A stretch of 64,000 nucleotides of DNA from an uncultured Pelagibacteraceae bacterium. GTDB taxonomy: Bacteria; Pseudomonadota; Alphaproteobacteria; Pelagibacterales; Pelagibacteraceae. This document shows, one piece after another, positions 1 to 64,000 of this stretch. Each line of letters starts with the position of its first letter. Position 1 is the stretch's first letter. The stretch spans positions 124,001-188,000 of the forward strand of contig CACGMC010000001.1 of assembly GCA_902574035.1 (NCBI GenBank). Direction: 5' to 3'. Position numbers and translations under genes: made by a program. The notes below the pieces were generated by a model that saw only the letters and a program-made list of their open reading frames with translations, did not search any database and was not told the origin of the DNA.

Positions 1-1
1 T

Positions 2-100
2 GGTTCAGCAGCTCCTATTGCAAAAAAAGTAATTAAAAAGGTTTTAGAAAGAGATCAGTTAAGAGAAAATGTTAAAAATTTAACTGGAGAAGAAATATAA
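2..100 (+). CDS. mrdA: penicillin-binding protein 2, C-terminal end only (partial)
   Basis: The open frame entering from the left edge encodes 32 residues (starting GSAAPIAKKVIKKVL) before a TAA at 98-100. A GSAAPIAK-type end followed by a helix rich in K and E is typical of the C-terminus of PBP2 transpeptidases, which cross-link the peptidoglycan of the lateral wall. The stop overlaps the rodA start by one base (TAATG), the usual mrdA-rodA arrangement. Only about 5% of the protein is visible, so the assignment rests mostly on the neighbour. Confidence 0.7.
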   Translation, partial: GSAAPIAKKVIKKVLERDQLRENVKNLTGEEI

Positions 101-1224
101 TGTTTCAACCAAGATCGATACAAACATCAATGACATATAGGGATAAGATTATGTCTATGGATTATGTTTTAGTTATATCAATTTTATTATTAGGTGTTGT
201 AAGTATGTTTGCAATGTTTTCTACAGACGGTGGAAAATTTGATTATCATACCAAAAGTCATATTTTAAGATTTGGCGTTTTTTTTCTAATGTTTCTAATA
301 ATATCCATGTTTCAAATTAGATTTTGGTACCAAACAAGCACACTTTTATATTTAGCATTTTTTATATTACTTTTAGGTGTAAAATATTTTGGTCTAACTT
401 CTTCTGGATCACAAAGATGGCTTAACTTTTATTTTATGAATCTTCAACCATCAGAGCTAATGAAGATCGGTTTAATTTTATTTTTGGCCAAATATTATCA
501 CCGAATATCAACGCAAGATGTTAATAGAATCAAGTTTTTATTTTTACCTGTTGTAGCACTGGTAGCACCAGTTTTATTAGTAGTTGCTCAACCAGATTTA
601 GGAACCTCAATACTTATTGCCCTTGGAGGTGTAACAGTTTCATGGCTTGCTGGAGTACGCGTCAAATTTTTTGCTTATGCATCTATTCTATTTATTTCAT
701 TAACACCTATAGCAATTGCATTTTTAAAGCCATATCAGAAGTCAAGAATTTTAACTTTTTTAAATCCAGATAGAGACCCACTTGGTGCTGGCTATCAAAT
801 TATTCAATCAAAAATTGCTATAGGCTCAGGGGGTCTTTTTGGTAAGGGCTTTTTAAATGGATCACAAAGTTATTTAGATTATCTTCCCGAAAAGCATACA
901 GATTTTATATTTACTCTATTTTCCGAAGAATTTGGCTTTGTCGGCTCCTTATTCATCTTGTTACTATATAGTGTGATAATTTATAGAATAATCAGTATCG
1001 GTGATGTAACTAGAAGTAGCTTTGGAAAGTTGTATTGTTACAGTTTTGCAACCGCATTCTTTATATATGTAGGGGTAAATATGGGTATGGTTCTAGGACT
1101 TTTACCAATAGTTGGTGCCCCATTACCAATAATGTCCTATGGTGGTTCTTCAATGATGGCAATTATGCTAGGCCTTGGAATAGTTATGTCATGCAAAATT
1201 TACAAAGATACCCCAGTAAACTAA
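100..1224 (+). CDS. rodA: RodA, SEDS-family peptidoglycan glycosyltransferase
   Basis: 374 residues, the usual RodA length, with about ten membrane segments. SEDS signatures are present: PEKHTDFIF around residues 263-271, with the conserved Asp at 268, and a C-terminal GAPLPIMSYGGSS stretch. The protein polymerises lipid II into glycan strands in the inner membrane with PBP2, for lateral wall synthesis and rod shape. It is translationally coupled to mrdA by a one-base overlap. Later in-frame ATGs at codons 11, 18 and 20 exist, but the first ATG gives the coupled arrangement. RodA is preferred over FtsW because of the mrdA neighbour and the short N-terminus. Confidence 0.93.
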   Translation: MFQPRSIQTSMTYRDKIMSMDYVLVISILLLGVVSMFAMFSTDGGKFDYHTKSHILRFGVFFLMFLIISMFQIRFWYQTSTLLYLAFFILLLGVKYFGLTSSGSQRWLNFYFMNLQPSELMKIGLILFLAKYYHRISTQDVNRIKFLFLPVVALVAPVLLVVAQPDLGTSILIALGGVTVSWLAGVRVKFFAYASILFISLTPIAIAFLKPYQKSRILTFLNPDRDPLGAGYQIIQSKIAIGSGGLFGKGFLNGSQSYLDYLPEKHTDFIFTLFSEEFGFVGSLFILLLYSVIIYRIISIGDVTRSSFGKLYCYSFATAFFIYVGVNMGMVLGLLPIVGAPLPIMSYGGSSMMAIMLGLGIVMSCKIYKDTPVN

Positions 1225-1323
1225 TTTCAACCACCTATAATATTGGACCAAAATGAACCTAATTTAAAAAAATTAGTGCTTGCTTTAGCTAGATTAAGAT
1301 GATCTAATTTTAAATATTAAAAT

Positions 1324-1779
1324 ATGTTTGGTGATAAAAAATCGTTAAAAGACTCAGAAAGATCTTTAATTAGTGAAACAGTAAGTATTGACGGTACTGT
1401 TAATAGTTCTGGAGCAATAGATGTAGCTGGTTTAGTAAAAGGACCTGTTTACTCAAAAGAGATAGTAATTAAAGAAACAGGCTCAATATCTGGTGGTGTT
1501 GAGGCGGAGACAGTCGAAATTCATGGTCATTTAGATGGAAAAGTTTCTGCTGATAACGTAGTTATTGGTTCCTCTGGTGTAGTGAAAGGTGATATAGAAT
1601 TTTCAAATAATTTAAGAACTGAAAATGGTGCGGATATTGAGGGTTACATCAAAAAAACTGCAGCAAAAAGTAAAATCACAGGAGATTTCTTATTTTCAAA
1701 ATCAAAAGAGGAAAAGAAAACTAAAAAGAACGGCAAACCTGAAGCAAATGTGAATAAAGAGAGCGAAGCTCTGATCTAA
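1324..1779 (+). CDS. bactofilin family cytoskeletal protein
   Basis: 151 residues. Residues about 15-115 carry the repeating hydrophobic/glycine pattern of the bactofilin (DUF583) beta-helix, with phrases such as SGAIDVAGLVKGPV, ETVEIHGHLDGKV and NVVIGSSGVVKGDI at regular spacing. The last 35 residues are a charged, lysine-rich tail. Bactofilins polymerise into membrane-associated filaments and in other Proteobacteria localise wall synthesis. The gene lies 99 bases after rodA on the same strand, which fits a role in cell shape. No exact partner can be named from the sequence. Confidence 0.88.
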   Translation: MFGDKKSLKDSERSLISETVSIDGTVNSSGAIDVAGLVKGPVYSKEIVIKETGSISGGVEAETVEIHGHLDGKVSADNVVIGSSGVVKGDIEFSNNLRTENGADIEGYIKKTAAKSKITGDFLFSKSKEEKKTKKNGKPEANVNKESEALI

Positions 1780-1824
1780 TCTATCGCACTATAAATATTT
1801 CAAATTTTCAACTATATTTAATGC

Positions 1825-3072
1825 ATGAATAATTATAAATGCAACTCCGTTGGTATTGTAGGCGCTGGAATACAAGGGGTCTGTATCGGTCTACAACTCA
1901 TTAAAAAAAAAATACCAGTTACAATTTTTGATAAAAATGATCCTGGCAGTATGAGTTCATACGGTAACGCGGGTCACTTCTCTCCATATGCGGTAGTTCA
2001 ATTAAATAGACCTGATGTGATCTACGATATACCAAAAATGTTACTAAGTTCTTATGGACCTCTAGCTTTGAAGTGGAATTATATCCCTAAAATGATACCG
2101 TGGATTTTAAAATATCTTAAATCTTCAACAAAAAAGTCAATGATGCATACAACAAGATACATGCATCAAATTCTAGATTTATCTCTTGATGCGTATGATG
2201 AAATTTTGAGTGAGATAGACACAACTAATTTAGTAGAAAGAAGGGGAATTATTTATGTTTGGACAAATAAAAACTTAAAAAGTAGAAAAATGGAAATTAA
2301 AATTAGAAACGATCTCGGTATTAAGCAAAGACTCTTAAATAAAGAGGAAGTTTTAGAACTAGAACCTAATCTAAGTCCAGTCTTTGACGCTGGTGTAATT
2401 TACGACTATGCTTATCACGCAAGAGATCCTAAGGAGATAACAAAAAAACTTTTTGAACTTTTTTTGAAATCAGGAGGTGAGTTTAAAAAAAAAGAAGTTA
2501 TAAGTGTAGAACAAACTAGATACAACCAAACACAGATCAAAACTAACTCAGAAAAATTTAAATTTGAAAAAATTGTTTTAGCTAGCGGCGCATTCTCAAA
2601 AAAACTAACCGATCAATTAGGTGAAAAAATCCCTTTAGACACAGAAAGAGGATATCATGTACATTACAAAAATATGGATCATCTTCTTAAAAGACCAGTT
2701 ATTTTTCTTGATAGAGGTTTTGGAATGACTCCAATGAATCAAGGTTTAAGAGCAGTTGGAACTGTAGAGCTAGGAGGATTTGATAATCCTATATCAAAAA
2801 AAAGAATTGACTATATAGATAAGTGTGCAAAAGAGCTATTACCACAACTCGGTGATTATCATGACGAGTGGTTAGGTTTTAGACCAACACTCCCAGATTT
2901 TTTACCTATTATTGGACCCTCATTAAAAAATAAAAACATTATCTACGCTTTTGGTCACCATCATTTAGGCTGGACTCTCGGCGCAATAACTGGAAAGATT
3001 GTTTCAGGAATAGTAAATGAAGAGAAAACTAATTTAGATTTATCTCCTTATAGTTCCGCAAGATTTAATTAG
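1825..3072 (+). CDS. FAD-dependent oxidoreductase, D-amino acid dehydrogenase (DadA) type
   Basis: 415 residues of the DAO superfamily. The dinucleotide fold begins at once (GAGIQG, residues 13-18), and the following S..NAG..SP stretch (about 45-55) is the DadA signature after the Rossmann strand. The C-terminus has the GFRPTLPDFLPIIG and GHHHLGWT motifs of the family. DadA enzymes oxidise D-amino acids to 2-oxo acids and pass electrons to quinone at the inner membrane. The substrate cannot be read from the sequence. It is followed after 9 bases by an EamA permease and then a 2-hydroxyacid dehydrogenase, suggesting one operon. It could instead be a related imino- or hydroxy-acid oxidase. Confidence 0.82.
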   Translation: MNNYKCNSVGIVGAGIQGVCIGLQLIKKKIPVTIFDKNDPGSMSSYGNAGHFSPYAVVQLNRPDVIYDIPKMLLSSYGPLALKWNYIPKMIPWILKYLKSSTKKSMMHTTRYMHQILDLSLDAYDEILSEIDTTNLVERRGIIYVWTNKNLKSRKMEIKIRNDLGIKQRLLNKEEVLELEPNLSPVFDAGVIYDYAYHARDPKEITKKLFELFLKSGGEFKKKEVISVEQTRYNQTQIKTNSEKFKFEKIVLASGAFSKKLTDQLGEKIPLDTERGYHVHYKNMDHLLKRPVIFLDRGFGMTPMNQGLRAVGTVELGGFDNPISKKRIDYIDKCAKELLPQLGDYHDEWLGFRPTLPDFLPIIGPSLKNKNIIYAFGHHHLGWTLGAITGKIVSGIVNEEKTNLDLSPYSSARFN

Positions 3073-3081
3073 GGGGTTAAT

Positions 3082-3975
3082 TTGTCAAAAAATTACTTAG
3101 CATATACACTACTTGTGTTTGCTACATTATGTTGGTCGGGCAATTTTATAGTAGGTAAATTTGCCTATCTATTTGAAGTACCCCCATTAACTTTAAATTT
3201 TTTAAGATGGGTTTCAGTTTGGATAATTTTAATCCCGTTTACCTATAAAGAAATTTTCAACAATTTTAATTACATTAAAAAAAATTGGATGGTAATAAGT
3301 TTTATGGGAGTTATTACTATAAGTACGTTTAATTCTGTAGTATATTTTGCGCTGAACTATACCCAAGTAATAAACGCTGTATTAGTTCTTGCTGCAATTC
3401 CAGCTGTAACAATAATTATTTCGTCTTTTATGAAAGTAGATAAAACAAATATTTTTCAACTAATAGGATTATTATTATCAATTATAGGAATTAGCGCAAT
3501 TATTTCAAATGCTGACCTAAATAGGATCCTATCTTTAAGCTTTAATAAAGGTGATATATGGATGTTGGTTTGTGTTCTCTCTTGGTCAATTTATTCAACA
3601 TTACTCAAGAAACATAGTTTTAAATTTTCTCAATTCACTTTGATACAATTAATGGTCACGGTTGGAATAATATTTTTAATTCCACAATTTTTTTATGAAA
3701 GATCGATCGGTTTAGATGTAAATTTCAATAAAGCGTTTTTTGTTATTCTTTTTTATGTTGTAATTTTCCCTGCTTTAGCAGCTTATTACTGTTGGCAGAA
3801 AGGTGTAGAGATAGTCGGACCAAATCGAGCAACAATGTTTGTTCAATTGATGCCATTACTGAGCGCTATATTAGCAATAATAATATTTAGAGAAAAACTT
3901 GAATTATACCACTTTATAGGCGCCTCATTTATTTTGTCAGGTATTTATTTATCAAACAGAAAATTAAATGCTTAA
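3082..3975 (+). CDS. EamA/DMT family permease
   Basis: 297 residues with ten predicted membrane segments in two repeated EamA halves, the second opening near residue 155. It begins LAYTLLVFATLCWSGNFIVGK, typical of DMT exporters of amino acids and metabolites. The start is TTG at 3082 preceded by an AGGGGG ribosome site. No ATG lies near the N-terminus that would keep the first helix. It overlaps the next gene by 8 bases, so the two are probably co-translated. Whether it exports or imports, and what, is not visible. Confidence 0.85.
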   Translation: MSKNYLAYTLLVFATLCWSGNFIVGKFAYLFEVPPLTLNFLRWVSVWIILIPFTYKEIFNNFNYIKKNWMVISFMGVITISTFNSVVYFALNYTQVINAVLVLAAIPAVTIIISSFMKVDKTNIFQLIGLLLSIIGISAIISNADLNRILSLSFNKGDIWMLVCVLSWSIYSTLLKKHSFKFSQFTLIQLMVTVGIIFLIPQFFYERSIGLDVNFNKAFFVILFYVVIFPALAAYYCWQKGVEIVGPNRATMFVQLMPLLSAILAIIIFREKLELYHFIGASFILSGIYLSNRKLNA

Positions 3976-4918
3976 AGTTGCAGTATTAGACGATTATCAA
4001 AATGTGTTTAATCAGATTATAAATGTAGAAGACTATAAATCAAAATACGAGTTTACAGTTTTTAATGAACCATTTCAAAATGAATTAGCGGCAATAGAAG
4101 CTCTAAAAAAATTTGAAGTTCTTTTTGTTATGAGAGAAAGGACCAAAGTTACAAAATCATTAATTTCAAATTTACCTAAATTGAAGTTTATCATGACTTC
4201 CGGAACTAGAAACAAAGCTATAGACCTAAATGCTACAAAAGAAAAAAAAATATTAGTTTGTGGTACTGAAATTAACTCAAATCCTGCTGCTGAAATTACT
4301 TGGGCTTTAATACTAGGCTTAATGAGAAACATTAGACAAGAAATTGATAATATGTTTCAAGGTTACTGGCAATCAACTATTGGATATGAACTAAAGGGCA
4401 AAAGATTAGGAATAATTGGGCTCGGAAAAATCGGAACTCAAGTTGCTAAAATTGGCCAAGGTTTTGGTATGGAGATATCTGCATGGAGTGAAAACTTAAA
4501 TTTATCTGAGGCGAATAAATTAAAAGTTTTACCAATGAGCAAAGAAGATTTGATAAAAACATCAGATATTTTATCTATTCATGTTGTTTTGGCTGATAAA
4601 TACAAAAATTTAATTACAAAAAAAGAATTTAAACAAATGAAGAAATCTGCCTTCATAATTAACACTTCTAGAGGAGAGATTATAAATGAAAAAGATCTTA
4701 TAGAGGCCTTAGAAAATGATGAAATTGCAGGAGCCGGTTTAGATGTGTATAGTGAAGAGCCATTACCACAAGATCATAAACTAAGATTTTTACCAAACGC
4801 TTTATTATTGCCGCACTTGGGGTATGTAACTGTGGAAAATTACTCAAAGTTCTATTTTCAGATGATTGAAAACCTCAATTCCTGTATGAATAACAAGCCG
4901 ATTCGAGAAATTACGTAA
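3968..4918 (+). CDS. D-isomer-specific 2-hydroxyacid dehydrogenase
   Basis: 316 residues. The NAD-binding domain has the GLGKIG motif (151-156), and the catalytic Arg-Glu-His set of the family is complete: R235 in NTSRGE, E264 in YSEEPLP and H283 in LPHLGY. Members interconvert 2-oxo acids and D-2-hydroxyacids (phosphoglycerate, lactate, glyoxylate). It lacks the long regulatory C-terminus of type I SerA. It overlaps the EamA permease and follows a DadA-like oxidase. An oxidase making 2-oxo acids and a dehydrogenase reducing them could act in sequence, but this is inference. Confidence 0.87.
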   Translation: MLKVAVLDDYQNVFNQIINVEDYKSKYEFTVFNEPFQNELAAIEALKKFEVLFVMRERTKVTKSLISNLPKLKFIMTSGTRNKAIDLNATKEKKILVCGTEINSNPAAEITWALILGLMRNIRQEIDNMFQGYWQSTIGYELKGKRLGIIGLGKIGTQVAKIGQGFGMEISAWSENLNLSEANKLKVLPMSKEDLIKTSDILSIHVVLADKYKNLITKKEFKQMKKSAFIINTSRGEIINEKDLIEALENDEIAGAGLDVYSEEPLPQDHKLRFLPNALLLPHLGYVTVENYSKFYFQMIENLNSCMNNKPIREIT

Positions 4919-5027
4919 AAATAATTTACAATTTCTAGTTGTTTTTGATAAGCTCAATGTGAGCAAGTAAATGTTTTTATATGGCATAAATAACATATAA
5001 GCATTTGTAAAAAAAGAGAGAGGGAAT

Positions 5028-5369
5028 TTGAAAAAAGTTTTATGTAGCATAATGTTAGCTATGTTTCTGACCAGCTGTGCAGAAACAGTGGCTTTTCTTG
5101 GACCAATATCTACTGCGGCAGGTGGTGGGAATGTTGCAAGATCTACCATTACTACAGCGGTTGATTATGGAATTAAAAAATCAACTGGCAAATCTAGCGT
5201 TGAACACGCCATAGGTTTTGCTGAAAAACATAACCCAGATAGAAAAAAAGAAAAATGTGTTAACTTTCTCGAAGTTACAGAAACTGAAGTTTGCACAATG
5301 CTTAAAAAAAGAGTTTCTGAATTAAAAAGCCAAATAAATAAAAGTTCAAAAATCAAAATCTTAGATTAA
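5028..5369 (+). CDS. small lipoprotein of unknown function
   Basis: 113 residues. The N-terminus is a lipoprotein signal (charged MKK, hydrophobic stretch, lipobox LTSC with Cys17). The mature part has a glycine/alanine-rich hydrophobic stretch (LGPISTAAGGGN) and then a charged C-terminal half with a C-x10-C pair (VNFLEVTETEVC region). I do not recognise the family. The start is TTG at 5028 after an AGAGAGAGGGA ribosome site. It stands alone between the dehydrogenase at 4918 and soxB at 5410. Confidence 0.7.
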   Translation: MKKVLCSIMLAMFLTSCAETVAFLGPISTAAGGGNVARSTITTAVDYGIKKSTGKSSVEHAIGFAEKHNPDRKKEKCVNFLEVTETEVCTMLKKRVSELKSQINKSSKIKILD

Positions 5370-5409
5370 TTAACTGGCTGAGATTAATTTTTTTTGGTAC
5401 CTTAAGGTT

Positions 5410-6660
5410 GTGAAAAAAAAATATTCAATTACAAGTATAGTCAAAAACTCACTTTCAAATAATGAAAATTGGGGAAAAATGTGGAGAAGCCCAAATCCAA
5501 AAAAACACTATGATGTTATTATAGTTGGAGGCGGGGGTCATGGATTAGGAACTGCTTACTATCTTGCAAAGCATCATGGAATAAAAAATATCGCAGTTAT
5601 CGAGAAAGGCTGGCTTGGTAGCGGTAACACTGGAAGAAATACAACGATAATTAGATCCAATTATTTGTGGGATGAAAGTGCATATTTATATGATCATGCG
5701 GTCAAATTGTGGGAAAATTTATCTGAGGATTTAAATTATAATATGATGTTTAGTCAAAGAGGAGTTTTGAATTTAGCACATAATGAGCATGACATAAAAG
5801 AAATTAAAAGGAGAGTTTCTGCAAATAGATTAAATGGATTAGATACTATGTGGTTAAATAAAAATGAAGTCAAAGATTTAGTTCCTATTATGAATACAAA
5901 CAATCTTAGATACCCTGTTCTTGGAGCCGCTTACCAACCTCGAGGAGGTGTAGCGAGACATGATGCTGTAGCCTGGGGATATGCAATGAGAGCAGACGAG
6001 TTAGGAGTTGACATAATTCAAAATTGTGAGGTCAAAGGAATTAAAACAGATAATTATAAAGTTGAAGGGGTTGAAACTACAAAAGGTTTTATTAAGTCTA
6101 GTAAAATTGGGGTGGTAGCATCTGGTCATACTAGCGTGCTCGCTGCGACTGCTGGAGTAAGATTGCCTTTGCAAAGCAGGCCTCTGCAAGCTTTAGTATC
6201 AGAACCAATTAAACCAGTAATTAACACAGTTGTAATGTCTAATGCTGTACATGCCTACGTAAGTCAATCAGACAAAGGAGAATTAGTGATTGGAGCCGGT
6301 ACTGATGGCTATAATTCTTTTACGCAAAGAGGCGGTTATGATGTAATTGAAGAGACAGTCAGAGCTATTGTAGAACTTTATCCAATATTTGGAAAAATGA
6401 AAATGTTAAGACAATGGGGAGGTATAGTTGATATATGTCCTGATGCAAGTCCCATAATAAGTAAATGTGATGTTGAGGGCTTATATTTTAATTGCGGTTG
6501 GGGAACCGGAGGTTTTAAGGCTACGCCAGGAAGTGCGAATGTATTTGCTCACACAATTGCAAATGATGAACCGCATAAAATCAATGCTCCATTTGCTTTA
6601 AGCAGATTTTCTGATGGAAGACTGATAGATGAGCACGGTGCTGCAGCAGTAGCGCATTAG
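5410..6660 (+). CDS. soxB: sarcosine oxidase, beta subunit
   Basis: 416 residues, matching heterotetrameric sarcosine oxidase beta. A DAO-type FAD fold starts at about residue 36 ([20 protein letters not shown]), followed by the [16 protein letters not shown] stretch typical of SoxB, where FAD and the covalent FMN between alpha and beta sit. The C-terminus has [12 protein letters not shown]. The subunit oxidises sarcosine to glycine, formaldehyde (or methylene-THF) and H2O2 in the cytoplasm. The start is GTG at 5410 after AAGG. The next gene, soxD, begins 2 bases after the stop. Confidence 0.96.
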
Positions 6661-6662
6661 TC

Positions 6663-7013
6663 ATGATTTTAATTAAATGTCCATATTGCGGTGAGAGAGA
6701 TCAATCTGAATTTACTAGCGGAGGAGAAGCTCACGTAGTTCGACCTAAAAACCCAGATAGTTTATCTGATAAAGACTGGGGGGAATATGTTTTCTATAGA
6801 AATAATCCTAAAGGAATCTTTTATGAGAGATGGGTTCATTCTCATGGATGCAAAAAATGGTTTAATGCAGTAAGAAATACTTCTACTGACCAAATATTAA
6901 AGGTTTATAAAGTGAATGAAAAAAGGCCAGATTTTAGTGACTTTGAAAACACTTTAAAATCACCCTCTGGGGAGCCATCAGTAGGATCAGGAAATTTTGC
7001 AGTAAAGAAGTGA
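6663..7013 (+). CDS. soxD: sarcosine oxidase, delta subunit
   Basis: 116 residues. It has the zinc-binding CPYCG near the start, then GGEAH, YRNNPKGIFYERW and HSHGCKKWFNAVRNT, all landmarks of SoxD. Known SoxD proteins are mostly about 90-100 residues. The extra length here is a polar C-terminal tail after KVNEKRP, low in complexity. It is a structural zinc subunit of the tetramer and lies between soxB and soxA with gaps of only 2 and 3 bases. Confidence 0.95.
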   Translation: MILIKCPYCGERDQSEFTSGGEAHVVRPKNPDSLSDKDWGEYVFYRNNPKGIFYERWVHSHGCKKWFNAVRNTSTDQILKVYKVNEKRPDFSDFENTLKSPSGEPSVGSGNFAVKK

Positions 7014-7016
7014 AAT

Positions 7017-9998
7017 ATGTCAGCTATTAATAACAATTGTGAATATATCTCAAAAAAACAAATTAAAATTACTTTTGATGGCAAAACTTATCAAGCTTAC
7101 GAGGGAGATACTATTGCCTCTGCACTTTTAAGAAATAATATCAGATTAGTTGGTAGAAGTTTCAAATATCATAGACCTAGAGGAATTTACACTTGTGGAA
7201 TTGAAGAACCTAACGCATTGGTACAGATAATAAGTGAGCATAATGAGCCTAATACTCGGGCAACGATTAAACGAGTTTATGATGGAATGGAGATTACAAG
7301 TCAAAATCGATGGCCATCCTTAAGATATGATTTTGGTGCAATCAACAACATTCTTTCACCAATTTTCTCAGCTGGTTTTTATTACAAAACTTTCATGGGT
7401 CCGAAAGGTTTCTGGAAAAATATTTACGAACCTTTAATAAGACGTTCTGCTGGATTAGGTAAACCACCAAAAAATTTCAGATCTAAAAGCACCCACCAAT
7501 ACCACAATACTGACGTCGTCATTATTGGGGGAGGGTTGAGTGGATTAGTTGCAGCTAAGAAATTTATAAATACGAAATATAAAGTTTTACTTATTGAACA
7601 AGACAGTTACTTAGGAGGTATACTAAAAAATTCAAATAAAGTAAAAACTATAAACGGTTTAATCCCTCAAGAGTGGATAAGTGAAACAGAGGAACAAATT
7701 TTTAATTCAAAAAATATCACTATTTTAAAAAATACTTTAGTAACTACATATAACTTTACAAATCATCTCATAGCTTTAGAAGACAAGTGCGCTGGAAAAA
7801 AAATTGATTTAAATAAACCCGAGCTTACACTTCACAAAATCAGAACCTCAAATACTATAATAGCTAATGGTCATATTGAAAGATTTATTTCTTTTAGAAA
7901 CAATGATTTACCAGGAGTTATGTTAGCGTCCTCTTTCGAAAAATATATTCATAGATACGGTGTTGTTCCTGAAAAGGAGCCAGTTATATTTACAAATAAT
8001 TCATCCTCCTTAAGTCTACTTAAAACTTTAATTAGCTTAGGATGTAAACCAAAAGCCTACGTTGACTCAAGAAAAAAAGATAATATTGAGACTGAAATAA
8101 AAAAAATTTTAAAGGAAAAAGATATTTTATTTTTTAGCGATGCAGAAATAGAGGGGTGTGACGGCAATAAAAAAGTAGAAACCATTACTATAAGACAAGG
8201 TAAAACATTTAGTAAAATTAAATCTCCAATGTTATGTGTTTCAGGCGGATATAATCCTGATATACATTTATTTACACAATCTAAAGGATTAGTTAAATGG
8301 GATAAAAATATACTTTCATTTAAACCTGATACGCCTTTTCAAAAAACTATTACTTTAGGATCAACGAGTGGGAACTATAATTTTAAAAAATTATGCGATG
8401 AAATTAATGAAAAACTTTCAATTTTAAAAACAAAAAAAGTTTTGTTAGATATTAACTTAAACGTGCCAAATAAATTTTCTATAAAGGAATTGTGGGAGAC
8501 AAAAAAAAAGAGGATTTCTCGTTGGTCAAAATCTTTTATTGACCTTCATAATGATGTTACAACCAAAGACTTGAGACAAGCTATAACAGAGGGATTTGAT
8601 CGAATTGAACATTTAAAAAGATATACAACAAATAGCATGGGAACCGACCAAGGTAAAATTAGTAGTATTAATTCACTTGCTATAGTTTCAAAAATGTTAA
8701 AAAAAGAAATATCAGAGGTTGGAACTACAACCTATAGACCGCCTTATGCACCATTAAGTTTTGCGGCTATTGCGGGAAGAAGTACTTACGAATTTTATGA
8801 TCCAGAAAGAAAAACCTCAATTCATTCATGGCATTTAAAAAATAATGCTATTTTTGAAGATGTGGGGCAATGGAAAAGACCCTGGTATTTTAAAACTTAT
8901 GAAAATGAAACAATGCATCAAGCAGTGCAAAGAGAGTCAAAAATGTTAAGAGAAAATGCTGGAATTTTAGATGGTAGTACCTTAGGGAAAATTGAAATTA
9001 AAGGAAGAGATGCCTTGGAATTTGTGAATTTAATGTACACCAATGCATTTTCAAAAATGAAACCAATGACATCAAGATACGCTATGATGCTAGGTGAGGA
9101 TGGCATGATAAAAGATGACGGGATAATCTGCAAGATAAGTGATCAGCATTTTATAGCTACTACTACATCAAGCGGAGCACCAAAAGTACTTGCTGATATG
9201 GAAGAATATTTACAAACAGAATGGCCTCATTTACAAGTCTATTTAAACTCTATTACTGAGCAGTTTTCTACATTTAACATTAGCGGACCTAAAACGAGGG
9301 AAATTATGATGAAAGTATTTCCTGATATTGATTTTAGTAACGATGCTTTCCCGTTTATGACTTTTAAAAACTTTGATTATAAAGAAACTAAAATCAGAAT
9401 TATGAGAGCTAGCTTTACAGGTGAATTAGGTTATGAAATTTATATCACTCCCAAATTTGGTTTAGATCTCTGGGAAGAGATATTTTCTTGCGGTAAAGAG
9501 TTTAATTTAATTCCATACGGAACAGAAACCATGCATTTACTTAGAGCAGAAAAGGGCTACATAGTTATAGGTCAAGAAACCGATGGAACAGTAACTCCCA
9601 TAGACCTCAATTATAATTGGATGATAGGTAAAAATAAAAAAGACTTTATCGGCAAAAGATCTCTATCTCGTCCCGACACCTCTAGAGAAGATAGAAAACA
9701 ACTTGTTGGTCTTTCACCGATCAATAAAAAAGATATTATAGAAGAAGGACAACATATAGTCGAATTAAACGAGTTGCCAAAAAAAATTACAAATCCGATA
9801 AAATATCTTGGACATGTTTCTTCAGGTTATCACAGTCCAAATTTAAATCATTCAATTGGTCTTGCTATGATAAGAGGCGGTAAAAATTTACTTGGGCAGA
9901 AATTTTTTGTCACTGCCACGGGAAAGACTAAAAATATTCCTGTGGAAATAGTAAATCCAGTATTTATCGATCCAGAAAATAAAAGATTAACTTCATGA
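7017..9998 (+). CDS. soxA: sarcosine oxidase, alpha subunit
   Basis: 993 residues, full length for the family. The N-terminal 2Fe-2S-like fold carries GRSFKYHRPRGIYTCGIEEP. A pyridine-nucleotide/FAD domain follows (VVIIGGGLSGLVAAKK near residue 170). The last 370 residues are a GcvT/aminomethyltransferase-type THF domain (for example RASFTGELGYEIY). The THF domain captures the methyl carbon of sarcosine as 5,10-methylene-THF. This subunit joins SoxB through a tunnel in structures of the family. It overlaps soxG by 4 bases (ATGA). Confidence 0.96.
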   Translation: MSAINNNCEYISKKQIKITFDGKTYQAYEGDTIASALLRNNIRLVGRSFKYHRPRGIYTCGIEEPNALVQIISEHNEPNTRATIKRVYDGMEITSQNRWPSLRYDFGAINNILSPIFSAGFYYKTFMGPKGFWKNIYEPLIRRSAGLGKPPKNFRSKSTHQYHNTDVVIIGGGLSGLVAAKKFINTKYKVLLIEQDSYLGGILKNSNKVKTINGLIPQEWISETEEQIFNSKNITILKNTLVTTYNFTNHLIALEDKCAGKKIDLNKPELTLHKIRTSNTIIANGHIERFISFRNNDLPGVMLASSFEKYIHRYGVVPEKEPVIFTNNSSSLSLLKTLISLGCKPKAYVDSRKKDNIETEIKKILKEKDILFFSDAEIEGCDGNKKVETITIRQGKTFSKIKSPMLCVSGGYNPDIHLFTQSKGLVKWDKNILSFKPDTPFQKTITLGSTSGNYNFKKLCDEINEKLSILKTKKVLLDINLNVPNKFSIKELWETKKKRISRWSKSFIDLHNDVTTKDLRQAITEGFDRIEHLKRYTTNSMGTDQGKISSINSLAIVSKMLKKEISEVGTTTYRPPYAPLSFAAIAGRSTYEFYDPERKTSIHSWHLKNNAIFEDVGQWKRPWYFKTYENETMHQAVQRESKMLRENAGILDGSTLGKIEIKGRDALEFVNLMYTNAFSKMKPMTSRYAMMLGEDGMIKDDGIICKISDQHFIATTTSSGAPKVLADMEEYLQTEWPHLQVYLNSITEQFSTFNISGPKTREIMMKVFPDIDFSNDAFPFMTFKNFDYKETKIRIMRASFTGELGYEIYITPKFGLDLWEEIFSCGKEFNLIPYGTETMHLLRAEKGYIVIGQETDGTVTPIDLNYNWMIGKNKKDFIGKRSLSRPDTSREDRKQLVGLSPINKKDIIEEGQHIVELNELPKKITNPIKYLGHVSSGYHSPNLNHSIGLAMIRGGKNLLGQKFFVTATGKTKNIPVEIVNPVFIDPENKRLTS

Positions 9999-10519
9999 CA
10001 AACATATTATCAATTCCTGGTGTCAAAGTTTCCCAAAAAGATTATCATCAAATAATAATTAGAGGGAATGGACTTGAAAAATTCAATAATATAATAGAGG
10101 AGAAAACCTCAATTAAACCTCCATCAAAAAACTTGGAGATTATGCACGATTTAAATTATCTATTTGCAAAAAACTCTTTTGATCAGTGGAGTTTAATTTT
10201 AACAGAAAAAAAAGAGCATCATCAAATTTTAAATTTGGTATCATCGATTAATACTAACGAAAATATGTTAGCTTCTGATTACTCATATGGGCAAGTATAT
10301 TTTGAAATTGAAGGAGAAAATAAAGACTACTTTTTAAACCAATTAACCCATTTTGATTTAAGAGAAGAAAAATTTCCAAAATCAACTATGGCTCAGACTG
10401 TAATAGCAAGAATTGAGTGCTCAATATATAATTTAGGAAATAAATATATTATTACATGCAATAAATCTTTTGAAGATTATTTTCAGCAAAGACTCAAAGA
10501 TACTGCTAGCTTAAATTAA
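9995..10519 (+). CDS. soxG: sarcosine oxidase, gamma subunit
   Basis: 174 residues of the SoxG/GcvT-like fold, expected at this position in soxBDAG operons. Sequence conservation is weak, as usual for gamma, but length, the ATGA overlap with soxA and the GQVYFEIEG/TVIARIECSIY stretches fit. It stabilises the tetramer. The 3' end overlaps the end of the convergent MFS gene by 4 bases, so no terminator can lie between them. Confidence 0.85.
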   Translation: MTNILSIPGVKVSQKDYHQIIIRGNGLEKFNNIIEEKTSIKPPSKNLEIMHDLNYLFAKNSFDQWSLILTEKKEHHQILNLVSSINTNENMLASDYSYGQVYFEIEGENKDYFLNQLTHFDLREEKFPKSTMAQTVIARIECSIYNLGNKYIITCNKSFEDYFQQRLKDTASLN

Positions 10520-11838
10520 CTTTTTTTATTTTCAGTATTAGACAAATCAACACCCGTATCTGGATCTAATTCAATTCCCAGTGGAGTAATATTTGTTGGC
10601 AAAGGTGTAAAAGTCGAGTCAGGGTTATCTTCATATTTTCTTTGATTCATTCTGTATATTCCAAAAATAATTATTAAAACAAAGAAAATTATAAAGTGGA
10701 TAAATAATCCGTTTGGTCCAAGTAAATTCATCAACGCTGAGCACATTATCGGGCCTGCTATCGCTCCTATTCCAAAAATAATATTAAGACCCCCTCCTGC
10801 AGCAACGAATTTTTCTTTAGGTATTTGGTCATTTACTAAAGCCAAGTTTAATGAGAATAGAGGAAGTGTAGCTCCAGACAAAAGAATAATAAACAAAAAG
10901 AGTTTTGTTTTATCCATTGTGGTTGAGAAATAATTAAAACTTACTGTAGTCTCAACAAATAAATTTGGTATAGAAGCACCAGCGCCTGAAACAATTACTG
11001 CAAAAATAGCAAATACCGAGGCTGCAAGTGAAGATCCAATAATAATTATTCTTCTGTCATATCTATCTGATAATGATCCAATCGGCCATTGAAACAAAGC
11101 ACCAGCTAACATCGTTCCAACAAGTAACAAAGAGGTTTCAAATATAGAAAGCTTCATTGTAATTGCGTACACTGATAAAAGTGTGAATATTGGCGCAAAT
11201 ATAAAACCGGTGCAAATCATAGAAAAACTGCCAAAAGGGGAGATTTTAAATAACTCTTTAATTTTAATTGAGGTAGTTTTTTTAAATTTTGGAGGTTTTC
11301 TTTTTGTTAAAAGTATTGGAACTAAAGCTATAGAAAATAATAAAGAAATTAGAATGAATGGCTCGTAGTTTTTTGGATTACTAACGTTAAGCAATAGGTT
11401 TCCAAGAGCAAGGCCAGCAAAAGTGATGAACATATATAAAGATAATACTTTTCCTCTTGTTTTATTATTTGCTCTATCATTTAACCAGCTTTCAACGATA
11501 ACAAATATACCTATCATGCTAAATCCAGTTAAAAACCTTGCTAATACCCAAACCAAAGGATCAACAAAAACTACATGAACCAAAGAGCTTAATGAGGCCA
11601 TGGAAGCAAATGCTGCAAATACTCTTATGTGCCCAACTTTAGCTACTAGATTAGGTATGATGTAAGCTCCCACAAAAAAACCAGCAAAATAACCAGACAT
11701 CATTGTTCCTGTTGCTATATAATTAAAATTTTCTAAAACTGATCTAATTCCTAAAAGGTTTCCCTGAAATCCATGTGAAATAATGATAATCGTAAATCCA
11801 GTAAAAAGAGCCCATGAATTTTTTATTATCTTGTACAT
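10516..11838 (-). CDS. MFS transporter (YcaD-like)
   Basis: 440 residues with twelve membrane segments and the MFS loop motif PIGSLSDRYDRR between helices 8 and 9. The first half has the YFAGFFVGAY and VARFLTGFSMIGIFVIVESWLNDR features of the YcaD/TsgA-like group. The last 45 residues are a polar cytoplasmic tail rich in Asp, Asn and Thr. The substrate is unknown. It is convergent with soxG, so co-regulation with sarcosine oxidation is not implied. Confidence 0.83.
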   Translation of the reverse strand: MYKIIKNSWALFTGFTIIIISHGFQGNLLGIRSVLENFNYIATGTMMSGYFAGFFVGAYIIPNLVAKVGHIRVFAAFASMASLSSLVHVVFVDPLVWVLARFLTGFSMIGIFVIVESWLNDRANNKTRGKVLSLYMFITFAGLALGNLLLNVSNPKNYEPFILISLLFSIALVPILLTKRKPPKFKKTTSIKIKELFKISPFGSFSMICTGFIFAPIFTLLSVYAITMKLSIFETSLLLVGTMLAGALFQWPIGSLSDRYDRRIIIIGSSLAASVFAIFAVIVSGAGASIPNLFVETTVSFNYFSTTMDKTKLFLFIILLSGATLPLFSLNLALVNDQIPKEKFVAAGGGLNIIFGIGAIAGPIMCSALMNLLGPNGLFIHFIIFFVLIIIFGIYRMNQRKYEDNPDSTFTPLPTNITPLGIELDPDTGVDLSNTENKKS

Positions 11839-11915
11839 TACCAGCCATATAGACCAATTCTACGCAAAAGCAATAAAAATTGATTATTTTTTACTTTTTT
11901 ATTATTATCTTTTGT

Positions 11916-12134
11916 ATGGAGTGGATACTAATAATTGCAATACTTTTCGGTTTGGCATTCGGGGTATACAAATTAGCTGAACACAAAAATAGAAGTGCTG
12001 GCGGTTGGCTAATACTTGCCGTAATTTTTAACCCAATATTAATTATAATTATTCTAGCTTTGATGCCCAAATTAAGTAAAAGATCAACTGGCGATGAAAA
12101 TTTTAAAATTAAAAAAAGGAAGAAAAGAAGATAG
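11916..12134 (+). CDS. small two-helix membrane protein, unknown
   Basis: 72 residues from the ATG at 11916 (MEWILIIAI). The frame is open 36 bases further up, but that adds only a run of hydrophobic residues. There are two membrane helices (about 3-18 and 30-50) joined by KLAEHKNRSAGGW, then a very basic tail ending KKRKKRR, so both ends are probably cytoplasmic-side positive. I do not recognise a family. It sits between two minus-strand genes, 7 bases from the end of the ETF-QO gene. I favour a real gene over chance because of the clean hydrophobic/basic layout. Confidence 0.55.
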   Translation: MEWILIIAILFGLAFGVYKLAEHKNRSAGGWLILAVIFNPILIIIILALMPKLSKRSTGDENFKIKKRKKRR

Positions 12135-12141
12135 TTGATTT

Positions 12142-13749
12142 TTACATATTTCCGTATTTAGGTCCACCACCACCTTCGGGACAAACCCAAGTGATGTTTT
12201 GAGAAGGCTCTTTAATATCACATGTTTTACAGTGGATACAGTTTTGAGAATTAATAACAAACTTCTCTTTTTGGACTTCATACACTCCAACTGGGCAATA
12301 TCTTTGAGCGGGCTCATCATATTTTTGAAGTGTATACTTAATTGGTAAATCGGGGTCCTTCAATCTTAAATGGACAGGTTGATTTTCAGTGTGATTTGTT
12401 CCTGTTAAGTAAACTGAGCTTGTCTTATCAAAAGTTAATTTTCCATCAGGTTTTGGGTACTCAATCTTAGGCATTTCTTTTGCTGGTTTTAAAGCTTCAT
12501 GGTCTGCATGTTTATGCTTTAAAGTGAATGGCAATTTTCCCCTAAATAAAATCTGATCGATACCTGTAAAAATTATACCTAATATCAATCCCCAATTAAA
12601 ACTTGGTTTAACGTTTCTAGCTGCATGTAATTCCTTATATGCCCAGCTATCTTTAAATTTCTTTTCGTAAATTGATAGATCAGCTTTATTTTTGATATTT
12701 TCTACAATTGCTTCTGCAGCAACTATTCCACTTTTCATGGCAGTATGAGAACCTTTTATTTTTGGCATATTTAAAGTTCCAGCATCACAACCTATCAGCA
12801 ATGCGCCAGGCATATACATTTTAGGCAAACTTTGAATTCCACCTTCAATTAAAGCTCTTGCACCAAAAGAAATTCTTTTGCCACCCTCAAACATTTTTCT
12901 TATGGCTGGGTGTGTTTTAAATCTCTGAAACTCATCAAAAGGTGAAAGATAAGGATTTTGGTAATCTAAACCTATTACATAGCCTAAATATATTTGCCTA
13001 TTTTCTGCATGATAAATAAAACTTCCACCATAAGTTTTGCTATCTAATGGCCAGCCTGCTGTATGCATAGCTAAGCCTTCTTGATGTTGTTGTTCACTTA
13101 CTTCCCAAATTTCTTTAAGTCCGATACCGTATTGCTGTGGATTTTTACCATCATCTAGATTAAATTTTTTTATTAGTTGCTTTCCTAAATGTCCCCTACA
13201 ACCTTCAGAGAAAACAGTAACTTTAGCATGCAATTCCATACCTTCTTGATAGGTATCTTTTTTATTACCATCTTTGTCTAAACCCATATCTAATGTAGCA
13301 ACACCTTTTACTGATCCATCGTCATTATAAAGAATTTCACTTGCTGGAAACCCTGGAAAAATTTCTACACCCAGTTTTTCAGCTTGTTCTGCTAACCAAC
13401 GACAGAAATTAGCAAGACTTATTATGTAATTTTTATGATTTTTTTGTACCGCCGGCAAAAGCCAAGTCGGCCAACTTAAAGATGATTTTTTACTTAAAAA
13501 TAGAAACTTCTCCTTTGAAACTTTTGTTTTTATTGGAGCATTTTCATTTCTCCAATTTGGAATTAACTCATCAAGAGCCTTTGTTTCAAATACATTTCCA
13601 CTTAAAATATGAGCTCCAACTTCAGAACCTTTTTCAAGTATACAAACACTTAAATTCGGGTCGAGTTGTTTCAGTTTAATCGCAGTAGTTAATCCAGCTG
13701 GTCCTGCACCAACAATAACTACATCATATTCCATTGCTTCTCTTGCCAT
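12142..13749 (-). CDS. electron transfer flavoprotein-ubiquinone oxidoreductase
   Basis: 535 residues. The N-terminal FAD fold is YDVVIVGAGPAGLTTAIKL (about 8-26). The C-terminal 4Fe-4S domain has the full cysteine set in CPVGVYEV, CIHCKTCDIK and CPEGGGGP. The enzyme takes electrons from reduced ETF and gives them to quinone at the membrane. It lies 21 bases after etfA in an operon dmgdh-etfB-etfA-ETF-QO, so the whole path from dimethylglycine to quinone is in one transcript. An ATG five codons downstream is an alternative start. Confidence 0.96.
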   Translation of the reverse strand: MAREAMEYDVVIVGAGPAGLTTAIKLKQLDPNLSVCILEKGSEVGAHILSGNVFETKALDELIPNWRNENAPIKTKVSKEKFLFLSKKSSLSWPTWLLPAVQKNHKNYIISLANFCRWLAEQAEKLGVEIFPGFPASEILYNDDGSVKGVATLDMGLDKDGNKKDTYQEGMELHAKVTVFSEGCRGHLGKQLIKKFNLDDGKNPQQYGIGLKEIWEVSEQQHQEGLAMHTAGWPLDSKTYGGSFIYHAENRQIYLGYVIGLDYQNPYLSPFDEFQRFKTHPAIRKMFEGGKRISFGARALIEGGIQSLPKMYMPGALLIGCDAGTLNMPKIKGSHTAMKSGIVAAEAIVENIKNKADLSIYEKKFKDSWAYKELHAARNVKPSFNWGLILGIIFTGIDQILFRGKLPFTLKHKHADHEALKPAKEMPKIEYPKPDGKLTFDKTSSVYLTGTNHTENQPVHLRLKDPDLPIKYTLQKYDEPAQRYCPVGVYEVQKEKFVINSQNCIHCKTCDIKEPSQNITWVCPEGGGGPKYGNM

Positions 13750-13770
13750 GAAATGACTATATCAAACTAA

Positions 13771-14724
13771 TTATTTTTGGATAGTATTCAGTTTGTTCAA
13801 CTCAGCTAAAAATTCAGGAAGAGCTTTAAATAAATCTGCTTCTAAACCATAGTCTGCAACACTAAAAATTGGAGCTTCACCATCTTTGTTAATTGCGACA
13901 ATTATTTTACTCTCTTTCATACCAGCTAAGTGTTGAATTGCTCCAGAGATTCCTACAGCAATATATAAATCGGGGACTACAACTTTACCTGTTTGCCCAA
14001 CCTGATGATCGTTACTTATGTAACCTGCATCGACAGCAGCTCGTGATGCACCAACAGCAGCATTAAGCTTATCAGCGATATCTGTGATTAATTTAAAATT
14101 TTCTCCACTTTCTAATCCTCTACCACCTGAAACAACTATTCGCGCAGTTCCAAGTTCAGGTCTTTCTGATTTAGTTTCTTCTCTTTTAATAAATTTTGAT
14201 ATATTCGGCACATCAACAGCTTCAATCTTATCAACTTGTGCAGAGCCACCAGTTTTTTCAGCAGGATCAAAAGAAGTTGGTCTTATTGTTACACACTTCT
14301 TTTTGTCATTGCTTTTGACTGTAGCAAAAGCATTTCCAGCATAAATAGGTCTAATAAAAGTATCAGGACTTGATACTTTAATGATATCACTTACTTGTGA
14401 AATATCTAACGCAGCAGCTACTCTTGGCATAAAATTTTTTCCAAACGTATTTGCAGACGCTACAACGTGATCATATTTTTCAGCAGTCTTTGTTACTAAA
14501 GGTGCTAAATTTTCAGGTAAATAATTTTGATAATTTGGCGAGTCACACCATAAAACTTTTTTAACAAGCGGGACACTCGCCACTTCTTTTGCAACATTTT
14601 CACAATTTGCTCCAGCTACTAAAACATGAACATCACCATCAATTTTCGATGCTGCTGTAATAGCATTTAAAGTAAATGGTTTTAATTTTGAATTATCGTG
14701 TTCTGCAATTAATAATACTGACAT
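13771..14724 (-). CDS. etfA: electron transfer flavoprotein, alpha subunit
   Basis: 317 residues. The C-terminal FAD-binding region carries the family signature GASRAAVDAGYISNDHQVG followed by PDLYIAVGISGAIQH. The N-terminal alpha/beta domain begins VLLIAEHDN. EtfA pairs with EtfB to move electrons from flavin dehydrogenases (here most likely dimethylglycine dehydrogenase) to ETF-QO. It overlaps the etfB stop by one base (TAATG). Confidence 0.97.
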   Translation of the reverse strand: MSVLLIAEHDNSKLKPFTLNAITAASKIDGDVHVLVAGANCENVAKEVASVPLVKKVLWCDSPNYQNYLPENLAPLVTKTAEKYDHVVASANTFGKNFMPRVAAALDISQVSDIIKVSSPDTFIRPIYAGNAFATVKSNDKKKCVTIRPTSFDPAEKTGGSAQVDKIEAVDVPNISKFIKREETKSERPELGTARIVVSGGRGLESGENFKLITDIADKLNAAVGASRAAVDAGYISNDHQVGQTGKVVVPDLYIAVGISGAIQHLAGMKESKIIVAINKDGEAPIFSVADYGLEADLFKALPEFLAELNKLNTIQK

Positions 14725-15473
14725 TACAATACCTTAGCCTCATTTTTAAGTTTACTTACTAACTCAGCAACATTTGCAACTTTAATTCCTGCTTTTCTTT
14801 TAGGCGGTTCTTCAACTTTTATTTGCTGAATTCTATTCGTAAGATCTATTCCTAAATCTTTTGCATTTATTTGTTCCATTGGTTTCTTTTTTGCCTTCAT
14901 AATATTCGGTAAAGAAGCAAACCTTGGTTCGTTTAATCTCAAATCACAAGAAACTACAGCTGGTAAATTTACTTCAATTGTTTCTAGTCCTTCATCAATT
15001 TCTCTAACTATATCAACAGACTTCTCTTTTAAATTTACCTTAGAAGTAAAAGTAGCTTGAGGCCAATTAAGCATTGCAGCTAACATTTGACCAGTTTGAT
15101 TACAATCATCATCAATAGCTTGTTTTCCTAAAAAAACCATATCCGGTTTTTCTTTTTCTACAATTTTTTTTAATATTTTTGCTATTCCTAACGGCTCTAT
15201 ATAGTTATCAGCTTTAACGTGAATTCCTTTATCAGCACCTACTGCAAGAGCTTTTCTTATTGTTTCTTGTGCTTTATCTTCACCAATTGAAATAGCGACA
15301 ACTTCTTTTACTTTGCCAGATTCTTTAAGTTTAACTGACTCTTCCACAGCATTATCATCGGGAGGATTAGTTGACATTTTTACATTATCTGTATGGACAC
15401 CAGAGCCGTCCTCTTTAACTCTAATTTGAACGTTGTAATCAATAACCCTTTTAACTGCTACTAAGATTTTCAT
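14724..15473 (-). CDS. etfB: electron transfer flavoprotein, beta subunit
   Basis: 249 residues beginning [20 protein letters not shown], the standard EtfB opening. The AMP-binding region ([16 protein letters not shown], then [12 protein letters not shown]) and the [21 protein letters not shown] recognition loop are present. It overlaps the preceding dehydrogenase gene and the following etfA by single bases, so the three proteins are translationally coupled. Confidence 0.97.
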
Positions 15474-17905
15474 TAAGCTCTGAGTAATTTATTTTCGACA
15501 TCGTAAGGAGAGTCTTCTACTATAGAAGCCTCATGCATTTTACCAAGAATATCAATTTTTAATTTTTTTCCTACTTTTGCTAGCTCAGGTTTAACCATTC
15601 CTAAAGCAATAGATTTGTTTAATCTAAATCCAAAATCACCACCTGTAGCTCTTCCAACTACTGATCCATTATCATAAATTGGATTATTTCCTAAAACATC
15701 AGCATCTGTAACACCATGAATCTCCATTGTTACTAATTTATTTGAAAAGCCTTTAGCTCTCCATTTGTCTAATGCCGCACGGCCAATAAAGTCCCCTTTA
15801 TTTGGATGTATAAATCTATCCAATCCTGACTCGTAAGGAGAATATTCAATTGATAATTCTGTGCCCACTAGTTTATAAGATTTCTCCACTCTCAAACTAT
15901 TCATAGCTCTTATACCATATGGTTTAATACCGAACTCTTTTCCTGCCTCCATAAGTTGATCAAAAATATGATTTTGATATTCGATTGGATGATGTAACTC
16001 CCACCCTAATTCACCTACAAAGTTTACTCTCATAGCATTACAAGGCGCTAATCCAATGTTAATATTTTGAGCACTTAACCACTTAAATCTCTCATTAGAA
16101 AAATCTGATCTTGAAACCTTTTGCATTAACTGTCTTGCTTTAGGGCCGGTTACTACTAATACTCCCATGCTGTTTGTTAAATTTTCATATTGAACAGTCC
16201 CATCTTCTGGCATCCATTTATGTATCCAATCGTGATCAAGTCTTTGATATGCACCAGCGGAAACTAAATAAAAACTATCTTCAGCTTCTCTCATTATGGT
16301 AAACTCTGAATGAACCCCACCTTTTGTATTTAATGCGTGACAAAGATTAATTCTTCCTATTTTTTTTGGTAATTTATTGGCAACTAGTTTATCTAAAAAC
16401 TCTTCAGCCCCTGGACCTTTAATTCTACATTTCCCAAAGGCGGTCATGTCTAGTAATCCGACGTTTTCTTTAACATTTTTACATTCACGTTCAACATTTT
16501 TAAACCATTTAGATCTTCTAAATGACCAATCGTCTTCTTGTTTCTCTCCTTTTTCTGCAAAAAAGTTTGCTCTCTCCCATCCAAACTTTTGACCGAAAAC
16601 AGCTCCAAGTTTTTTTAATCTATCATAACAAGGTGCTTGTCTTAATGGTCGACCAGCTTCACGCTCTTCATCTGGATAGTGAACAGTAAATACATTCGCG
16701 TAAGCTTCCTCATTTTTAGCTTTAAGATAAGATTTTGTAACGTATGCACCGTATCTTCTTGGTTCTACGCCTAACATATCTATTGTTGGTTCACCGTCTA
16801 TTATCCACTCAGCTAACTGCCATCCAGCACCACCTGCTGCTGTAATACCAAAACTATGTCCTTCATTTATCCAAAAGTTTTTTAAACCCCAAGCAGGCCC
16901 AACAATAGGATTTCCATCAGGAGTATAAGCAATCGCTCCATTATAAACTTTTTTCACACCAACTTCTCCAAATGCTGGCACTCTTTTAATTGCTCCCTCT
17001 ATATGTGGAGCTAATCTATCCAAATCCTCTTGAAATAATTCATACTCACTATCTTTTGAAGGTCCATCTACGTAACAACATGGAGCACCTTTTTCATACG
17101 GACCGAGTAATAATCCACCAGCTTCTTCTCTCATATACCAAGAGTTATCACTATCTCTTAATACTCCCATCTCTGGTTTACCTTCTTTTTTTCTTTTTTG
17201 AATTTCTGGATGTGGCTCAGTTACGATGTATTGATGCTCGACTGGCATTACTGGTATTTCTAAACCTACCATACGCCCTGTTTGTCTTGCAAAGTTACCA
17301 CTACAAGAAACTACGTGTTCACAAGTAATGTCCCCCTTATCTGTTTGAACTACCCAACCATCTTTTGTTTGTTTAATTCCATTTACTGTAGTGTTTCTGT
17401 AAATTTCTGCACCATGATTTCTTGCACCAGTTGCCATAGCTTGTGTCAAATCTGCTGGCTGAATATAGCCATCTTCTGGATGCTGAATTGCTCCGACTAA
17501 ACCCTCTATATTACATAAAGGCCAAATTTCTTTTACTTGTTCTGGTTTTAAAAATTTTACATCAACTCCAATTGTTTTTGCAACACCTGCGTATTGATGA
17601 TATTCATCCATCCTATCTTGAGTTTGAGCTAATCGTATATTTGAGACCACACTGAAACCAACATTTTTTCCAGTTTCTTTTTCTAAAGATTTATAAAGTT
17701 GAACAGCGTATCTGTGAAGTTGACCAACAGAATAACTCATATTAAATAAAGGCAATAAACCAGCTGCGTGCCAAGTTGAACCAGATGTGAGCTCTTTTCG
17801 TTCAATAAGAACTACGTCTGACCAACCTTTTTTAGCTAGGTGATAAAGCGTACTGACGCCAACAACACCTCCACCAACTACGACTACTTTAGTTTTTGAT
17901 TTCAT
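15473..17905 (-). CDS. dimethylglycine dehydrogenase-type flavoprotein
   Basis: 810 residues. In order: a DAO FAD domain ([17 protein letters not shown], about 7-23), the FAD attachment motif [10 protein letters not shown] with His46 (His carries covalent FAD in dimethylglycine and sarcosine dehydrogenases), an FAO_M linker near 380-430, and GcvT plus GcvT C-terminal barrel domains over the last 370 residues for THF. It removes an N-methyl group, giving methylene-THF. The coupled etfB-etfA-ETF-QO genes supply its electron route. Dimethylglycine is the likely substrate because a separate sarcosine oxidase is present, but sarcosine dehydrogenase is possible. Confidence 0.9.
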
Positions 17906-17919
17906 AGAAATATTATGAA

Positions 17920-17948
17920 ATCTTATTTTGAAGATGTTGTCACGTCAA
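17920..17948 (-). promoter_or_regulatory. predicted promoter of the dimethylglycine dehydrogenase/ETF operon
   Basis: Reading the minus strand, TTGACG (17948-17943) is followed after 17 bases by TAAGAT (17925-17920). The -35 box matches sigma-70 in five of six positions. Transcription would start about 17913, leaving a leader of fewer than 10 bases before the ATG at 17905. It lies in the 65-base gap after metY and would make this operon independent of the metY riboswitches. Confidence 0.5.
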
Positions 17949-17970
17949 GCAAATCTAATTCACAAAGCAA

Positions 17971-19263
17971 TTATGCAGCTAAAGCTTGTTCAATATCCGC
18001 AATAATATCGTCAGGATGCTCAATACCGATGGACAATCTGACGTACCCAGGCGTTACACCAGCTTCAGCCAACTGTTTATCATTCAATTGACTATGAGTT
18101 GTTGATGCTGGGTGAATTGCTAAACTTCTAGCGTCACCAATGTTTGCAACATGATAAAGCAGCTTTAAATTATCTATAAATTTAGCGCCAGCTTCTTTAG
18201 TTCCTAAATCCATACCAACTAAAGATCCATAGCCACCTTTCATATATCTTTTAGCTCTTTCTCTGATTTCACCTTGGTGATTAGTTGGATAAATTACATT
18301 CTTCACTTTTTTCTGTGACTCGAGAAATTTAACCACTTTTTCAGCGTTAGAACAATGTTGCTTCATTCTCAATGCAACAGTTTCAAGTCCCTGTATTATT
18401 TGAAAAGCATTAAATGGTGACAACGGAGCTCCTAAATCTCGCAAGAGAACTACACGAGCTCTGATGGCAAAAGGAATATTTGCTCCAGTTAGTTTTGGAA
18501 CATCTCTTCCCCATACCGCTCCATTGTAACTTGGATCAGGTTCATTAAACAAAGGTTGTCTCTTTGGATCTTTTACCCAATCAAAAGTTCCACTATCAAC
18601 TATTATTCCACCAATCGATGTACCGTGACCAGCGATGTACTTAGTTAAAGAGTGCATCACTACTGCCGCTCCATGTTCTAAAGGTTTACAAATTACAGGT
18701 GCTGCAGTGTTATCGATAATTAATGGGATACCATGTTTTTTACCGATGTCAGCAACTTCCTTAATTGGAAAAACTCTTAGATAAGGGTTAGGACATGACT
18801 CACCGTAATAAGCTCTTGTTTTTTCATCAGTTAATTTTTCAAAGTTTTTTGGATCAGCAGGATCTGCGAACCTTACTTCGATACCTTGCATCCTCAATGT
18901 ATTTTTGAAAAGATTTACTGTTCCACCGTATAAATCTGTTGAAGAAACAATATTATCACCAGCCTGACAAACGTTTTGAACACAGAAAGCCGACGCAGCT
19001 TGACCAGAACCCACTGCTACAGCAGCCATTCCGCCTTCTAAAGCCGCAACCCTTTTTTCTAACACATCACAAGTGGGATTCATTATTCTTGTGTAAATAT
19101 TTCCAAATTCCTTCAATCCAAATAAATTTGCAGCTGTTTCTGCATTTTTAAATTGATAAGAAGTAGTTTGGTAAATTGGTACAGCTACAGATGTTGTTGC
19201 AGGATCAGCTCTATATTCTCCACCATGCAAACCTATTGTTTCTGGATGTTTTATTTTACTCAT
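17971..19263 (-). CDS. metY: O-acetylhomoserine sulfhydrylase (aminocarboxypropyltransferase)
   Basis: 430 residues from the ATG at 19261-19263 (MSKIKHPETIGLHGG). This is the usual MetY length and longer than CGS or MetZ enzymes. The PLP lysine lies in HSLTKYIAGHGTSIGG, and the family motifs ENAETAANLFGLKE-like and NIYTRIMNPT are present. It makes homocysteine from O-acetylhomoserine and sulfide in methionine synthesis. The open frame extends to 19320, but those codons are the SAM-V aptamer and the GGAG at 19275-19272 serves the ATG at 19263. Expression is controlled by SAM-II and SAM-V riboswitches. Confidence 0.95.
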   Translation of the reverse strand: MSKIKHPETIGLHGGEYRADPATTSVAVPIYQTTSYQFKNAETAANLFGLKEFGNIYTRIMNPTCDVLEKRVAALEGGMAAVAVGSGQAASAFCVQNVCQAGDNIVSSTDLYGGTVNLFKNTLRMQGIEVRFADPADPKNFEKLTDEKTRAYYGESCPNPYLRVFPIKEVADIGKKHGIPLIIDNTAAPVICKPLEHGAAVVMHSLTKYIAGHGTSIGGIIVDSGTFDWVKDPKRQPLFNEPDPSYNGAVWGRDVPKLTGANIPFAIRARVVLLRDLGAPLSPFNAFQIIQGLETVALRMKQHCSNAEKVVKFLESQKKVKNVIYPTNHQGEIRERAKRYMKGGYGSLVGMDLGTKEAGAKFIDNLKLLYHVANIGDARSLAIHPASTTHSQLNDKQLAEAGVTPGYVRLSIGIEHPDDIIADIEQALAA

Positions 19264-19271
19264 TTTTTTTT

Positions 19272-19328
19272 CTCCTTTTTTAGTACTTCGACGAAATGTC
19301 AGGTGTACAATACAGTTCAAATACCCGG
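19272..19328 (-). ncRNA. SAM-V riboswitch (translational)
   Basis: On the minus strand, directly before metY, the segment has the SAM-II-like core in the form described for SAM-V: GGGTATTTGAACTGTATTG, closing ACACC, a small hairpin GACATTTCGTC, and CTAAAAAAGGAG. The GGAG at 19275-19272 is both the end of the aptamer and the metY Shine-Dalgarno site. Ligand binding would hide it and stop translation. SAM-V is known from Pelagibacter and marine metagenomes, including tandem arrangements after SAM-II. I matched it by eye, not with a covariance model. Confidence 0.8.
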
Positions 19329-19341
19329 TTTTAATTTTGTT

Positions 19342-19370
19342 AAAAAAAAACCACCGACTAAAGCGGTGGT
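19342..19370 (-). terminator. SAM-II-controlled terminator in the metY leader
   Basis: On the minus strand, ACCACCG (19370-19364), a 7-base loop and CGGTGGT (19356-19350) form a perfect 7-bp stem followed by nine T (19350-19342). CGCTTTAG at 19365-19358, in the 5' arm and loop, is the exact complement of CTAAAGCG at the 3' end of the SAM-II aptamer. It can therefore pair there as an antiterminator when no SAM is bound. Confidence 0.9.
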
Positions 19371-19380
19371 CTGAGACTTA

Positions 19381-19432
19381 ACGCTTTAGCTGGATTTGTT
19401 AAGCGCCCGCAATTTGTATTAACTCGGCGCTA
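19381..19432 (-). ncRNA. SAM-II riboswitch (transcriptional)
   Basis: Read on the minus strand, the element runs GCGCCGAGTTAA, then ATTGCGGGCGC, then AACAAATCCAGCTAAAG. This lines up base by base with the SAM-II consensus: P1 GCGC/GCGC, the ATTGC joint, and the A-rich strand ending AGCTAAA that forms the pseudoknot. The aptamer starts near the predicted transcription start and is followed by an intrinsic terminator. SAM-II riboswitches control met genes in Alphaproteobacteria. Confidence 0.9.
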
Positions 19433-19439
19433 TAGGATA

Positions 19440-19469
19440 ATTATATCAAGTTTAATGAATACTAGTCAA
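19440..19469 (-). promoter_or_regulatory. predicted metY promoter
   Basis: Minus strand: TTGACT (19469-19464), an 18-base spacer and TATAAT (19445-19440). The -10 is a perfect sigma-70 box and the -35 matches five of six. Transcription would start about 19433, exactly at the 5' edge of the SAM-II aptamer. It lies just after the stop codon of the upstream VOC gene. Confidence 0.7.
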
Positions 19470-19472
19470 TGA

Positions 19473-19871
19473 CTAATTCTTCATTGTTTTCAGCTCTAAA
19501 ACGTTACCGTGTGGATCTTCTATAAAGAATGTTTCTTGTTCCTCTTTTTGTCCCTTAAACCTAGTGTACGGATTATCAAGATAATTAACTTTATCGTGTT
19601 GTTCTATATTTTTCTTAATTTTATCGAATACATCTGAAGTTAAATGAACTCCAAAATGAGGAACAGGAACTTTTCCCATATCTACGTCATGTCTCTCTCT
19701 TGGAAGCTTAATTTCAGTTTTGTGTAGAGTAAGTTCATTGCCCCAAAAATCAACATCAATCCATTTATCTTTTTCTCCATTACCTAATTTGCATCCAAGA
19801 ACGTTTTTATAGAAGTCAATTGCGGTATCTAAATTACCTGCTGGTATAGCTAAGTGAAACGGTTTACTCAT
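19473..19871 (-). CDS. VOC (glyoxalase/dioxygenase fold) family protein
   Basis: 132 residues. It begins FHLAIPAGNLDTAIDFYKNVLGC, the first beta-alpha-beta unit of a VOC domain, and ends with FIEDPHGNVLELK, the usual metal-site Glu strand. Candidate metal ligands are His4, the HFGVHLT histidines and the terminal Glu. VOC enzymes include glyoxalases, dioxygenases and resistance proteins, and no substrate can be read here. It is divergent from cysE, 59 bases away, and lies upstream of metY on the same strand but is separated from it by a promoter. Confidence 0.85.
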   Translation of the reverse strand: MSKPFHLAIPAGNLDTAIDFYKNVLGCKLGNGEKDKWIDVDFWGNELTLHKTEIKLPRERHDVDMGKVPVPHFGVHLTSDVFDKIKKNIEQHDKVNYLDNPYTRFKGQKEEQETFFIEDPHGNVLELKTMKN

Positions 19872-19930
19872 AATTTAAGACGTTATAAATAATTCTTTAA
19901 ATTTTTCAAGTAGTCATTATATACATAACT

Positions 19931-20509
19931 ATGATCGATTATTTAGAGTCTATAAAATCTAGAGACCCTGCGGCAAAATCTTTAGTGAGTATCATTCTCA
20001 CTTACCCAGGTGTGAAGGCTGTATTTTTTCATAAAATATCAAATTTTTTCTCTATCGCAGGATTTGATTTAATTGCTAGAATTATTTCTCAAACAGCGAG
20101 ATTTTTTACAGGTATAGAAATACATCCAGGGGCAAAAATCGGAAAAAATTTATTTATAGATCATGGAATGGGAGTAGTGATAGGTGAGACTTCAGAAATT
20201 GGAGATAACGTTACAATTTATCATGCTGTTACTTTAGGAGGCATTTCACCAAGTATCGATAGCGAAAGACAAAGGCATGAAAAAAGACATCCCTCAATTG
20301 GAAATAATGTTGTAATAGGATCTGGTGCTCAAATTTTAGGCCCAGTTAAAATTGGAGATAATGCTAGAGTAGCCGCTAACGCAGTTGTGGTTAACGATGT
20401 CAAAGAAAATGCAACTGTAATAGGAATTCCTGCTAAAGAAATTAAAATTGGAAACAAAGGTACATTCAAACCTTACGGCGTTGATGACAAAGTTAAAGAT
20501 GAAAAGTAA
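19931..20509 (+). CDS. cysE: serine O-acetyltransferase
   Basis: 192 residues. The left-handed beta-helix of hexapeptide repeats runs from about residue 60 ([18 protein letters not shown]) through VTLGGISP to NAVVVNDV, with the acetyltransferase His in DHG. The N-terminal helical domain is short, so this is the small CysE type, compared with about 273 residues in E. coli. It makes O-acetylserine for cysteine synthesis. The stop overlaps the msrB start region by 11 bases. Confidence 0.93.
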
Positions 20510-20873
20510 AGATTGGGATAGTAATCTAACTCCTGAGCAGAATTATATATTAAAACAAGAGGGTACAGAGCCTCCAGGATCAAGTCCTTTAAATAATGAA
20601 AAAAGAGAAGGCACTTATCATTGTGCTGCATGTGGAATAAAATTATTTGAGTCAAATATGAAATTTGATAGCGGAACTGGCTGGCCATCATTTTTTAAAT
20701 CACTTCCGAATGTATTTGAAACAAAAACTGACAACTTGATTGGTTATCCAAGAACTGAATACCATTGTAAAAATTGCAAAGGACATCACGGACATTTATT
20801 TGACGATGGTCCAAAGCCTACAGGCAAAAGATATTGTAACAACGGCACATGTTTAGTTTTTAAACCTAAATAA
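20499..20873 (+). CDS. msrB: peptide-methionine (R)-S-oxide reductase
   Basis: 124 residues from the ATG at 20499 ([14 protein letters not shown]). Upstream in-frame ATGs at 20484 and 20448 lie inside cysE and would add residues not seen in MsrB. Zinc cysteines are in CAACG and CKNC, the GTGWPSF substrate loop is present, and the catalytic Cys is in [11 protein letters not shown]. The family more often has RYCINSASL, so the N-G-T-C variant is unusual. It repairs methionine R-sulfoxide in cytoplasmic proteins. It overlaps cysE by 11 bases and the next gene by one. Confidence 0.92.
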
Positions 20874-21424
20874 TGAAAAAAATTTTATTATTTCTAATTT
20901 TTTTTCAACTCTTTACTAATCAAAATTTAATCGCAAAAGATTTATGGGCTGAAGCAAAAGAGGGAGACAAAATAATATTAATTAGACATGCGCTAGCCCC
21001 AGGCGGAGGAGATCCACCAGGGTTTAAAATTGATGATTGTAAGACACAACGAAACTTAGATAAGGTTGGAATTGAACAATCAAAAGCTATAGGCAAATTA
21101 TTTAAAAAAAATAAAATTCCTGTTGATAAAGTTTTAAGTAGTCAATGGTGTAGATGTAAAGATACAGCAAAATATGCTTTTAATAATTATTTTGAATTTC
21201 CTGCCTTAAATTCAACCTTTCAATCATCTTTTGCAAAAAATGAACCAAAACAACTTAAACAACTTCAAACATTTGTAAATAATTGGGATGGTGATGGAGG
21301 TAATTTAGTTTTAATAACTCATTACAGTATAATAACTGCTATTACTAATGCAGTTCCTAGTTCAGGCGAAATAATAATAACAGATAAAAAATTTAATGTT
21401 CTAAGCACTATCGCTACAGATTAA
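20873..21424 (+). CDS. exported histidine phosphatase family protein
   Basis: 183 residues. It has a signal peptide of about 21 residues ending near NLIAKD. The phosphatase fold shows LIRHALAPGGGDPPGF (RHA motif with the catalytic His), an arginine-bearing SSQWCRCKDTA stretch and the second His in LITHYSIITAI. The loop after RHA, rich in Gly and Pro, is typical of a periplasmic subfamily rather than of phosphoglycerate mutase. Substrate unknown. Start and msrB stop share a base (TAATG). Confidence 0.85.
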   Translation: MKKILLFLIFFQLFTNQNLIAKDLWAEAKEGDKIILIRHALAPGGGDPPGFKIDDCKTQRNLDKVGIEQSKAIGKLFKKNKIPVDKVLSSQWCRCKDTAKYAFNNYFEFPALNSTFQSSFAKNEPKQLKQLQTFVNNWDGDGGNLVLITHYSIITAITNAVPSSGEIIITDKKFNVLSTIATD

Positions 21425-21762
21425 AAGAAAACAAAATATACAATAAAGGCGATCAAAGCATATTCAAATACAGTTTTTATTTTAAGAAGGTTTTCTTGTC
21501 CTACTTTTTTACTTAAATAATTAGATAAAAAGGAAAAACCTAGGTGAACAATTACTACTGCTGTAGCAATTCCAATTAATGTTGCTGTAAATGAAAAGTT
21601 TTTGTAACCAAAATAACAGGCTGCAATAAAAGTAAACCAGGATACTTTTGAAATAAAAACTTTAAACAATAATGCGGTTTTATTACTAAAAATTGATTGT
21701 GTTCTTATAAATGAGTAGGACCATATTAGCCCTAGTAAAAAACTTACATATTTAATAATCAT
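21421..21762 (-). CDS. small integral membrane protein, unknown
   Basis: 113 residues with about four membrane helices (roughly 4-20, 36-52, 58-80 and 95-113) and positively charged loops such as SNYLSKKVGQENLLKIK. I do not recognise the family. It is convergent with the phosphatase gene, sharing its last 4 bases, and its start is 23 bases from the divergent ccdA start. Confidence 0.6.
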   Translation of the reverse strand: MIIKYVSFLLGLIWSYSFIRTQSIFSNKTALLFKVFISKVSWFTFIAACYFGYKNFSFTATLIGIATAVVIVHLGFSFLSNYLSKKVGQENLLKIKTVFEYALIAFIVYFVFF

Positions 21763-21785
21763 TATGATAATTGTATCATTAAATT

Positions 21786-22499
21786 ATGTTAATTAAATCT
21801 TTCTTAGCGTTCGGAGCAGGTTTTATCAGCTTCCTAACTCCTTGTGTTTTACCAATAATACCAGGTTACATATCTTATATTACAGGCAAAAAACTTGATG
21901 AAATAGATAAAGACAAAAAGATTGTTTTAATCAAAACAATTATTTTTGCATTAGGATTTTCTTTTGTTTTCATTAGCTTAGGAATGGCTGCTTCGTTTTT
22001 AGGAAATGTTTTAATCTTTTTTGGCAAAGAACTAAGGATAGCTGCTGGAATTATAATTATTTTATTTTCATTAAATTTTATAGGTATATTAAATTTTAAT
22101 TTTCTAAACCAAGACAAAAAAATAGACACAGGAAGTTATAAAGATAATTTCGTTTTCCCTTTTGTCGTTGGTTCTGCATTCGCTTTTGGATGGACGCCTT
22201 GTATAGGTCCTGTATTAGGTTCAATTTTAGCTTTATCAGCTACTGAAACAACTATAGTCAGTGGAGTGATATTACTCTCTTTTTACTCTCTTGGTTTAGC
22301 AATACCGTTCATACTTTCCGGATATTATATGACAATTTTTCTAAACTCCAAAAAGGGGTTTAGTAAACATTACTCAAAAGTTAAAAAAGGTGGCGGAATA
22401 ATTTTATTGATCACTGGTGTTTTAATACTTACAAATTCAATACAGGTAATAAGTTATTATATTTTGACAACTTTTCCTTTTCTCACTAAGCTTGGTTAA
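21786..22499 (+). CDS. ccdA: cytochrome c biogenesis protein CcdA (DsbD-type membrane domain)
   Basis: 237 residues with six membrane segments. The two conserved redox cysteines are in SFLTPCVLPIIPGY (near residue 20) and FGWTPCIGPVLGS (near 138), the defining CcdA pair. It carries reducing equivalents across the inner membrane to keep apocytochrome c or other periplasmic thiols reduced. The window also encodes a c-type cytochrome at 43038. It overlaps rbsK by one base. Confidence 0.93.
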   Translation: MLIKSFLAFGAGFISFLTPCVLPIIPGYISYITGKKLDEIDKDKKIVLIKTIIFALGFSFVFISLGMAASFLGNVLIFFGKELRIAAGIIIILFSLNFIGILNFNFLNQDKKIDTGSYKDNFVFPFVVGSAFAFGWTPCIGPVLGSILALSATETTIVSGVILLSFYSLGLAIPFILSGYYMTIFLNSKKGFSKHYSKVKKGGGIILLITGVLILTNSIQVISYYILTTFPFLTKLG

Positions 22500-23398
22500 T
22501 GAGTGAAGTTACTGTTCTAGGTATATTTGTTGCAGACTTAAGTTTTTCAGCAAATAAAATTCCAACAACCGGTGAAACTATTCTTGGTGATAAATATAAT
22601 ATTGGCCCGGGCGGTAAAGGCTGCAATCAAGCAATAGCTTTAGCAAGATTAGGATGTAATGTTAACTTTATTTCTAAAATTGGGAATGATGACTACGGAA
22701 AACTTGCTTTAAATTCTCTTGAACAAAATAAGATAGATACATCCAACATTATAATTTCAAAAGAGCATCAAACAGGAGTAGCAGGTATTCATGTTGATCG
22801 TAATACTGGACAAAATGCGATTACTGTTATCAGAGGGGCACCAGCGAGTTTTACCAAAGATGACATAGACATTAATATAATAAAAAAATCAAAAATATTC
22901 TTAACACAATTAGAAATTCCAATAGAAGTAACATTGCATTGTTTAAAAGTAGCTAAAGAAAGTGGTTTAATTAATATATTAAATCCTGCTCCTGCATGTA
23001 AATTAGATAAAGAATTTTTTAGTTTATCTGATTATTTTACTCCAAATGAAGCTGAGGCAGAATTTTATACCGGGGTTAAAATAAAAAATGAAAATGATGC
23101 GAAAGAAAGTGCAAAAAAACTTTTAGCATTAGGACTTAAAAAAGTAATAATTACTTTAGGTGAAAAGGGACTTTTTTATTCTGATGGTAAAGAAGAAATC
23201 TATATTAAGGCTCTGCCATTTAAAAAAGTTGAAGACACGACAGGTGCAGGCGACGCTTTTAATGGTGGTCTGGCATATGCCTTGTCAAAAAATAAAAGTA
23301 TTAAAGAGTGTTTAAACATTGCCAATCAAGTGGCAGGTTTATCAACTTTAAAACTTGGGGCAGGTAACTCGATGCCTTTATTAACAGATTTAAAATAA
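22499..23398 (+). CDS. rbsK: PfkB-family carbohydrate kinase, ribokinase-like
   Basis: 299 residues. Both PfkB signatures are present: GPGGKGCNQAIALARLG (about 37-53) and DTTGAGDAFNGGL with the catalytic Asp near residue 252. Overall length and the early NIGPGGKGCNQA favour ribokinase over adenosine or fructokinase. It phosphorylates D-ribose or a related sugar with ATP. No sugar transporter lies nearby, and coupling to ccdA is probably only genome compaction. Confidence 0.88.
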   Translation: MSEVTVLGIFVADLSFSANKIPTTGETILGDKYNIGPGGKGCNQAIALARLGCNVNFISKIGNDDYGKLALNSLEQNKIDTSNIIISKEHQTGVAGIHVDRNTGQNAITVIRGAPASFTKDDIDINIIKKSKIFLTQLEIPIEVTLHCLKVAKESGLINILNPAPACKLDKEFFSLSDYFTPNEAEAEFYTGVKIKNENDAKESAKKLLALGLKKVIITLGEKGLFYSDGKEEIYIKALPFKKVEDTTGAGDAFNGGLAYALSKNKSIKECLNIANQVAGLSTLKLGAGNSMPLLTDLK

Positions 23399-23400
23399 GA

Positions 23401-23655
23401 TTAAGATAATAATTTGTCTAATTCACCACTTCTATTTGCAGACTGAAGCTTATCATTACCACCAATATAATGGTCACCAATAAAAATTTGTGGAATTGTT
23501 CTTGCCCCATTAGTTCTTTGCAACATTTCTTTTGCTTTTGCAGGATCTTTCCAAATATCAAATTCTTCAATTTCAACATTTTTTGTTTTTAAAAGTGCTT
23601 TTGCAGCTTCACAAAATGAGCACGGGCTTCCAGTATACATGGTAACTTTTTTCAT
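23401..23655 (-). CDS. grxC: glutaredoxin (GrxC type)
   Basis: 84 residues, one glutaredoxin fold. The redox motif is CSFC (residues 12-15) in place of the usual CPYC. The cis-proline TIPQIFIG and the GGNDKL glutathione-binding stretch are present. It reduces disulfides with glutathione in the cytoplasm. It follows the TIGR03643-type gene by 2 bases, so both are probably one transcript. Confidence 0.93.
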   Translation of the reverse strand: MKKVTMYTGSPCSFCEAAKALLKTKNVEIEEFDIWKDPAKAKEMLQRTNGARTIPQIFIGDHYIGGNDKLQSANRSGELDKLLS

Positions 23656-23657
23656 AA

Positions 23658-23954
23658 TTAACTTATATCACTTATCCTTATTTTTTCTCTGATTTTTTTT
23701 CTTTCAAACTTAAATTTTTTTCTATGTTTAATACTAGTGTTGTGAACTCTTTTTCTCCAAAGTCTAAATGCAGAGGGTTTTAAGTTTTTCCTCATTATTT
23801 TAATTACATCTGACTCACTATTTCCAGTTTTCTCTTTTATTTCTTCAAAAGTAATTCTGTCTGCCCAAGCAGCCCAAATAACCCAATCAGTGCCTTTTTT
23901 TTTAGGTTCAGGATTTTTAACTTTTGTTTGGGGAATATAACTTTTCTTCTTCAT
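23658..23954 (-). CDS. TIGR03643/DUF2805 family conserved protein
   Basis: 98 residues from the ATG at 23954 (MKKKSYIPQ). ATGs at 23972 and 23990 also exist, but the last overlaps the divergent LysE start at 23980, and none has a clear ribosome site. The core DWVIWAAWADRITFEEIKEKTG, then NLKPSAFRLWRKRV and HRKKF, match this small conserved family of unknown function, which looks like a helix-turn-helix fold. The tail is strongly basic, which would suit nucleic-acid binding (inference). Confidence 0.75.
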   Translation of the reverse strand: MKKKSYIPQTKVKNPEPKKKGTDWVIWAAWADRITFEEIKEKTGNSESDVIKIMRKNLKPSAFRLWRKRVHNTSIKHRKKFKFERKKIREKIRISDIS

Positions 23955-23979
23955 ATATTCATATATAGTCATAAAAATA

Positions 23980-24594
23980 ATGTTTCCCACAGATTTTTTA
24001 ATTTTTTTACAAATAATTTTATTTTTGTTTATTACTCCAGGACCACCTCGTGTTGTTATTGTCTCTCATACTTTGAATTATGGAATTAATAAGTCAATTT
24101 GGACTGCCATAGGCGATATCTCTGCAAACTTTTGTCAGGGAATACTTGTTGTATTTTTTATTGGTACATTCTTGAGTGATAATCCTGATATATTACAAAT
24201 GTTGAAATGGGCGGGTATTCTTTATTTAATATATTTAGCCTACGATACTTACACATCTAGAATTAGGATCGTTGAAAGTGGAAATAAAAACTTAAGATCT
24301 ATATTTTCTTTTTACAGAGATGGTTTTCTAGTTGCTGGACTTAGTCCAAAATCAATAATTTTTTTTGGAACAATATTTACTTCTTTTATAGACTTTTCAT
24401 CTAACTACTTCGCTCAGTTTTTAATTTTAATAATTACTTATGTCATTTTAGATTTTACTACTTTAATGATTTATGCTTTTGCAGCTAATAAAGTTTCTAT
24501 TTGGCTTAAAGATAATCCTAAAGTTTTAAATACAATCTCTGCGTGTGTATTAATAATTATCGCAGTTTATGTCGCGGCTTCTCAAAACTATTAA
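23980..24594 (+). CDS. LysE family exporter
   Basis: 204 residues, about six membrane segments. It starts with LIFLQIILFLFITPGPPRVVIV; the PGP motif in the first helix is the LysE/RhtB mark, here PGPPR instead of the usual PGPNN/A. The family exports amino acids or small organic solutes. The start lies within the upstream region of the divergent TIGR03643 gene, so their control regions overlap. Substrate not known. Confidence 0.85.
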   Translation: MFPTDFLIFLQIILFLFITPGPPRVVIVSHTLNYGINKSIWTAIGDISANFCQGILVVFFIGTFLSDNPDILQMLKWAGILYLIYLAYDTYTSRIRIVESGNKNLRSIFSFYRDGFLVAGLSPKSIIFFGTIFTSFIDFSSNYFAQFLILIITYVILDFTTLMIYAFAANKVSIWLKDNPKVLNTISACVLIIIAVYVAASQNY

Positions 24595-24607
24595 TGGATT
24601 CTAACTG

Positions 24608-24671
24608 TTGTTATTTTTATAAAATCTTGTTTAAATAATTTATTAATTAATTAATTAACAGAGAGGAAATA
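24608..24671 (+). promoter_or_regulatory. predicted promoter and leader of livJ (first locus)
   Basis: TTGTTA (24608-24613), a 17-base spacer and TTAAAT (24631-24636) form a weak sigma-70-like pair. Six bases on, near the expected start, lies ATTAATTAATTAATTAACA (24642-24660), followed by the ribosome site GAGAGG. The identical 19-base element precedes the second livJ gene at 40449-40467. Confidence 0.4.
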
Positions 24672-25913
24672 ATGAATAAATTAACAAAACTATTTATTAC
24701 ATTTATTTCAGCTATCACATTAATGCTATCAAGCATGTCATCTTCTTTTGCAAAAGTTGATGGTGAGTACATAGTATTAGGTGCTGCAATTTCTCTAACT
24801 GGAAAATATTCTTCGAATGGAGTTCACACTCAAAACGGTTACAACTTAGCCGTTGAAAGAATCAACAAAATGGGTGGAGTTGAAGTTCAAGGGAAGAAAT
24901 ATAAATTTGAAATCATTTATTACGATGATGAGTCAAATCCAAAGAGAGCCGCACAATTAGCTGAAAGACTAATTAACCAAGATGGCGTTAAGTATATGCT
25001 TGGACCTTACAGTTCAGGTTTAACAAAAGCCATCGCACCGGTAACCGAGAAATATAAAATTCCTATGGTTGAAGCGAATGGTGCATCTAGATCTTTATTT
25101 ACAAAAGGATATAAATATTTGTTTGCTGTGTTATCACCAGCTAACCAATACCTTGAAGTAGCTATCGATTTAGCGGTAGAGAAAAACGGTGGTAAACCAG
25201 TAAGAATTGCTCAAGCATTTGAACAAGACGCATTCTCACAAGACGTGAGATTAGGTATCTTAGATGCAGCAAAGAGAACTGGATCAGAGATTATTATCGA
25301 TGATAAATTACCAAAAGAACTTAATGATATGGCAGCTACACTAGCTAAAGTAAAAGCTACTAAGCCAGATGTGCTTGTTGTATCAGGTCACACAAAGGGT
25401 GCATTGACTGCAATCAGACAAATAGCTGAAATGAAAGTAGATGTCCCTATGTTAGCGATGACACACTGCGACGCTGCAAAACTTTCTAAACAACACGGAA
25501 AGAAATCAGAGTACGCGTTATGTGCATCACAGTGGCATAAAAACTTAAGCTATAAAGATAGCTTTTTTGGAACTGGTAAGAAGTATGACAAAGACTTTAA
25601 AAAAGAATTTGGTTATGCTCCACCATACCAATCAGCTGAATCTTCTGCTGCTTTATTAGTATTCAAAGATGCGTTCGAAAGAGCAAATTCTTTTGATGGA
25701 GATAAAGTAAGAGACGCTCTTAAGACTACTGAAATGCAAACTTTCTATGGAAATATTAAATTTGGACCTGGCGGACAAAACACTGCTAAGCCTATGATTT
25801 TATTCCAAGTAAGATGTAAAGGTGATACGTGTGAGAATAAAGTTGTTGCTCCAACAAAATGGGCTTCAGACAAATTCTACCACCCAATCCCTAAGTGGTC
25901 TGAAAGAAGTTAA
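24672..25913 (+). CDS. livJ: branched-chain amino acid-type ABC transporter substrate-binding protein (first locus)
   Basis: 413 residues. The signal peptide ends at SSSFAKVDG (cleavage about residue 27), and the mature part is a type I periplasmic binding fold (LGAAISLTGKYSSNGVHTQNGYNLAVERIN). Two pairs of cysteines (near residues 268/285 and CKGDTC near the end) could form periplasmic disulfides. It captures an amino acid or similar solute for LivHMGF at 25981-29455. Ligand identity is not readable; amides and carboxylates are bound by the same family. A strong terminator follows. Confidence 0.9.
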   Translation: MNKLTKLFITFISAITLMLSSMSSSFAKVDGEYIVLGAAISLTGKYSSNGVHTQNGYNLAVERINKMGGVEVQGKKYKFEIIYYDDESNPKRAAQLAERLINQDGVKYMLGPYSSGLTKAIAPVTEKYKIPMVEANGASRSLFTKGYKYLFAVLSPANQYLEVAIDLAVEKNGGKPVRIAQAFEQDAFSQDVRLGILDAAKRTGSEIIIDDKLPKELNDMAATLAKVKATKPDVLVVSGHTKGALTAIRQIAEMKVDVPMLAMTHCDAAKLSKQHGKKSEYALCASQWHKNLSYKDSFFGTGKKYDKDFKKEFGYAPPYQSAESSAALLVFKDAFERANSFDGDKVRDALKTTEMQTFYGNIKFGPGGQNTAKPMILFQVRCKGDTCENKVVAPTKWASDKFYHPIPKWSERS

Positions 25914-25928
25914 TATCTAATTAGATTT

Positions 25929-25966
25929 GAAATGCCCCCTAGTATTTAGGGGGCATTTCTTTTATA
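25929..25966 (+). terminator. intrinsic terminator after livJ (first locus)
   Basis: GAAATGCCCCCT (25929-25940) and AGGGGGCATTTC (25948-25959) form a perfect 12-bp stem with a 7-base loop, then TTTTAT. It stands between the binding protein and its permease genes, so part of the transcripts would stop here and the binding protein would be made in excess. Confidence 0.92.
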
Positions 25967-25980
25967 AGTTTTAGGTTTAT

Positions 25981-26874
25981 ATGGACTTTCTTATTTTTAA
26001 AGCTCCAATCCTTATGGTCCAGGCTTCTCTGGACGGAATTCTTCTAGGAATTTTATTTGCTTTGATTGCCTACGGTATGGCTCTGCAATGGGGAGTAATG
26101 AATATAATAAATATTGCACAAGGAGACCTAGTAATTCTTGGAGGTTATATTGCTTATACAATGTATCTTGCTGGAATTCACCCAGCGTGGGGAGTTATTG
26201 TTTCACCAATTATAATGTTTTTTGTTGGATGGGCACTTTATAAATTAGTTATTAATAAAGTCGTAGATCGCGATTTATTTATCTCAATTTTAGCTACTTT
26301 TGGTATCGCCATTATATTTCAACAATTAATGAATTTTATTTTTGGTGCAGATGTTGTTGTTGCTCAATCAGAATACGGAACAACAATGCTATTTGATAAT
26401 TCAGTAACGTTACCTAACTCAAAAATTTTTTCTGCAGTAGTAAGTATTTTGTATGCGATCGCTTTAGTAATATATATGAAAAAATCGAGACTTGGACGAG
26501 CTATAAGAGCCACAGCACAAAATGCTAGAGCTGCAAAAATTTTAGGTGTTGATACAGAAAAAGTTTATGCAGCAACTTTTGGTATAAACGCAGCATTGTG
26601 TGGAATTGCTGGTGCTTTAATTGCAATTACACTTACTCTGCACCCTTACGTAGGCCTTCCTTATACAGTTAGATCTTTTATGATAGTGATCGTTGCAGGT
26701 CTTGGAAATTTACCTGCGGTAGCAATTTCTGGAATGGGTTTAGGACTTTTTGAGGAATTTGCAGATTATATTTTAGGAACAGAATTTAGAATTGGAGCGG
26801 TGTTTATGCTGCTAGTTTTCATATTAGTTTATAGAAGATTTAAACTTTCAAAGAAAAGGGAGTATTTGAAATAA
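25981..26874 (+). CDS. livH: branched-chain amino acid-type ABC permease LivH (first locus)
   Basis: 297 residues, about eight membrane segments. The typical LivH opening (ASLDGILLGILFALIAYGMAL) and the cytoplasmic EAA-like loop RATAQNARAAKILGVDTEKVYA are present. It forms the inner-membrane channel with LivM. It starts 21 bases after the terminator and ends immediately before livM. Confidence 0.93.
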   Translation: MDFLIFKAPILMVQASLDGILLGILFALIAYGMALQWGVMNIINIAQGDLVILGGYIAYTMYLAGIHPAWGVIVSPIIMFFVGWALYKLVINKVVDRDLFISILATFGIAIIFQQLMNFIFGADVVVAQSEYGTTMLFDNSVTLPNSKIFSAVVSILYAIALVIYMKKSRLGRAIRATAQNARAAKILGVDTEKVYAATFGINAALCGIAGALIAITLTLHPYVGLPYTVRSFMIVIVAGLGNLPAVAISGMGLGLFEEFADYILGTEFRIGAVFMLLVFILVYRRFKLSKKREYLK

Positions 26875-27939
26875 ATGGACAAAGTGAAACAAAAAGATTT
26901 AATTTTGTACTCCGGCTTAATAATCTTAGGACTTGCTGCTCCATTTTTATTCCCAGGTTTTAAAGTTCAGCTTACAATACTTTGTGTTTTAATAGTATTA
27001 GCTATGACATGGAATCTGCAAGGTGGAGAAATGGGTTATAATACTTTTGGAAACATCCTTTTTTACGGTCTTGGAATGTATCTAACTGCATCGGTTCAAG
27101 TTGGAATGTTTTTTCCATTAGCTGAATGGACGGAAAGCGGTGGTGAGAAAACATTTGTACATACTACATCTCAATATTTTCAAGGTATGGGCGTTGGTTT
27201 ATTAGTTGCTGCGTTAGTTCCGACTGTTATTGCAGGCGCTATTGGTTACGCAATTTTAGGATTAAGAGGCCACTATTTTGCTATTTGTACTTTAGGCTTA
27301 GGTATTGCTGCAGGTGAAATTGCTGGAGGTATTGAAATTATTGGAGCAGGCCAGGGCTTTACTACACCGCCGTTCCCAAAAGATATAGTTGATCCTGGAG
27401 CTAGAGGAGATTTTTTCTATTTTTTAAGCTTTGTCTTATTAATTGGTACATTTGTTTTTATCAAATGGATTTATGGATCTAGATTCAAATTAATTTTAAA
27501 TGCAATAAGAGACAATGAAGATAAGGCTGAAGCGATGGGTATTCAAACAATGAAATATAAAATTGTAGGATGGATGGTATCCGCTTTTTTTGCTGGTCTA
27601 GCTGGAGGAATAATGGGCGGACTAATCGGTTACATAGATTCAACAGATGTTGCTTTTGATGGAAGAGAAATGGGAGTGTTTATGGTCTTAATGGCAATTC
27701 TAGGAGGTAAAGGAACTTTATGGGGACCGGTTATTGGTGCAACCTTATTCCATTTTTTAAAAGAGGGTTTTTGGACTTTAATCTTAGGTTGGCAATACGT
27801 TGCTCTAGGAGTTTTAATTGTAGTAATTGTAATTTATTTCCCTGAGGGACTAATGGGTTGGCTAAGAGAAAAATATCCTGAAAGATTTGGTGAAGTAATT
27901 GATGAAAAAGATCGTAAAGCGCAGGTGGAATTAAAATGA
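26875..27939 (+). CDS. livM: branched-chain amino acid-type ABC permease LivM (first locus)
   Basis: 354 residues with about ten membrane segments. It has LGLRGHYFAICTLGLGIAAGEI and the coupling loop AIRDNEDKAEAMGIQTMKYK typical of LivM. No spacing separates it from livH, and it overlaps livG by 4 bases (ATGA). It pairs with LivH as the heterodimeric permease. Confidence 0.93.
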   Translation: MDKVKQKDLILYSGLIILGLAAPFLFPGFKVQLTILCVLIVLAMTWNLQGGEMGYNTFGNILFYGLGMYLTASVQVGMFFPLAEWTESGGEKTFVHTTSQYFQGMGVGLLVAALVPTVIAGAIGYAILGLRGHYFAICTLGLGIAAGEIAGGIEIIGAGQGFTTPPFPKDIVDPGARGDFFYFLSFVLLIGTFVFIKWIYGSRFKLILNAIRDNEDKAEAMGIQTMKYKIVGWMVSAFFAGLAGGIMGGLIGYIDSTDVAFDGREMGVFMVLMAILGGKGTLWGPVIGATLFHFLKEGFWTLILGWQYVALGVLIVVIVIYFPEGLMGWLREKYPERFGEVIDEKDRKAQVELK

Positions 27940-28670
27940 GTATTTTAGAAGTAAAAAATGTAAGCAAATCTTTTGGCGGTGTCCAAGCCAACGTTGACAT
28001 TTCTGTTTCAGTAGAGGAGGGATCAATAGTTGGTTTAATAGGACCAAATGGTTCTGGTAAAACAACTTTATTTAATTCGATTGTAGGAACTCACCCAATA
28101 GATCATGGATCTATTATCTTTGATAATACAGAGGTTTCTGAAATGCCTGTACCAGCTGTAGCAAAACTAGGCTTATTAAGAACTTTTCAACAAACACGAA
28201 TTTATTCGAAACTCAATTGCGTAGAAAATATGCTCATAAGTCATAAAGCTAGCGACACCGGATTTATATTTGCTAAAGTGCCGACAGAGTTGACTGAAAA
28301 AGCGGAAAACCTTCTTAACTTTGTTGGCCTATATCAGAAAAGAAATTTAAGAGCAGGAGATTTATCATTTGGACAGCAAAAATTACTAGAATTAGCTATG
28401 GCACTAATGAATGAGCCAAAAATGCTTTTATTAGATGAACCAACGGCAGGAATAAATCCAACGTTAATAAACGGAATTATAGATAGATTAATTAAAATAA
28501 ATAAAGATTATGGAATTACGTTATTAGTTATTGAACATAATATGAGAGTAATAATGAGCTTAGCTCAAAAAATATTCTGTCTAGCACATGGAAAAATGTT
28601 AGCAGAAGGTTCACCAAATCAAATTAAAAATGATAAGCGAGTTGTTGATGCTTATTTAGGAGCACAGTAA
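27936..28670 (+). CDS. livG: ABC transporter ATP-binding protein LivG (first locus)
   Basis: 244 residues. Walker A is GPNGSGKTT (about 36-44), the signature is LSFGQQKLLELAMAL, Walker B is MLLLDEPTAGINP, and the switch His is in VIEHNM. LivG signatures often carry a Y/F-G-Q variant instead of SGGQ, as here. It energises transport with LivF. The start overlaps livM and the stop overlaps livF. Confidence 0.95.
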   Translation: MSILEVKNVSKSFGGVQANVDISVSVEEGSIVGLIGPNGSGKTTLFNSIVGTHPIDHGSIIFDNTEVSEMPVPAVAKLGLLRTFQQTRIYSKLNCVENMLISHKASDTGFIFAKVPTELTEKAENLLNFVGLYQKRNLRAGDLSFGQQKLLELAMALMNEPKMLLLDEPTAGINPTLINGIIDRLIKINKDYGITLLVIEHNMRVIMSLAQKIFCLAHGKMLAEGSPNQIKNDKRVVDAYLGAQ

Positions 28671-29455
28671 TGGCTAATCAATATGATGTTTTAGGAAAGG
28701 CTCCAGGGTTAGAAGAATTAAATAAACTTTCTCCAAACGATGTTCATTTAACCATAAGAGGGCTGAACGCAGGTTACGGAAAGATGGAAATTCTTCATAA
28801 ATTTGATTTAACAGTGAGTAAAGCTCAATCGTTATGCTTAATTGGACCAAACGGTGCAGGAAAATCTACAATTCTTCACTCTATATATGGTTTCACAAAT
28901 ATCTTTGATGGAAAGATTGAATTAGAAGGCAATGAAATTACTAAGCTTACTCCCGCAGAAAAATTAAGTAAAGTTGGTATTGCATATATTTTGCAGGATA
29001 ATTCTGTTTTCCCTGACATGACAGTGGAAGAAAATCTTTTAATGGGAGGATATATAAAAGATAAACAAGATGAAGCCTACGAAGAGGCTGAAAGAATTTT
29101 TCAAAAATATGACAGACTTAGAAATAGAAGAAATCAACCTGCAAAAGTTTTATCAGGTGGAGAAAGAAGACTATTAGAAATCTCTAGAGCTTTAGTAATG
29201 AAACCTTCGGTACTTCTAGTTGATGAACCTTCAATTGGTTTAGAACCTAAGTATATAGGTATGGTATTTGAAATTTTAGAAGACCTCCAAAAAACAGAAA
29301 AGAAAACAATTATCTTAGTTGAACAAAATGCTAAAAAAGGGTTGGAATTTGCTGACATAGGATATGTTTTAGTTTCTGGTCAAACGGCGATTGCTGGCAA
29401 AGGCAATGATCTTTTAAAAAATCCTGACGTAGGCAGATTATTCCTTGGAGGATGA
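28670..29455 (+). CDS. livF: ABC transporter ATP-binding protein LivF (first locus)
   Basis: 261 residues, a little longer than the usual 235 because of a 25-residue N-terminal extension before LTIRGLNAGYGKMEILH. Walker A GPNGAGKST, signature LSGGERRLLEISRAL and Walker B VLLVDEPSIGLEP are intact. It is the second ATPase of the importer. It overlaps livG by one base and azlC by four. Confidence 0.94.
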   Translation: MANQYDVLGKAPGLEELNKLSPNDVHLTIRGLNAGYGKMEILHKFDLTVSKAQSLCLIGPNGAGKSTILHSIYGFTNIFDGKIELEGNEITKLTPAEKLSKVGIAYILQDNSVFPDMTVEENLLMGGYIKDKQDEAYEEAERIFQKYDRLRNRRNQPAKVLSGGERRLLEISRALVMKPSVLLVDEPSIGLEPKYIGMVFEILEDLQKTEKKTIILVEQNAKKGLEFADIGYVLVSGQTAIAGKGNDLLKNPDVGRLFLGG

Positions 29456-30159
29456 TAAATTCAAAAATTTTTTTTAAAGGACTTAAATCATTAATAGGAG
29501 TAAGAAGTCCGGCGATACCTTTAGCTGCATGTTTTGTTGCGCTTGGTGCTCTACTTAAGGATGCAGGCTTAAACATTCAACAAAGTGCTGCATCAAGTTT
29601 TTTTACTTACGCTTTACCAGGTCAACTTGTTATGGCCGAGTCTTTATTAATCGGTGCATCAATAATTAATATTTTCATAGCTGTTTGGTTAGTGAATTTC
29701 AGACTATACCCAATGACCGTGTCTCTTTTCCCTTTACTTAAACATAAGTCTCAACCTAGATGGAAATATTATTTGTCATGTCATTTTCTTGCAATCTCAT
29801 CTTGGCTCATAGCTAAAGACACGTATAAAAAAATTGATCAGAAATACAGAATTGACTTTTGGATGGGTATAGGGTTTGGAACATGGACCACAGCAATCGT
29901 AACAACTTTAATAGGTTTTACTTTAGCAGACTATCTAAATAAAGATATTATTATAGGTTTGGCAATCGTAAATCCTGTTTATTTCTTTTGCATGATGATT
30001 GGAGCAATGAATAACTTAAAAATTTCTTTAGCTATTATATTAGGAACTACTCTAGGCCCAGTATTTTATTTATTTTCAAGTGAGTGGGCTATACTTTTTG
30101 CCGGTTTATCAGCAGGCTCAATATCATATTTATTTGGAGTGAGAGATGGATCCAAATAA
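29452..30159 (+). CDS. azlC: AzlC family amino acid exporter subunit
   Basis: 235 residues, six or more membrane segments. GVRSPAIPLAACFVALGALLKDAG and WLVNFRLYPMTVSLFPLL fit AzlC, the large subunit of branched-chain amino acid exporters. It is encoded directly after the LivF ATPase with a 4-base overlap, and the small partner azlD follows with a 14-base overlap. An exporter inside an importer operon is unusual. Confidence 0.85.
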   Translation: MINSKIFFKGLKSLIGVRSPAIPLAACFVALGALLKDAGLNIQQSAASSFFTYALPGQLVMAESLLIGASIINIFIAVWLVNFRLYPMTVSLFPLLKHKSQPRWKYYLSCHFLAISSWLIAKDTYKKIDQKYRIDFWMGIGFGTWTTAIVTTLIGFTLADYLNKDIIIGLAIVNPVYFFCMMIGAMNNLKISLAIILGTTLGPVFYLFSSEWAILFAGLSAGSISYLFGVRDGSK

Positions 30160-30472
30160 AATTATAATATTAGCAATAATCGCAACATCTGTTGCAACGT
30201 TTATATCACGTTTTTTAGGAGCGTTAACTTCAGAAAGAGTTGATGCTAGTTCAAAACTTTTTGATTGGTTTAATTTAGTTGCCTACTCAACTTTAGCAGC
30301 TTTGCTTGGAAGAATTATAATTTTTCCTGCTGGGGTATTAGCTGATGCTGACATTATAATACGTTTGATAGTCCTTATTAGCTGTATATTTATTTTTATA
30401 ATAATGAAGAAAAATTTGGTTATACCAACAATATTTTCTGCTATACTTTTATCTGTTTTAACAAGTATATGA
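30146..30472 (+). CDS. azlD: AzlD family exporter subunit
   Basis: 108 residues with four membrane helices, the size and layout of AzlD, the small partner of AzlC. It has the N-terminal ATSVATFISRFLG and WFNLVAYSTLAALLGR stretches. Overlaps on both sides (azlC 14 bases, the CsiD-like gene 4 bases) show tight translational linkage to the whole operon. Confidence 0.83.
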   Translation: MDPNKIIILAIIATSVATFISRFLGALTSERVDASSKLFDWFNLVAYSTLAALLGRIIIFPAGVLADADIIIRLIVLISCIFIFIIMKKNLVIPTIFSAILLSVLTSI

Positions 30473-31365
30473 GTTTAAAAATTGAAGATCATAAAAATTC
30501 TAAGCGAGTAAAGGTTATAAAAATACCCGAAGAAGATTTAGATAGATTAATATTTCCATTTAAAAAACACTCAATTACATCATTAGAATACAAACCCTTT
30601 ACAAGGTTTACCATTGCTAAAAGTTTAGATGAATTATTTAAAAATGAATTAAGCACACAACTTAACAAAGTTCTTAATGATAGAAATTCAGGAACAGCAA
30701 TAATTGAACCCGAGATAAATAATAATAAATTTGATAAAGAATTTTTAGTTAAACTATCAACATCTTTAGCTTATCTTGTGGGAACTCCTAATTTTGATTC
30801 AATGTCAGGTAAATACTATGCAAGATTTGAGGTGAAACATGTAGACCAAAGTGACTCTTATTTACGAAAAGCATATAACAATCTAGATCTTCATACAGAC
30901 GGGACCTACGTAAAAGAGAAAACAGACTGGTTAATAATGACTAAGATGGAGGAACAGAATGTTTCAGGAGGAGAGAGTGTGATATTACACTTAGATGACT
31001 GGGAATACTTAGAAGATTTAAGCAAAGATCCAATTGGTAGACAAAATTTTATTTGGAGTTCGCCTAAGAGTAAAAACGTAGATTATAAAGTTGAACACCC
31101 AGTATTTTCTAATGATGAGAAAGGTAAACCCATTATTTCTTATATTGATCAATTTCCTGAGCCTAAAAATATGCAGCAAGGTTTATTCTTACAAAAATTG
31201 TCTGATGCATTAGAGGAAAGTAAAAACAAAATAGTTTTTCCTTTACCAGTAGGTTCTACAATTTTTTCAAATAACTATTTTTGGCTCCATGGGAGAAAAG
31301 CTTTCAAAGAGCATTCTGGGTTATCTAGAGAACTGTTAAGAATTAGAGGAACTTTTTTCCATTAA
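30469..31365 (+). CDS. glaH: CsiD/GlaH-like glutarate 2-hydroxylase (Fe/2-oxoglutarate oxygenase)
   Basis: 298 residues. Several long stretches read like E. coli CsiD: YYARFEVKHVDQSDSYLR, LHTDGTYV, LLHLDDWE-like and FWLHGRKAF. The iron ligands would be H142, D144 and H274, and 2-oxoglutarate-binding arginines are in SRELLRIRG (287-293). CsiD hydroxylates glutarate to L-2-hydroxyglutarate, consuming 2-oxoglutarate and O2. The E. coli partner LhgO is not encoded nearby. It is the last gene of the Liv-AzlCD operon (4-base overlap), before a separately promoted TctCBA transporter. The true substrate may be a related dicarboxylate. Confidence 0.85.
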   Translation: MSLKIEDHKNSKRVKVIKIPEEDLDRLIFPFKKHSITSLEYKPFTRFTIAKSLDELFKNELSTQLNKVLNDRNSGTAIIEPEINNNKFDKEFLVKLSTSLAYLVGTPNFDSMSGKYYARFEVKHVDQSDSYLRKAYNNLDLHTDGTYVKEKTDWLIMTKMEEQNVSGGESVILHLDDWEYLEDLSKDPIGRQNFIWSSPKSKNVDYKVEHPVFSNDEKGKPIISYIDQFPEPKNMQQGLFLQKLSDALEESKNKIVFPLPVGSTIFSNNYFWLHGRKAFKEHSGLSRELLRIRGTFFH

Positions 31366-31371
31366 ATCATA

Positions 31372-31431
31372 TTGACTCTTACTCATTAATTATTTTTAAT
31401 CATAATAATTAACAAACAATGGGGGAAACAA
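31372..31431 (+). promoter_or_regulatory. predicted promoter and leader of tctCBA
   Basis: TTGACT (31372-31377), a 17-base spacer and TTTAAT (31395-31400) give five of six matches at both sigma-70 boxes. The leader is about 25 bases, starts near ATAATTAACA (31405-31414) and contains a strong GGGGGA ribosome site. The same AATTAACA end occurs in both livJ leaders. Confidence 0.55.
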
Positions 31432-32412
31432 ATGTTAAGTAAATTTAAAAAACTTATCAGTCTTGTATTTGCTACCGTTCTTTTAACTTCAATCTCATCA
31501 ACTAGTTTTGCTATCGACAAATTACACTTTGTAATTGGCGGTGGAGCTGGTGGTGGTTGGGATGGAACTGCTAGAGGAACTGGAGAAGCGCTTACAAAAG
31601 CTGGTTTCTTAAAGAGTGCGTCATTTGAAAATATGTCAGGTGGTGGTGGAGGTAAAGCTTTATCATTCATGATTAATACTAAACCAACTGGTACAGTATT
31701 AGTTCAATCAACACCTTTAGTATTAAGATCAATCACAAGACACAAAGGTTACGTGAGTGGTAGTGGCGTTCTTTCATACAAAGATGTTGTACCAATAGCT
31801 GGAGTAATAGGTGACTATGGTGCAATCGCTGTTGCAAAAAATTCACCGTATAAAAACTTTAAAGATGTAGTTGCTGCTTATAAGTCCAATCCAAAATCTG
31901 TTAAGATGGCGGGTGGATCTGTTAGAGGAAGCATGGACCATTTGATTGGTGCTTTAGCATTCCAAGAAGCGGGAGCTGATCCAAATAAAGTTGTATACGT
32001 ACCTTACGATGCTGGCGGAAAAGCATTAGCAGGTTTACTTTCAGGGGAAACGCAAATTCTTTCAACTGGTTTGGGAGAAGTAATGGGAGCACGAGACCAA
32101 GTTAGAATAATTGGTATTACTGCACCTAGCAGAGTTGCAGATGCTCCAGAAGTACCAACGCTTAAAGAACAAGGCTTTGATGTTCAGTTCGTAAACTGGA
32201 GAGGATTTTTTGGTCCACCAAACATGAGTAGTGCAGATAAAAAGAAAATAGCAAAAATGTTAGGTGATGTTCAAAAAACTCCAGAATGGGAAGCTGTGAG
32301 AAAAAGAAATGCTTGGGTAAATATTTATAACCCTGACAAAAAGTTTGTGAAGTTTTTAAAAACACAAACTAAAGAAATGACAGCTCTAATGAAAAAACTT
32401 GGAGTAATTTAA
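31432..32412 (+). CDS. tctC: tripartite tricarboxylate transporter substrate-binding protein
   Basis: 326 residues. The signal peptide ends at STSFAIDK (about residue 25). The mature protein has the TctC/Bug features GGGAGGGWDGTARGTGEAL, FENMSGGGGGKALSF and the helix ending APSRVADAPEVPTLKEQG. It binds a carboxylate in the periplasm and delivers it to TctBA. Ligands of this family include citrate, dicarboxylates and aromatic acids; the one here is unknown. The CsiD-like gene upstream hints at a C5 dicarboxylate (inference). Confidence 0.92.
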   Translation: MLSKFKKLISLVFATVLLTSISSTSFAIDKLHFVIGGGAGGGWDGTARGTGEALTKAGFLKSASFENMSGGGGGKALSFMINTKPTGTVLVQSTPLVLRSITRHKGYVSGSGVLSYKDVVPIAGVIGDYGAIAVAKNSPYKNFKDVVAAYKSNPKSVKMAGGSVRGSMDHLIGALAFQEAGADPNKVVYVPYDAGGKALAGLLSGETQILSTGLGEVMGARDQVRIIGITAPSRVADAPEVPTLKEQGFDVQFVNWRGFFGPPNMSSADKKKIAKMLGDVQKTPEWEAVRKRNAWVNIYNPDKKFVKFLKTQTKEMTALMKKLGVI

Positions 32413-32435
32413 TTACTTACTAATTAGGAGGAGCA

Positions 32436-32906
32436 GTGCAAATAAGTCCAGTAAAGATTATTTCACTGCTCTTCTTTGTTTTTTCGGGATTTTATTTATA
32501 TCACGCATATCAAATAAGAGTTTTTGCCTTTGATGAAAATGCTCCTTTTAATGCAAAAACTTTTCCAATTTTGTTAGGTTACGCAGGAATTTTCTTTTCT
32601 GGTTTATACATTGCATTACCTGAAAAAAGACCTGCAAATGTTAATCTATCTGTTCTTGATTACAAAAGAACAATTACACTAGTCATTTTAATGATCATTT
32701 ATGGGGTTACAATTTTAAAAGTAGGCTATTTTCTATCAACCTCTATTTTTTTAGTTCTATCTTATATAACACTTGGAGAAAAAAGATGGTTTTGGGTTTT
32801 TACGCTATCATTTCCTTTTGTTGCAATCTTTATGTTTCTTTTACACGGTTTATTAGACATTTATCTACGTGACCCACTTTTAAAATATTTAGGAATAATT
32901 GGATGA
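32436..32906 (+). CDS. tctB: tripartite tricarboxylate transporter small membrane subunit
   Basis: 156 residues, four membrane helices, the usual TctB size. It begins with GTG at 32436 after TAGGAGGAG, a near-perfect ribosome site. Conservation is low in this family, so the call rests on size, topology, the LSTSIFLVLSYITLGEKRW stretch and position between tctC and tctA. It overlaps tctA by 4 bases. Confidence 0.88.
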   Translation: MQISPVKIISLLFFVFSGFYLYHAYQIRVFAFDENAPFNAKTFPILLGYAGIFFSGLYIALPEKRPANVNLSVLDYKRTITLVILMIIYGVTILKVGYFLSTSIFLVLSYITLGEKRWFWVFTLSFPFVAIFMFLLHGLLDIYLRDPLLKYLGIIG

Positions 32907-34402
32907 TTGAAGGAATTCTCATAGGTTTAAATACTGCGCTATCAATTAAAAATATCATAATGGTAATGATAGGATGTTTTGCCGGAACTATAATTGGAAT
33001 GCTTCCGGGGTTAGGACCTATGACAGCGATAGCTCTGATGATACCGATCACTTATGGTTTTGAGCCTTCAACCGGATTAATTTTGATGGCGGGAGTTTAT
33101 TACGGAGCAGTTTTTGGTGGTTCAACATCTTCAATATTAATCAACGCTCCCGGAATTCCAGGAACTGTAGCCACATCTTTTGATGGTTATCCGATGGCTC
33201 AACAAGGAAAAGCTGGAAAAGCTTTAGCGATCGCTGCGTATAGTTCTTTTGCTGGAGGAACAATTGCAGCAATTTTTTTATTGTTTGCTGCACCCAGTTT
33301 ATCAAAAGTAAGTTTAGCTTTTAGATCACCAGATTATTTTGGTCTAATGATTTTAGGTTTAACCGCAGTTTCCGCATTTTCTGCCAAAGGTCATTTTTTA
33401 AAAGCAATGATGATGGTCGTATTGGGATTGATGTTAGCTTCAGTTGGACAAGATACATTGTCTGACATTCCTAGATTTGTATTTAATAATATGAACTTAG
33501 CAGATGGTATAAGTTTCGTACTTGTGGTTATGGCCACATTTGCAATGAGTGAGGCTCTTTCAATTATTTTTAAAGGAAGCGACCCGACACAAGCTGCAAA
33601 ACAAATTTCATTATCAAAACTTGGATCAATAAAACTTGATAAAGAAGAAACAAAAAAAATGGTTACAACTATTCCTAGGTCTTCAATAATCGGCTTTATA
33701 GTAGGAGTATTGCCTGGAGCTGGTTCTACAATTGCTTCTTTTTTAGCTTATGGAATGGAAAGAAATTTTGTAAAAGATGAGGAAAAACTAAAATTCGGAA
33801 AAGGTAGTGTTAACGGTTTGTCTGCACCAGAGACCGCAAATAACGCAGCTTGCTCTGGTTCATTTGTTCCTTTATTGACACTTGGTATTCCTGGAAGTGG
33901 TACGACCGCTGTTATGCTTGGCGCTTTACTAGGATTTGGTATACAGCCAGGGCCAAGACTTTATCAAACAAATCCTGAAATCTTTTGGTCAGTTATAATG
34001 TCAATGTATATCGGAATGGTAATTTTATTAATTTTAAACTTACCTCTAATTCCATATATAGCTAGAATTTTAGCAGTACCGAGAGCTTTTTTAATTCCTC
34101 TAATTCTATTTTTTTCAGTTACTGGAATTTATTTAATGTCTTTTAACAATTTTGATATTTATTTAATGATAGGAATAGCTGTTGTTGCAACCATTTTACG
34201 TTTATACGAATTTCCAATGCCACCTTTAATATTAGCATTTGTGCTAGGAGGGTTAATGGAAGAAAATTTAAGGAGATCACTACTTATAAGTGATGGTTCA
34301 TGGGCTTTTCTTTGGGATAGACCTTTAACATTATGTATTATGATAACTATTTTGTTTATTGTTTTTTGGCAAATTTATAATAGTTATTTTAAAAAGAAGT
34401 AG
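32903..34402 (+). CDS. tctA: tripartite tricarboxylate transporter large permease subunit
   Basis: 499 residues with about 11-12 membrane segments. It has both conserved TctA motifs: the N-terminal GMLPGLGPMTAIALMIPIT and YYGAVFGGSTSSILINAPG, and their internal repeat GVLPGAGSTIASFLAYG with LGIPGSGTTAVMLGALL. It uses an ion gradient to move the carboxylate bound by TctC. It ends the block and is convergent with DoxX. Confidence 0.95.
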   Translation: MIEGILIGLNTALSIKNIIMVMIGCFAGTIIGMLPGLGPMTAIALMIPITYGFEPSTGLILMAGVYYGAVFGGSTSSILINAPGIPGTVATSFDGYPMAQQGKAGKALAIAAYSSFAGGTIAAIFLLFAAPSLSKVSLAFRSPDYFGLMILGLTAVSAFSAKGHFLKAMMMVVLGLMLASVGQDTLSDIPRFVFNNMNLADGISFVLVVMATFAMSEALSIIFKGSDPTQAAKQISLSKLGSIKLDKEETKKMVTTIPRSSIIGFIVGVLPGAGSTIASFLAYGMERNFVKDEEKLKFGKGSVNGLSAPETANNAACSGSFVPLLTLGIPGSGTTAVMLGALLGFGIQPGPRLYQTNPEIFWSVIMSMYIGMVILLILNLPLIPYIARILAVPRAFLIPLILFFSVTGIYLMSFNNFDIYLMIGIAVVATILRLYEFPMPPLILAFVLGGLMEENLRRSLLISDGSWAFLWDRPLTLCIMITILFIVFWQIYNSYFKKK

Positions 34403-34407
34403 ATTTT

Positions 34408-34794
34408 TTATAAACGAACGTATTTTTTTTTCTTCTCCATTGAAAAATCTTTAGCACCATGAACTACCAAAAATAACATTCCACCTGCAAGACCAATATT
34501 TTTTAGGAATGCAATTACCTGCATTTGATTAGAGAAATCAAAGTGGAAAATAAAAGCGGTTAATAAAGAAAATAATAAAAGACCCCCAGCGGCAAATCTT
34601 GTTTTGTATCCAACAATAACCATAAGTGGAAATAATATCTCAATTATAATTGCTGGTACTAATAAAAATCCAGGTATACCAAAACTTTCCATCCAGCCTA
34701 TAGTGCCATCATATTTAAAGATTTTATCAATTCCGCTAAATAAAAAAATAGCTGAAATCATTATTCTTCCTACCAGATCAAAAAAATTTGCCAT
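34408..34794 (-). CDS. DoxX family membrane protein
   Basis: 128 residues, four membrane helices. The opening LVGRIMISAIFLFSGIDKIF with the following P/G-rich second helix and a C-terminal FLKNIGLAGGMLFLVVHGAKDFS are typical of DoxX. Related proteins are linked to thiosulfate or quinone redox or to membrane redox complexes with SOD, but no role can be fixed here. It lies 5 bases from the convergent tctA end. Confidence 0.87.
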   Translation of the reverse strand: MANFFDLVGRIMISAIFLFSGIDKIFKYDGTIGWMESFGIPGFLLVPAIIIEILFPLMVIVGYKTRFAAGGLLLFSLLTAFIFHFDFSNQMQVIAFLKNIGLAGGMLFLVVHGAKDFSMEKKKKYVRL

Positions 34795-34844
34795 AACAAA
34801 TTTAACTCTAAATTTTTATTAATGTCAAAAACGAGAGGTTAAAA

Positions 34845-35918
34845 TTAGGTTTTTTTCTGCATTAACCGCAAGATTACTGGCACAATAAACAAGATCATTA
34901 ATAATCTAATAATGTGGTGAAAAGATACAAATTCAGGATCCAAATCGAAAAAAATCGCAATTACCGCAACCTCATAAATTCCACCTGGGCAATAAGACAA
35001 CAGTAAAGTGAAGAAGTTCTTATCTATTACTAAACTTGCAACATAAGCAGCCAACACACCTAGAATGACTAAAAAAAAGGTAGCAACAAAACTATGTAAA
35101 GCATTTTTTCCAATTTCACTAAAAGTTTTGTTTGCAAACCTACAACCAACTGAGGACCCAAGTATTAATAAACAAAAATCAATTATGCCAGGAGACAATT
35201 TATAACTTGCAACTTCTGTTATCTGTAAAAATCCACTGGCTACAAGTGTGCCCGCTAAAAGGGCTGCGGGTACTTTTATTTTATCAAAAATGAAAATAAT
35301 TAATAAAGATAAAATTATTAAAGTTAGTAAGTCATAAATATTTTGTTCAAGGATCACATCTATCTTTTCAATTTTATTTTGATCGTAGAAACTATCTACG
35401 ATAAATGGGAATACAGTTATTATAATAATAAGCCTTATTAAATGTGAAGTTGCAACTTGACTTAAGTCAGATTTTTCATCCTCAGCTAAAATTAAGAGTG
35501 GACCTAGGGCTCCTGGAGCGGCCGAAAAAATAGATGTTTTTTTTTCATATCCAGAAAATTTTTCTAGATACTTAGAAACAAACAGGACACTTAAAATTAT
35601 GTATCCCAACATAATTAATGATGTCCAAATCCATTGATGCATTTGAGAAAATAAATTTTTATCAATGTAATTTCCTATATAGAGTCCAAGCAATACCAAA
35701 TTTATACTTAATACCAATCGAGGCATTAATAGTTTTAAACCAAATAAGGATAATAAAGATGTTGCAATCATTGGACCTAAAAACCAGGCTAGGGGAATAT
35801 TGAAATATTCAGCCATTATTGCTGCAGGAGTAGAAAATATAATTACCAAAATAAATTCTTTAGAAAAAATCAGTTTAAAATTTTCTTTATTAATTGGTAT
35901 AGACTGGTTATTCTGCAT
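34845..35918 (-). CDS. AbrB-type (PF05145) polytopic membrane protein
   Basis: 357 residues, ten or more membrane segments in two repeated AbrB-duplication halves. Family signatures LAWFLGPMIATSLLSL and SCRFANKTF-like/SYCPGGIYEVAVIAIFFDLDPEFVSFHHIIR are present. Some members were called ammonia monooxygenase regulators, but they look like transporters and their substrate is unsettled. The start codon is only 5 bases from the divergent ProC-like start, so its promoter must lie inside the neighbour or it is leaderless. Confidence 0.83.
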   Translation of the reverse strand: MQNNQSIPINKENFKLIFSKEFILVIIFSTPAAIMAEYFNIPLAWFLGPMIATSLLSLFGLKLLMPRLVLSINLVLLGLYIGNYIDKNLFSQMHQWIWTSLIMLGYIILSVLFVSKYLEKFSGYEKKTSIFSAAPGALGPLLILAEDEKSDLSQVATSHLIRLIIIITVFPFIVDSFYDQNKIEKIDVILEQNIYDLLTLIILSLLIIFIFDKIKVPAALLAGTLVASGFLQITEVASYKLSPGIIDFCLLILGSSVGCRFANKTFSEIGKNALHSFVATFFLVILGVLAAYVASLVIDKNFFTLLLSYCPGGIYEVAVIAIFFDLDPEFVSFHHIIRLLMILFIVPVILRLMQKKT

Positions 35919-35923
35919 TTATT

Positions 35924-36682
35924 ATGAATATTGGTTTTTTAGGCTCAGGGCATATTACTTCTTCTATAATTGAAGGAATTTTCAAATCAAAGCTTAAAAT
36001 CAAAAAAATTTATATCTCCCCTCGGAATAAATTAATATCAAAAAAAATAAGCAAAAGATTTAAAAAAGTGACTATTGCAATTAACAATCAACAGGTAATC
36101 GATAGATCCAATTGGGTTTTTTTAGCAGTAACACCTCAGGTAGGAAGCAAGATTTTGAGTAAACTCAAGTTTAGTAAAAATAAAAAAATAATTAGTCTTA
36201 TATCAACGATTAATTTAGAAAAATTAAAAAAATATACAAAAAATAAAAATATTTCTAGAGTTATTCCTTTACCATTTATAGGTATGCGAAAAGGGCCTAT
36301 AATAATTTGTCCTAAAAACAATCAATTAAAAAACTTTTTTAAACATCTCGGTAAAGTTATAGAATTAAAGAATGAAAAAACTTCAAAAGCTTTTTGGTCA
36401 ACCTCGTCTTTCATGGCTTCTTTTTACTTTTTATTAAATCAAACCAGTAACTGGTTAACCTCGAAAGGTATAAAACGAAAAGATGCAGAAGATTATACCA
36501 GAGAACTTTTTTTGGCGTTGTCAGAGGACGCAATAAATAAAAACAAAAATTCTTTAAAACAACTGGTACTAGAATCACAAACGCCTGGGGGAACCAATGC
36601 TTACGTGCTTAATCAGCTGAAAAAAAAGAAATTTTACAAAGTCCAACAAACAGTTTTAAATAGCATCTTTAAAAAATTTTAA
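35924..36682 (+). CDS. proC: pyrroline-5-carboxylate reductase-like protein
   Basis: 252 residues, shorter than the usual 265-275. It starts directly with the NADP fold (IGFLGSGHITSSIIEGIF) and has the P5CR-type VFLAVTPQ strand and a C-terminal ESQTPGGTNAYVL, close to the ProC signature SPGGTT. It is very rich in lysine and asparagine, much more so than the neighbouring transporter genes. It would reduce pyrroline-5-carboxylate to proline, or a similar imine. It lies 10 bases before the second liv operon. The divergence leaves some doubt about substrate. Confidence 0.7.
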   Translation: MNIGFLGSGHITSSIIEGIFKSKLKIKKIYISPRNKLISKKISKRFKKVTIAINNQQVIDRSNWVFLAVTPQVGSKILSKLKFSKNKKIISLISTINLEKLKKYTKNKNISRVIPLPFIGMRKGPIIICPKNNQLKNFFKHLGKVIELKNEKTSKAFWSTSSFMASFYFLLNQTSNWLTSKGIKRKDAEDYTRELFLALSEDAINKNKNSLKQLVLESQTPGGTNAYVLNQLKKKKFYKVQQTVLNSIFKKF

Positions 36683-36692
36683 AACTCTAGAT

Positions 36693-37610
36693 ATGGATAT
36701 TGCTTATTTCTTACAACAGTTAATTAATGGCGTAACTCTTGGATCAGTTTATGGATTGATAGCCATAGGCTATACCATGGTTTATGGAATAATCGGCATG
36801 ATAAATTTTGCTCATGGTGATATTTTCATGGTTGGAGCATTTATTGCTTTAATCTCATTTATATTATTTGCACTCACAAGTATTGCATTGCCAATAGTGT
36901 TGTTACTGACACTCTTAATAGCAATGGTTTTTACAGCTTGTTATGGCTGGACTGTAGAAAAATTAGCTTATAAACCTTTAAGAAAATCTTTTAGATTAGC
37001 TCCTCTTATATCAGCGTTAGGAATGTCAATAGTTTTACAGAATTATGTGCAAGCTGCTCAGGGCGCGAGAATAAAAACTTTACAACCAGTTATTCAAGGT
37101 GGTTTTACTTTTATGGAAGATACAGGATTTACAGTATCTTTAAGTTACTTACAGATTTTTATTATTTTAGTAACTATTATTTTAATGGCAGTTTTTACTT
37201 TGCTTATAACTAGAACGGCACTTGGCAGAGCTCAAAGAGCATGCGAACAAGATAGGACTATGACTGCATTAATGGGAATTAATGTAGATAGAACGATATC
37301 AATAACTTTTATAATTGGTTCATCACTTGCCTCAGTCGCTGGCATGATGTTTGTAATGTATTATGGTGTCATAGATTTTTATATAGGTTTTCTTGCAGGG
37401 ATTAAAGCATTTACCGCTGCTGTGCTCGGAGGAATAGGTTCTATACCTGGAGCAATGCTCGGGGGATTGTTAATAGGTTTAATAGAAGTTTTTTGGTCAG
37501 GATATATTTCAATTGAATATAAAGACATAGCTGCATTTACGGTTTTAGTAGTTGTTCTAATATTTTACCCAACCGGATTTCTAGGCAAGCCCGATATTGA
37601 AAAAGTTTAA
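36693..37610 (+). CDS. livH: branched-chain amino acid-type ABC permease LivH (second locus)
   Basis: 305 residues. It has the classical LivH phrases QQLINGVTLGSVYGLIAIGYTMVYG and GMINFAHGDIFMVGAF, and the loop RACEQDRTMTALMGINVDRT. It is closer to textbook LivH than the copy at 25981. It forms the permease with the next gene, which begins immediately after the stop. It is probably co-transcribed with the ProC-like gene 10 bases upstream. Confidence 0.95.
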   Translation: MDIAYFLQQLINGVTLGSVYGLIAIGYTMVYGIIGMINFAHGDIFMVGAFIALISFILFALTSIALPIVLLLTLLIAMVFTACYGWTVEKLAYKPLRKSFRLAPLISALGMSIVLQNYVQAAQGARIKTLQPVIQGGFTFMEDTGFTVSLSYLQIFIILVTIILMAVFTLLITRTALGRAQRACEQDRTMTALMGINVDRTISITFIIGSSLASVAGMMFVMYYGVIDFYIGFLAGIKAFTAAVLGGIGSIPGAMLGGLLIGLIEVFWSGYISIEYKDIAAFTVLVVVLIFYPTGFLGKPDIEKV

Positions 37611-38888
37611 ATGAGAAAAAATTTTCTATATTTATCTATTAAAGATAGTCTTTTTACAGGATTAATTGCTTTAGCTTTGTTCGGTCCAATAGTAGGCTTA
37701 AGAACAGTTGCTAAAAATGAAGTTCTAGTTGTAAGCCCCAAATGGTTCATCGTATTGGTTATCGTTATAGTTTGTGCTTTAGGTAGATTTCTTACTAACT
37801 TATATATTTACAATAGGGATCAAAAATTTGGAATACAGTCAACCATTGGCAAATCAATTACAAATTTTTTAGATACCAAAGGAACTCAAATTGCATTAAG
37901 CGCAATTATTTTCTCAGTTATTTTTCCTTTTCTCCCTTTTACTGATCGATACCTGATGGATATAGCCATTATGATGTTAACTTATATCATGTTGGGATGG
38001 GGTTTAAATATTGTAATAGGATTAGCAGGATTACTTGATTTAGGTTACGTTGCATTTTATGCTGTAGGCGCTTACTCTTATGCATTGTTTGCAATCCATT
38101 TTGGATGGTCTTTTTGGATTTGTTTGCCGATAGCAGGAATATTCGCTGCGATGTTTGGAGTTTTGTTAGGTTTTCCAGTTTTAAGACTAAGGGGTGATTA
38201 TCTCGCAATTGTTACATTAGCATTTGGTGAAATGATAAGAATCCTTTTATTAAATTGGTACCAGCTTACAAAAGGACCAGATGGTTTAACAGGCATACCA
38301 AGACCATCTTTTTTTGGGTTACCGTTTAAAAGTTTTCCAGATGAAGGAGAGCAAACATTTCACACTTTTTTTGGTTTAGAATATAGCCCAATGCAAAGAA
38401 TAATATTTTTATACTATCTTATTCTCGTGTTAGCTTTAATAACCAATCTTTTTACAATCAAAATTAGGCGATTGCCAATTGGAAGAGCTTGGGAAGCTTT
38501 AAGGGAAGATGAAATTGCATGCAAGTCATTAGGTGTTAACCCAAGAAATACAAAACTTACTGCGTTTGCTATTGGCGCAATGTTCGGAGGTTTTGCTGGT
38601 TCTTTTTTTGCAACTAGACAAGCTTTTATAAGCCCAGAAAGTTTTACTTTTATTGAGTCAGCTATAATAGTTGCGATTGTAGTGCTTGGAGGTATGGGTT
38701 CACAAACAGGCGTTGTTCTAGCGACTGTCTTTTTAATTGGATTAATTGAAGTTTTTAGAGATTTTGAGTCTTACAGAATGATAGCATTTGGTGGAGCTAT
38801 GGTTCTTATAATGATTTTTAGACCTAGGGGAATATTAGCGACTAGAAAACCAACAATAACACTCCAAAAAAAAGAGGCTACTAAATGA
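37611..38888 (+). CDS. livM: branched-chain amino acid-type ABC permease LivM (second locus)
   Basis: 425 residues, the long LivM type with an N-terminal extension of about 100 residues carrying two extra hydrophobic segments, as in E. coli LivM. The core has MLGWGLNIVIGLAGLLDLGYVAFYAVGAY and the coupling loop ALREDEIACKSLGVNPRNTK. It overlaps livG by 4 bases. Confidence 0.95.
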   Translation: MRKNFLYLSIKDSLFTGLIALALFGPIVGLRTVAKNEVLVVSPKWFIVLVIVIVCALGRFLTNLYIYNRDQKFGIQSTIGKSITNFLDTKGTQIALSAIIFSVIFPFLPFTDRYLMDIAIMMLTYIMLGWGLNIVIGLAGLLDLGYVAFYAVGAYSYALFAIHFGWSFWICLPIAGIFAAMFGVLLGFPVLRLRGDYLAIVTLAFGEMIRILLLNWYQLTKGPDGLTGIPRPSFFGLPFKSFPDEGEQTFHTFFGLEYSPMQRIIFLYYLILVLALITNLFTIKIRRLPIGRAWEALREDEIACKSLGVNPRNTKLTAFAIGAMFGGFAGSFFATRQAFISPESFTFIESAIIVAIVVLGGMGSQTGVVLATVFLIGLIEVFRDFESYRMIAFGGAMVLIMIFRPRGILATRKPTITLQKKEATK

Positions 38889-39679
38889 CAGAGAAATTAT
38901 TAGATGTTGAAAATTTAACTATGAAGTTTGGTGGCCTAGTAGCAATTGATAACTTATCCTTTTCGGCGGCTAAAGATCAAATTACATCAATTATTGGGCC
39001 TAATGGAGCTGGAAAAACAACCGTATTTAATTGCTTAACAGGTTTTTATAAAGCTACTGCAGGCTCAATGTTTCTAAATAAAGAAAATGAAAGATTAAAT
39101 TTAAAAAGGTTTTCAGATTTTAAAGTTGCTCAGAAAGCAGGAGTGGCTAGAACTTTTCAAAATATAAGGCTTTTTCCACAAATGTCTGTATTAGAAAACT
39201 TAATGGTTGCTCAACATAATAAACTCATGGACGCATCAGGGTTTACAATTTTAGGGTTGTTCAATGCACCCTCTTTTGTAAACAAAGAAAAAGAAGCAGT
39301 AGAAATTTCAAAATACTGGTTAGACATAATAGGTCTTACCCATAGAGCTGATGATGATGCAGGTGATTTACCCTATGGAGATCAAAGAAAACTGGAAATA
39401 GTAAGAGCAATGTGTATTAACCCTCATTTATTATGCTTAGATGAACCAGCAGCTGGATTAAATGCAAAAGAGTCTGCTGAATTAAATAAGTTACTTCTAT
39501 TTATAAAAAAAGAAAAAAAAACAGGTATTTTATTAATTGAGCATGACATGAGCGTCGTAATGGAGATTTCTGATCATGTAGTTGTTTTAAATTATGGAAA
39601 GAAAATATTTCAAGGATCTGCAAAAGAAACAAAAAATAGCCCAGCAGTTATTGAGGCGTATTTAGGGACAGAGGAATAA
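38885..39679 (+). CDS. livG: ABC transporter ATP-binding protein LivG (second locus)
   Basis: 264 residues. Walker A GPNGAGKTT (about 36-44), LivG-specific ARTFQNIRLFPQMSVLEN, signature LPYGDQRKLEIVRAM, Walker B LLCLDEPAAGLN and the switch LIEHDM are all present. It starts inside the livM stop and ends one base before livF. Confidence 0.96.
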   Translation: MTEKLLDVENLTMKFGGLVAIDNLSFSAAKDQITSIIGPNGAGKTTVFNCLTGFYKATAGSMFLNKENERLNLKRFSDFKVAQKAGVARTFQNIRLFPQMSVLENLMVAQHNKLMDASGFTILGLFNAPSFVNKEKEAVEISKYWLDIIGLTHRADDDAGDLPYGDQRKLEIVRAMCINPHLLCLDEPAAGLNAKESAELNKLLLFIKKEKKTGILLIEHDMSVVMEISDHVVVLNYGKKIFQGSAKETKNSPAVIEAYLGTEE

Positions 39680-39680
39680 A

Positions 39681-40400
39681 ATGTTATTAATATCAAAAGT
39701 TGAAACCTTTTATGGAAATATTCAAGCTTTAAGAGGAGTAGATGTAAAAGTAAATAGCGGAGAAATTGTTACTTTAATTGGTTCTAATGGAGCAGGTAAA
39801 TCAACTTTATTAATGACAATAAGTGGTGTTAACAAAGCTTCAACTGGTGAAATTTTATTTGATGATCAACACATAGAAAATTTACCACCACATGAAATAG
39901 TGAATCTTGGAATTTCACAAGTACCTGAAGGTAGGAGAATATTTTCAAGGCTTTCTGTAGAAGATAACTTGAGACTAGGAGCTTCAGCTTATGAAAAAGG
40001 AAAAAATTTTGATACTGATGCTAAAGATGTTTATGATCTTTTTCCAGTTCTTAAAGATAGATTAAATCAAAGAGGTGGAACTCTTTCAGGAGGAGAACAA
40101 CAAATGTTAGCCATTGGTAGAGCAATGATGGCCAGACCAAAAATGCTTTTGTTAGATGAGCCATCTCTTGGTATAGCTCCAAAACTTGTTAATCAAATTT
40201 TTGTAGCAATTAAAAATATTAATAAAGAAAAAAAGGTTACTATTTTTTTGGTTGAACAAAATGCTAAAAAAGCTTTAGAGTTAGCGGATAGAGGTTATGT
40301 TTTAGTCAACGGAAATGTAACATTAGAGGGAACCGGTCAAGACCTATTGAAAAACAAGGATATTCAAGCAGCATATTTAGAAGGTGGTGGAAAAAAATAG
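39681..40400 (+). CDS. livF: ABC transporter ATP-binding protein LivF (second locus)
   Basis: 239 residues, standard LivF length. Walker A GSNGAGKST, the LivF phrase VPEGRRIFSRLSVEDNL, signature LSGGEQQMLAIGRAM, Walker B MLLLDEPSLGIAP and FLVEQNAKKALELADRGYVL are intact. It is the last gene of the permease set. The binding protein follows after an 83-base gap with its own predicted promoter. Confidence 0.96.
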   Translation: MLLISKVETFYGNIQALRGVDVKVNSGEIVTLIGSNGAGKSTLLMTISGVNKASTGEILFDDQHIENLPPHEIVNLGISQVPEGRRIFSRLSVEDNLRLGASAYEKGKNFDTDAKDVYDLFPVLKDRLNQRGGTLSGGEQQMLAIGRAMMARPKMLLLDEPSLGIAPKLVNQIFVAIKNINKEKKVTIFLVEQNAKKALELADRGYVLVNGNVTLEGTGQDLLKNKDIQAAYLEGGGKK

Positions 40401-40412
40401 CATTTTTCCATA

Positions 40413-40483
40413 TTTACAAAAAACCAAAGGTAGTGTTCAATCATCAAAATTAATTAATTAATTAACAACAAAAAGAGGAACAT
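40413..40483 (+). promoter_or_regulatory. predicted promoter and leader of livJ (second locus)
   Basis: TTTACA (40413-40418), a 17-base spacer and TTCAAT (40436-40441) form a sigma-70-like pair. ATTAATTAATTAATTAACA (40449-40467) lies at the expected transcript start, followed by the AGAGGA ribosome site. The element is identical to the one before the first livJ, though the coding sequences differ widely. Confidence 0.42.
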
Positions 40484-41587
40484 ATGTTTAAGATTATGAA
40501 AAATATTCTTTCAATAATTGCTTCAATCTTTTTATTAGGATCAATAACTGCAAAAGCTGACGTTGTTGTAGCTTCTGCTGGACCAATGAGTGGTCAATAC
40601 GCATCTTTTGGTGCTCAGTTAAAAGCTGGTGCTGAAATGTGGTTAAAAGATACTAATGCAAAAGGTGGTATTTTGGGAGAAAAAGTTAAATTAGTAATAG
40701 GTGATGATGCTTGTGATCCAAAACAAGCTGTGGCTGTAGCAAACAAATTTGCAGGTCAAGGAGTAACTTATGTTGCTGGACATTTCTGTTCAGGATCTTC
40801 TATACCAGCTTCTAAAGTTTACACTGAAGAAGGTATAATTCAAGTATCTCCAGCATCAACTAATCCAGCGTTCACAGACAAAGGTGGACCAAATGTATTT
40901 AGAGTTTGCGGTAGAGATGACCAGCAAGGTGAAGTTGCTGGCGCATTCTTAGCAAAAGAATACAGTGGAAAAAAAGTTGCAATTATTCATGACAAAACTG
41001 CTTACGGAAAAGGTTTAGCAGATGCTACTAAGAAAAACATGAATAAAGGTGGATTAAAAGAAACTATGTACGAAGCATTTACAGCAGGTGAAAAAGATTA
41101 CTCTGCTTTAGTTTCTAAACTAAAATCAAACGGTATCGACGCTGTTTATCTTGGAGGTTACCATACTGAAGGTGGTCTAATCGTAAGACAAATGAGAGAC
41201 CAAGGTATGAAAACTAAATTGATCAGTGGAGACGCACTTGTAACTGCAGAGTATTGGCAAATTACTGGTGATGCTGGTGAAGGTACTTTAATGACTTTCA
41301 GTCCAGACCCAAGAAATAATCCAGAAGCTGCACCATTAGTTAAAAAGTTCAAAGCTGCAGGAATTGAGCCAGAAGGTTACGTGCTTTATTCATATGCTGC
41401 GTTACAAGTATTTGAACAAGCTGCAACGCAAGCTGGATCTCTTGATAGAAAAAAAGTTCTTAAAGCAATGAAAAAAGGAAAATTCAATACAGTGCTTGGA
41501 ACTTTAAGCTTTGATAAAAAAGGTGACGTAAGTTTACCAGGTTACGTTTTTTATGAGTGGAGCAAAGGTAATTATAAACAATTATAA
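40484..41587 (+). CDS. livJ: branched-chain amino acid-type ABC transporter substrate-binding protein (second locus)
   Basis: 367 residues, canonical LivJ/LivK length. The signal peptide ends at ITAKAD (cleavage about residue 26). The mature sequence has VVVASAGPMSGQYASFGAQ, the Cys pair in DDACDP and GHFCSGSS (the disulfide of LivJ), and SPASTNPAFT, which contacts the amino-acid backbone in this family. A leucine/isoleucine/valine-like ligand is likely. The start is ATG 40484, well spaced from AGAGGA. A strong terminator follows. Confidence 0.95.
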   Translation: MFKIMKNILSIIASIFLLGSITAKADVVVASAGPMSGQYASFGAQLKAGAEMWLKDTNAKGGILGEKVKLVIGDDACDPKQAVAVANKFAGQGVTYVAGHFCSGSSIPASKVYTEEGIIQVSPASTNPAFTDKGGPNVFRVCGRDDQQGEVAGAFLAKEYSGKKVAIIHDKTAYGKGLADATKKNMNKGGLKETMYEAFTAGEKDYSALVSKLKSNGIDAVYLGGYHTEGGLIVRQMRDQGMKTKLISGDALVTAEYWQITGDAGEGTLMTFSPDPRNNPEAAPLVKKFKAAGIEPEGYVLYSYAALQVFEQAATQAGSLDRKKVLKAMKKGKFNTVLGTLSFDKKGDVSLPGYVFYEWSKGNYKQL

Positions 41588-41606
41588 TTATTTAACTTAA
41601 AAATTT

Positions 41607-41634
41607 AAAAGGGGGCGTAAGCCCCCTTTTTTTT
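41607..41634 (+). terminator. intrinsic terminator after livJ (second locus)
   Basis: AAAAGGGGGC (41607-41616), the tetraloop GTAA and GCCCCCTTTT (41621-41630), continuing to eight T, form a 10-bp stem. The csaA ribosome site AAGGAG begins 4 bases further on, so csaA needs readthrough or a promoter within this short region. Confidence 0.94.
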
Positions 41635-41647
41635 ATAAGGAGATAAA

Positions 41648-41983
41648 ATGGAAATTAATTATGAAGATTTTAAAAAGGTTTCAATCAAAGTTGGCACAGT
41701 TTTAGAAGTAAAAAAAAATGAAAAAGCTAAAAAACCCTCTTTAGTAATAAAAGTAGATTTTGGAAAAGAAATTGGTATTAAACAATCTTCAGCTCAAATC
41801 ACGCATTACTATAATGCTGATAATTTAGTAGGCAAACAAGTTATCGGGGTGTGTAATTTTCCGATTAAAAATATAGCTGGTGTAGTATCAGAGGTTTTGG
41901 TGCTTGGAGCGATAGAACAAGATGGAAAAGTTGTCCTAGTGCATCCTTCTCAAAAAACTGAAAATGGTTTGGATATTGCTTAG
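41648..41983 (+). CDS. csaA: CsaA-like tRNA-binding domain protein
   Basis: 111 residues, a single EMAP/tRNA-binding OB fold. It shows YEDFKKVSIKVGTVLEV, SLVIKVDFGKEIGIKQSSAQI, GKQVIGVCNFPIKNIAG and SEVLVLG, all matching CsaA. CsaA dimers bind tRNA and have been described as secretion chaperones. No partner is suggested by the neighbourhood; the start follows the livJ terminator directly (AAGGAGATAAAATG). Confidence 0.92.
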   Translation: MEINYEDFKKVSIKVGTVLEVKKNEKAKKPSLVIKVDFGKEIGIKQSSAQITHYYNADNLVGKQVIGVCNFPIKNIAGVVSEVLVLGAIEQDGKVVLVHPSQKTENGLDIA

Positions 41984-42005
41984 CAATTAAGTATATTTTT
42001 TAAAT

Positions 42006-42536
42006 TTATAGTATTTTTTTAAGAATTTTATCTTTAAAAATAAAATGATGAGCTATCACTGCAAAAATATGAAGTGTTACAAGTGCTAAAAGTAAATAAT
42101 TAGCATAAACATGAACATCATAATAGGCATCGGCTAAAATAAAATTATCCTTTTTAAAACCGTATTTAAAAAATATGAAATTAAGTGTTTCTCCCATATA
42201 CAGTTTTTTAAGTATACCTGAAATAGTTATGGTAAATATACTTACATATAACAAAAAGTGATTAGCTTTTCCGATGAATACTTGTCCTTTAAAAAAACTT
42301 TTAGTTTCAGATGGACTGGTGTTAAAAAATTTCCAAATTAATCGAAATAAAGTTAAATAAAAAATTGTTATACCAACTAATATGTGAATGTTTTCGAGCT
42401 CTATCCTTTCACTTGAAAATTCAAGACCGACTAAATAAAATCCAAATGGTACCTGTAATAATAAAACTAAAAAAGTAATCCAGTGTAACAATTTGCCCAA
42501 TAGACCGTATTCTTTACTGCTGTTAAATATTTTCAT
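42006..42536 (-). CDS. cytochrome b561-type membrane cytochrome
   Basis: 176 residues, four membrane helices. Histidines suited to bind two b haems occur in LLHWITFLV (H18), IHILVG (about H51), DVHVYANYLLL and LVTLHIFAVIAHHF, as in bacterial cytochrome b561. It passes electrons between quinol and a periplasmic acceptor. The start is 18 bases from the divergent DUF411 gene, whose neighbour is a soluble cytochrome c, so they may form one redox unit. Confidence 0.85.
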   Translation of the reverse strand: MKIFNSSKEYGLLGKLLHWITFLVLLLQVPFGFYLVGLEFSSERIELENIHILVGITIFYLTLFRLIWKFFNTSPSETKSFFKGQVFIGKANHFLLYVSIFTITISGILKKLYMGETLNFIFFKYGFKKDNFILADAYYDVHVYANYLLLALVTLHIFAVIAHHFIFKDKILKKIL

Positions 42537-42554
42537 TATTGACTATAATACTTT

Positions 42555-43034
42555 ATGACTTCTAAAAAGCTTACTAATTTCATTATATTATTAATTTTAT
42601 CCGCATCACTTTTTTTTGCCTATAATTTTGTCGCAGATAAACAAAAAGTTTTAGCAAGCACAAATAATAAACTGAATGTTGAGGTTTTTAAAACCCCATC
42701 CTGTGGATGCTGTTATGGATATGTTTTGTTTCTAGAAAAGGAAAAATTTAATGTTAAGCAGACAGATATGAGAAGCCTTCATTCAATAAAAAAAAAATAT
42801 AACATTCCAATTGAAATGCAGTCTTGTCATACTACTATTATGGGTAAATATTTTATAGAAGGTCACGTTCCACTGCAGGCAGTTAATAAATTATTAAAAG
42901 AACAACCTGATATAGACGGAATAGCCTTACCTGGGATGCCAATAGGAACACCTGGAATGCCTGGAGAAAAAGAAGAGCCTTATGTCATTTATCAGTTAAT
43001 TGATGGGAAATTTTCTGTATTCATGACAATATAA
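42555..43034 (+). CDS. DUF411 metal-binding protein, membrane-anchored or exported
   Basis: 159 residues. The N-terminus is a single hydrophobic helix (about 9-25) that could be signal or anchor. The DUF411 fold shows TPSCGCCYGY (Cys50, 52, 53), SCHTT (Cys91, His92) and IEGHVPLQAV (His104), the conserved putative metal ligands. DUF411 proteins are often found with copper resistance or oxidase genes. The end has GMPIGTPGMPGEKEEPY, the usual tail. It lies 3 bases before a cytochrome c' gene. Confidence 0.88.
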   Translation: MTSKKLTNFIILLILSASLFFAYNFVADKQKVLASTNNKLNVEVFKTPSCGCCYGYVLFLEKEKFNVKQTDMRSLHSIKKKYNIPIEMQSCHTTIMGKYFIEGHVPLQAVNKLLKEQPDIDGIALPGMPIGTPGMPGEKEEPYVIYQLIDGKFSVFMTI

Positions 43035-43037
43035 ACT

Positions 43038-43475
43038 ATGAAAAAATTAATTTTAACATTAATCTTTTTTTTGTTCTTTTTTATACCGTCACATTCTAAT
43101 CAAAGTGTAGAAGAAATTATCAAAGGAAGAAAAGCTATGTTTAGTGAGAACTATCAAAACGCTAAAAAAATATCCATTTTATTAAAGTCAAAAAGAATAG
43201 AAGAAGCCAAACCTCTTATGGAAAAAATTTCGAATAACTATAAAGAATTATTAAATTATTTTCCTGAAAATACACAAGAAGGTTTTAAAACAGAGGCTTT
43301 ACCAAGTATTTGGGAAAATAAAGATGAATTTAATGCATTGATGCAGAAAGCTTCAGACGATATGATTGAATTAGCTAAAGCTATTAACACAGTGAAAGAT
43401 TTTCAAAAAATTCAAAAAGAGTTAATGTGGAATAATTGTTCATCCTGTCATAATAGATTTAGAGCTCCACACTAA
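43038..43475 (+). CDS. cytochrome c' (class II c-type cytochrome)
   Basis: 145 residues. The signal peptide ends at FIPSHSNQ (about residue 20). The rest is a helical bundle with the haem attachment site CSSCH at 134-138 near the C-terminus, as in class II cytochromes c, followed by NRFR. It acts in the periplasm in electron transfer or binding of small gases. Haem attachment needs Ccm and CcdA-type functions, and ccdA is at 21786. It is adjacent to DUF411 and divergent from cytochrome b561. Confidence 0.9.
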   Translation: MKKLILTLIFFLFFFIPSHSNQSVEEIIKGRKAMFSENYQNAKKISILLKSKRIEEAKPLMEKISNNYKELLNYFPENTQEGFKTEALPSIWENKDEFNALMQKASDDMIELAKAINTVKDFQKIQKELMWNNCSSCHNRFRAPH

Positions 43476-43481
43476 ACAAAA

Positions 43482-44069
43482 ATGCAAGTTCTTCCATTAA
43501 TCCTATTTGGTATTGCTACAGCTTTTTCACCTGGACCTAATAATATAATGACATCTTATACAGCATTTAACTTTGGTTTTAGAAAAGCTATACCTACAAT
43601 GCTTGGTGTAATAATTGGGTGGACGCTTCTGATTATACTTTTGCAATTAACATCCGCTGCAGTTTTTGAGAAATATCAATTTATTCAAACCACAATTAAA
43701 ATTCTTGGATCAATTTATCTTTTATATATGGCTTACAAACTGTCTTTTGGTGGTCAAACAAAAGATAATAAAATTGATCCAAAACCAGTAACTTTTCTAA
43801 ATACTTTCTGGTTTCAGTTTGTAAATCCAAAGAGCATTATTGTTGGATTAACTTCTATTTCTCTCTTCATAGACACTGAAAATAATTACTTAAGAGACTC
43901 AATAATCTTAACGTCGGTGTGGTTCTTTATGGCCGTAGGAAGTCAAACCGCTTGGTGTTTAATGGGAAAATACATGAGAAAATTCGCCACAAGTGATAAA
44001 TTTATAAAGAATTTTAATTACGCAATGTCTTTTTTGCTTATCGTTTGTGTAATTTTGTTCTATGTATAG
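43482..44069 (+). CDS. LysE family exporter
   Basis: 195 residues, six membrane segments. It starts PLILFGIATAFSPGPNNIMTSYTAFNFGFR, the classic LysE/RhtB N-terminus with PGPNN intact, and has the second-half motif FWFQFVNPKSIIVGL. It exports an amino acid or related solute. The 6-base gap to the cytochrome gene and 3-base gap to acnA reflect compaction rather than a shared function. Confidence 0.9.
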   Translation: MQVLPLILFGIATAFSPGPNNIMTSYTAFNFGFRKAIPTMLGVIIGWTLLIILLQLTSAAVFEKYQFIQTTIKILGSIYLLYMAYKLSFGGQTKDNKIDPKPVTFLNTFWFQFVNPKSIIVGLTSISLFIDTENNYLRDSIILTSVWFFMAVGSQTAWCLMGKYMRKFATSDKFIKNFNYAMSFLLIVCVILFYV

Positions 44070-44072
44070 CGC

Positions 44073-46745
44073 ATGCAATTTAATAGTAAAAATTCCTTTA
44101 AATCACTAGACAGTATTTCGTCATCTGGCAAAGAATATAAAATCTTCAATTTAAAAAAGGCAGAAAAAAATGGTTTAGAAGGTATTTCAAAGCTTCCAAA
44201 ATCTCTTAAAGTTTTATTGGAAAATTTGTTAAGATATGAAGATGATTTGACTGTAAATAAAAAACAGATTTTAGCTATTAAAGACTGGTTAAAAAATAAA
44301 AAATCTAATACTGAAATAGCTTACAGACCGGCTAGAGTTTTAATGCAAGATTACACAGGTATCCCAGCAGTGGCAGATTTAGCTGCTATGAGAGATGCTG
44401 TTAAAAATAAAAACAAAGATCCTGAAAAAATAAATCCTTTATCCACTGTAGATTTAGTAATAGACCACTCAGTGATGGTTGATGAATATGCCTCTGGCAA
44501 ATCATTTGATAAAAATGTTGAGAGAGAATTCTCTAGAAATGGAGAACGCTACTCATTTTTAAAATGGGGGCAAAAAGCATTTGATAATTTCAGAGTGGTG
44601 CCACCAGGTACTGGAATTTGCCATCAAGTAAACTTAGAATATTTATCTAAAGTTGTTTGGTCATCCAAAAGTGGAAGCGATTTATATGCTTACCCTGATA
44701 CTTTAGTAGGAACAGATAGCCACACAACAATGGTCAATGGTTTATCAGTATTAGGATGGGGAGTAGGTGGTATCGAAGCTGAAGCAGCAATGTTGGGACA
44801 ACCTATTTCAATGTTAATTCCAGAAGTAATTGGAGTTGAATTGAGAGGAAAATTAAAAGAAGGCACAACCGCAACAGACCTAGTTTTAACAATTGTTGAA
44901 ATGCTGAGAAAAAAAGGAGTTGTAGGAAAATTTGTAGAGTTTTACGGAGAAGGACTTAAAAATTTAACTTTAGCAGATAGAGCAACTATTGCTAACATGG
45001 CGCCTGAATATGGTGCGACTTGTGGTTTTTTTCCAGTTGATGAAGAGTCGTTAAAATATTTAAAACTATCCGGAAGAGACAACGCTACAATATCTTTAGT
45101 AGAGAAATATTCTAAAGAGCAAGGACTATGGTCAAGTAATGACGTTGAGTTTACTGATACAGTTTCACTTGATGTAAGCACAGTTGTCACAAGCATTTCT
45201 GGACCTAAAAGACCTCAAGATAAAGTTCTGCTAACTGAAGCAGCAACAGCATTTGCAAAAGTTTTCAAAGAAAATGCAAAGCGATCTAAGCCTGTAGAGA
45301 CTGATGTTAATGGTGCAGATTTTAAACTAAAAGATGGAGATATTGTCATAGCTGCAATTACGTCATGTACCAATACCTCAAATCCAAGCGTTTTGATTGG
45401 AGCAGGACTTCTAGCTAAAAATGCCTTCGAGAAAGGATTGAGAGTAAAGCCCTGGGTCAAAACTTCTTTAGCGCCAGGTTCACAAGTTGTTACCGACTAT
45501 TTAGAAAAGGCTGGCTTAAATAAATATTTAGATGAGTTAGGTTTTAATCTAGTAGGATATGGCTGCACTACTTGTATTGGTAACTCAGGTCCACTTAAAA
45601 AAAATATCTCTGATGCCATAAATGATAAAGATTTATACGCTGTATCAGTTTTATCTGGAAATAGAAACTTTGAAGGCAGAATTAATCCTGATGTAAAAGC
45701 CAATTATTTGGCATCACCCCCTTTGGTAGTTGCTTATGCATTAGCAGGCAATATGAATTTTGATTTATACAAATCTTCACTAGGAAAAGATAAGGTCGGA
45801 AAAGATGTATTTTTAAAAGATATTTGGCCAAGTAATAAAGAAATTGAAGATATAATGCTTAAATCATTAAACGCTGATATGTTTAAAAAAAGGTATTCAA
45901 ATGTTTCTGAAGGTCCAAAAGAGTGGAGAGAAATAAATACAGTTGATAGTGATATTTATAACTGGGAACAAAACTCAACTTATGTGAAAAGGCCACCTTT
46001 TTTTGATAATCTTCCAGATAAACCCGAAGGCTTTAAACCCATAAATGATGCCAGAGTCTTGTTATTATTAGGAGATACGGTAACCACAGACCATATTTCA
46101 CCAGCTGGCAGTATTAAGAAAGATAGTCCAACTGGCGATTATTTTATGGAACATCAAATTCAACAAAAAGATTTTAATTCTTATGGCGCTAGAAGAGGAA
46201 ATCACGAAGTAATGATGAGAGGAACTTTTGGTAATATTAAAATAAGAAATGAAATGGCTCCTGGAACCGAGGGTGGATTTACAACTTTACAACCAGATGG
46301 CAAAGTAATGAGCATTTATGAAGCTGCAATGGAATATAAAAAAAGAAATAATGATTTAGTTGTTATTGCTGGAAAAGAATATGGAACTGGTTCTTCAAGA
46401 GATTGGGCAGCTAAAGGAACGAAATTGCTTGGTATAAAAGCAGTGTTAGCAGAAAGTTTTGAGAGAATTCATAGGTCAAATCTTGTTGGCATGGGAGTAT
46501 TGCCCCTGCAATTCAAAGAAGGCTTTGACCGAAAAATTTTAAAGATAACTGGTAAAGAACTTATTACGATAGTAGATATTGAAAAAGGCTTAAGACCTAG
46601 AGAAGAAATAACTTGTGAAATCAAATATGAAGACGGCTTAAGTAAATCCATTAAAGTTTTGAGTAGAATAGATACAGAAAATGAAATTGAATATTATAAA
46701 AACGGTGGAATACTTCAGTATGTTCTTAGAAATATGCTCAACTAA
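44073..46745 (+). CDS. acnA: aconitate hydratase A
   Basis: 890 residues, the AcnA/IRP length. The three 4Fe-4S cysteines are in [10 protein letters not shown] and [12 protein letters not shown]. The substrate loop [20 protein letters not shown] and the C-terminal swivel domain with [18 protein letters not shown] are complete. It isomerises citrate and isocitrate in the TCA cycle. In some bacteria AcnA-like enzymes also take part in the 2-methylcitrate cycle, and here prpD follows after 2 bases. Confidence 0.97.
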
Positions 46746-46747
46746 TA

Positions 46748-48253
46748 ATGCAGGAAATAAAAGTAAAATCATATCCGTCTTCTGCTTTGCTTAAAAAAGA
46801 AGATCAATTAGCTTGGAAAATAGCTGAGATAGCTGCCGATAAATCAAAGCCCTCGGCTGACACAATTGAGATGGTGATTAATAGAATAATAGATAACGCC
46901 TCAGTGGCGGTAGCATCTCTAAATAGAAAACCAGTAATTTCCGCAAGAGAAATGGCTTTAGCTCATCCAAAAAAAAACGGAGCAACTTTATTTGGAGTTG
47001 ACCCAAAAATAAAAGTTCATTGTGAATGGGCAGCTTGGGCAAATGGTACAGCAGTAAGAGAGTTAGATTACCATGATACTTTTCTTGCCGCAGACTACAG
47101 TCACCCAGGTGATAATATTCCAGCTATTTTGGCTGTTGCCCAGCAAAAAAAAATAGATGGATTTAATCTTATAAAGGGAATTTTGACTGGTTATGAAATA
47201 CAAGTTAATCTTGTAAAGGGCATCTGCCTTCACGAGCATAAAATTGATCATATAGCTCACTTAGGACCTAGCGTAGCTGCGGGTATTGGGACACTTTTAA
47301 AATTAAAAAAAGATATAATTTACCAATCTATTCAACAAGCTCTTCACACAACAATTTCGACTAGACAATCAAGAAAAGGAGAAATTTCTAGCTGGAAAGC
47401 TTTTGCACCTTCGCATGCAGGTAAAATGGCAATTGAGTCAGTTGATAGATGTATGAGAGGTGAGGGAGCACCTAGTCCTATATATGAAGGAGAAGATAGT
47501 GTCATTGCCTATATACTTTCTGGACCTGAAAAAGAATATAAGGTTCCTTTACCAAACATTCATCAAGAAAAAAGAGCCATTATGGAAACTTACACTAAAG
47601 AACACTCAGCCGAATATCAATCTCAAGCTTTAATAGACTTAGCAAGAAGCTTAAGCAAAAAAATAAAAGACAAATCTCTAATTTCAAAAATAGAAATTCA
47701 TACCAGTCACCATACACACTTTGTTATCGGAACAGGTGCAAATGATCCACAAAAAATGGATCCAAATGCAAGTAGAGAAACTTTAGATCATTCTATAATG
47801 TATATATTTGCGGTTGCTTTAGAGGACGGCAATTGGCATCACGTGAAATCATATACACCTGAAAGAGCAAATAGAAAAAGCACAATTGAACTTTGGAAAA
47901 AAGTAAAAACCTTTGAAGATCCTATTTGGACTCAGAAATACCACGATCCAAATCCAACAAAAAAATCTTTTGGTGGAAAGGTGATAATTAAAATGAGAGA
48001 TGGCTCTGTTATTGAAGAGGAAAAAGAAGTGGCCGATGCTCACCCAAGTGGATTAAGACCTTTTAGAAGGGCAAACTATGTTGAAAAATTTAAAAGTTTA
48101 ACTGATGGATTAATCACCAAGTCTGAGAGTAAAAAATTTCTTAGTTTGGTCCAAAATTTGAAAAATCTAAAACACAAAGATCTTATCCATTTGAATCCAA
48201 AAATTAAGAAAGATTTAATTGTCAAAAAAACTCAAAAAAACAGCATTTTTTAG
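46748..48253 (+). CDS. prpD: MmgE/PrpD family protein, 2-methylcitrate dehydratase
   Basis: 501 residues, near the 480-500 of PrpD. It shows [48 protein letters not shown] and the conserved [23 protein letters not shown] stretch region. It dehydrates 2-methylcitrate to 2-methylaconitate; PrpD also has activity on citrate. No prpB or prpC lies nearby. Directly after acnA, it may instead support aconitase-type chemistry. The last 40 residues are lysine-rich. Confidence 0.9.
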
Positions 48254-48269
48254 AAAATTAGCTGTACCG

Positions 48270-48287
48270 TGTGACTTATATGTCACA
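48270..48287. promoter_or_regulatory. perfect inverted repeat, possible CRP/FNR-type operator
   Basis: TGTGAC (48270-48275) and GTCACA (48282-48287) are perfect arms around TTATAT. TGTGA and TCACA are the half-sites of CRP-family proteins, but the spacing here is 8 instead of 6. It is not a terminator on either strand because no T-tract follows. It sits 17 bases after prpD and about 75 bases before a TATAAT. Confidence 0.35.
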
Positions 48288-48362
48288 AAAAAAGTCAATA
48301 AAATCAACATTTTTTTAAGATTTTATAAAATTAATTAAATCGTTTTAAGTGGACAGGGAAAC

Positions 48363-48414
48363 TATAATATCTTAAAGAATACGTAGTTAATTGTACAATT
48401 TACTAAGGAGTAAA
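48363..48414 (+). promoter_or_regulatory. -10 box and leader of the outer-membrane protein gene
   Basis: A perfect TATAAT stands at 48363-48368; no good -35 box is 16-18 bases upstream (sequence around TCGTTT). The leader ends in TAAGGAG (48404-48410), which is well spaced from the ATG at 48415 and decides that start over the in-frame TTG at 48391. Confidence 0.4.
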
Positions 48415-49104
48415 ATGAAAAATATTAGAAATATAGCTTTAGCAATACTTATAAGTATTTTTAGTTCAAGTTACGCACTTGCTGAATTTACAGTGGGTGT
48501 AAGCGGAGCAATAGCTAATATAGAAGCGAGCGGTACTGAGACTGAAGGTAACGAAAAAACTTCTAAATCACTAAACCACATAACACCAGTTGGTTCTATA
48601 TTTGTAGAATACAATGATGTAATGGGTTCAGGTATAACTTTAGGAGTTGATTACATTCCAGTTACTGCTGATGTTGCTGATGGAGTTCAAAAGAGAACTG
48701 ATACCGAGCTTTCGGTTACAGGCGACAATGACCACACATCAACAACACGAAACCAAAAAGCTCAAGCAGAGATGAATGATCACTTTACTTTCTACGCAGC
48801 TTTTAACGTAACGGATGACGTTTATTTAAAAGCCGGTTACGTAACAGTTGATCTTGAGACCACAGAAAGTTTAGATACAGGTTCTAAGTACGGTAATGAG
48901 ACTATGGACGGTATCTTAATTGGTGTTGGTTTCGAAAGTGAAATGGGTAATAGCATGATTGGAAGAGTAGAACTTTCTCACACAAGTTATGAGGAAATGA
49001 CTTTCAAATCATCGACTGCTAGAACTGGAGTTGGAGTTAATAACGTTATAGACGCGGACATTGACATCACTCAGGTTAAAGCTTCTTTAGGCTATAAATT
49101 TTAA
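48415..49104 (+). CDS. outer-membrane beta-barrel protein
   Basis: 229 residues. The signal peptide ends SSSYALAE (about residue 24). The mature part alternates polar and hydrophobic residues, is rich in Gly, Thr, Ser and acidic residues, and ends KASLGYKF with a terminal Phe, the standard signal for barrel insertion. Phrases such as GVSGAIANIEASG and AAFNVTDDVYLKAGYVTV are typical of small eight-stranded OmpA/OmpW-like barrels. Base composition is more GC-rich than its neighbours, which fits a highly expressed gene. A strong terminator follows. Confidence 0.85.
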   Translation: MKNIRNIALAILISIFSSSYALAEFTVGVSGAIANIEASGTETEGNEKTSKSLNHITPVGSIFVEYNDVMGSGITLGVDYIPVTADVADGVQKRTDTELSVTGDNDHTSTTRNQKAQAEMNDHFTFYAAFNVTDDVYLKAGYVTVDLETTESLDTGSKYGNETMDGILIGVGFESEMGNSMIGRVELSHTSYEEMTFKSSTARTGVGVNNVIDADIDITQVKASLGYKF

Positions 49105-49125
49105 TTTATTTAAAATTTAAAAAAA

Positions 49126-50118
49126 TTAAACCCGTCTAGATTTACTAGGCGGGTTTTTTTTTATTTTTTTGTATAATGCAACTGCGCTATTCCAACTAGC
49201 TTCAGCATTTGGACCAATAAACCAATCTCCACAAATTCCAATTTGATATTTTTGATTCCAAAGACATTCCCGATTTGTTTTATATTTATTATAAGAATAT
49301 TTCCATCCGTGTATTTTAAAAGGTTTAAATCTTTTACTTTTAATATTTAAAATATTCGAGAATTCTTTAATTATTTGATTTGAATAATAATTTCTATTTT
49401 TTTTATAAAGATTAATAATTTTTTTTGAGTAATTTTCTGAAGTTTGAATTGTCCAATAATTATCTTTGCTAAAGAATCTTTTTTTACTATTTTCGCTTGC
49501 CGCCCAAGAAACTATCTTATTTCTTAATTTAATACTACTTATCGGTATTTTTTTGTTTGTTCTTTGTTTAACTAATAAAGTAATATTAGGAGTCATTTTA
49601 ATATTTTGATTTAAAAAATTAGTATCTAGATATCTTTTTGCTATTTTTTTGGTCTGATTAAAAGGAAAAGTAATTATTAAATTTTTTGAGAAAAATTTAT
49701 CATTTTTTCCTGATATCTCCCAATATGTCTTTTTAAATTTAATTCTTACAATTTCTTTATTCAGATTTTTTTTAATATTCTTTATTAAATATTTATTTAA
49801 ATCGTTATTACCATTCACCCCGATTATTTTTTGGTAATTTGTTTTTTTTTTAAAAGTAAAATCTAAGTGATTTCCTCCCCAAATTTTAAGAACTTTCTGT
49901 TTGATTAACTTTTTTAAAAAATTTCTAAATTGATCATCTTTTGGTGAATAATATTGAAGACCATGATCAAAACTGATAAGTTTATTCAATTTTTTATTTG
50001 ACGATCTTCCACCAATACCTTTTGCTTTGTCAAAAATTTCAACTGAGTAATTTTTACTTAATAGACTTGCAATCTTAGATCCAGATAAACCAGATCCCAA
50101 AATACAAAAATCTATCAT
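49126..50118 (-). CDS. FAD-dependent NAD(P)-binding protein, renalase/amine oxidase type
   Basis: 330 residues. It begins IDFCILGSGLSGSKIASLL (GxGxxG at about 8-13), followed by the second motif AKGIGGRSSNKKL and FDHGLQYY, and the C-terminal FAD loop GICGDWFIGPNAEASWNSA. This is the small renalase-like group of flavin oxidases; its substrate is unknown. It is extremely rich in Lys, Asn and Ile. Its last dozen codons (KNPPSKSRRV) are read through the terminator stem at 49131-49153. It overlaps the terC-like gene by 4 bases. Confidence 0.83.
   Translation of the reverse strand: MIDFCILGSGLSGSKIASLLSKNYSVEIFDKAKGIGGRSSNKKLNKLISFDHGLQYYSPKDDQFRNFLKKLIKQKVLKIWGGNHLDFTFKKKTNYQKIIGVNGNNDLNKYLIKNIKKNLNKEIVRIKFKKTYWEISGKNDKFFSKNLIITFPFNQTKKIAKRYLDTNFLNQNIKMTPNITLLVKQRTNKKIPISSIKLRNKIVSWAASENSKKRFFSKDNYWTIQTSENYSKKIINLYKKNRNYYSNQIIKEFSNILNIKSKRFKPFKIHGWKYSYNKYKTNRECLWNQKYQIGICGDWFIGPNAEASWNSAVALYKKIKKNPPSKSRRV
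49128..49162. terminator. bidirectional intrinsic terminator
   Basis: CCCGTCTAG (49131-49139), loop ATTTA and CTAGGCGGG (49145-49153) form a 9-bp stem with one G-T pair, extended by AAA/TTT. Nine T follow on the plus strand. On the minus strand the tail is TTTAATTTTTTT. It ends the outer-membrane protein transcript and also lies inside the last codons of the convergent gene. Confidence 0.92.
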
Positions 50119-50735
50119 ACGCTGAATAAGATTTCGTATTTTTCATTTATGGTTAAAACATCTAAATTTACAAGTCCTCCGATTATGAGTTGTAGAGCTA
50201 CGATGATAATTACAAATATACCAACATAACCTAACCACTTGTGTTCTTTAATATAATTTGCAAAATATGTTGCTAGAGTGGCTACTAAAAAAACTGAAAG
50301 AAGCAAGCCAGTTATCATTAAATAATAGTAATCCTTAGCAGCTCCAACAACTCCTAAAACGTTGTCAAAACTTAAAGTAATATCTGCTATTAAAATTCTG
50401 TAAACACCAGTCTTAAAAGATACTGGCTCTTTTGATTTGACCTCTGGTGATCTGATCTTATTTTTTCCAAATAAGTCTTGTCTAATATTATAAACTATCC
50501 ATAAAAGTGCTAATCCACCGATTATTTTAATCCATGCATATTCCAGCATATACTCGGTACCGAATGCAAAAAATATTCTAAAGATAAATGCTCCAGCAAC
50601 TCCCCAAGCGATAATTTTCTTTTTATTTTGTGGAGCAAAATTTGCAGCTATTAGACCTATAATGATCGCGTTATCCGCAGCCATTACAATATCAATAAGT
50701 ATGATCTGTATAGCGATTATGAACTGTTCAACCAT
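50115..50735 (-). CDS. TerC family integral membrane protein
   Basis: 206 residues, seven membrane segments. The metal-binding acidic motifs of TerC are present: DIVMAADNAIIIGLIA near residue 17 and DITLSFDNVLGVVGAA near residue 118. TerC-family proteins handle metal ions such as Mn2+ and work with metalation of exported proteins. It is 59 bases from the divergent MATE gene and upstream of the renalase-like flavoprotein (4-base overlap). Confidence 0.9.
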   Translation of the reverse strand: MVEQFIIAIQIILIDIVMAADNAIIIGLIAANFAPQNKKKIIAWGVAGAFIFRIFFAFGTEYMLEYAWIKIIGGLALLWIVYNIRQDLFGKNKIRSPEVKSKEPVSFKTGVYRILIADITLSFDNVLGVVGAAKDYYYLMITGLLLSVFLVATLATYFANYIKEHKWLGYVGIFVIIIVALQLIIGGLVNLDVLTINEKYEILFSV

Positions 50736-50794
50736 TTTATTGATTTCTTATATAATTTAATTGTTTCTATATAAAGAATAATTTATTCATTGAT

Positions 50795-52129
50795 ATGGCC
50801 GCTATGAGGTTAACTGTTAATATTACAAAATGGCAGATATTTAGACTTTCAATGCCCATTTTCTTTTCTAATTTGGCTATTCCGCTCGTTGGTATTGTGG
50901 ATACAGGTCTAATGGGTCATATGGAAAATGAGAAATTTCTTATAGCAGTAAGTATATCTGCTACCTTTTTAACAATGATTTTCTGGAGTTTTGGGTTTTT
51001 AAGAATGGGAACTGTTGGTCTTATTTCCCAGGCACTTGGAAAAGCTGATTATAGAGAATTAGTTTATATCATATTGAGAAATATCATCATTGCAATTTTT
51101 ATATCATTATTAATCATAATTTTTAAACCATTATTGATACATGCTTTAGGAGAAATCTTTGAGACATCTATTCAAACAAAAAATCTAATAGAAGATTATA
51201 TTTCCATAAGAGTTCTTTCTGCTCCCGCTGAATTGGTGATTTATGTTTTAATCGGTTTCTATTTAGGGATACAAAGAACATTTATTTCAAGTTTATTAAT
51301 CATAATTTTAAGTTTATCAAATATATTTTTTAGCATTTATTTCGTAAAAGAACTAAATTTAAACGTTACGGGTGTCGCTCTCGGCACATTTATAGCTGCA
51401 TATTTAACAGTTATCTCTTTTTTAATTTATACTTATTATTTCATTATTAAAAAGTTCAATGTAATACCAAGGTTCAATAGTAAAAGCGTTTTTAACCATA
51501 AAAAATTATTTAAACTTTTAAATATAAATTTTAATATATTTGTAAGAACTATTCTTTTAACTTTTTCTTTTTTTTGGATAACCTATTTAAGCTCAACTTT
51601 AGGAGAAAAATACGTAGCAGTAAATGCAATTTTGATTCAATTAGTCATTATTTCATCTTTTTTTCTTGATGCATACGCCTTTTCTACTGAGGGCATAATT
51701 GGTTATTCATTAGGAAAGAGATCAGAAAAAATGTTTTTATCTTGTGTGAAAAATTCAATTATACTCAGTTTCACTACTGGATTAGCGATAAGTTTAATAT
51801 ATTTTTTGTCGTTTAAAGAAATTATAAATTTAATTACTGACATAGAGTTTTTAAGATATTTATCATATAAGTATGCTTTGTGGGTAATTATAATACCACC
51901 TATTGCCTCCTTTTGCTATCAACTAGATGGAATATTTATAGGTGCTACTCAAACTAAGGAAATGAGAAATAGTATGATAGTATCTGTAGCCATTTACTTA
52001 ACTTTATCTTTATTTCTTGTTAAAGAGATTCTCAATTACGGAATCTGGTTTGCTTTAACATTATTTATGATTTTGAGAGCGGCAACTTTACATTTTTACT
52101 TTCCACAAATTCTTAAAAAGTTTAAATGA
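50795..52129 (+). CDS. MATE family efflux transporter (DinF type)
   Basis: 444 residues, twelve membrane segments. FRLSMPIFFSNLAIPLVGIVDTGLMGHM opens the first MATE repeat, and IFVRTILLTFSFFWITYLSS opens the second. The GHMENEKFLIAV and DGIFIGATQTKEMRNSM loops point to the DinF branch. It exports cationic or organic solutes using H+ or Na+. A TATAAT at 50751-50756 may be part of its promoter. The stop overlaps the next EamA gene by 4 bases. Confidence 0.9.
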   Translation: MAAMRLTVNITKWQIFRLSMPIFFSNLAIPLVGIVDTGLMGHMENEKFLIAVSISATFLTMIFWSFGFLRMGTVGLISQALGKADYRELVYIILRNIIIAIFISLLIIIFKPLLIHALGEIFETSIQTKNLIEDYISIRVLSAPAELVIYVLIGFYLGIQRTFISSLLIIILSLSNIFFSIYFVKELNLNVTGVALGTFIAAYLTVISFLIYTYYFIIKKFNVIPRFNSKSVFNHKKLFKLLNINFNIFVRTILLTFSFFWITYLSSTLGEKYVAVNAILIQLVIISSFFLDAYAFSTEGIIGYSLGKRSEKMFLSCVKNSIILSFTTGLAISLIYFLSFKEIINLITDIEFLRYLSYKYALWVIIIPPIASFCYQLDGIFIGATQTKEMRNSMIVSVAIYLTLSLFLVKEILNYGIWFALTLFMILRAATLHFYFPQILKKFK

Positions 52130-53001
52130 ATTCAATTTATAAAATCCCTGGGTATATATTATGTTTGCTAGGTGGCTTTTTTTTAAGTTGGGGCGGTTTG
52201 ATAATCAGATCCTTTGAGACTGCCGATATTTGGCAAATTCTTACTATCAGATCCTTTTTTTTTATAATTGCTTTAATAATCTTTTTAGTTTTTACATATA
52301 AAAGAAATACAGCAAAAATTATTAAGCAATCAGGCATTCCTGCTGTCATTGCAGGATTATTCTTATCTTTAAGTTTCGTTGCCTACATTGTTGCCATGTC
52401 TAAAACATCTGTTGCTAATGTTGTTTTTATTATAAGTACCCAAACAATTTTTTTAGCAGTATTTGGTTTTTTATTTCTTAAAGAAAAGATAACACTAAAA
52501 GGCTTTATTTCTATTGCACTGGCTTTCGCTGGTTTAGTTGTAATGTTAGGAGACTCAATTAATCAAGGAACTTTATTTGGAAATATCGTTGCATTTGCTA
52601 TCCCTATTAATTTTACAATATTAGTAATGATTATTAGAAAATTTCCTGAGTTAGATATGGTTCCAGCAATTTTTTACTCCGGGATATTTAGTGGATTATA
52701 CGGAATAATTTTAGCAAGTAATTTATCTTTTTCCCCAAATGACATATTAATGGGTTTTTTTTTAGGTGTTCCTCAATTAGCCTTTGGTTTTATATGTGTA
52801 ACTATCGGTTCTAAAACGACACCAGCCGTTACAGTTGGATTGTTAATGTTATTGGAAACAATTTTTGCCCCGGTTTGGGTTTGGCTTTTCCTAAATGAAA
52901 TACCACCACTAAGTGTATTTGTGGGTGGAGCGATAATTATTTCTGCAGTGATACTAAAAAGTTTTGATAAATCAAAGAAAATTAACAACAATAATAATTG
53001 A
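52126..53001 (+). CDS. EamA/DMT family permease
   Basis: 291 residues, ten membrane segments in two EamA repeats. It has LGGFFLSWGGLIIRSFETADIWQI, SVANVVFIISTQTIFLAVFGFLFLKEKI and the second repeat's LLMLLETIFAPVWVWLFLNE, a typical DMT end. It is a metabolite exporter of unknown substrate. It ends 11 bases before the glycine riboswitch, and its 3' part probably contains the gcv promoter. Confidence 0.88.
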   Translation: MNSIYKIPGYILCLLGGFFLSWGGLIIRSFETADIWQILTIRSFFFIIALIIFLVFTYKRNTAKIIKQSGIPAVIAGLFLSLSFVAYIVAMSKTSVANVVFIISTQTIFLAVFGFLFLKEKITLKGFISIALAFAGLVVMLGDSINQGTLFGNIVAFAIPINFTILVMIIRKFPELDMVPAIFYSGIFSGLYGIILASNLSFSPNDILMGFFLGVPQLAFGFICVTIGSKTTPAVTVGLLMLLETIFAPVWVWLFLNEIPPLSVFVGGAIIISAVILKSFDKSKKINNNNN

Positions 53002-53011
53002 CTTTTTCTGA

Positions 53012-53180
53012 AGAATGGACCAAAGTCTACTCGTAACGGGAGAGTCTACTTTTTGTAGCGCCGAAGGAGCAACCACCCCGGAAACTCTCAGGCAAAAGGA
53101 CCGTTGCCGTAATAACTCTGGAAAGCAGGCTTTGCCTCACCGAAGGAGTAAATCTCTCAGGTTTCAAAACAGATGGGGTA
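53012..53180 (+). ncRNA. tandem glycine riboswitch
   Basis: Two consecutive glycine aptamers. The first (about 53033-53103) has GGGAGAGT, GCGCCGAAGGAGCAA and AACTCTCAGGCAAAAGGACC. The second (about 53108-53180) has AACTCTGGAAAG, CACCGAAGGAGTAA and ATCTCTCAGGTTTCAAAACAG. CCGAAGGAG and CTCTCAGG are hallmark glycine-riboswitch sequences. In other bacteria this RNA turns on gcv when glycine is plentiful. No terminator lies between it and gcvT, and AGATGGGGTA at the end could be the ribosome site, so translational control is likely. Confidence 0.96.
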
Positions 53181-53193
53181 CAAATGAGTTATT

Positions 53194-54288
53194 ATGGGTG
53201 TACAAAAAACAGCTTTATATGATTTGCACAAAAGTTTAGGAGCAAAATTTGTTCCGTTCGCAGGTTATGAAATGCCTATACAATATAGGGACGGTATAGT
53301 TAAAGAACATATTTCAACAAGGACACATGCAGGTTTTTTTGATGTATCACACATGGGACAATTTTTTTTAGAAGGAGACGAAAGCTTAGTAGAAGCCTTA
53401 GAAAAAATTATTCCTTCAGATTTAAAGTCATTACAACTCAATCATTCGAAATATTCTTTTTTATTAAATGACAACGGTGGAATTATTGATGATTTAATAA
53501 TTACAAAAACAAATAAAGGTTTCTGCATAATTTTAAATGCTGCTTGTAAGGAAAATGATATCAAACATATATCAAAATTTTTGGGTAAAAATCATAGTTA
53601 TTTTTTGAACAATGATTTATCTTTGATCGCATTACAAGGACCTAAGTCAGTAGAAATTTTAGAGAAACTAATACCAGGTGTTTCTGAATTAAAATTTATG
53701 ACAGGAAATAATTTTAGTTACGACAGCGAAAGTCTTTACATAACAAGATCTGGATATACAGGTGAAGATGGTTTTGAAATTTCAATTTCTAATAAAAAAG
53801 TAAAAAATCTAATTGATTTTTTGATAAAAAATGGAGTCAAGCCTATAGGTTTAGGAGCTAGAGATACATTAAGATTAGAAGCTGGACTTTGTTTATACGG
53901 TCATGATTTGAACGAAAAAATTAATCCTGTAGAAGCCAATCTTAAATGGGCTATTGCAAAAAAAAGGAAAGAGGCTGGTGGCTTTAATGGATGGAGTAAA
54001 ATAAAAAATTTATTAACAAACGGGAGTGAAAAAATAAGAGTTGGCATTAAACCAGAGGGAAAAGTTATAGCTCGAGAAAATACAAAAATTTATTCTTATA
54101 ATGGTGAAGAAATAGGTTTTGTTACAAGTGGAACTTTTGGCCCGAGTGTAAACAGACCAGTTGCGATGGGCTATATAAAGTCAGAATTTTCTGAAATTGG
54201 AACCTCAATACAGCTCGAAATCAGAGGGAAAAAATATGAAGGTAAAGTTTCAGAGCTACCATTTTATAAAAAAAGTTATGTTAAATAA
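53194..54288 (+). CDS. gcvT: glycine cleavage system T protein (aminomethyltransferase)
   Basis: 364 residues, standard length. It starts [30 protein letters not shown], the usual GcvT opening. It also has [18 protein letters not shown]-like and [13 protein letters not shown], the THF site region. It releases ammonia and gives methylene-THF from the lipoyl-bound aminomethyl group. The start is ATG 53194; an in-frame TGA at 53185-53187 excludes anything earlier than 53188. Glycine riboswitch control applies to the whole gcvT-H-P operon. Confidence 0.96.
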
Positions 54289-54302
54289 TAAGGGAGGCAA
54301 AA

Positions 54303-54683
54303 ATGAGTGAAAAAAAATTTTCAAAAAAACATGAATGGGTTTCTTTAGAAGGCGATATAGCAACAGTTGGTATAACTAAACACGCAACTGAAATGCTTGG
54401 AGATATAGTTTTTGTTGAAGTGCCTGACGCGGGAAAATCTATAGAGAAAGAGGGGCAGGCCGCTGTTGTAGAATCAACTAAGGCAGCTAGCGATGTTTAT
54501 TCACCAATTTCAGGAGAAGTTACAGAAGGAAATAAAGCTATAGCTGATGATCCAGGTAGTGTTAACGGAGATCCAGAGGGAGCGAGTTGGTTTTTTAAAT
54601 TAAAAATTAAAAATAAAGCTGAGCTTGACTCATTAATGTCGAAAGATGAATACGATAAATTTTGTAAGGAGAATCCAAATTAA
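54303..54683 (+). CDS. gcvH: glycine cleavage system H protein
   Basis: 126 residues. The lipoyl-lysine is Lys60 in [17 protein letters not shown]. The opening [21 protein letters not shown] and the end [11 protein letters not shown] are typical. It shuttles the aminomethyl group from GcvP to GcvT and on to the lipoamide dehydrogenase. A good ribosome site (AAGGGAGG) precedes it, and gcvP starts right after its stop. Confidence 0.97.
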
Positions 54684-57551
54684 ATGATTGATGATAATTC
54701 AAAAGAATTCATAAAAAGGCACATCGGACCCTCATATGATGAGCAGTCAAAAATGCTTAAATACGTAGGATATAGTTCGCTTGAAGATTTAATGAAAAAT
54801 ACTGTTCCAGAAAAAATTTTATTAAAAGATGATCTTAATATAGATGAGCCTATGTCTGAAAATGATGCTTTGAAAAAATTAAAATCTATATCAAAAAAAA
54901 ATAAAATTTTTAGAAACTTTATTGGTATGGGGTACTATAATTCTATTACTCCAAATGTAATCTTAAGAAATATCTTAGAAAACCCAGGCTGGTATACATC
55001 TTATACACCTTATCAACCCGAAGTAGCTCAAGGCCGTCTTGAAATGCTTTTAAATTTCCAACAAACAATTATTGATCTAACAGGAATGGATATTGCTAAC
55101 GCTTCTTTACTTGACGAAGCAACTGCTACAGCAGAAGCAGTCGGCTTATGTCAAAGATTAGACAGAACAAATGCAAAAAAAATATTTATTTCAAGTAATT
55201 GTAACCCACAGACAATTGATCTTATTAAAACTCGGACGAAGCCTTTTGGATTAGAACTTATTATTGGCGATGAAAAAAAGGAGTTATCAAACATTAATCA
55301 AGATATTATTTGTGGAGTTATAGCCTACCCGGGAACTTTGGGTGAGATTATGGACCCCAGCGAAAGTATAAGTCAAATTCACAAAAAAAATGGAAAAACA
55401 ATTTTAATCTGTGATTTATTATCTTTAGCCAGGTTAAAAACTCCAGCAGAACTTGGTGCCGATATAGCCGTTGGTAGCGCTCAAAGATTTGGTATTCCTA
55501 TGGGCTATGGCGGTCCACATGCAGCATTTTTTGCTACTAAAGAAGAATTTAAAAGATCAATGCCGGGTAGAATTATAGGTGTATCGAAAGACAGACATGG
55601 AAAAAAAGCATACAGACTTTCTTTACAAACAAGGGAACAACATATCAGACGAGATAAAGCAACCAGTAACATATGTACAGCTCAAGCATTGTTAGCAATA
55701 ATATCTGCAGCATTTGCTATCTATCACGGGCCTGATGGAATACTTAAAATAGCTAATAGGACTTCTAAATTAGCAAAATTATTTGCTGATGAAATTAAAA
55801 AAGGTGGCTTCCAAATTTTATCAGACTATTTTTTTGATACAGTAACAATTAGAACAAACGACAAGACAAACGTTATTTATCAAAACGCTTTAAAAGAAAA
55901 TATTAATTTAAGAAAAGTTGATGATAAACACATATCAGTTGCATTTGATGAAGCAAAAAAACTTAACGATGTAAATATTTTGTTAAAAATATTTGGAGTT
56001 TCTAAAGTAATTAATCAGGATGTAAAAGTTGAGCTTAATAATCTTCCTAAAAATCTTTTAAGAACATCAAAGTATCTAGCTCATCCAGTTTTCAATAAAT
56101 ATCATTCAGAAACAGAGATGCTAAGGTATTTAAAAAAACTTGAAGATTGCGACATAGCACTTAATCGATCTATGATTGCTCTAGGTTCTTGTACTATGAA
56201 ACTTAATGCAACAGCAGAGTTAATGCCAATTACTTGGAAGGAATTTTCTTTGCCTCACCCATTTGTGCCAACGGATCAAATGGAAGGGTATAAAATTTTA
56301 TTTAATGACCTAATAAATGATTTAAAAGAAATAACTGGATATGACGCAGTTTCTTTACAACCAAATTCTGGTGCTCAAGGTGAATACGCTGGGTTGATGA
56401 CAATCAGAAAATTTCACGAAAGTAACGGACAAGGTGCCCGAGATGTTTGTCTAATTCCAAACTCAGCGCACGGTACAAATCCAGCAAGTGCTCAAATGAG
56501 CGGGATGAAAGTGGTTGTTGTAAACTGTGATGAAGACGGCAATGTGGATCTAGACGATTTGAAAAACAAAGCAGAAAAATATTCAAAAAATTTAGCTGCT
56601 TTAATGGTTACTTACCCTTCTACTCATGGAGTATTTGAAGAAAAAATTATTGAAATTTGCGATGTAATTCACAAACATGGTGGCCAGGTATATATGGATG
56701 GAGCAAATTTAAATGCTTTAGTTGGCATTGCAAAACCAGGAAAATTTGGACCAGATGTTTGTCATATTAATTTGCACAAAACATTTTGCATACCACATGG
56801 TGGTGGGGGTCCGGGAATGGGACCAATTGCGTGCGCAAAACATTTAGCTGATTTTCTTCCAACTCATGAAATAATTAAAGACGCAGGACCAAAAAATGGA
56901 ATGGGGGCTGTTTCGGCTGCACCGTGGGGAAGTTCAAGTATTTTACCCATATCTTGGATGTATATAAAGATGATGGGAGCTGAGGGTTTGAAAAAAGCTT
57001 CACAAATTTCAATTTTAAACGCAAATTATATTTCAAAGAAATTATCTAAAGACTACAAAGTTTTATACACTGGTAAAAATGGTAACGTGGCCCATGAGTG
57101 CATAATAGATATTAGACCAATTAAAGCTAGTTCAGGAATTTCAGAGGAAGATTTAGCTAAAAGATTAATCGATTTTGGTTATCACGCCCCTACTATGTCA
57201 TGGCCGGTTGCAGGAACAATAATGATAGAGCCCACAGAAAGTGAAAATTTGGAAGAAATAGATAAGTTTTGTAATGCATTAATTAAAATAAAAAAAGAAA
57301 TTGATTTAGTGGAGTCATCAAAATTTGATAAAATTGACAATCCATTAAAAAATGCTCCTCACACTTACATTGAATTAGCCTCAAATGACTGGAGCCACAA
57401 ATATACCCGAGAAGAGGCGGCTTTTCCAACCGAGTTTGTAAAAAATAATAAATATTGGCCTCCGGTTGCAAGAGTTGACAATGTTTATGGAGATAGAAAT
57501 CTTGTATGTTCTTGCCCGTCAATGGATGAATATAAAGATGAAGCTGCTTAA
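54684..57551 (+). CDS. gcvP: glycine dehydrogenase (decarboxylating), P protein
   Basis: 955 residues, the fused single-chain P protein. The N-terminal half begins with the family opening FIKRHIGPS and has YTPYQPEVAQGRLE. The C-terminal catalytic half has the PLP lysine at 699 in INLHKTFCIPHGGGGPG. It decarboxylates glycine and loads the aminomethyl group onto GcvH. The last genes of the system (lipoamide dehydrogenase) are not in this window. Confidence 0.97.
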   Translation: MIDDNSKEFIKRHIGPSYDEQSKMLKYVGYSSLEDLMKNTVPEKILLKDDLNIDEPMSENDALKKLKSISKKNKIFRNFIGMGYYNSITPNVILRNILENPGWYTSYTPYQPEVAQGRLEMLLNFQQTIIDLTGMDIANASLLDEATATAEAVGLCQRLDRTNAKKIFISSNCNPQTIDLIKTRTKPFGLELIIGDEKKELSNINQDIICGVIAYPGTLGEIMDPSESISQIHKKNGKTILICDLLSLARLKTPAELGADIAVGSAQRFGIPMGYGGPHAAFFATKEEFKRSMPGRIIGVSKDRHGKKAYRLSLQTREQHIRRDKATSNICTAQALLAIISAAFAIYHGPDGILKIANRTSKLAKLFADEIKKGGFQILSDYFFDTVTIRTNDKTNVIYQNALKENINLRKVDDKHISVAFDEAKKLNDVNILLKIFGVSKVINQDVKVELNNLPKNLLRTSKYLAHPVFNKYHSETEMLRYLKKLEDCDIALNRSMIALGSCTMKLNATAELMPITWKEFSLPHPFVPTDQMEGYKILFNDLINDLKEITGYDAVSLQPNSGAQGEYAGLMTIRKFHESNGQGARDVCLIPNSAHGTNPASAQMSGMKVVVVNCDEDGNVDLDDLKNKAEKYSKNLAALMVTYPSTHGVFEEKIIEICDVIHKHGGQVYMDGANLNALVGIAKPGKFGPDVCHINLHKTFCIPHGGGGPGMGPIACAKHLADFLPTHEIIKDAGPKNGMGAVSAAPWGSSSILPISWMYIKMMGAEGLKKASQISILNANYISKKLSKDYKVLYTGKNGNVAHECIIDIRPIKASSGISEEDLAKRLIDFGYHAPTMSWPVAGTIMIEPTESENLEEIDKFCNALIKIKKEIDLVESSKFDKIDNPLKNAPHTYIELASNDWSHKYTREEAAFPTEFVKNNKYWPPVARVDNVYGDRNLVCSCPSMDEYKDEAA

Positions 57552-57554
57552 TAA

Positions 57555-58781
57555 ATGAAAATAGCAGTAATTGGCTCTGGGATATCCGGACTATCTTCTG
57601 CATACTTTTTGTCAAAAAAATTTAAAGTTGATTTATATGAGAAAGCCGATCACTTTGGTGGACACTCTTTTACCTATGATATTAAAGAGGGTGATAAAAT
57701 TGTACCAGTTGATCTAGGTTTTATTGTCTTTAATGAGGTAACTTACCCAAATCTAGTTAAATTTTTTAAAGATCTGAAGGTTCCATATGAAAAAAGCGAT
57801 ATGTCTTTCTCTGTTTCAATAAAAAATACTAACATAGAATATAGCGGAAGCGGTCTTAGCGGAATTTTTGCAAATAGAATTAATTTATTAAATTTTAAAT
57901 TTTTAATAATGATAAAAGAGATAATATCGTTTTACAAAACGGCACCAAAAATACTTAAAAATAAAATAACAGAGCAAACTTTAGGAGATTTTTTAAATAA
58001 TAAAAAACTTTCAGCATATTTTATAGAGTATCATATTATACCTATGGTTGCAGCTATATGGTCAATGCCGTTTGATAAAGCAAAAAAAATGCCAATAAAA
58101 TTTTTTTTAAATTTTTTTGTTAATCACGGGTTATTTAAATTAAAAAATAGACCACAGTGGTATACAGTTACAAATAGAAGTAGAGCTTATGTTAAAAAAG
58201 TTACAAGTAAAATCAGCGGTGAAATATTTAAAAATTATAAAGTGAGCAAAATAGTTAGAAGTGATGATAATATTCGAATTATAATTGGAAATGAGTATAT
58301 AGATTACGATCACGTAGTTTTAGCTTCACATGCTGATGAAAGTTTAGACATGCTAGAAAAACCGACTACACAGGAAAAAAATATTTTAGGAAAATTTAAG
58401 TATGTTGAAAATGAAGCTATTTTACATACTGATGAAAGTTTAATGCCTCAAAAAAAAAGAGCCTGGTCCAGCTGGAACTCTATTTCAGATGGAAAAAGAA
58501 CATGTATAACTTATTGGTTAAACAAACTTCAAAATTTAAAAACACCTAGAAACTATTTTTTAACTTTGAATCCTATTCATAATGTTCAAGATAACCTAAT
58601 TGTTAAAAAAATAAATTTTACTCATCCATATTTAAACACTGAGAATACGCTACTTCAAAAAGATTTATATAAGATTCAAGGTAAAAAAAGGACCTGGTTT
58701 TGTGGTAGTTATTTCGGTTACGGTTTCCATGAAGATGGATTAAAATCATCAATTGAATTAATAAACAATTTTAAAATTTGA
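57555..58781 (+). CDS. FAD/NAD(P)-binding amine-oxidase family protein, lipid-cluster type
   Basis: 408 residues. It begins IAVIGSGISGLSSAYFLSKKF, then YEKADHFGGHSFTYDI, the two FAD contacts of the amine oxidase/desaturase group, and ends CGSYFGYGFHEDGLKSSIEL. This protein almost always stands before DUF1365 and a Cfa-like methyltransferase in Proteobacteria. It may be a fatty-acid desaturase-type flavoenzyme; that role is an inference from the furan fatty acid pathway described in Rhodobacter. It overlaps DUF1365 by one base. Confidence 0.85.
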   Translation: MKIAVIGSGISGLSSAYFLSKKFKVDLYEKADHFGGHSFTYDIKEGDKIVPVDLGFIVFNEVTYPNLVKFFKDLKVPYEKSDMSFSVSIKNTNIEYSGSGLSGIFANRINLLNFKFLIMIKEIISFYKTAPKILKNKITEQTLGDFLNNKKLSAYFIEYHIIPMVAAIWSMPFDKAKKMPIKFFLNFFVNHGLFKLKNRPQWYTVTNRSRAYVKKVTSKISGEIFKNYKVSKIVRSDDNIRIIIGNEYIDYDHVVLASHADESLDMLEKPTTQEKNILGKFKYVENEAILHTDESLMPQKKRAWSSWNSISDGKRTCITYWLNKLQNLKTPRNYFLTLNPIHNVQDNLIVKKINFTHPYLNTENTLLQKDLYKIQGKKRTWFCGSYFGYGFHEDGLKSSIELINNFKI

Positions 58782-59539
58782 TGAACTCTTGCATTTATAA
58801 TGGTGAAGTTACCCATACAAGATTTAAGCCTGTTAGACATTTTCTAAAATATAAAACTTTTTCACTTTTAATCGATTTAGATGAGATAAATATTTTGGAC
58901 AAATCAATAGGTATTTTTTCACATAACAAATTCAATATTTTTAGTTTTTATGACAAAGATCATGGAGATCGAGATGGAGGTAATTTGAGGGATTGGGTAA
59001 TTTCAAATCTAAAAAAATTCCGGATAAAAGAAAACATAACAAACATTAAAGTACTTTGTTATCCTAGAATACTCGGATACGTTTTTAATCCTTTGAGCAT
59101 TTTTTATTGCTATGAAAAAGATAAATTAGTAGCAATTTTTTATGAGGTAAAAAATACATTCAATGAACAACATACGTATATCTTTAAAATTAAAAACAAT
59201 GAGGAAATAATTCAAAAATGTAGAAAAAAGTTTTATGTATCTCCGTTTATGGATATGGAAACTTTTTACAACTTTAAATTATTAAATCCAAACGACAAGC
59301 TATCAGTTTTTATAAAACAAACGGATGCCGATGGAACAATTTTAACCGCAACTCAAACGGGAGATAAAAAAGAATTTAGTTATAAACAGCTTGCAATTAA
59401 TTTTTTAAAGTATCCATTAATGACTATAAAAATTATTAGTTCGATACATTATGAAGCATTACTATTATGGAAAAAAGGAGCAATATATCGGAAAAGAGAG
59501 GTTAAATTAAAAAATAACTTAAGTTTTGAGGAAAACTAA
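58781..59539 (+). CDS. DUF1365 family protein
   Basis: 252 residues from the ATG at 58781 (TGATG overlap with the flavoprotein stop); a TTG one codon earlier is possible. It shows SCIYNGEVTHTRFKPVRHFLKYKTFSLLIDLDE, LGYVFNPLSIFYCYEKDK and YVSPFMDMETFYNF, the DUF1365 hallmarks. The function is not settled; it accompanies the Cfa-like methyltransferase and is part of sigma-E/singlet-oxygen regulons in some Alphaproteobacteria. One base overlaps the next gene. Confidence 0.9.
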   Translation: MNSCIYNGEVTHTRFKPVRHFLKYKTFSLLIDLDEINILDKSIGIFSHNKFNIFSFYDKDHGDRDGGNLRDWVISNLKKFRIKENITNIKVLCYPRILGYVFNPLSIFYCYEKDKLVAIFYEVKNTFNEQHTYIFKIKNNEEIIQKCRKKFYVSPFMDMETFYNFKLLNPNDKLSVFIKQTDADGTILTATQTGDKKEFSYKQLAINFLKYPLMTIKIISSIHYEALLLWKKGAIYRKREVKLKNNLSFEEN

Positions 59540-60729
59540 TGAGCTTAACTAAAATTTCTGAAAAATTTGTTTTAAATAAATTAAAAAATATTTCACAAGG
59601 AAATTTAAAATTAATTAATTACGATGGAAAAGTTTTTCATTTTGGGGATTTAGAAAGTAAACTATCTACAGATATCAAAATTAATAACCCAAGTTTTTAC
59701 TTAAATGTTATACTAGGCGGAAGCTCGGCTTTAGGCGAAGCACATATAAAAAGAGATTTTTACACATCAAGTTTAACTAATTTAATAGAACTTACTGCAA
59801 GAAATATTAATACTATTTATTCTTTTTCAGGAAGTTTAAAATTACAAAAAATAAAGAATTTTTTAAAAAAAATATTTGCGTCCAATACCAAATCTAAAAG
59901 TATAAAATATATTTCAAAGCATTATGACTTAGGTAACGATTTTTTTTCATTATGGTTAGATAAAACTCTTACTTACTCAAGTGCAGTTTATAAAGACGAA
60001 AAAGATGATCTAGAAAAAGCACAAAAAAATAAATTTCAAGAACTTATTAATTTACTAAACATTAAAGAAGGAAATAAGATATTAGAAATTGGCTGTGGCT
60101 GGGGCGGTTTTGCTGAATATACAGCAAAGAAATATGATGTAAGTATTGATTGTATAACGATTTCAAAAAATCAATATGATTATACAAAAAAGAGAATATT
60201 TAAGTCGGGCCTGAATAATAAAGTTAACGTTAAATTTTTAGATTATAGAGACTTAAAAGATAAATATGACCATGTTGCTTCAATAGAAATGATAGAGGCT
60301 GTAGGTGAAAACTATATGGATAAATATTTTCAAACTATAAAAAAAGTTTTAAACAATAATGGTACTGCTGCACTTCAAGGTATTGTTATAAAAGATGAAT
60401 TATTTGAAAGATATCGAGCAAATGAAGATTTCATTCAAAAATATATTTTTCCTGGCGGTTTTTTACCTTCTATAAATTTTATGGAAAAGCTTATAAAAAA
60501 AAATAATCTCAAACTTGAGAAAATAAACACTTATTCTGATGATTATGCTAGAACCTTATCTGCTTGGCGAAAAAATTTTTTAGATGTTTGGGACAAAATA
60601 AGTCCACTTGGTTTTGACGATTATTTTAGACGTATGTGGGAATTTTATCTATCTTATTGTGAGGGTGGCTTTAAGTCTAGAAACATTAACTTGATTCAAT
60701 TCTCTATGTCGAATAAATATTTCTCATGA
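59539..60729 (+). CDS. cfa: cyclopropane-fatty-acid synthase-like SAM methyltransferase
   Basis: 396 residues, Cfa length. The SAM motif is ILEIGCGWGGFAEYTAKKY (about 175-193), after the lead-in KYISKHYDLGNDFFSLWLDKTLTYSSA. It also has SIEMIEAVGE and RMWEFYLSYCEGGF. It methylates double bonds of membrane phospholipid chains, giving either a cyclopropane ring or a methyl branch; the pairing with the flavoprotein and DUF1365 makes the second as likely. It overlaps DUF1365 by one base and DUF3833 by four. Confidence 0.9.
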   Translation: MSLTKISEKFVLNKLKNISQGNLKLINYDGKVFHFGDLESKLSTDIKINNPSFYLNVILGGSSALGEAHIKRDFYTSSLTNLIELTARNINTIYSFSGSLKLQKIKNFLKKIFASNTKSKSIKYISKHYDLGNDFFSLWLDKTLTYSSAVYKDEKDDLEKAQKNKFQELINLLNIKEGNKILEIGCGWGGFAEYTAKKYDVSIDCITISKNQYDYTKKRIFKSGLNNKVNVKFLDYRDLKDKYDHVASIEMIEAVGENYMDKYFQTIKKVLNNNGTAALQGIVIKDELFERYRANEDFIQKYIFPGGFLPSINFMEKLIKKNNLKLEKINTYSDDYARTLSAWRKNFLDVWDKISPLGFDDYFRRMWEFYLSYCEGGFKSRNINLIQFSMSNKYFS

Positions 60730-61250
60730 AAAAATTTATAGGACTTTTTTTATTAATAATAATAACAGGATGTGCAAATAAAATGAAACCAACCGATTTT
60801 AAAGATCAAAAACCTAGATTAGTCATAGAAAATTATTTATCAGGCAATGTTAAAGCCTGGGGAGTATTACAGAATAGATCTGGAAAGGTTACAAGGCAAT
60901 TCAAAGCAGATTTAAACGGAAAGTGGGACGGTTCGAAATTAATTTTAGATGAGGTATTTAATTGGAACGACGGAGAAAGACAAACCCGACAATGGACAAT
61001 CAATAAACTAGATGAACATAATTATGAGGGAACTGCTTCGGATGTAGTTGGAACTGCAAAAGGCTATTCATATGGCCCTGCCTTTAAATTTGAATATGTT
61101 TTACTTGTACCAGTAAAAGGTAAAAATATTAAAATTACTTTTGATGATTGGATTTTTATGCAAGATGAGCGTGTAGCAATAAACAGAGCTACAATGACTA
61201 AGTTCGGAATTAAAGTAGCGGAATTAACTGTGATGTTTGTAAAAGATTAA
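60726..61250 (+). CDS. DUF3833 lipoprotein
   Basis: 174 residues with a short lipoprotein signal (lipobox ITGC, Cys16). The body has the DUF3833 phrases FKDQKPRLVIENYLSGNVKAWG, FNWNDGERQTRQWTI and MTKFGIKVAELTVMF. It probably sits on the periplasmic face. It is the usual companion of DUF1365/Cfa clusters; function unknown. It overlaps the cfa gene by 4 bases and is followed after one base by the SOD gene. Confidence 0.9.
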   Translation: MKKFIGLFLLIIITGCANKMKPTDFKDQKPRLVIENYLSGNVKAWGVLQNRSGKVTRQFKADLNGKWDGSKLILDEVFNWNDGERQTRQWTINKLDEHNYEGTASDVVGTAKGYSYGPAFKFEYVLLVPVKGKNIKITFDDWIFMQDERVAINRATMTKFGIKVAELTVMFVKD

Positions 61251-61251
61251 T

Positions 61252-61836
61252 ATGTTTGAACTTCCTAAATTAAATTACCCTAATTCAGCCCTTTCTCCAA
61301 TAATGTCAGAACAAACTTTAGATTTACATCACGGTAAACACCATCAAACATATATTACAAATCTAAATAATTTTATAAAAGGTTCTGAATATGAAAAATT
61401 GACTTTGGAAGATATAATAAAAAAATCATCTACTGAAAAAAAATTAGGTATTTTTAACAATGCAAGTCAACACTGGAACCATAATCTTTTTTGGAGGTGC
61501 ATGAAACCTAATGGTGGTGGAAATGTTCCATCTAAACTTGAAAATAAGATTAAACAAGATTTTGGAAGTGTTAAAAAATTTAGGGAAGAATTCATCAATG
61601 CTGGAATTGCTCAGTTTGGATCTGGGTGGTGTTGGTTATCTTTAAAGGAAGATAAGCTTGTAGTAACTAAATCACCTAATGCTGAAAATCCCATAATTCA
61701 TAATATGAAACCTATTTTAGGATGTGATGTATGGGAGCATTCTTATTATTTAGATTATAAAAACAAAAGACCAGTTTATTTAGAAAATTTTTTCGATAAA
61801 TTAATTAATTGGGAATTTGTTGAGTCTCTTCTCTAA
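61252..61836 (+). CDS. sodB: superoxide dismutase, iron type
   Basis: 194 residues. It has metal ligands in LDLHHGKHHQTYI and WNHNLFW (His) and DVWEHSYYLDY (Asp and His). The glutamine in NNASQHWNH is the position that marks iron SOD, against the C-terminal Gln of Mn forms. It converts superoxide to H2O2 and O2 in the cytoplasm. Starting one base after DUF3833, it completes an apparent oxidative-stress operon. It is convergent with an SDR gene with no gap. Confidence 0.95.
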   Translation: MFELPKLNYPNSALSPIMSEQTLDLHHGKHHQTYITNLNNFIKGSEYEKLTLEDIIKKSSTEKKLGIFNNASQHWNHNLFWRCMKPNGGGNVPSKLENKIKQDFGSVKKFREEFINAGIAQFGSGWCWLSLKEDKLVVTKSPNAENPIIHNMKPILGCDVWEHSYYLDYKNKRPVYLENFFDKLINWEFVESLL

Positions 61837-62589
61837 TTACCTCTTAACGAGCTTGTCCACTAAAAATAAATAAAGTCTATAAGGTAATATTCTTAAAAAT
61901 TTTAAGGTCAAAGTTAATCCTTTTGGAAAATGAATTTCAAAAGCACTACTTTTTACTAAGCCATTAAAAATTTTTTCTGCTGCATACTCAGGAGTTTTTA
62001 AAAATGGCATCGGAAATTCGTTTTTATCAGTCAATGGGGTTTTTATAAACCCAGGTGATACAACTGAAACTCTCACTCCAAATTTTTTAAAATCAAAATA
62101 AATGCTCTCACTAAAATTAGTTAAGGCAGCTTTAGATGGTCCATATCCACTTGAATTTGGTAACCCTCTATAACTCGCAATAGATGAAACTATTGAAATA
62201 TGTCCAGATTTCTTATCTTTAAAATATCTTTCAACAGATTTTACACAATCAATTACACCTATAAAATTTACATTTATAACATTCTTTATTTTGTCAGGAT
62301 CGATATTTTGTTCGTCTTTCGGCTCATATGTACCGCTAGAAAATAAACATATATCTAATTCGCCAAAATTATTTAGAATATTTTTAAAAACTTCATTAAT
62401 TTGATTTCTATTAGTAACATCGAGAGGAAAAGATACTATATTAGGATTTTTAGCTAATTCATCAAGAAGTTCTTTTCTTCTAGCTGACACTGCAACTTTC
62501 CAACCCTCATTAGCAAACTTTTCAGCAACTGATTTTCCTATCCCGCTACTTGCACCAGTTATCCAAATTTTTTTCTGTTTTTCTGACAT
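61837..62589 (-). CDS. short-chain dehydrogenase/reductase
   Basis: 250 residues from the ATG at 62589 (MSEKQKKIW). The longer frame to 62631 would overlap the divergent TspO start and adds only a hydrophobic stretch unlike the family. NAD(P) motif TGASSGIGKSVAEKF, NNAG-equivalent LFSSGTYEP and active-site YGPSK (Tyr and Lys) are present. The C-terminal hydrophobic region suggests membrane association. SDRs of this kind accompany the DUF1365/Cfa cluster in other Proteobacteria; substrate unknown. Confidence 0.88.
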   Translation of the reverse strand: MSEKQKKIWITGASSGIGKSVAEKFANEGWKVAVSARRKELLDELAKNPNIVSFPLDVTNRNQINEVFKNILNNFGELDICLFSSGTYEPKDEQNIDPDKIKNVINVNFIGVIDCVKSVERYFKDKKSGHISIVSSIASYRGLPNSSGYGPSKAALTNFSESIYFDFKKFGVRVSVVSPGFIKTPLTDKNEFPMPFLKTPEYAAEKIFNGLVKSSAFEIHFPKGLTLTLKFLRILPYRLYLFLVDKLVKR

Positions 62590-62609
62590 ATAAAGTTTAT
62601 ATTTTAATA

Positions 62610-63071
62610 ATGAATAATAAATATTTATCATTATTTATAATATTAACCATTACTTTTTTAGCCTCTGCAATTGGCGGTTTTACTACTTCAGCTTTTAAAG
62701 AACCTTGGTACTCACAATTAACACTAGCACCTTTTAATCCTCCAGCATGGGTTTTCGGACCTGTTTGGACAACGTTATATATTTTGATGTCAGTAGCAAT
62801 ATGGAAAATTTGGTTTAATACAAAAAATAAATATATTCTTAAGATTTATTTTATTCATCTTTTTTTTAATAGCACATGGAGTATTGTTTTTTTTGGATTT
62901 CACCAAATAGGTTTAGCATTAATAAATTTAATTATTATATTAGCGTTCATCACATTTCTTTTGAAAGAATACTTTAAAATAGACAAGATCAGCTATTATT
63001 TAATGATCCCTTATTTTTTATGGAGCACATACGCATTAATTTTAAATAGCTATATTTTTATTTATAATTAG
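62610..63071 (+). CDS. tspO: TspO/MBR family tryptophan-rich sensory protein
   Basis: 153 residues from the ATG at 62610 (MNNKYLSLF). Five membrane helices; the signature stretch is FNPPAWVFGPVWTTLYILMSVA with its conserved W and P, and the last helix has YFLWSTYALILN. TspO binds porphyrins and is linked to oxidative and light stress in Alphaproteobacteria. Its start is only 20 bases from the SDR start on the other strand. It sits beside the oxidative-stress and lipid genes. Confidence 0.9.
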   Translation: MNNKYLSLFIILTITFLASAIGGFTTSAFKEPWYSQLTLAPFNPPAWVFGPVWTTLYILMSVAIWKIWFNTKNKYILKIYFIHLFFNSTWSIVFFGFHQIGLALINLIIILAFITFLLKEYFKIDKISYYLMIPYFLWSTYALILNSYIFIYN

Positions 63072-63538
63072 AAAAATTTCGTTGGATAATTTCTTTTTAA
63101 TAAATATTTGTTTATTAAAATTGACAAAATAATTATAATTATTGCTCCAGCTGCGACAGGTAAGAAGATAAATTCAAATGATACATCCGATAAAAGGGCT
63201 ATCAAAGGATTTGCAGCTGCTGGAGGATGCTCCACTTTAAAATACATCATCAAGGCTAAAGCAAATCCAACTGCTAATCCTAAAGTAATAAATGACATTC
63301 CAAAAATTTCATTAAATAAGATACCTACTGTTATTGATACAAGATGACCAAAAAAAACATTTTTGGGTTGAGCCATATCGGCTTGATAAAATACTAAAAC
63401 ACTAAAAGTTGTAGCGCCAAAAGAAAATACTAACCAATATCCATAAGGAGTCTCAAAACTCAAAAAAGCCAACACTCCTATGATAAGTGCCGCTGATAAG
63501 CCTAAAATTATTGGGATTATCTTTTCGTTTATTTTCAT
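63068..63538 (-). CDS. HPP family membrane protein
   Basis: 156 residues, four membrane segments. The name-giving motif appears as VEHPPAAANPLIAL (His-Pro-Pro near residue 104). Members have been linked to nitrite transport in chloroplasts, but the bacterial role is not clear. It overlaps the convergent tspO end by 4 bases and is 34 bases from the divergent hisN-like start. Confidence 0.85.
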   Translation of the reverse strand: MKINEKIIPIILGLSAALIIGVLAFLSFETPYGYWLVFSFGATTFSVLVFYQADMAQPKNVFFGHLVSITVGILFNEIFGMSFITLGLAVGFALALMMYFKVEHPPAAANPLIALLSDVSFEFIFLPVAAGAIIIIILSILINKYLLKRNYPTKFF

Positions 63539-63572
63539 ATTTAAAAACTTTTTAATTAAGTTATATACTTAT

Positions 63573-64000
63573 ATGGACCAGAATAAAGCTATTAAATTTT
63601 TATATAATTTATCCTCTAAACTAAATAAGTTTTATAAATCAAATTCCAAAAAAAAATTAATTATAAACAATAAATCAAAAAGAAAAAAAATATTCAATCC
63701 AGTAACTAATTTCGATAAAAGTTTTGAAAAGATGATAAGAGCTTATATTGTAAAATCATTTCCCAATGACGGGATTATTGGAGAGGAATTTAAAGAGAAA
63801 AAAACCAAAAACAAAAACTACTGGATAATTGACCCAATAGATGGAACTAAGGCATTTGTTGCAGGTCTTCCTACTTGGTCTAATTTAGTTGGCATGATTT
63901 ACAAAAAGAAATCAATAATAGGTATGGCTAATTTTCCAGAATTAAAAAAAACCTATATAAGCTATAATAACACTTCATACATTTTAGACATAAATAAAAA
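63573..64000 (+). CDS. hisN: inositol monophosphatase family protein, HisN type (partial, runs off the edge)
   Basis: 142 codons are visible from the ATG at 63573 with no stop before the window ends. Metal-binding residues are in IIGEEF (Glu) and IIDPIDGTKAFVAGLP (Asp-Pro-Ile-Asp-Gly-Thr), the IMPase signature; the form DPIDGTKAF.AGLPTWSNL with a following Leu-Val-Gly-Met is typical of histidinol phosphatases of this fold. It would dephosphorylate histidinol phosphate or a sugar phosphate. The 34-base gap to the HPP gene must hold its start signals. Confidence 0.85.
   Translation, partial: MDQNKAIKFLYNLSSKLNKFYKSNSKKKLIINNKSKRKKIFNPVTNFDKSFEKMIRAYIVKSFPNDGIIGEEFKEKKTKNKNYWIIDPIDGTKAFVAGLPTWSNLVGMIYKKKSIIGMANFPELKKTYISYNNTSYILDINK

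Follow-up and report, generated by a model that had tools for sequence, protein, structure and literature searches.

Tandem SAM-II-type and SAM-V aptamers with a candidate antiterminator in the metY leader of a Pelagibacteraceae bacterium: a putative two-stage OFF switch

The leader of metY was analyzed in a window of 64,000 nucleotides, the whole stretch of DNA considered here, from an uncultured Pelagibacteraceae bacterium. Upstream of metY, the minus strand carries, from 5' to 3', a promoter, a SAM-II-type aptamer, an intrinsic terminator and a SAM-V aptamer with the ribosome site. This leader is very probably a two-stage SAM-sensing OFF switch, in which the SAM-II-type aptamer and an antiterminator would act on transcription and SAM-V would then act on translation. 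A first-pass annotation had given the same order of parts, which was correct, and had called the arrangement known from SAR11-type bacteria, in agreement with PMC9481103, PMC11508383 and PMC5069961. As judged from sequence, the leader belongs to this tandem SAM-II/SAM-V (bi-mechanism) class, the SAM-II part being assigned by homology to bhmT of P. ubique. The original report described 120 such tandems and a later survey 149, in which SAM-II precedes a terminator and SAM-V covers the ribosome site (PMC9481103). For P. ubique, earlier papers place the tandem at bhmT and only SAM-V at metY (PMC5069961, PMC2704228).

The promoter is of the sigma-70 type (TTGACT-18-TATAAT, 19469-19440, minus strand) with 11/12 matches in the promoter scan, and lies at the SAM-II edge, where the first-pass annotation had placed it. 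The scan by itself is not above chance, with one promoter found against 2.8 expected. Among 140 terminator-bearing leaders, a promoter-like pair was found no more than 55 nt from P1 in 132, compared with 162 of 1400 shuffles, and the -10 element ends 4-9 nt before P1. A promoter close to SAM-II was described by Corbino et al. (PMC1273637), and transcription of the metY leader is expected to start a few bases past the promoter, at the P1 edge. The SAM-II-type aptamer (19431-19381, minus strand), recognized by its likeness to P. ubique bhmT SAM-II and by P2a covariation, comprises the P1 stem AGCGCC/GGCGCT (19431-19426/19407-19402), the P2 pseudoknot strand GCUAAAGCG (19390-19382) and the short P2a pairs C19416-G19382 and A19417-U19381, the latter of which covaries among leaders. 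The terminator on the same strand (hairpin 19372-19348; stem ACCACCG/CGGUGGU, 7-nt loop and U-run together at 19370-19342) was identified by the terminator scan, which found two such sites against 0.2 expected from shuffles, and by leader alignment. SAM-V follows at 19335-19269 (minus strand), with U at position 14 (base 19314), which makes it of the type called direct here. The Shine-Dalgarno (SD) sequence AGGAG (19276-19272) lies in its 3' end, 8 nt before the ATG at 19263. The regulated gene, metY (17971-19263, minus strand), encodes an O-acetylhomoserine aminocarboxypropyltransferase of 430 aa (TIGR01326, 567 bits, cut-off 495; PF01053). The metY neighbourhood (13771-20509) also holds an FAD oxidoreductase with a GcvT domain (15473-17905) and two ETF subunits after metY, together with a glyoxalase-fold gene (19473-19871) and cysE (19931-20509; NF041874, 215 bits).

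In the proposed first stage, polymerase would start at the edge of the SAM-II-type aptamer. With SAM scarce, the antiterminator 5' strand CUAAAGCG (DNA CTAAAGCG, 19389-19382), which is also the 3' strand of P2, would pair with CGCUUUAG (DNA CGCTTTAG, 19365-19358), located in the terminator 5' arm and loop. This pairing would form once CGCUUUAG is made, before the terminator 3' arm exists, so that no terminator forms and transcription continues. With SAM bound, CUAAAGCG would be held in the P2/P2a pseudoknot, and the terminator would fold and stop transcription. In the second stage, SAM-bound SAM-V would hide AGGAG in read-through transcripts. The binding of SAM by each aptamer, the cotranscriptional timing and the effect on metY are predicted from these parts. 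The parts themselves, their conservation, the covariation of P2a and the shared bases of both CUAAAGCG pairings are observed directly: P2/P2a and the antiterminator use the same bases and therefore compete.

To assess conservation, leaders were collected from the order, in which SAM-V was found in 190 of 397 genomes; in the genus it was found in 131 of 169. A script parsed 181 leaders: 133 at SAM-V places of the genus, one of them that of the window, and 48 in the rest of the order. The latter comprise 30 returned with the search and 18 picked later, out of matches in 190 genomes. A terminator of the GGTGGT-U form is present in 140 of the 181, of which 131 are in the genus. The terminator tandem is thus found at 131/133 SAM-V places of the genus, and the two exceptions share a genome whose contamination is estimated at 7%. 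The first-pass annotation had given the complementary 8-mers at exactly the coordinates above and read them as an antiterminator, and both the conservation and the folding data are in favor of this. The motif GCTAAAGCG is present in 140/140 terminator-bearing leaders, window included. An exact complement of CTAAAGCG occurs in 134 and one with wobble in two, so that 136/140 are fully pairable and four are one pair short. Among further leaders, L274, L277 and L278 fall short by one pair and L285 has only six pairs. As a control, the 41 bases that follow GCTAAAGCG were shuffled, without regard to relatedness among leaders; CGCTTTAG arose 191 times in 200000 shuffles by base and 33 times in 20000 by dinucleotide.

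Folding was carried out with ViennaRNA without pseudoknot and without ligand. In the window, the antiterminator fold has an energy of -25.7 kcal/mol against -23.7 for the terminator, with an antiterminator probability of 0.96, and of 0.98 in a nascent RNA that ends at CGCUUUAG. For bhmT, the corresponding energies are -23.4 and -20.1, with a probability of 0.99. Across the 140 leaders, the probability of the antiterminator has a median of 0.98 in nascent RNA, where it exceeds 0.5 in 131/140, and of 0.97 at full length. Full-length, ligand-free RNA is predicted to favor the antiterminator in 123 leaders (window and bhmT included); the other 17, which include L196 and L197, favor the terminator. 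A single H-type pseudoknot holding both the terminator and the antiterminator was considered sterically unlikely on inspection by hand, as it would leave too few loop bases.

The assignment of the first aptamer to SAM-II was examined with Rfam. Of the two covariance models that the first-pass annotation had proposed for a check, SAM-V matched at 70.9 bits, whereas SAM-II gave only 13.0 bits against a cut-off of 36 (RF00521, SAM_alpha; E 0.56 on a 111-base stretch). The annotation had named two outcomes that would refute it, a missing SAM-V hit and a complement not conserved in relatives, and neither occurred. RF00521 was not listed at E<=1 when 3 kb were searched, its score at the metY leader is no better than at other places in the same genome, which is the noise level, and 0/169 genomes of the genus pass its cut-off. 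This failure favors a rival explanation, in which the first aptamer has decayed, the terminator is a constitutive attenuator, only SAM-V senses SAM, and the complement is kept for another reason, for instance a protein site or terminator efficiency. The same model, however, gives no match at E<=1 in the P. ubique bhmT SAM-II, which is reported to bind SAM when truncated. Because it misses this aptamer too, the RF00521 cut-off is not decisive here, and Rfam was discarded as a judge of SAM-II in this case. Weak Rfam matches to sroD, isrD, BcKCsr7 and others lie far below cut-off and rest largely on the terminator hairpin.

The closest homologue compared was the bhmT SAM-II itself (L180, the bhmT tandem of genome G011, P. 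ubique HTCC1062, whose SAM-V places match the intergenic coordinates in PMC2704228). The two sequences are identical at 41/52 positions of the aptamer, 27/31 of the terminator and 2/10 of the spacer. The bhmT tandem (Poiata 2009, through citing papers; Feng 2024) and that of the window share the part order, the GCUAAAGCG strand, the CGCUUUAG complement and the terminator core; the antiterminator complement is therefore not peculiar to the window. They differ in the gene and in where it starts: in the window it is metY, beginning directly at the SAM-V ribosome site, whereas in bhmT an SD / anti-SD / SD segment intervenes and the gene start is 58 nt downstream of the first AUG. They also differ in aptamer base 10, which is G in the window and U in bhmT. 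With RF00521 the window aptamer shares P1, the P2 pseudoknot, the GCUAAA core, a promoter just before P1 and a terminator after P2, as reported in PMC1273637. It differs in P2a, which has about 2 bp, whereas PMC6061858 gives 5 bp for 60% of SAM-II.

Covariation provides further evidence. In 137 leaders (L045 was dropped from the 138 unique ones), the P1 closing pair is U-A in 36, C-G in 45 and U-G in 56. The P2a pair 17/55, formed by the base after CTAAAGCG with a P1-loop base, is G-C in 53, A-U in 37, U-A in 32 and G-U in 10, and is unpaired in five. It is thus paired in 132/137 (96%), with three Watson-Crick types, against 50% in shuffles that ignore kinship, and the eight neighbouring registers reach at most 61%. 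Since this covarying pair is next to CTAAAGCG, the SAM-bound pseudoknot spans the antiterminator strand. The antiterminator, being nearly invariant within the order, shows little covariation of its own. In the alignment of the 138 unique leaders, the terminator stem and six of the seven loop bases are nearly invariant, in contrast to the variable spacer and seventh loop base. Of the eight SAM-binding bases listed for bhmT SAM-II (U10, U11, A20, U21, U22, U46, A47, A49; PMC11508383), seven are identical in the window, the exception being position 10. Core positions 10 and 20 covary in relatives, as G/C in 87 and U/A in 37 of 137 leaders (124 together), and the G/A combination of the window (19423, 19413) is rare, at 11/137. 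With G10 and A20, the SAM affinity of the window aptamer may differ.

The uncommon G/A core, like the unresponsiveness of the full-length bhmT SAM-II to SAM in vitro (PMC11508383), would fit a decayed aptamer. Neither the covarying P2a pair in 132/137 leaders nor GCTAAAGCG in 140/140 is expected after decay, and a free terminator loop should vary throughout, as its seventh base does. The decayed-aptamer explanation is accordingly considered unlikely. The first aptamer is best described as SAM-II-type and homologous to the bhmT SAM-II, not filed as an RF00521 member, and is predicted from its sequence to bind SAM.

Another example in the same genome is the SAM-II before metX (NF001209, 382 bits, cut-off 331), which has a different complement, AGCTAAAC/GTTTAGCT, in the same relation. 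In this metX leader (L002:1501-1620), SAM-II, terminator and U-run are followed directly by the GGATG of metX; from this layout, the hairpin may also affect translation. The wider class was tested with 57 loci, L211-L267, of which 17 came with the search and 40 were picked from a list. In 53 parsed loci (L220, L234, L251 and L262 being unparsed), the best complement contains GCT, CTA, TAA or AAA of the strand in 30, the shuffle p is <=0.05 in 16, and the pairing probability exceeds 0.5 in only five. A second parse of 54/57 found GCNGNG in the terminator in 35, with an outer pair of G-C in 20, A-U in three, U-A in three, G-U/U-G in two and other in seven. In these other Alphaproteobacteria, SAM-II strands such as TGCAGCT and TGCGGCT often occur with AGCTGCG and AGCCGCG in the terminator. 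The sequences suggest an antiterminator in another register across SAM-II of other Alphaproteobacteria, although the picture is not clean.

For the second aptamer, the match to RF01826 (70.9 bits, E 6.5e-11, gathering cut-off 41, covariance model) is the only SAM-V match at E<=0.001 in the genome. The first-pass annotation had described a SAM-V-like aptamer ending in the ribosome site, and AGGAG indeed lies within the 3' end of the match. All five SAM-contacting bases (U9, G20, U45, A48, A49; listed in PMC11508383) are present by eye. The aptamer is a member of RF01826 and is predicted to bind SAM; compared with the Rfam family, it is a full-length match with the SD in its 3' end, upstream of metY, and nothing notable is different.

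The first aptamer could alternatively serve the SAM-V stage, as an allosteric or folding partner with the linker, the hairpin being mainly a spacer. The bhmT paper points in this direction by proposing masking by the linker together with a second factor of unknown nature (PMC11508383). So do 41 of the 181 leaders, including P. ubique metY and mmuM, in which a SAM-II-like pattern lies directly before SAM-V without a GGTGGT-T terminator. These terminator-less leaders are of the metY or mmuM type (L010-L039, L122, L148, L181, L182, L184, L186, L190-L192, L194, L195); both CCGAT and ATCGG occur in 22/41, and Rfam listed no SAM-II in L181, L182, L184 and L186. Against such a partnership, the hairpin and the U-run behind it make up a standard intrinsic terminator, SAM-II always stood before a terminator in the original 120 tandems (PMC9481103), and the same aptamer and terminator occur without SAM-V before a methylenetetrahydrofolate reductase gene (L268). 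This explanation is therefore regarded as very improbable, and the two-stage switch is retained. Leaders of other genera of the family (L268, L269, L271, L273, L276, L279, L280, L283) likewise have the same SAM-II-type aptamer and terminator without SAM-V; the gene behind them starts FEFFP, and in L268 it is the methylenetetrahydrofolate reductase (PF02219, 106 bits).

It is also reasonably likely that the SAM-II strand has a triple use, in SAM contacts, P2/P2a and the antiterminator, that the published SAM-II 'inactivation' is the antiterminator at equilibrium, that SAM-V of many relatives works by an SD/anti-SD/SD relay, with base 14 being C in relay leaders and U in direct ones, and that the AUG of the published construct is not the bhmT start. 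Feng et al. reported that bhmT SAM-II responds to SAM when truncated and is silent in the 177-nt tandem, the cause of which the authors did not understand (PMC11508383). They found that the linker changes most, especially C68 to C110, and used the term 'linker-mediated inactivation' (PMC11508383). The words 'antiterminator' and 'terminator' are absent from the main text of that paper. When L180 is numbered from UUGCGC, a numbering fixed by three published primers at 83-102, 98-117 and 128-147, C45UAAAGCG52 pairs with C66GCUUUAG73, that is, CUAAAGCG at 45-52 with CGCUUUAG at 66-73. The SAM-binding bases U46, A47 and A49 of bhmT (list: PMC11508383) fall inside the antiterminator strand. From sequence and folding, the pairing 45-52/66-73 could explain the loss of the bhmT SAM-II response next to the linker. 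Feng et al. also reported that an oligo on 83-102 restored SAM-II (PMC11508383). Because this oligo lies outside the proposed pairing, the antiterminator is weakened as a simple cause of the silence. As a guess, the oligo helix might stack on the terminator and favor it.

The relay concerns 96 of the 181 leaders, all within the 140 with a terminator, in which the gene does not lie at the SAM-V ribosome site. The distance from the SD to the gene start is 60-107 nt in the 93 leaders with a gene identified. The genes are metY (69) and a homocysteine S-methyltransferase gene, here called bhmT (24; PF02574 in L068 and L180). In L161 and L162, the gene is weakly like cobalamin-independent methionine synthase (L161: PF01717, 19 bits, below the cut-off of 21). 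The order SD (in SAM-V), anti-SD, second SD and AUG was found in 95/96 spaced leaders (for example L069, L068, L180 and L183, and also L274 and L285), L185 being without the three-strand pattern. Folding of separate segments gave pairing of the first SD (hairpin A) and of the second SD (hairpin B) in 95/95, with means of -17.7 and -17.2 kcal/mol and a mean z near -5 in 24 leaders (every fourth of the 95); the segments were cut around the pattern-found anti-SD, so that both results are favorable by choice of segment. When 75 nt beginning at the first SD were folded uncut, this SD was paired in only 35/96 spaced leaders versus 7/43 direct metY leaders. The low share speaks against the relay; it would also be expected of two near-equal alternatives, though it does not prove switching. 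The stem letters differ by type (GATGAAC/GTTCATTC, GATGAAATC/GATTTCATC, GAGCT/AGCTC and others), and the pairing is therefore kept while the letters change. Base 14 of SAM-V is C in 96/96 spaced leaders and U in 44/44 direct leaders with and 41/41 without a terminator. Of 20 later places, 17 were parsed (all but L275, L282 and L284) and eight have a readable SAM-V: five are spaced with C, two direct with U, and L270, the exception, direct with C. According to a proposal by Huang and Lilley, bases 14 and 15 have the start of the SD as their pairing partner (PMC6061858).

In the ON state of the relay, the anti-SD would pair with the SD inside SAM-V and leave the gene's own SD free. In the OFF state, SAM would hold the SAM-V SD in P2a, and the anti-SD would pair with the gene's distant SD. 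On sequence grounds, the relay likely keeps the OFF logic in spaced leaders; the leader in the window is direct and has no relay. Six leaders from outside the genus lack an AUG at a distance of 4-16 nt behind the first SD, namely L183, L187, L188, L189 and L193 (before bhmT) and L185 (gene not found); in these six, the first SD therefore probably serves for pairing rather than as a ribosome site. Such an AUG is found in 89/96 spaced leaders; the other seven are without it, one of them (L073) having GTG. A conserved leader peptide encoded by the short upstream ORF was set aside, as there are 56 distinct peptides of 2 to 55 aa. In 45/89, however, the ORF is 17 aa long, many being close to MNRIKLRSFFSRKTEKK, and a leader peptide is possible within this subgroup. 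In L180 (tandem positions 160-233), the published construct length of 177 nt stops precisely at an AUG outside the bhmT frame, which opens a 23-aa ORF. The bhmT gene itself begins at position 233 (1127292), immediately beyond the intergenic region of PMC2704228, and the anti-SD is at 203-214. If the relay is true, the 177-nt bhmT construct (2024) omits the gene's start codon and the signal-carrying strand.

No antiterminator or relay for the SAM-II/SAM-V tandem was found in the literature searched, which was partial and did not include Poiata 2009. What is added here is the evidence for the antiterminator, what this means for the SAM-II result in the literature, and the relay in relatives; an earlier description of the antiterminator or the relay may exist. 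For the bhmT aptamer, a base-level reason is offered why SAM-II binds SAM alone and not beside its linker. The two-level riboswitch known from bhmT in one cultured strain would be carried to metY in most sampled genomes of this SAR11-type genus. SAR11-type bacteria have few regulators, and how they gate methionine synthesis would for that reason be of wider interest.
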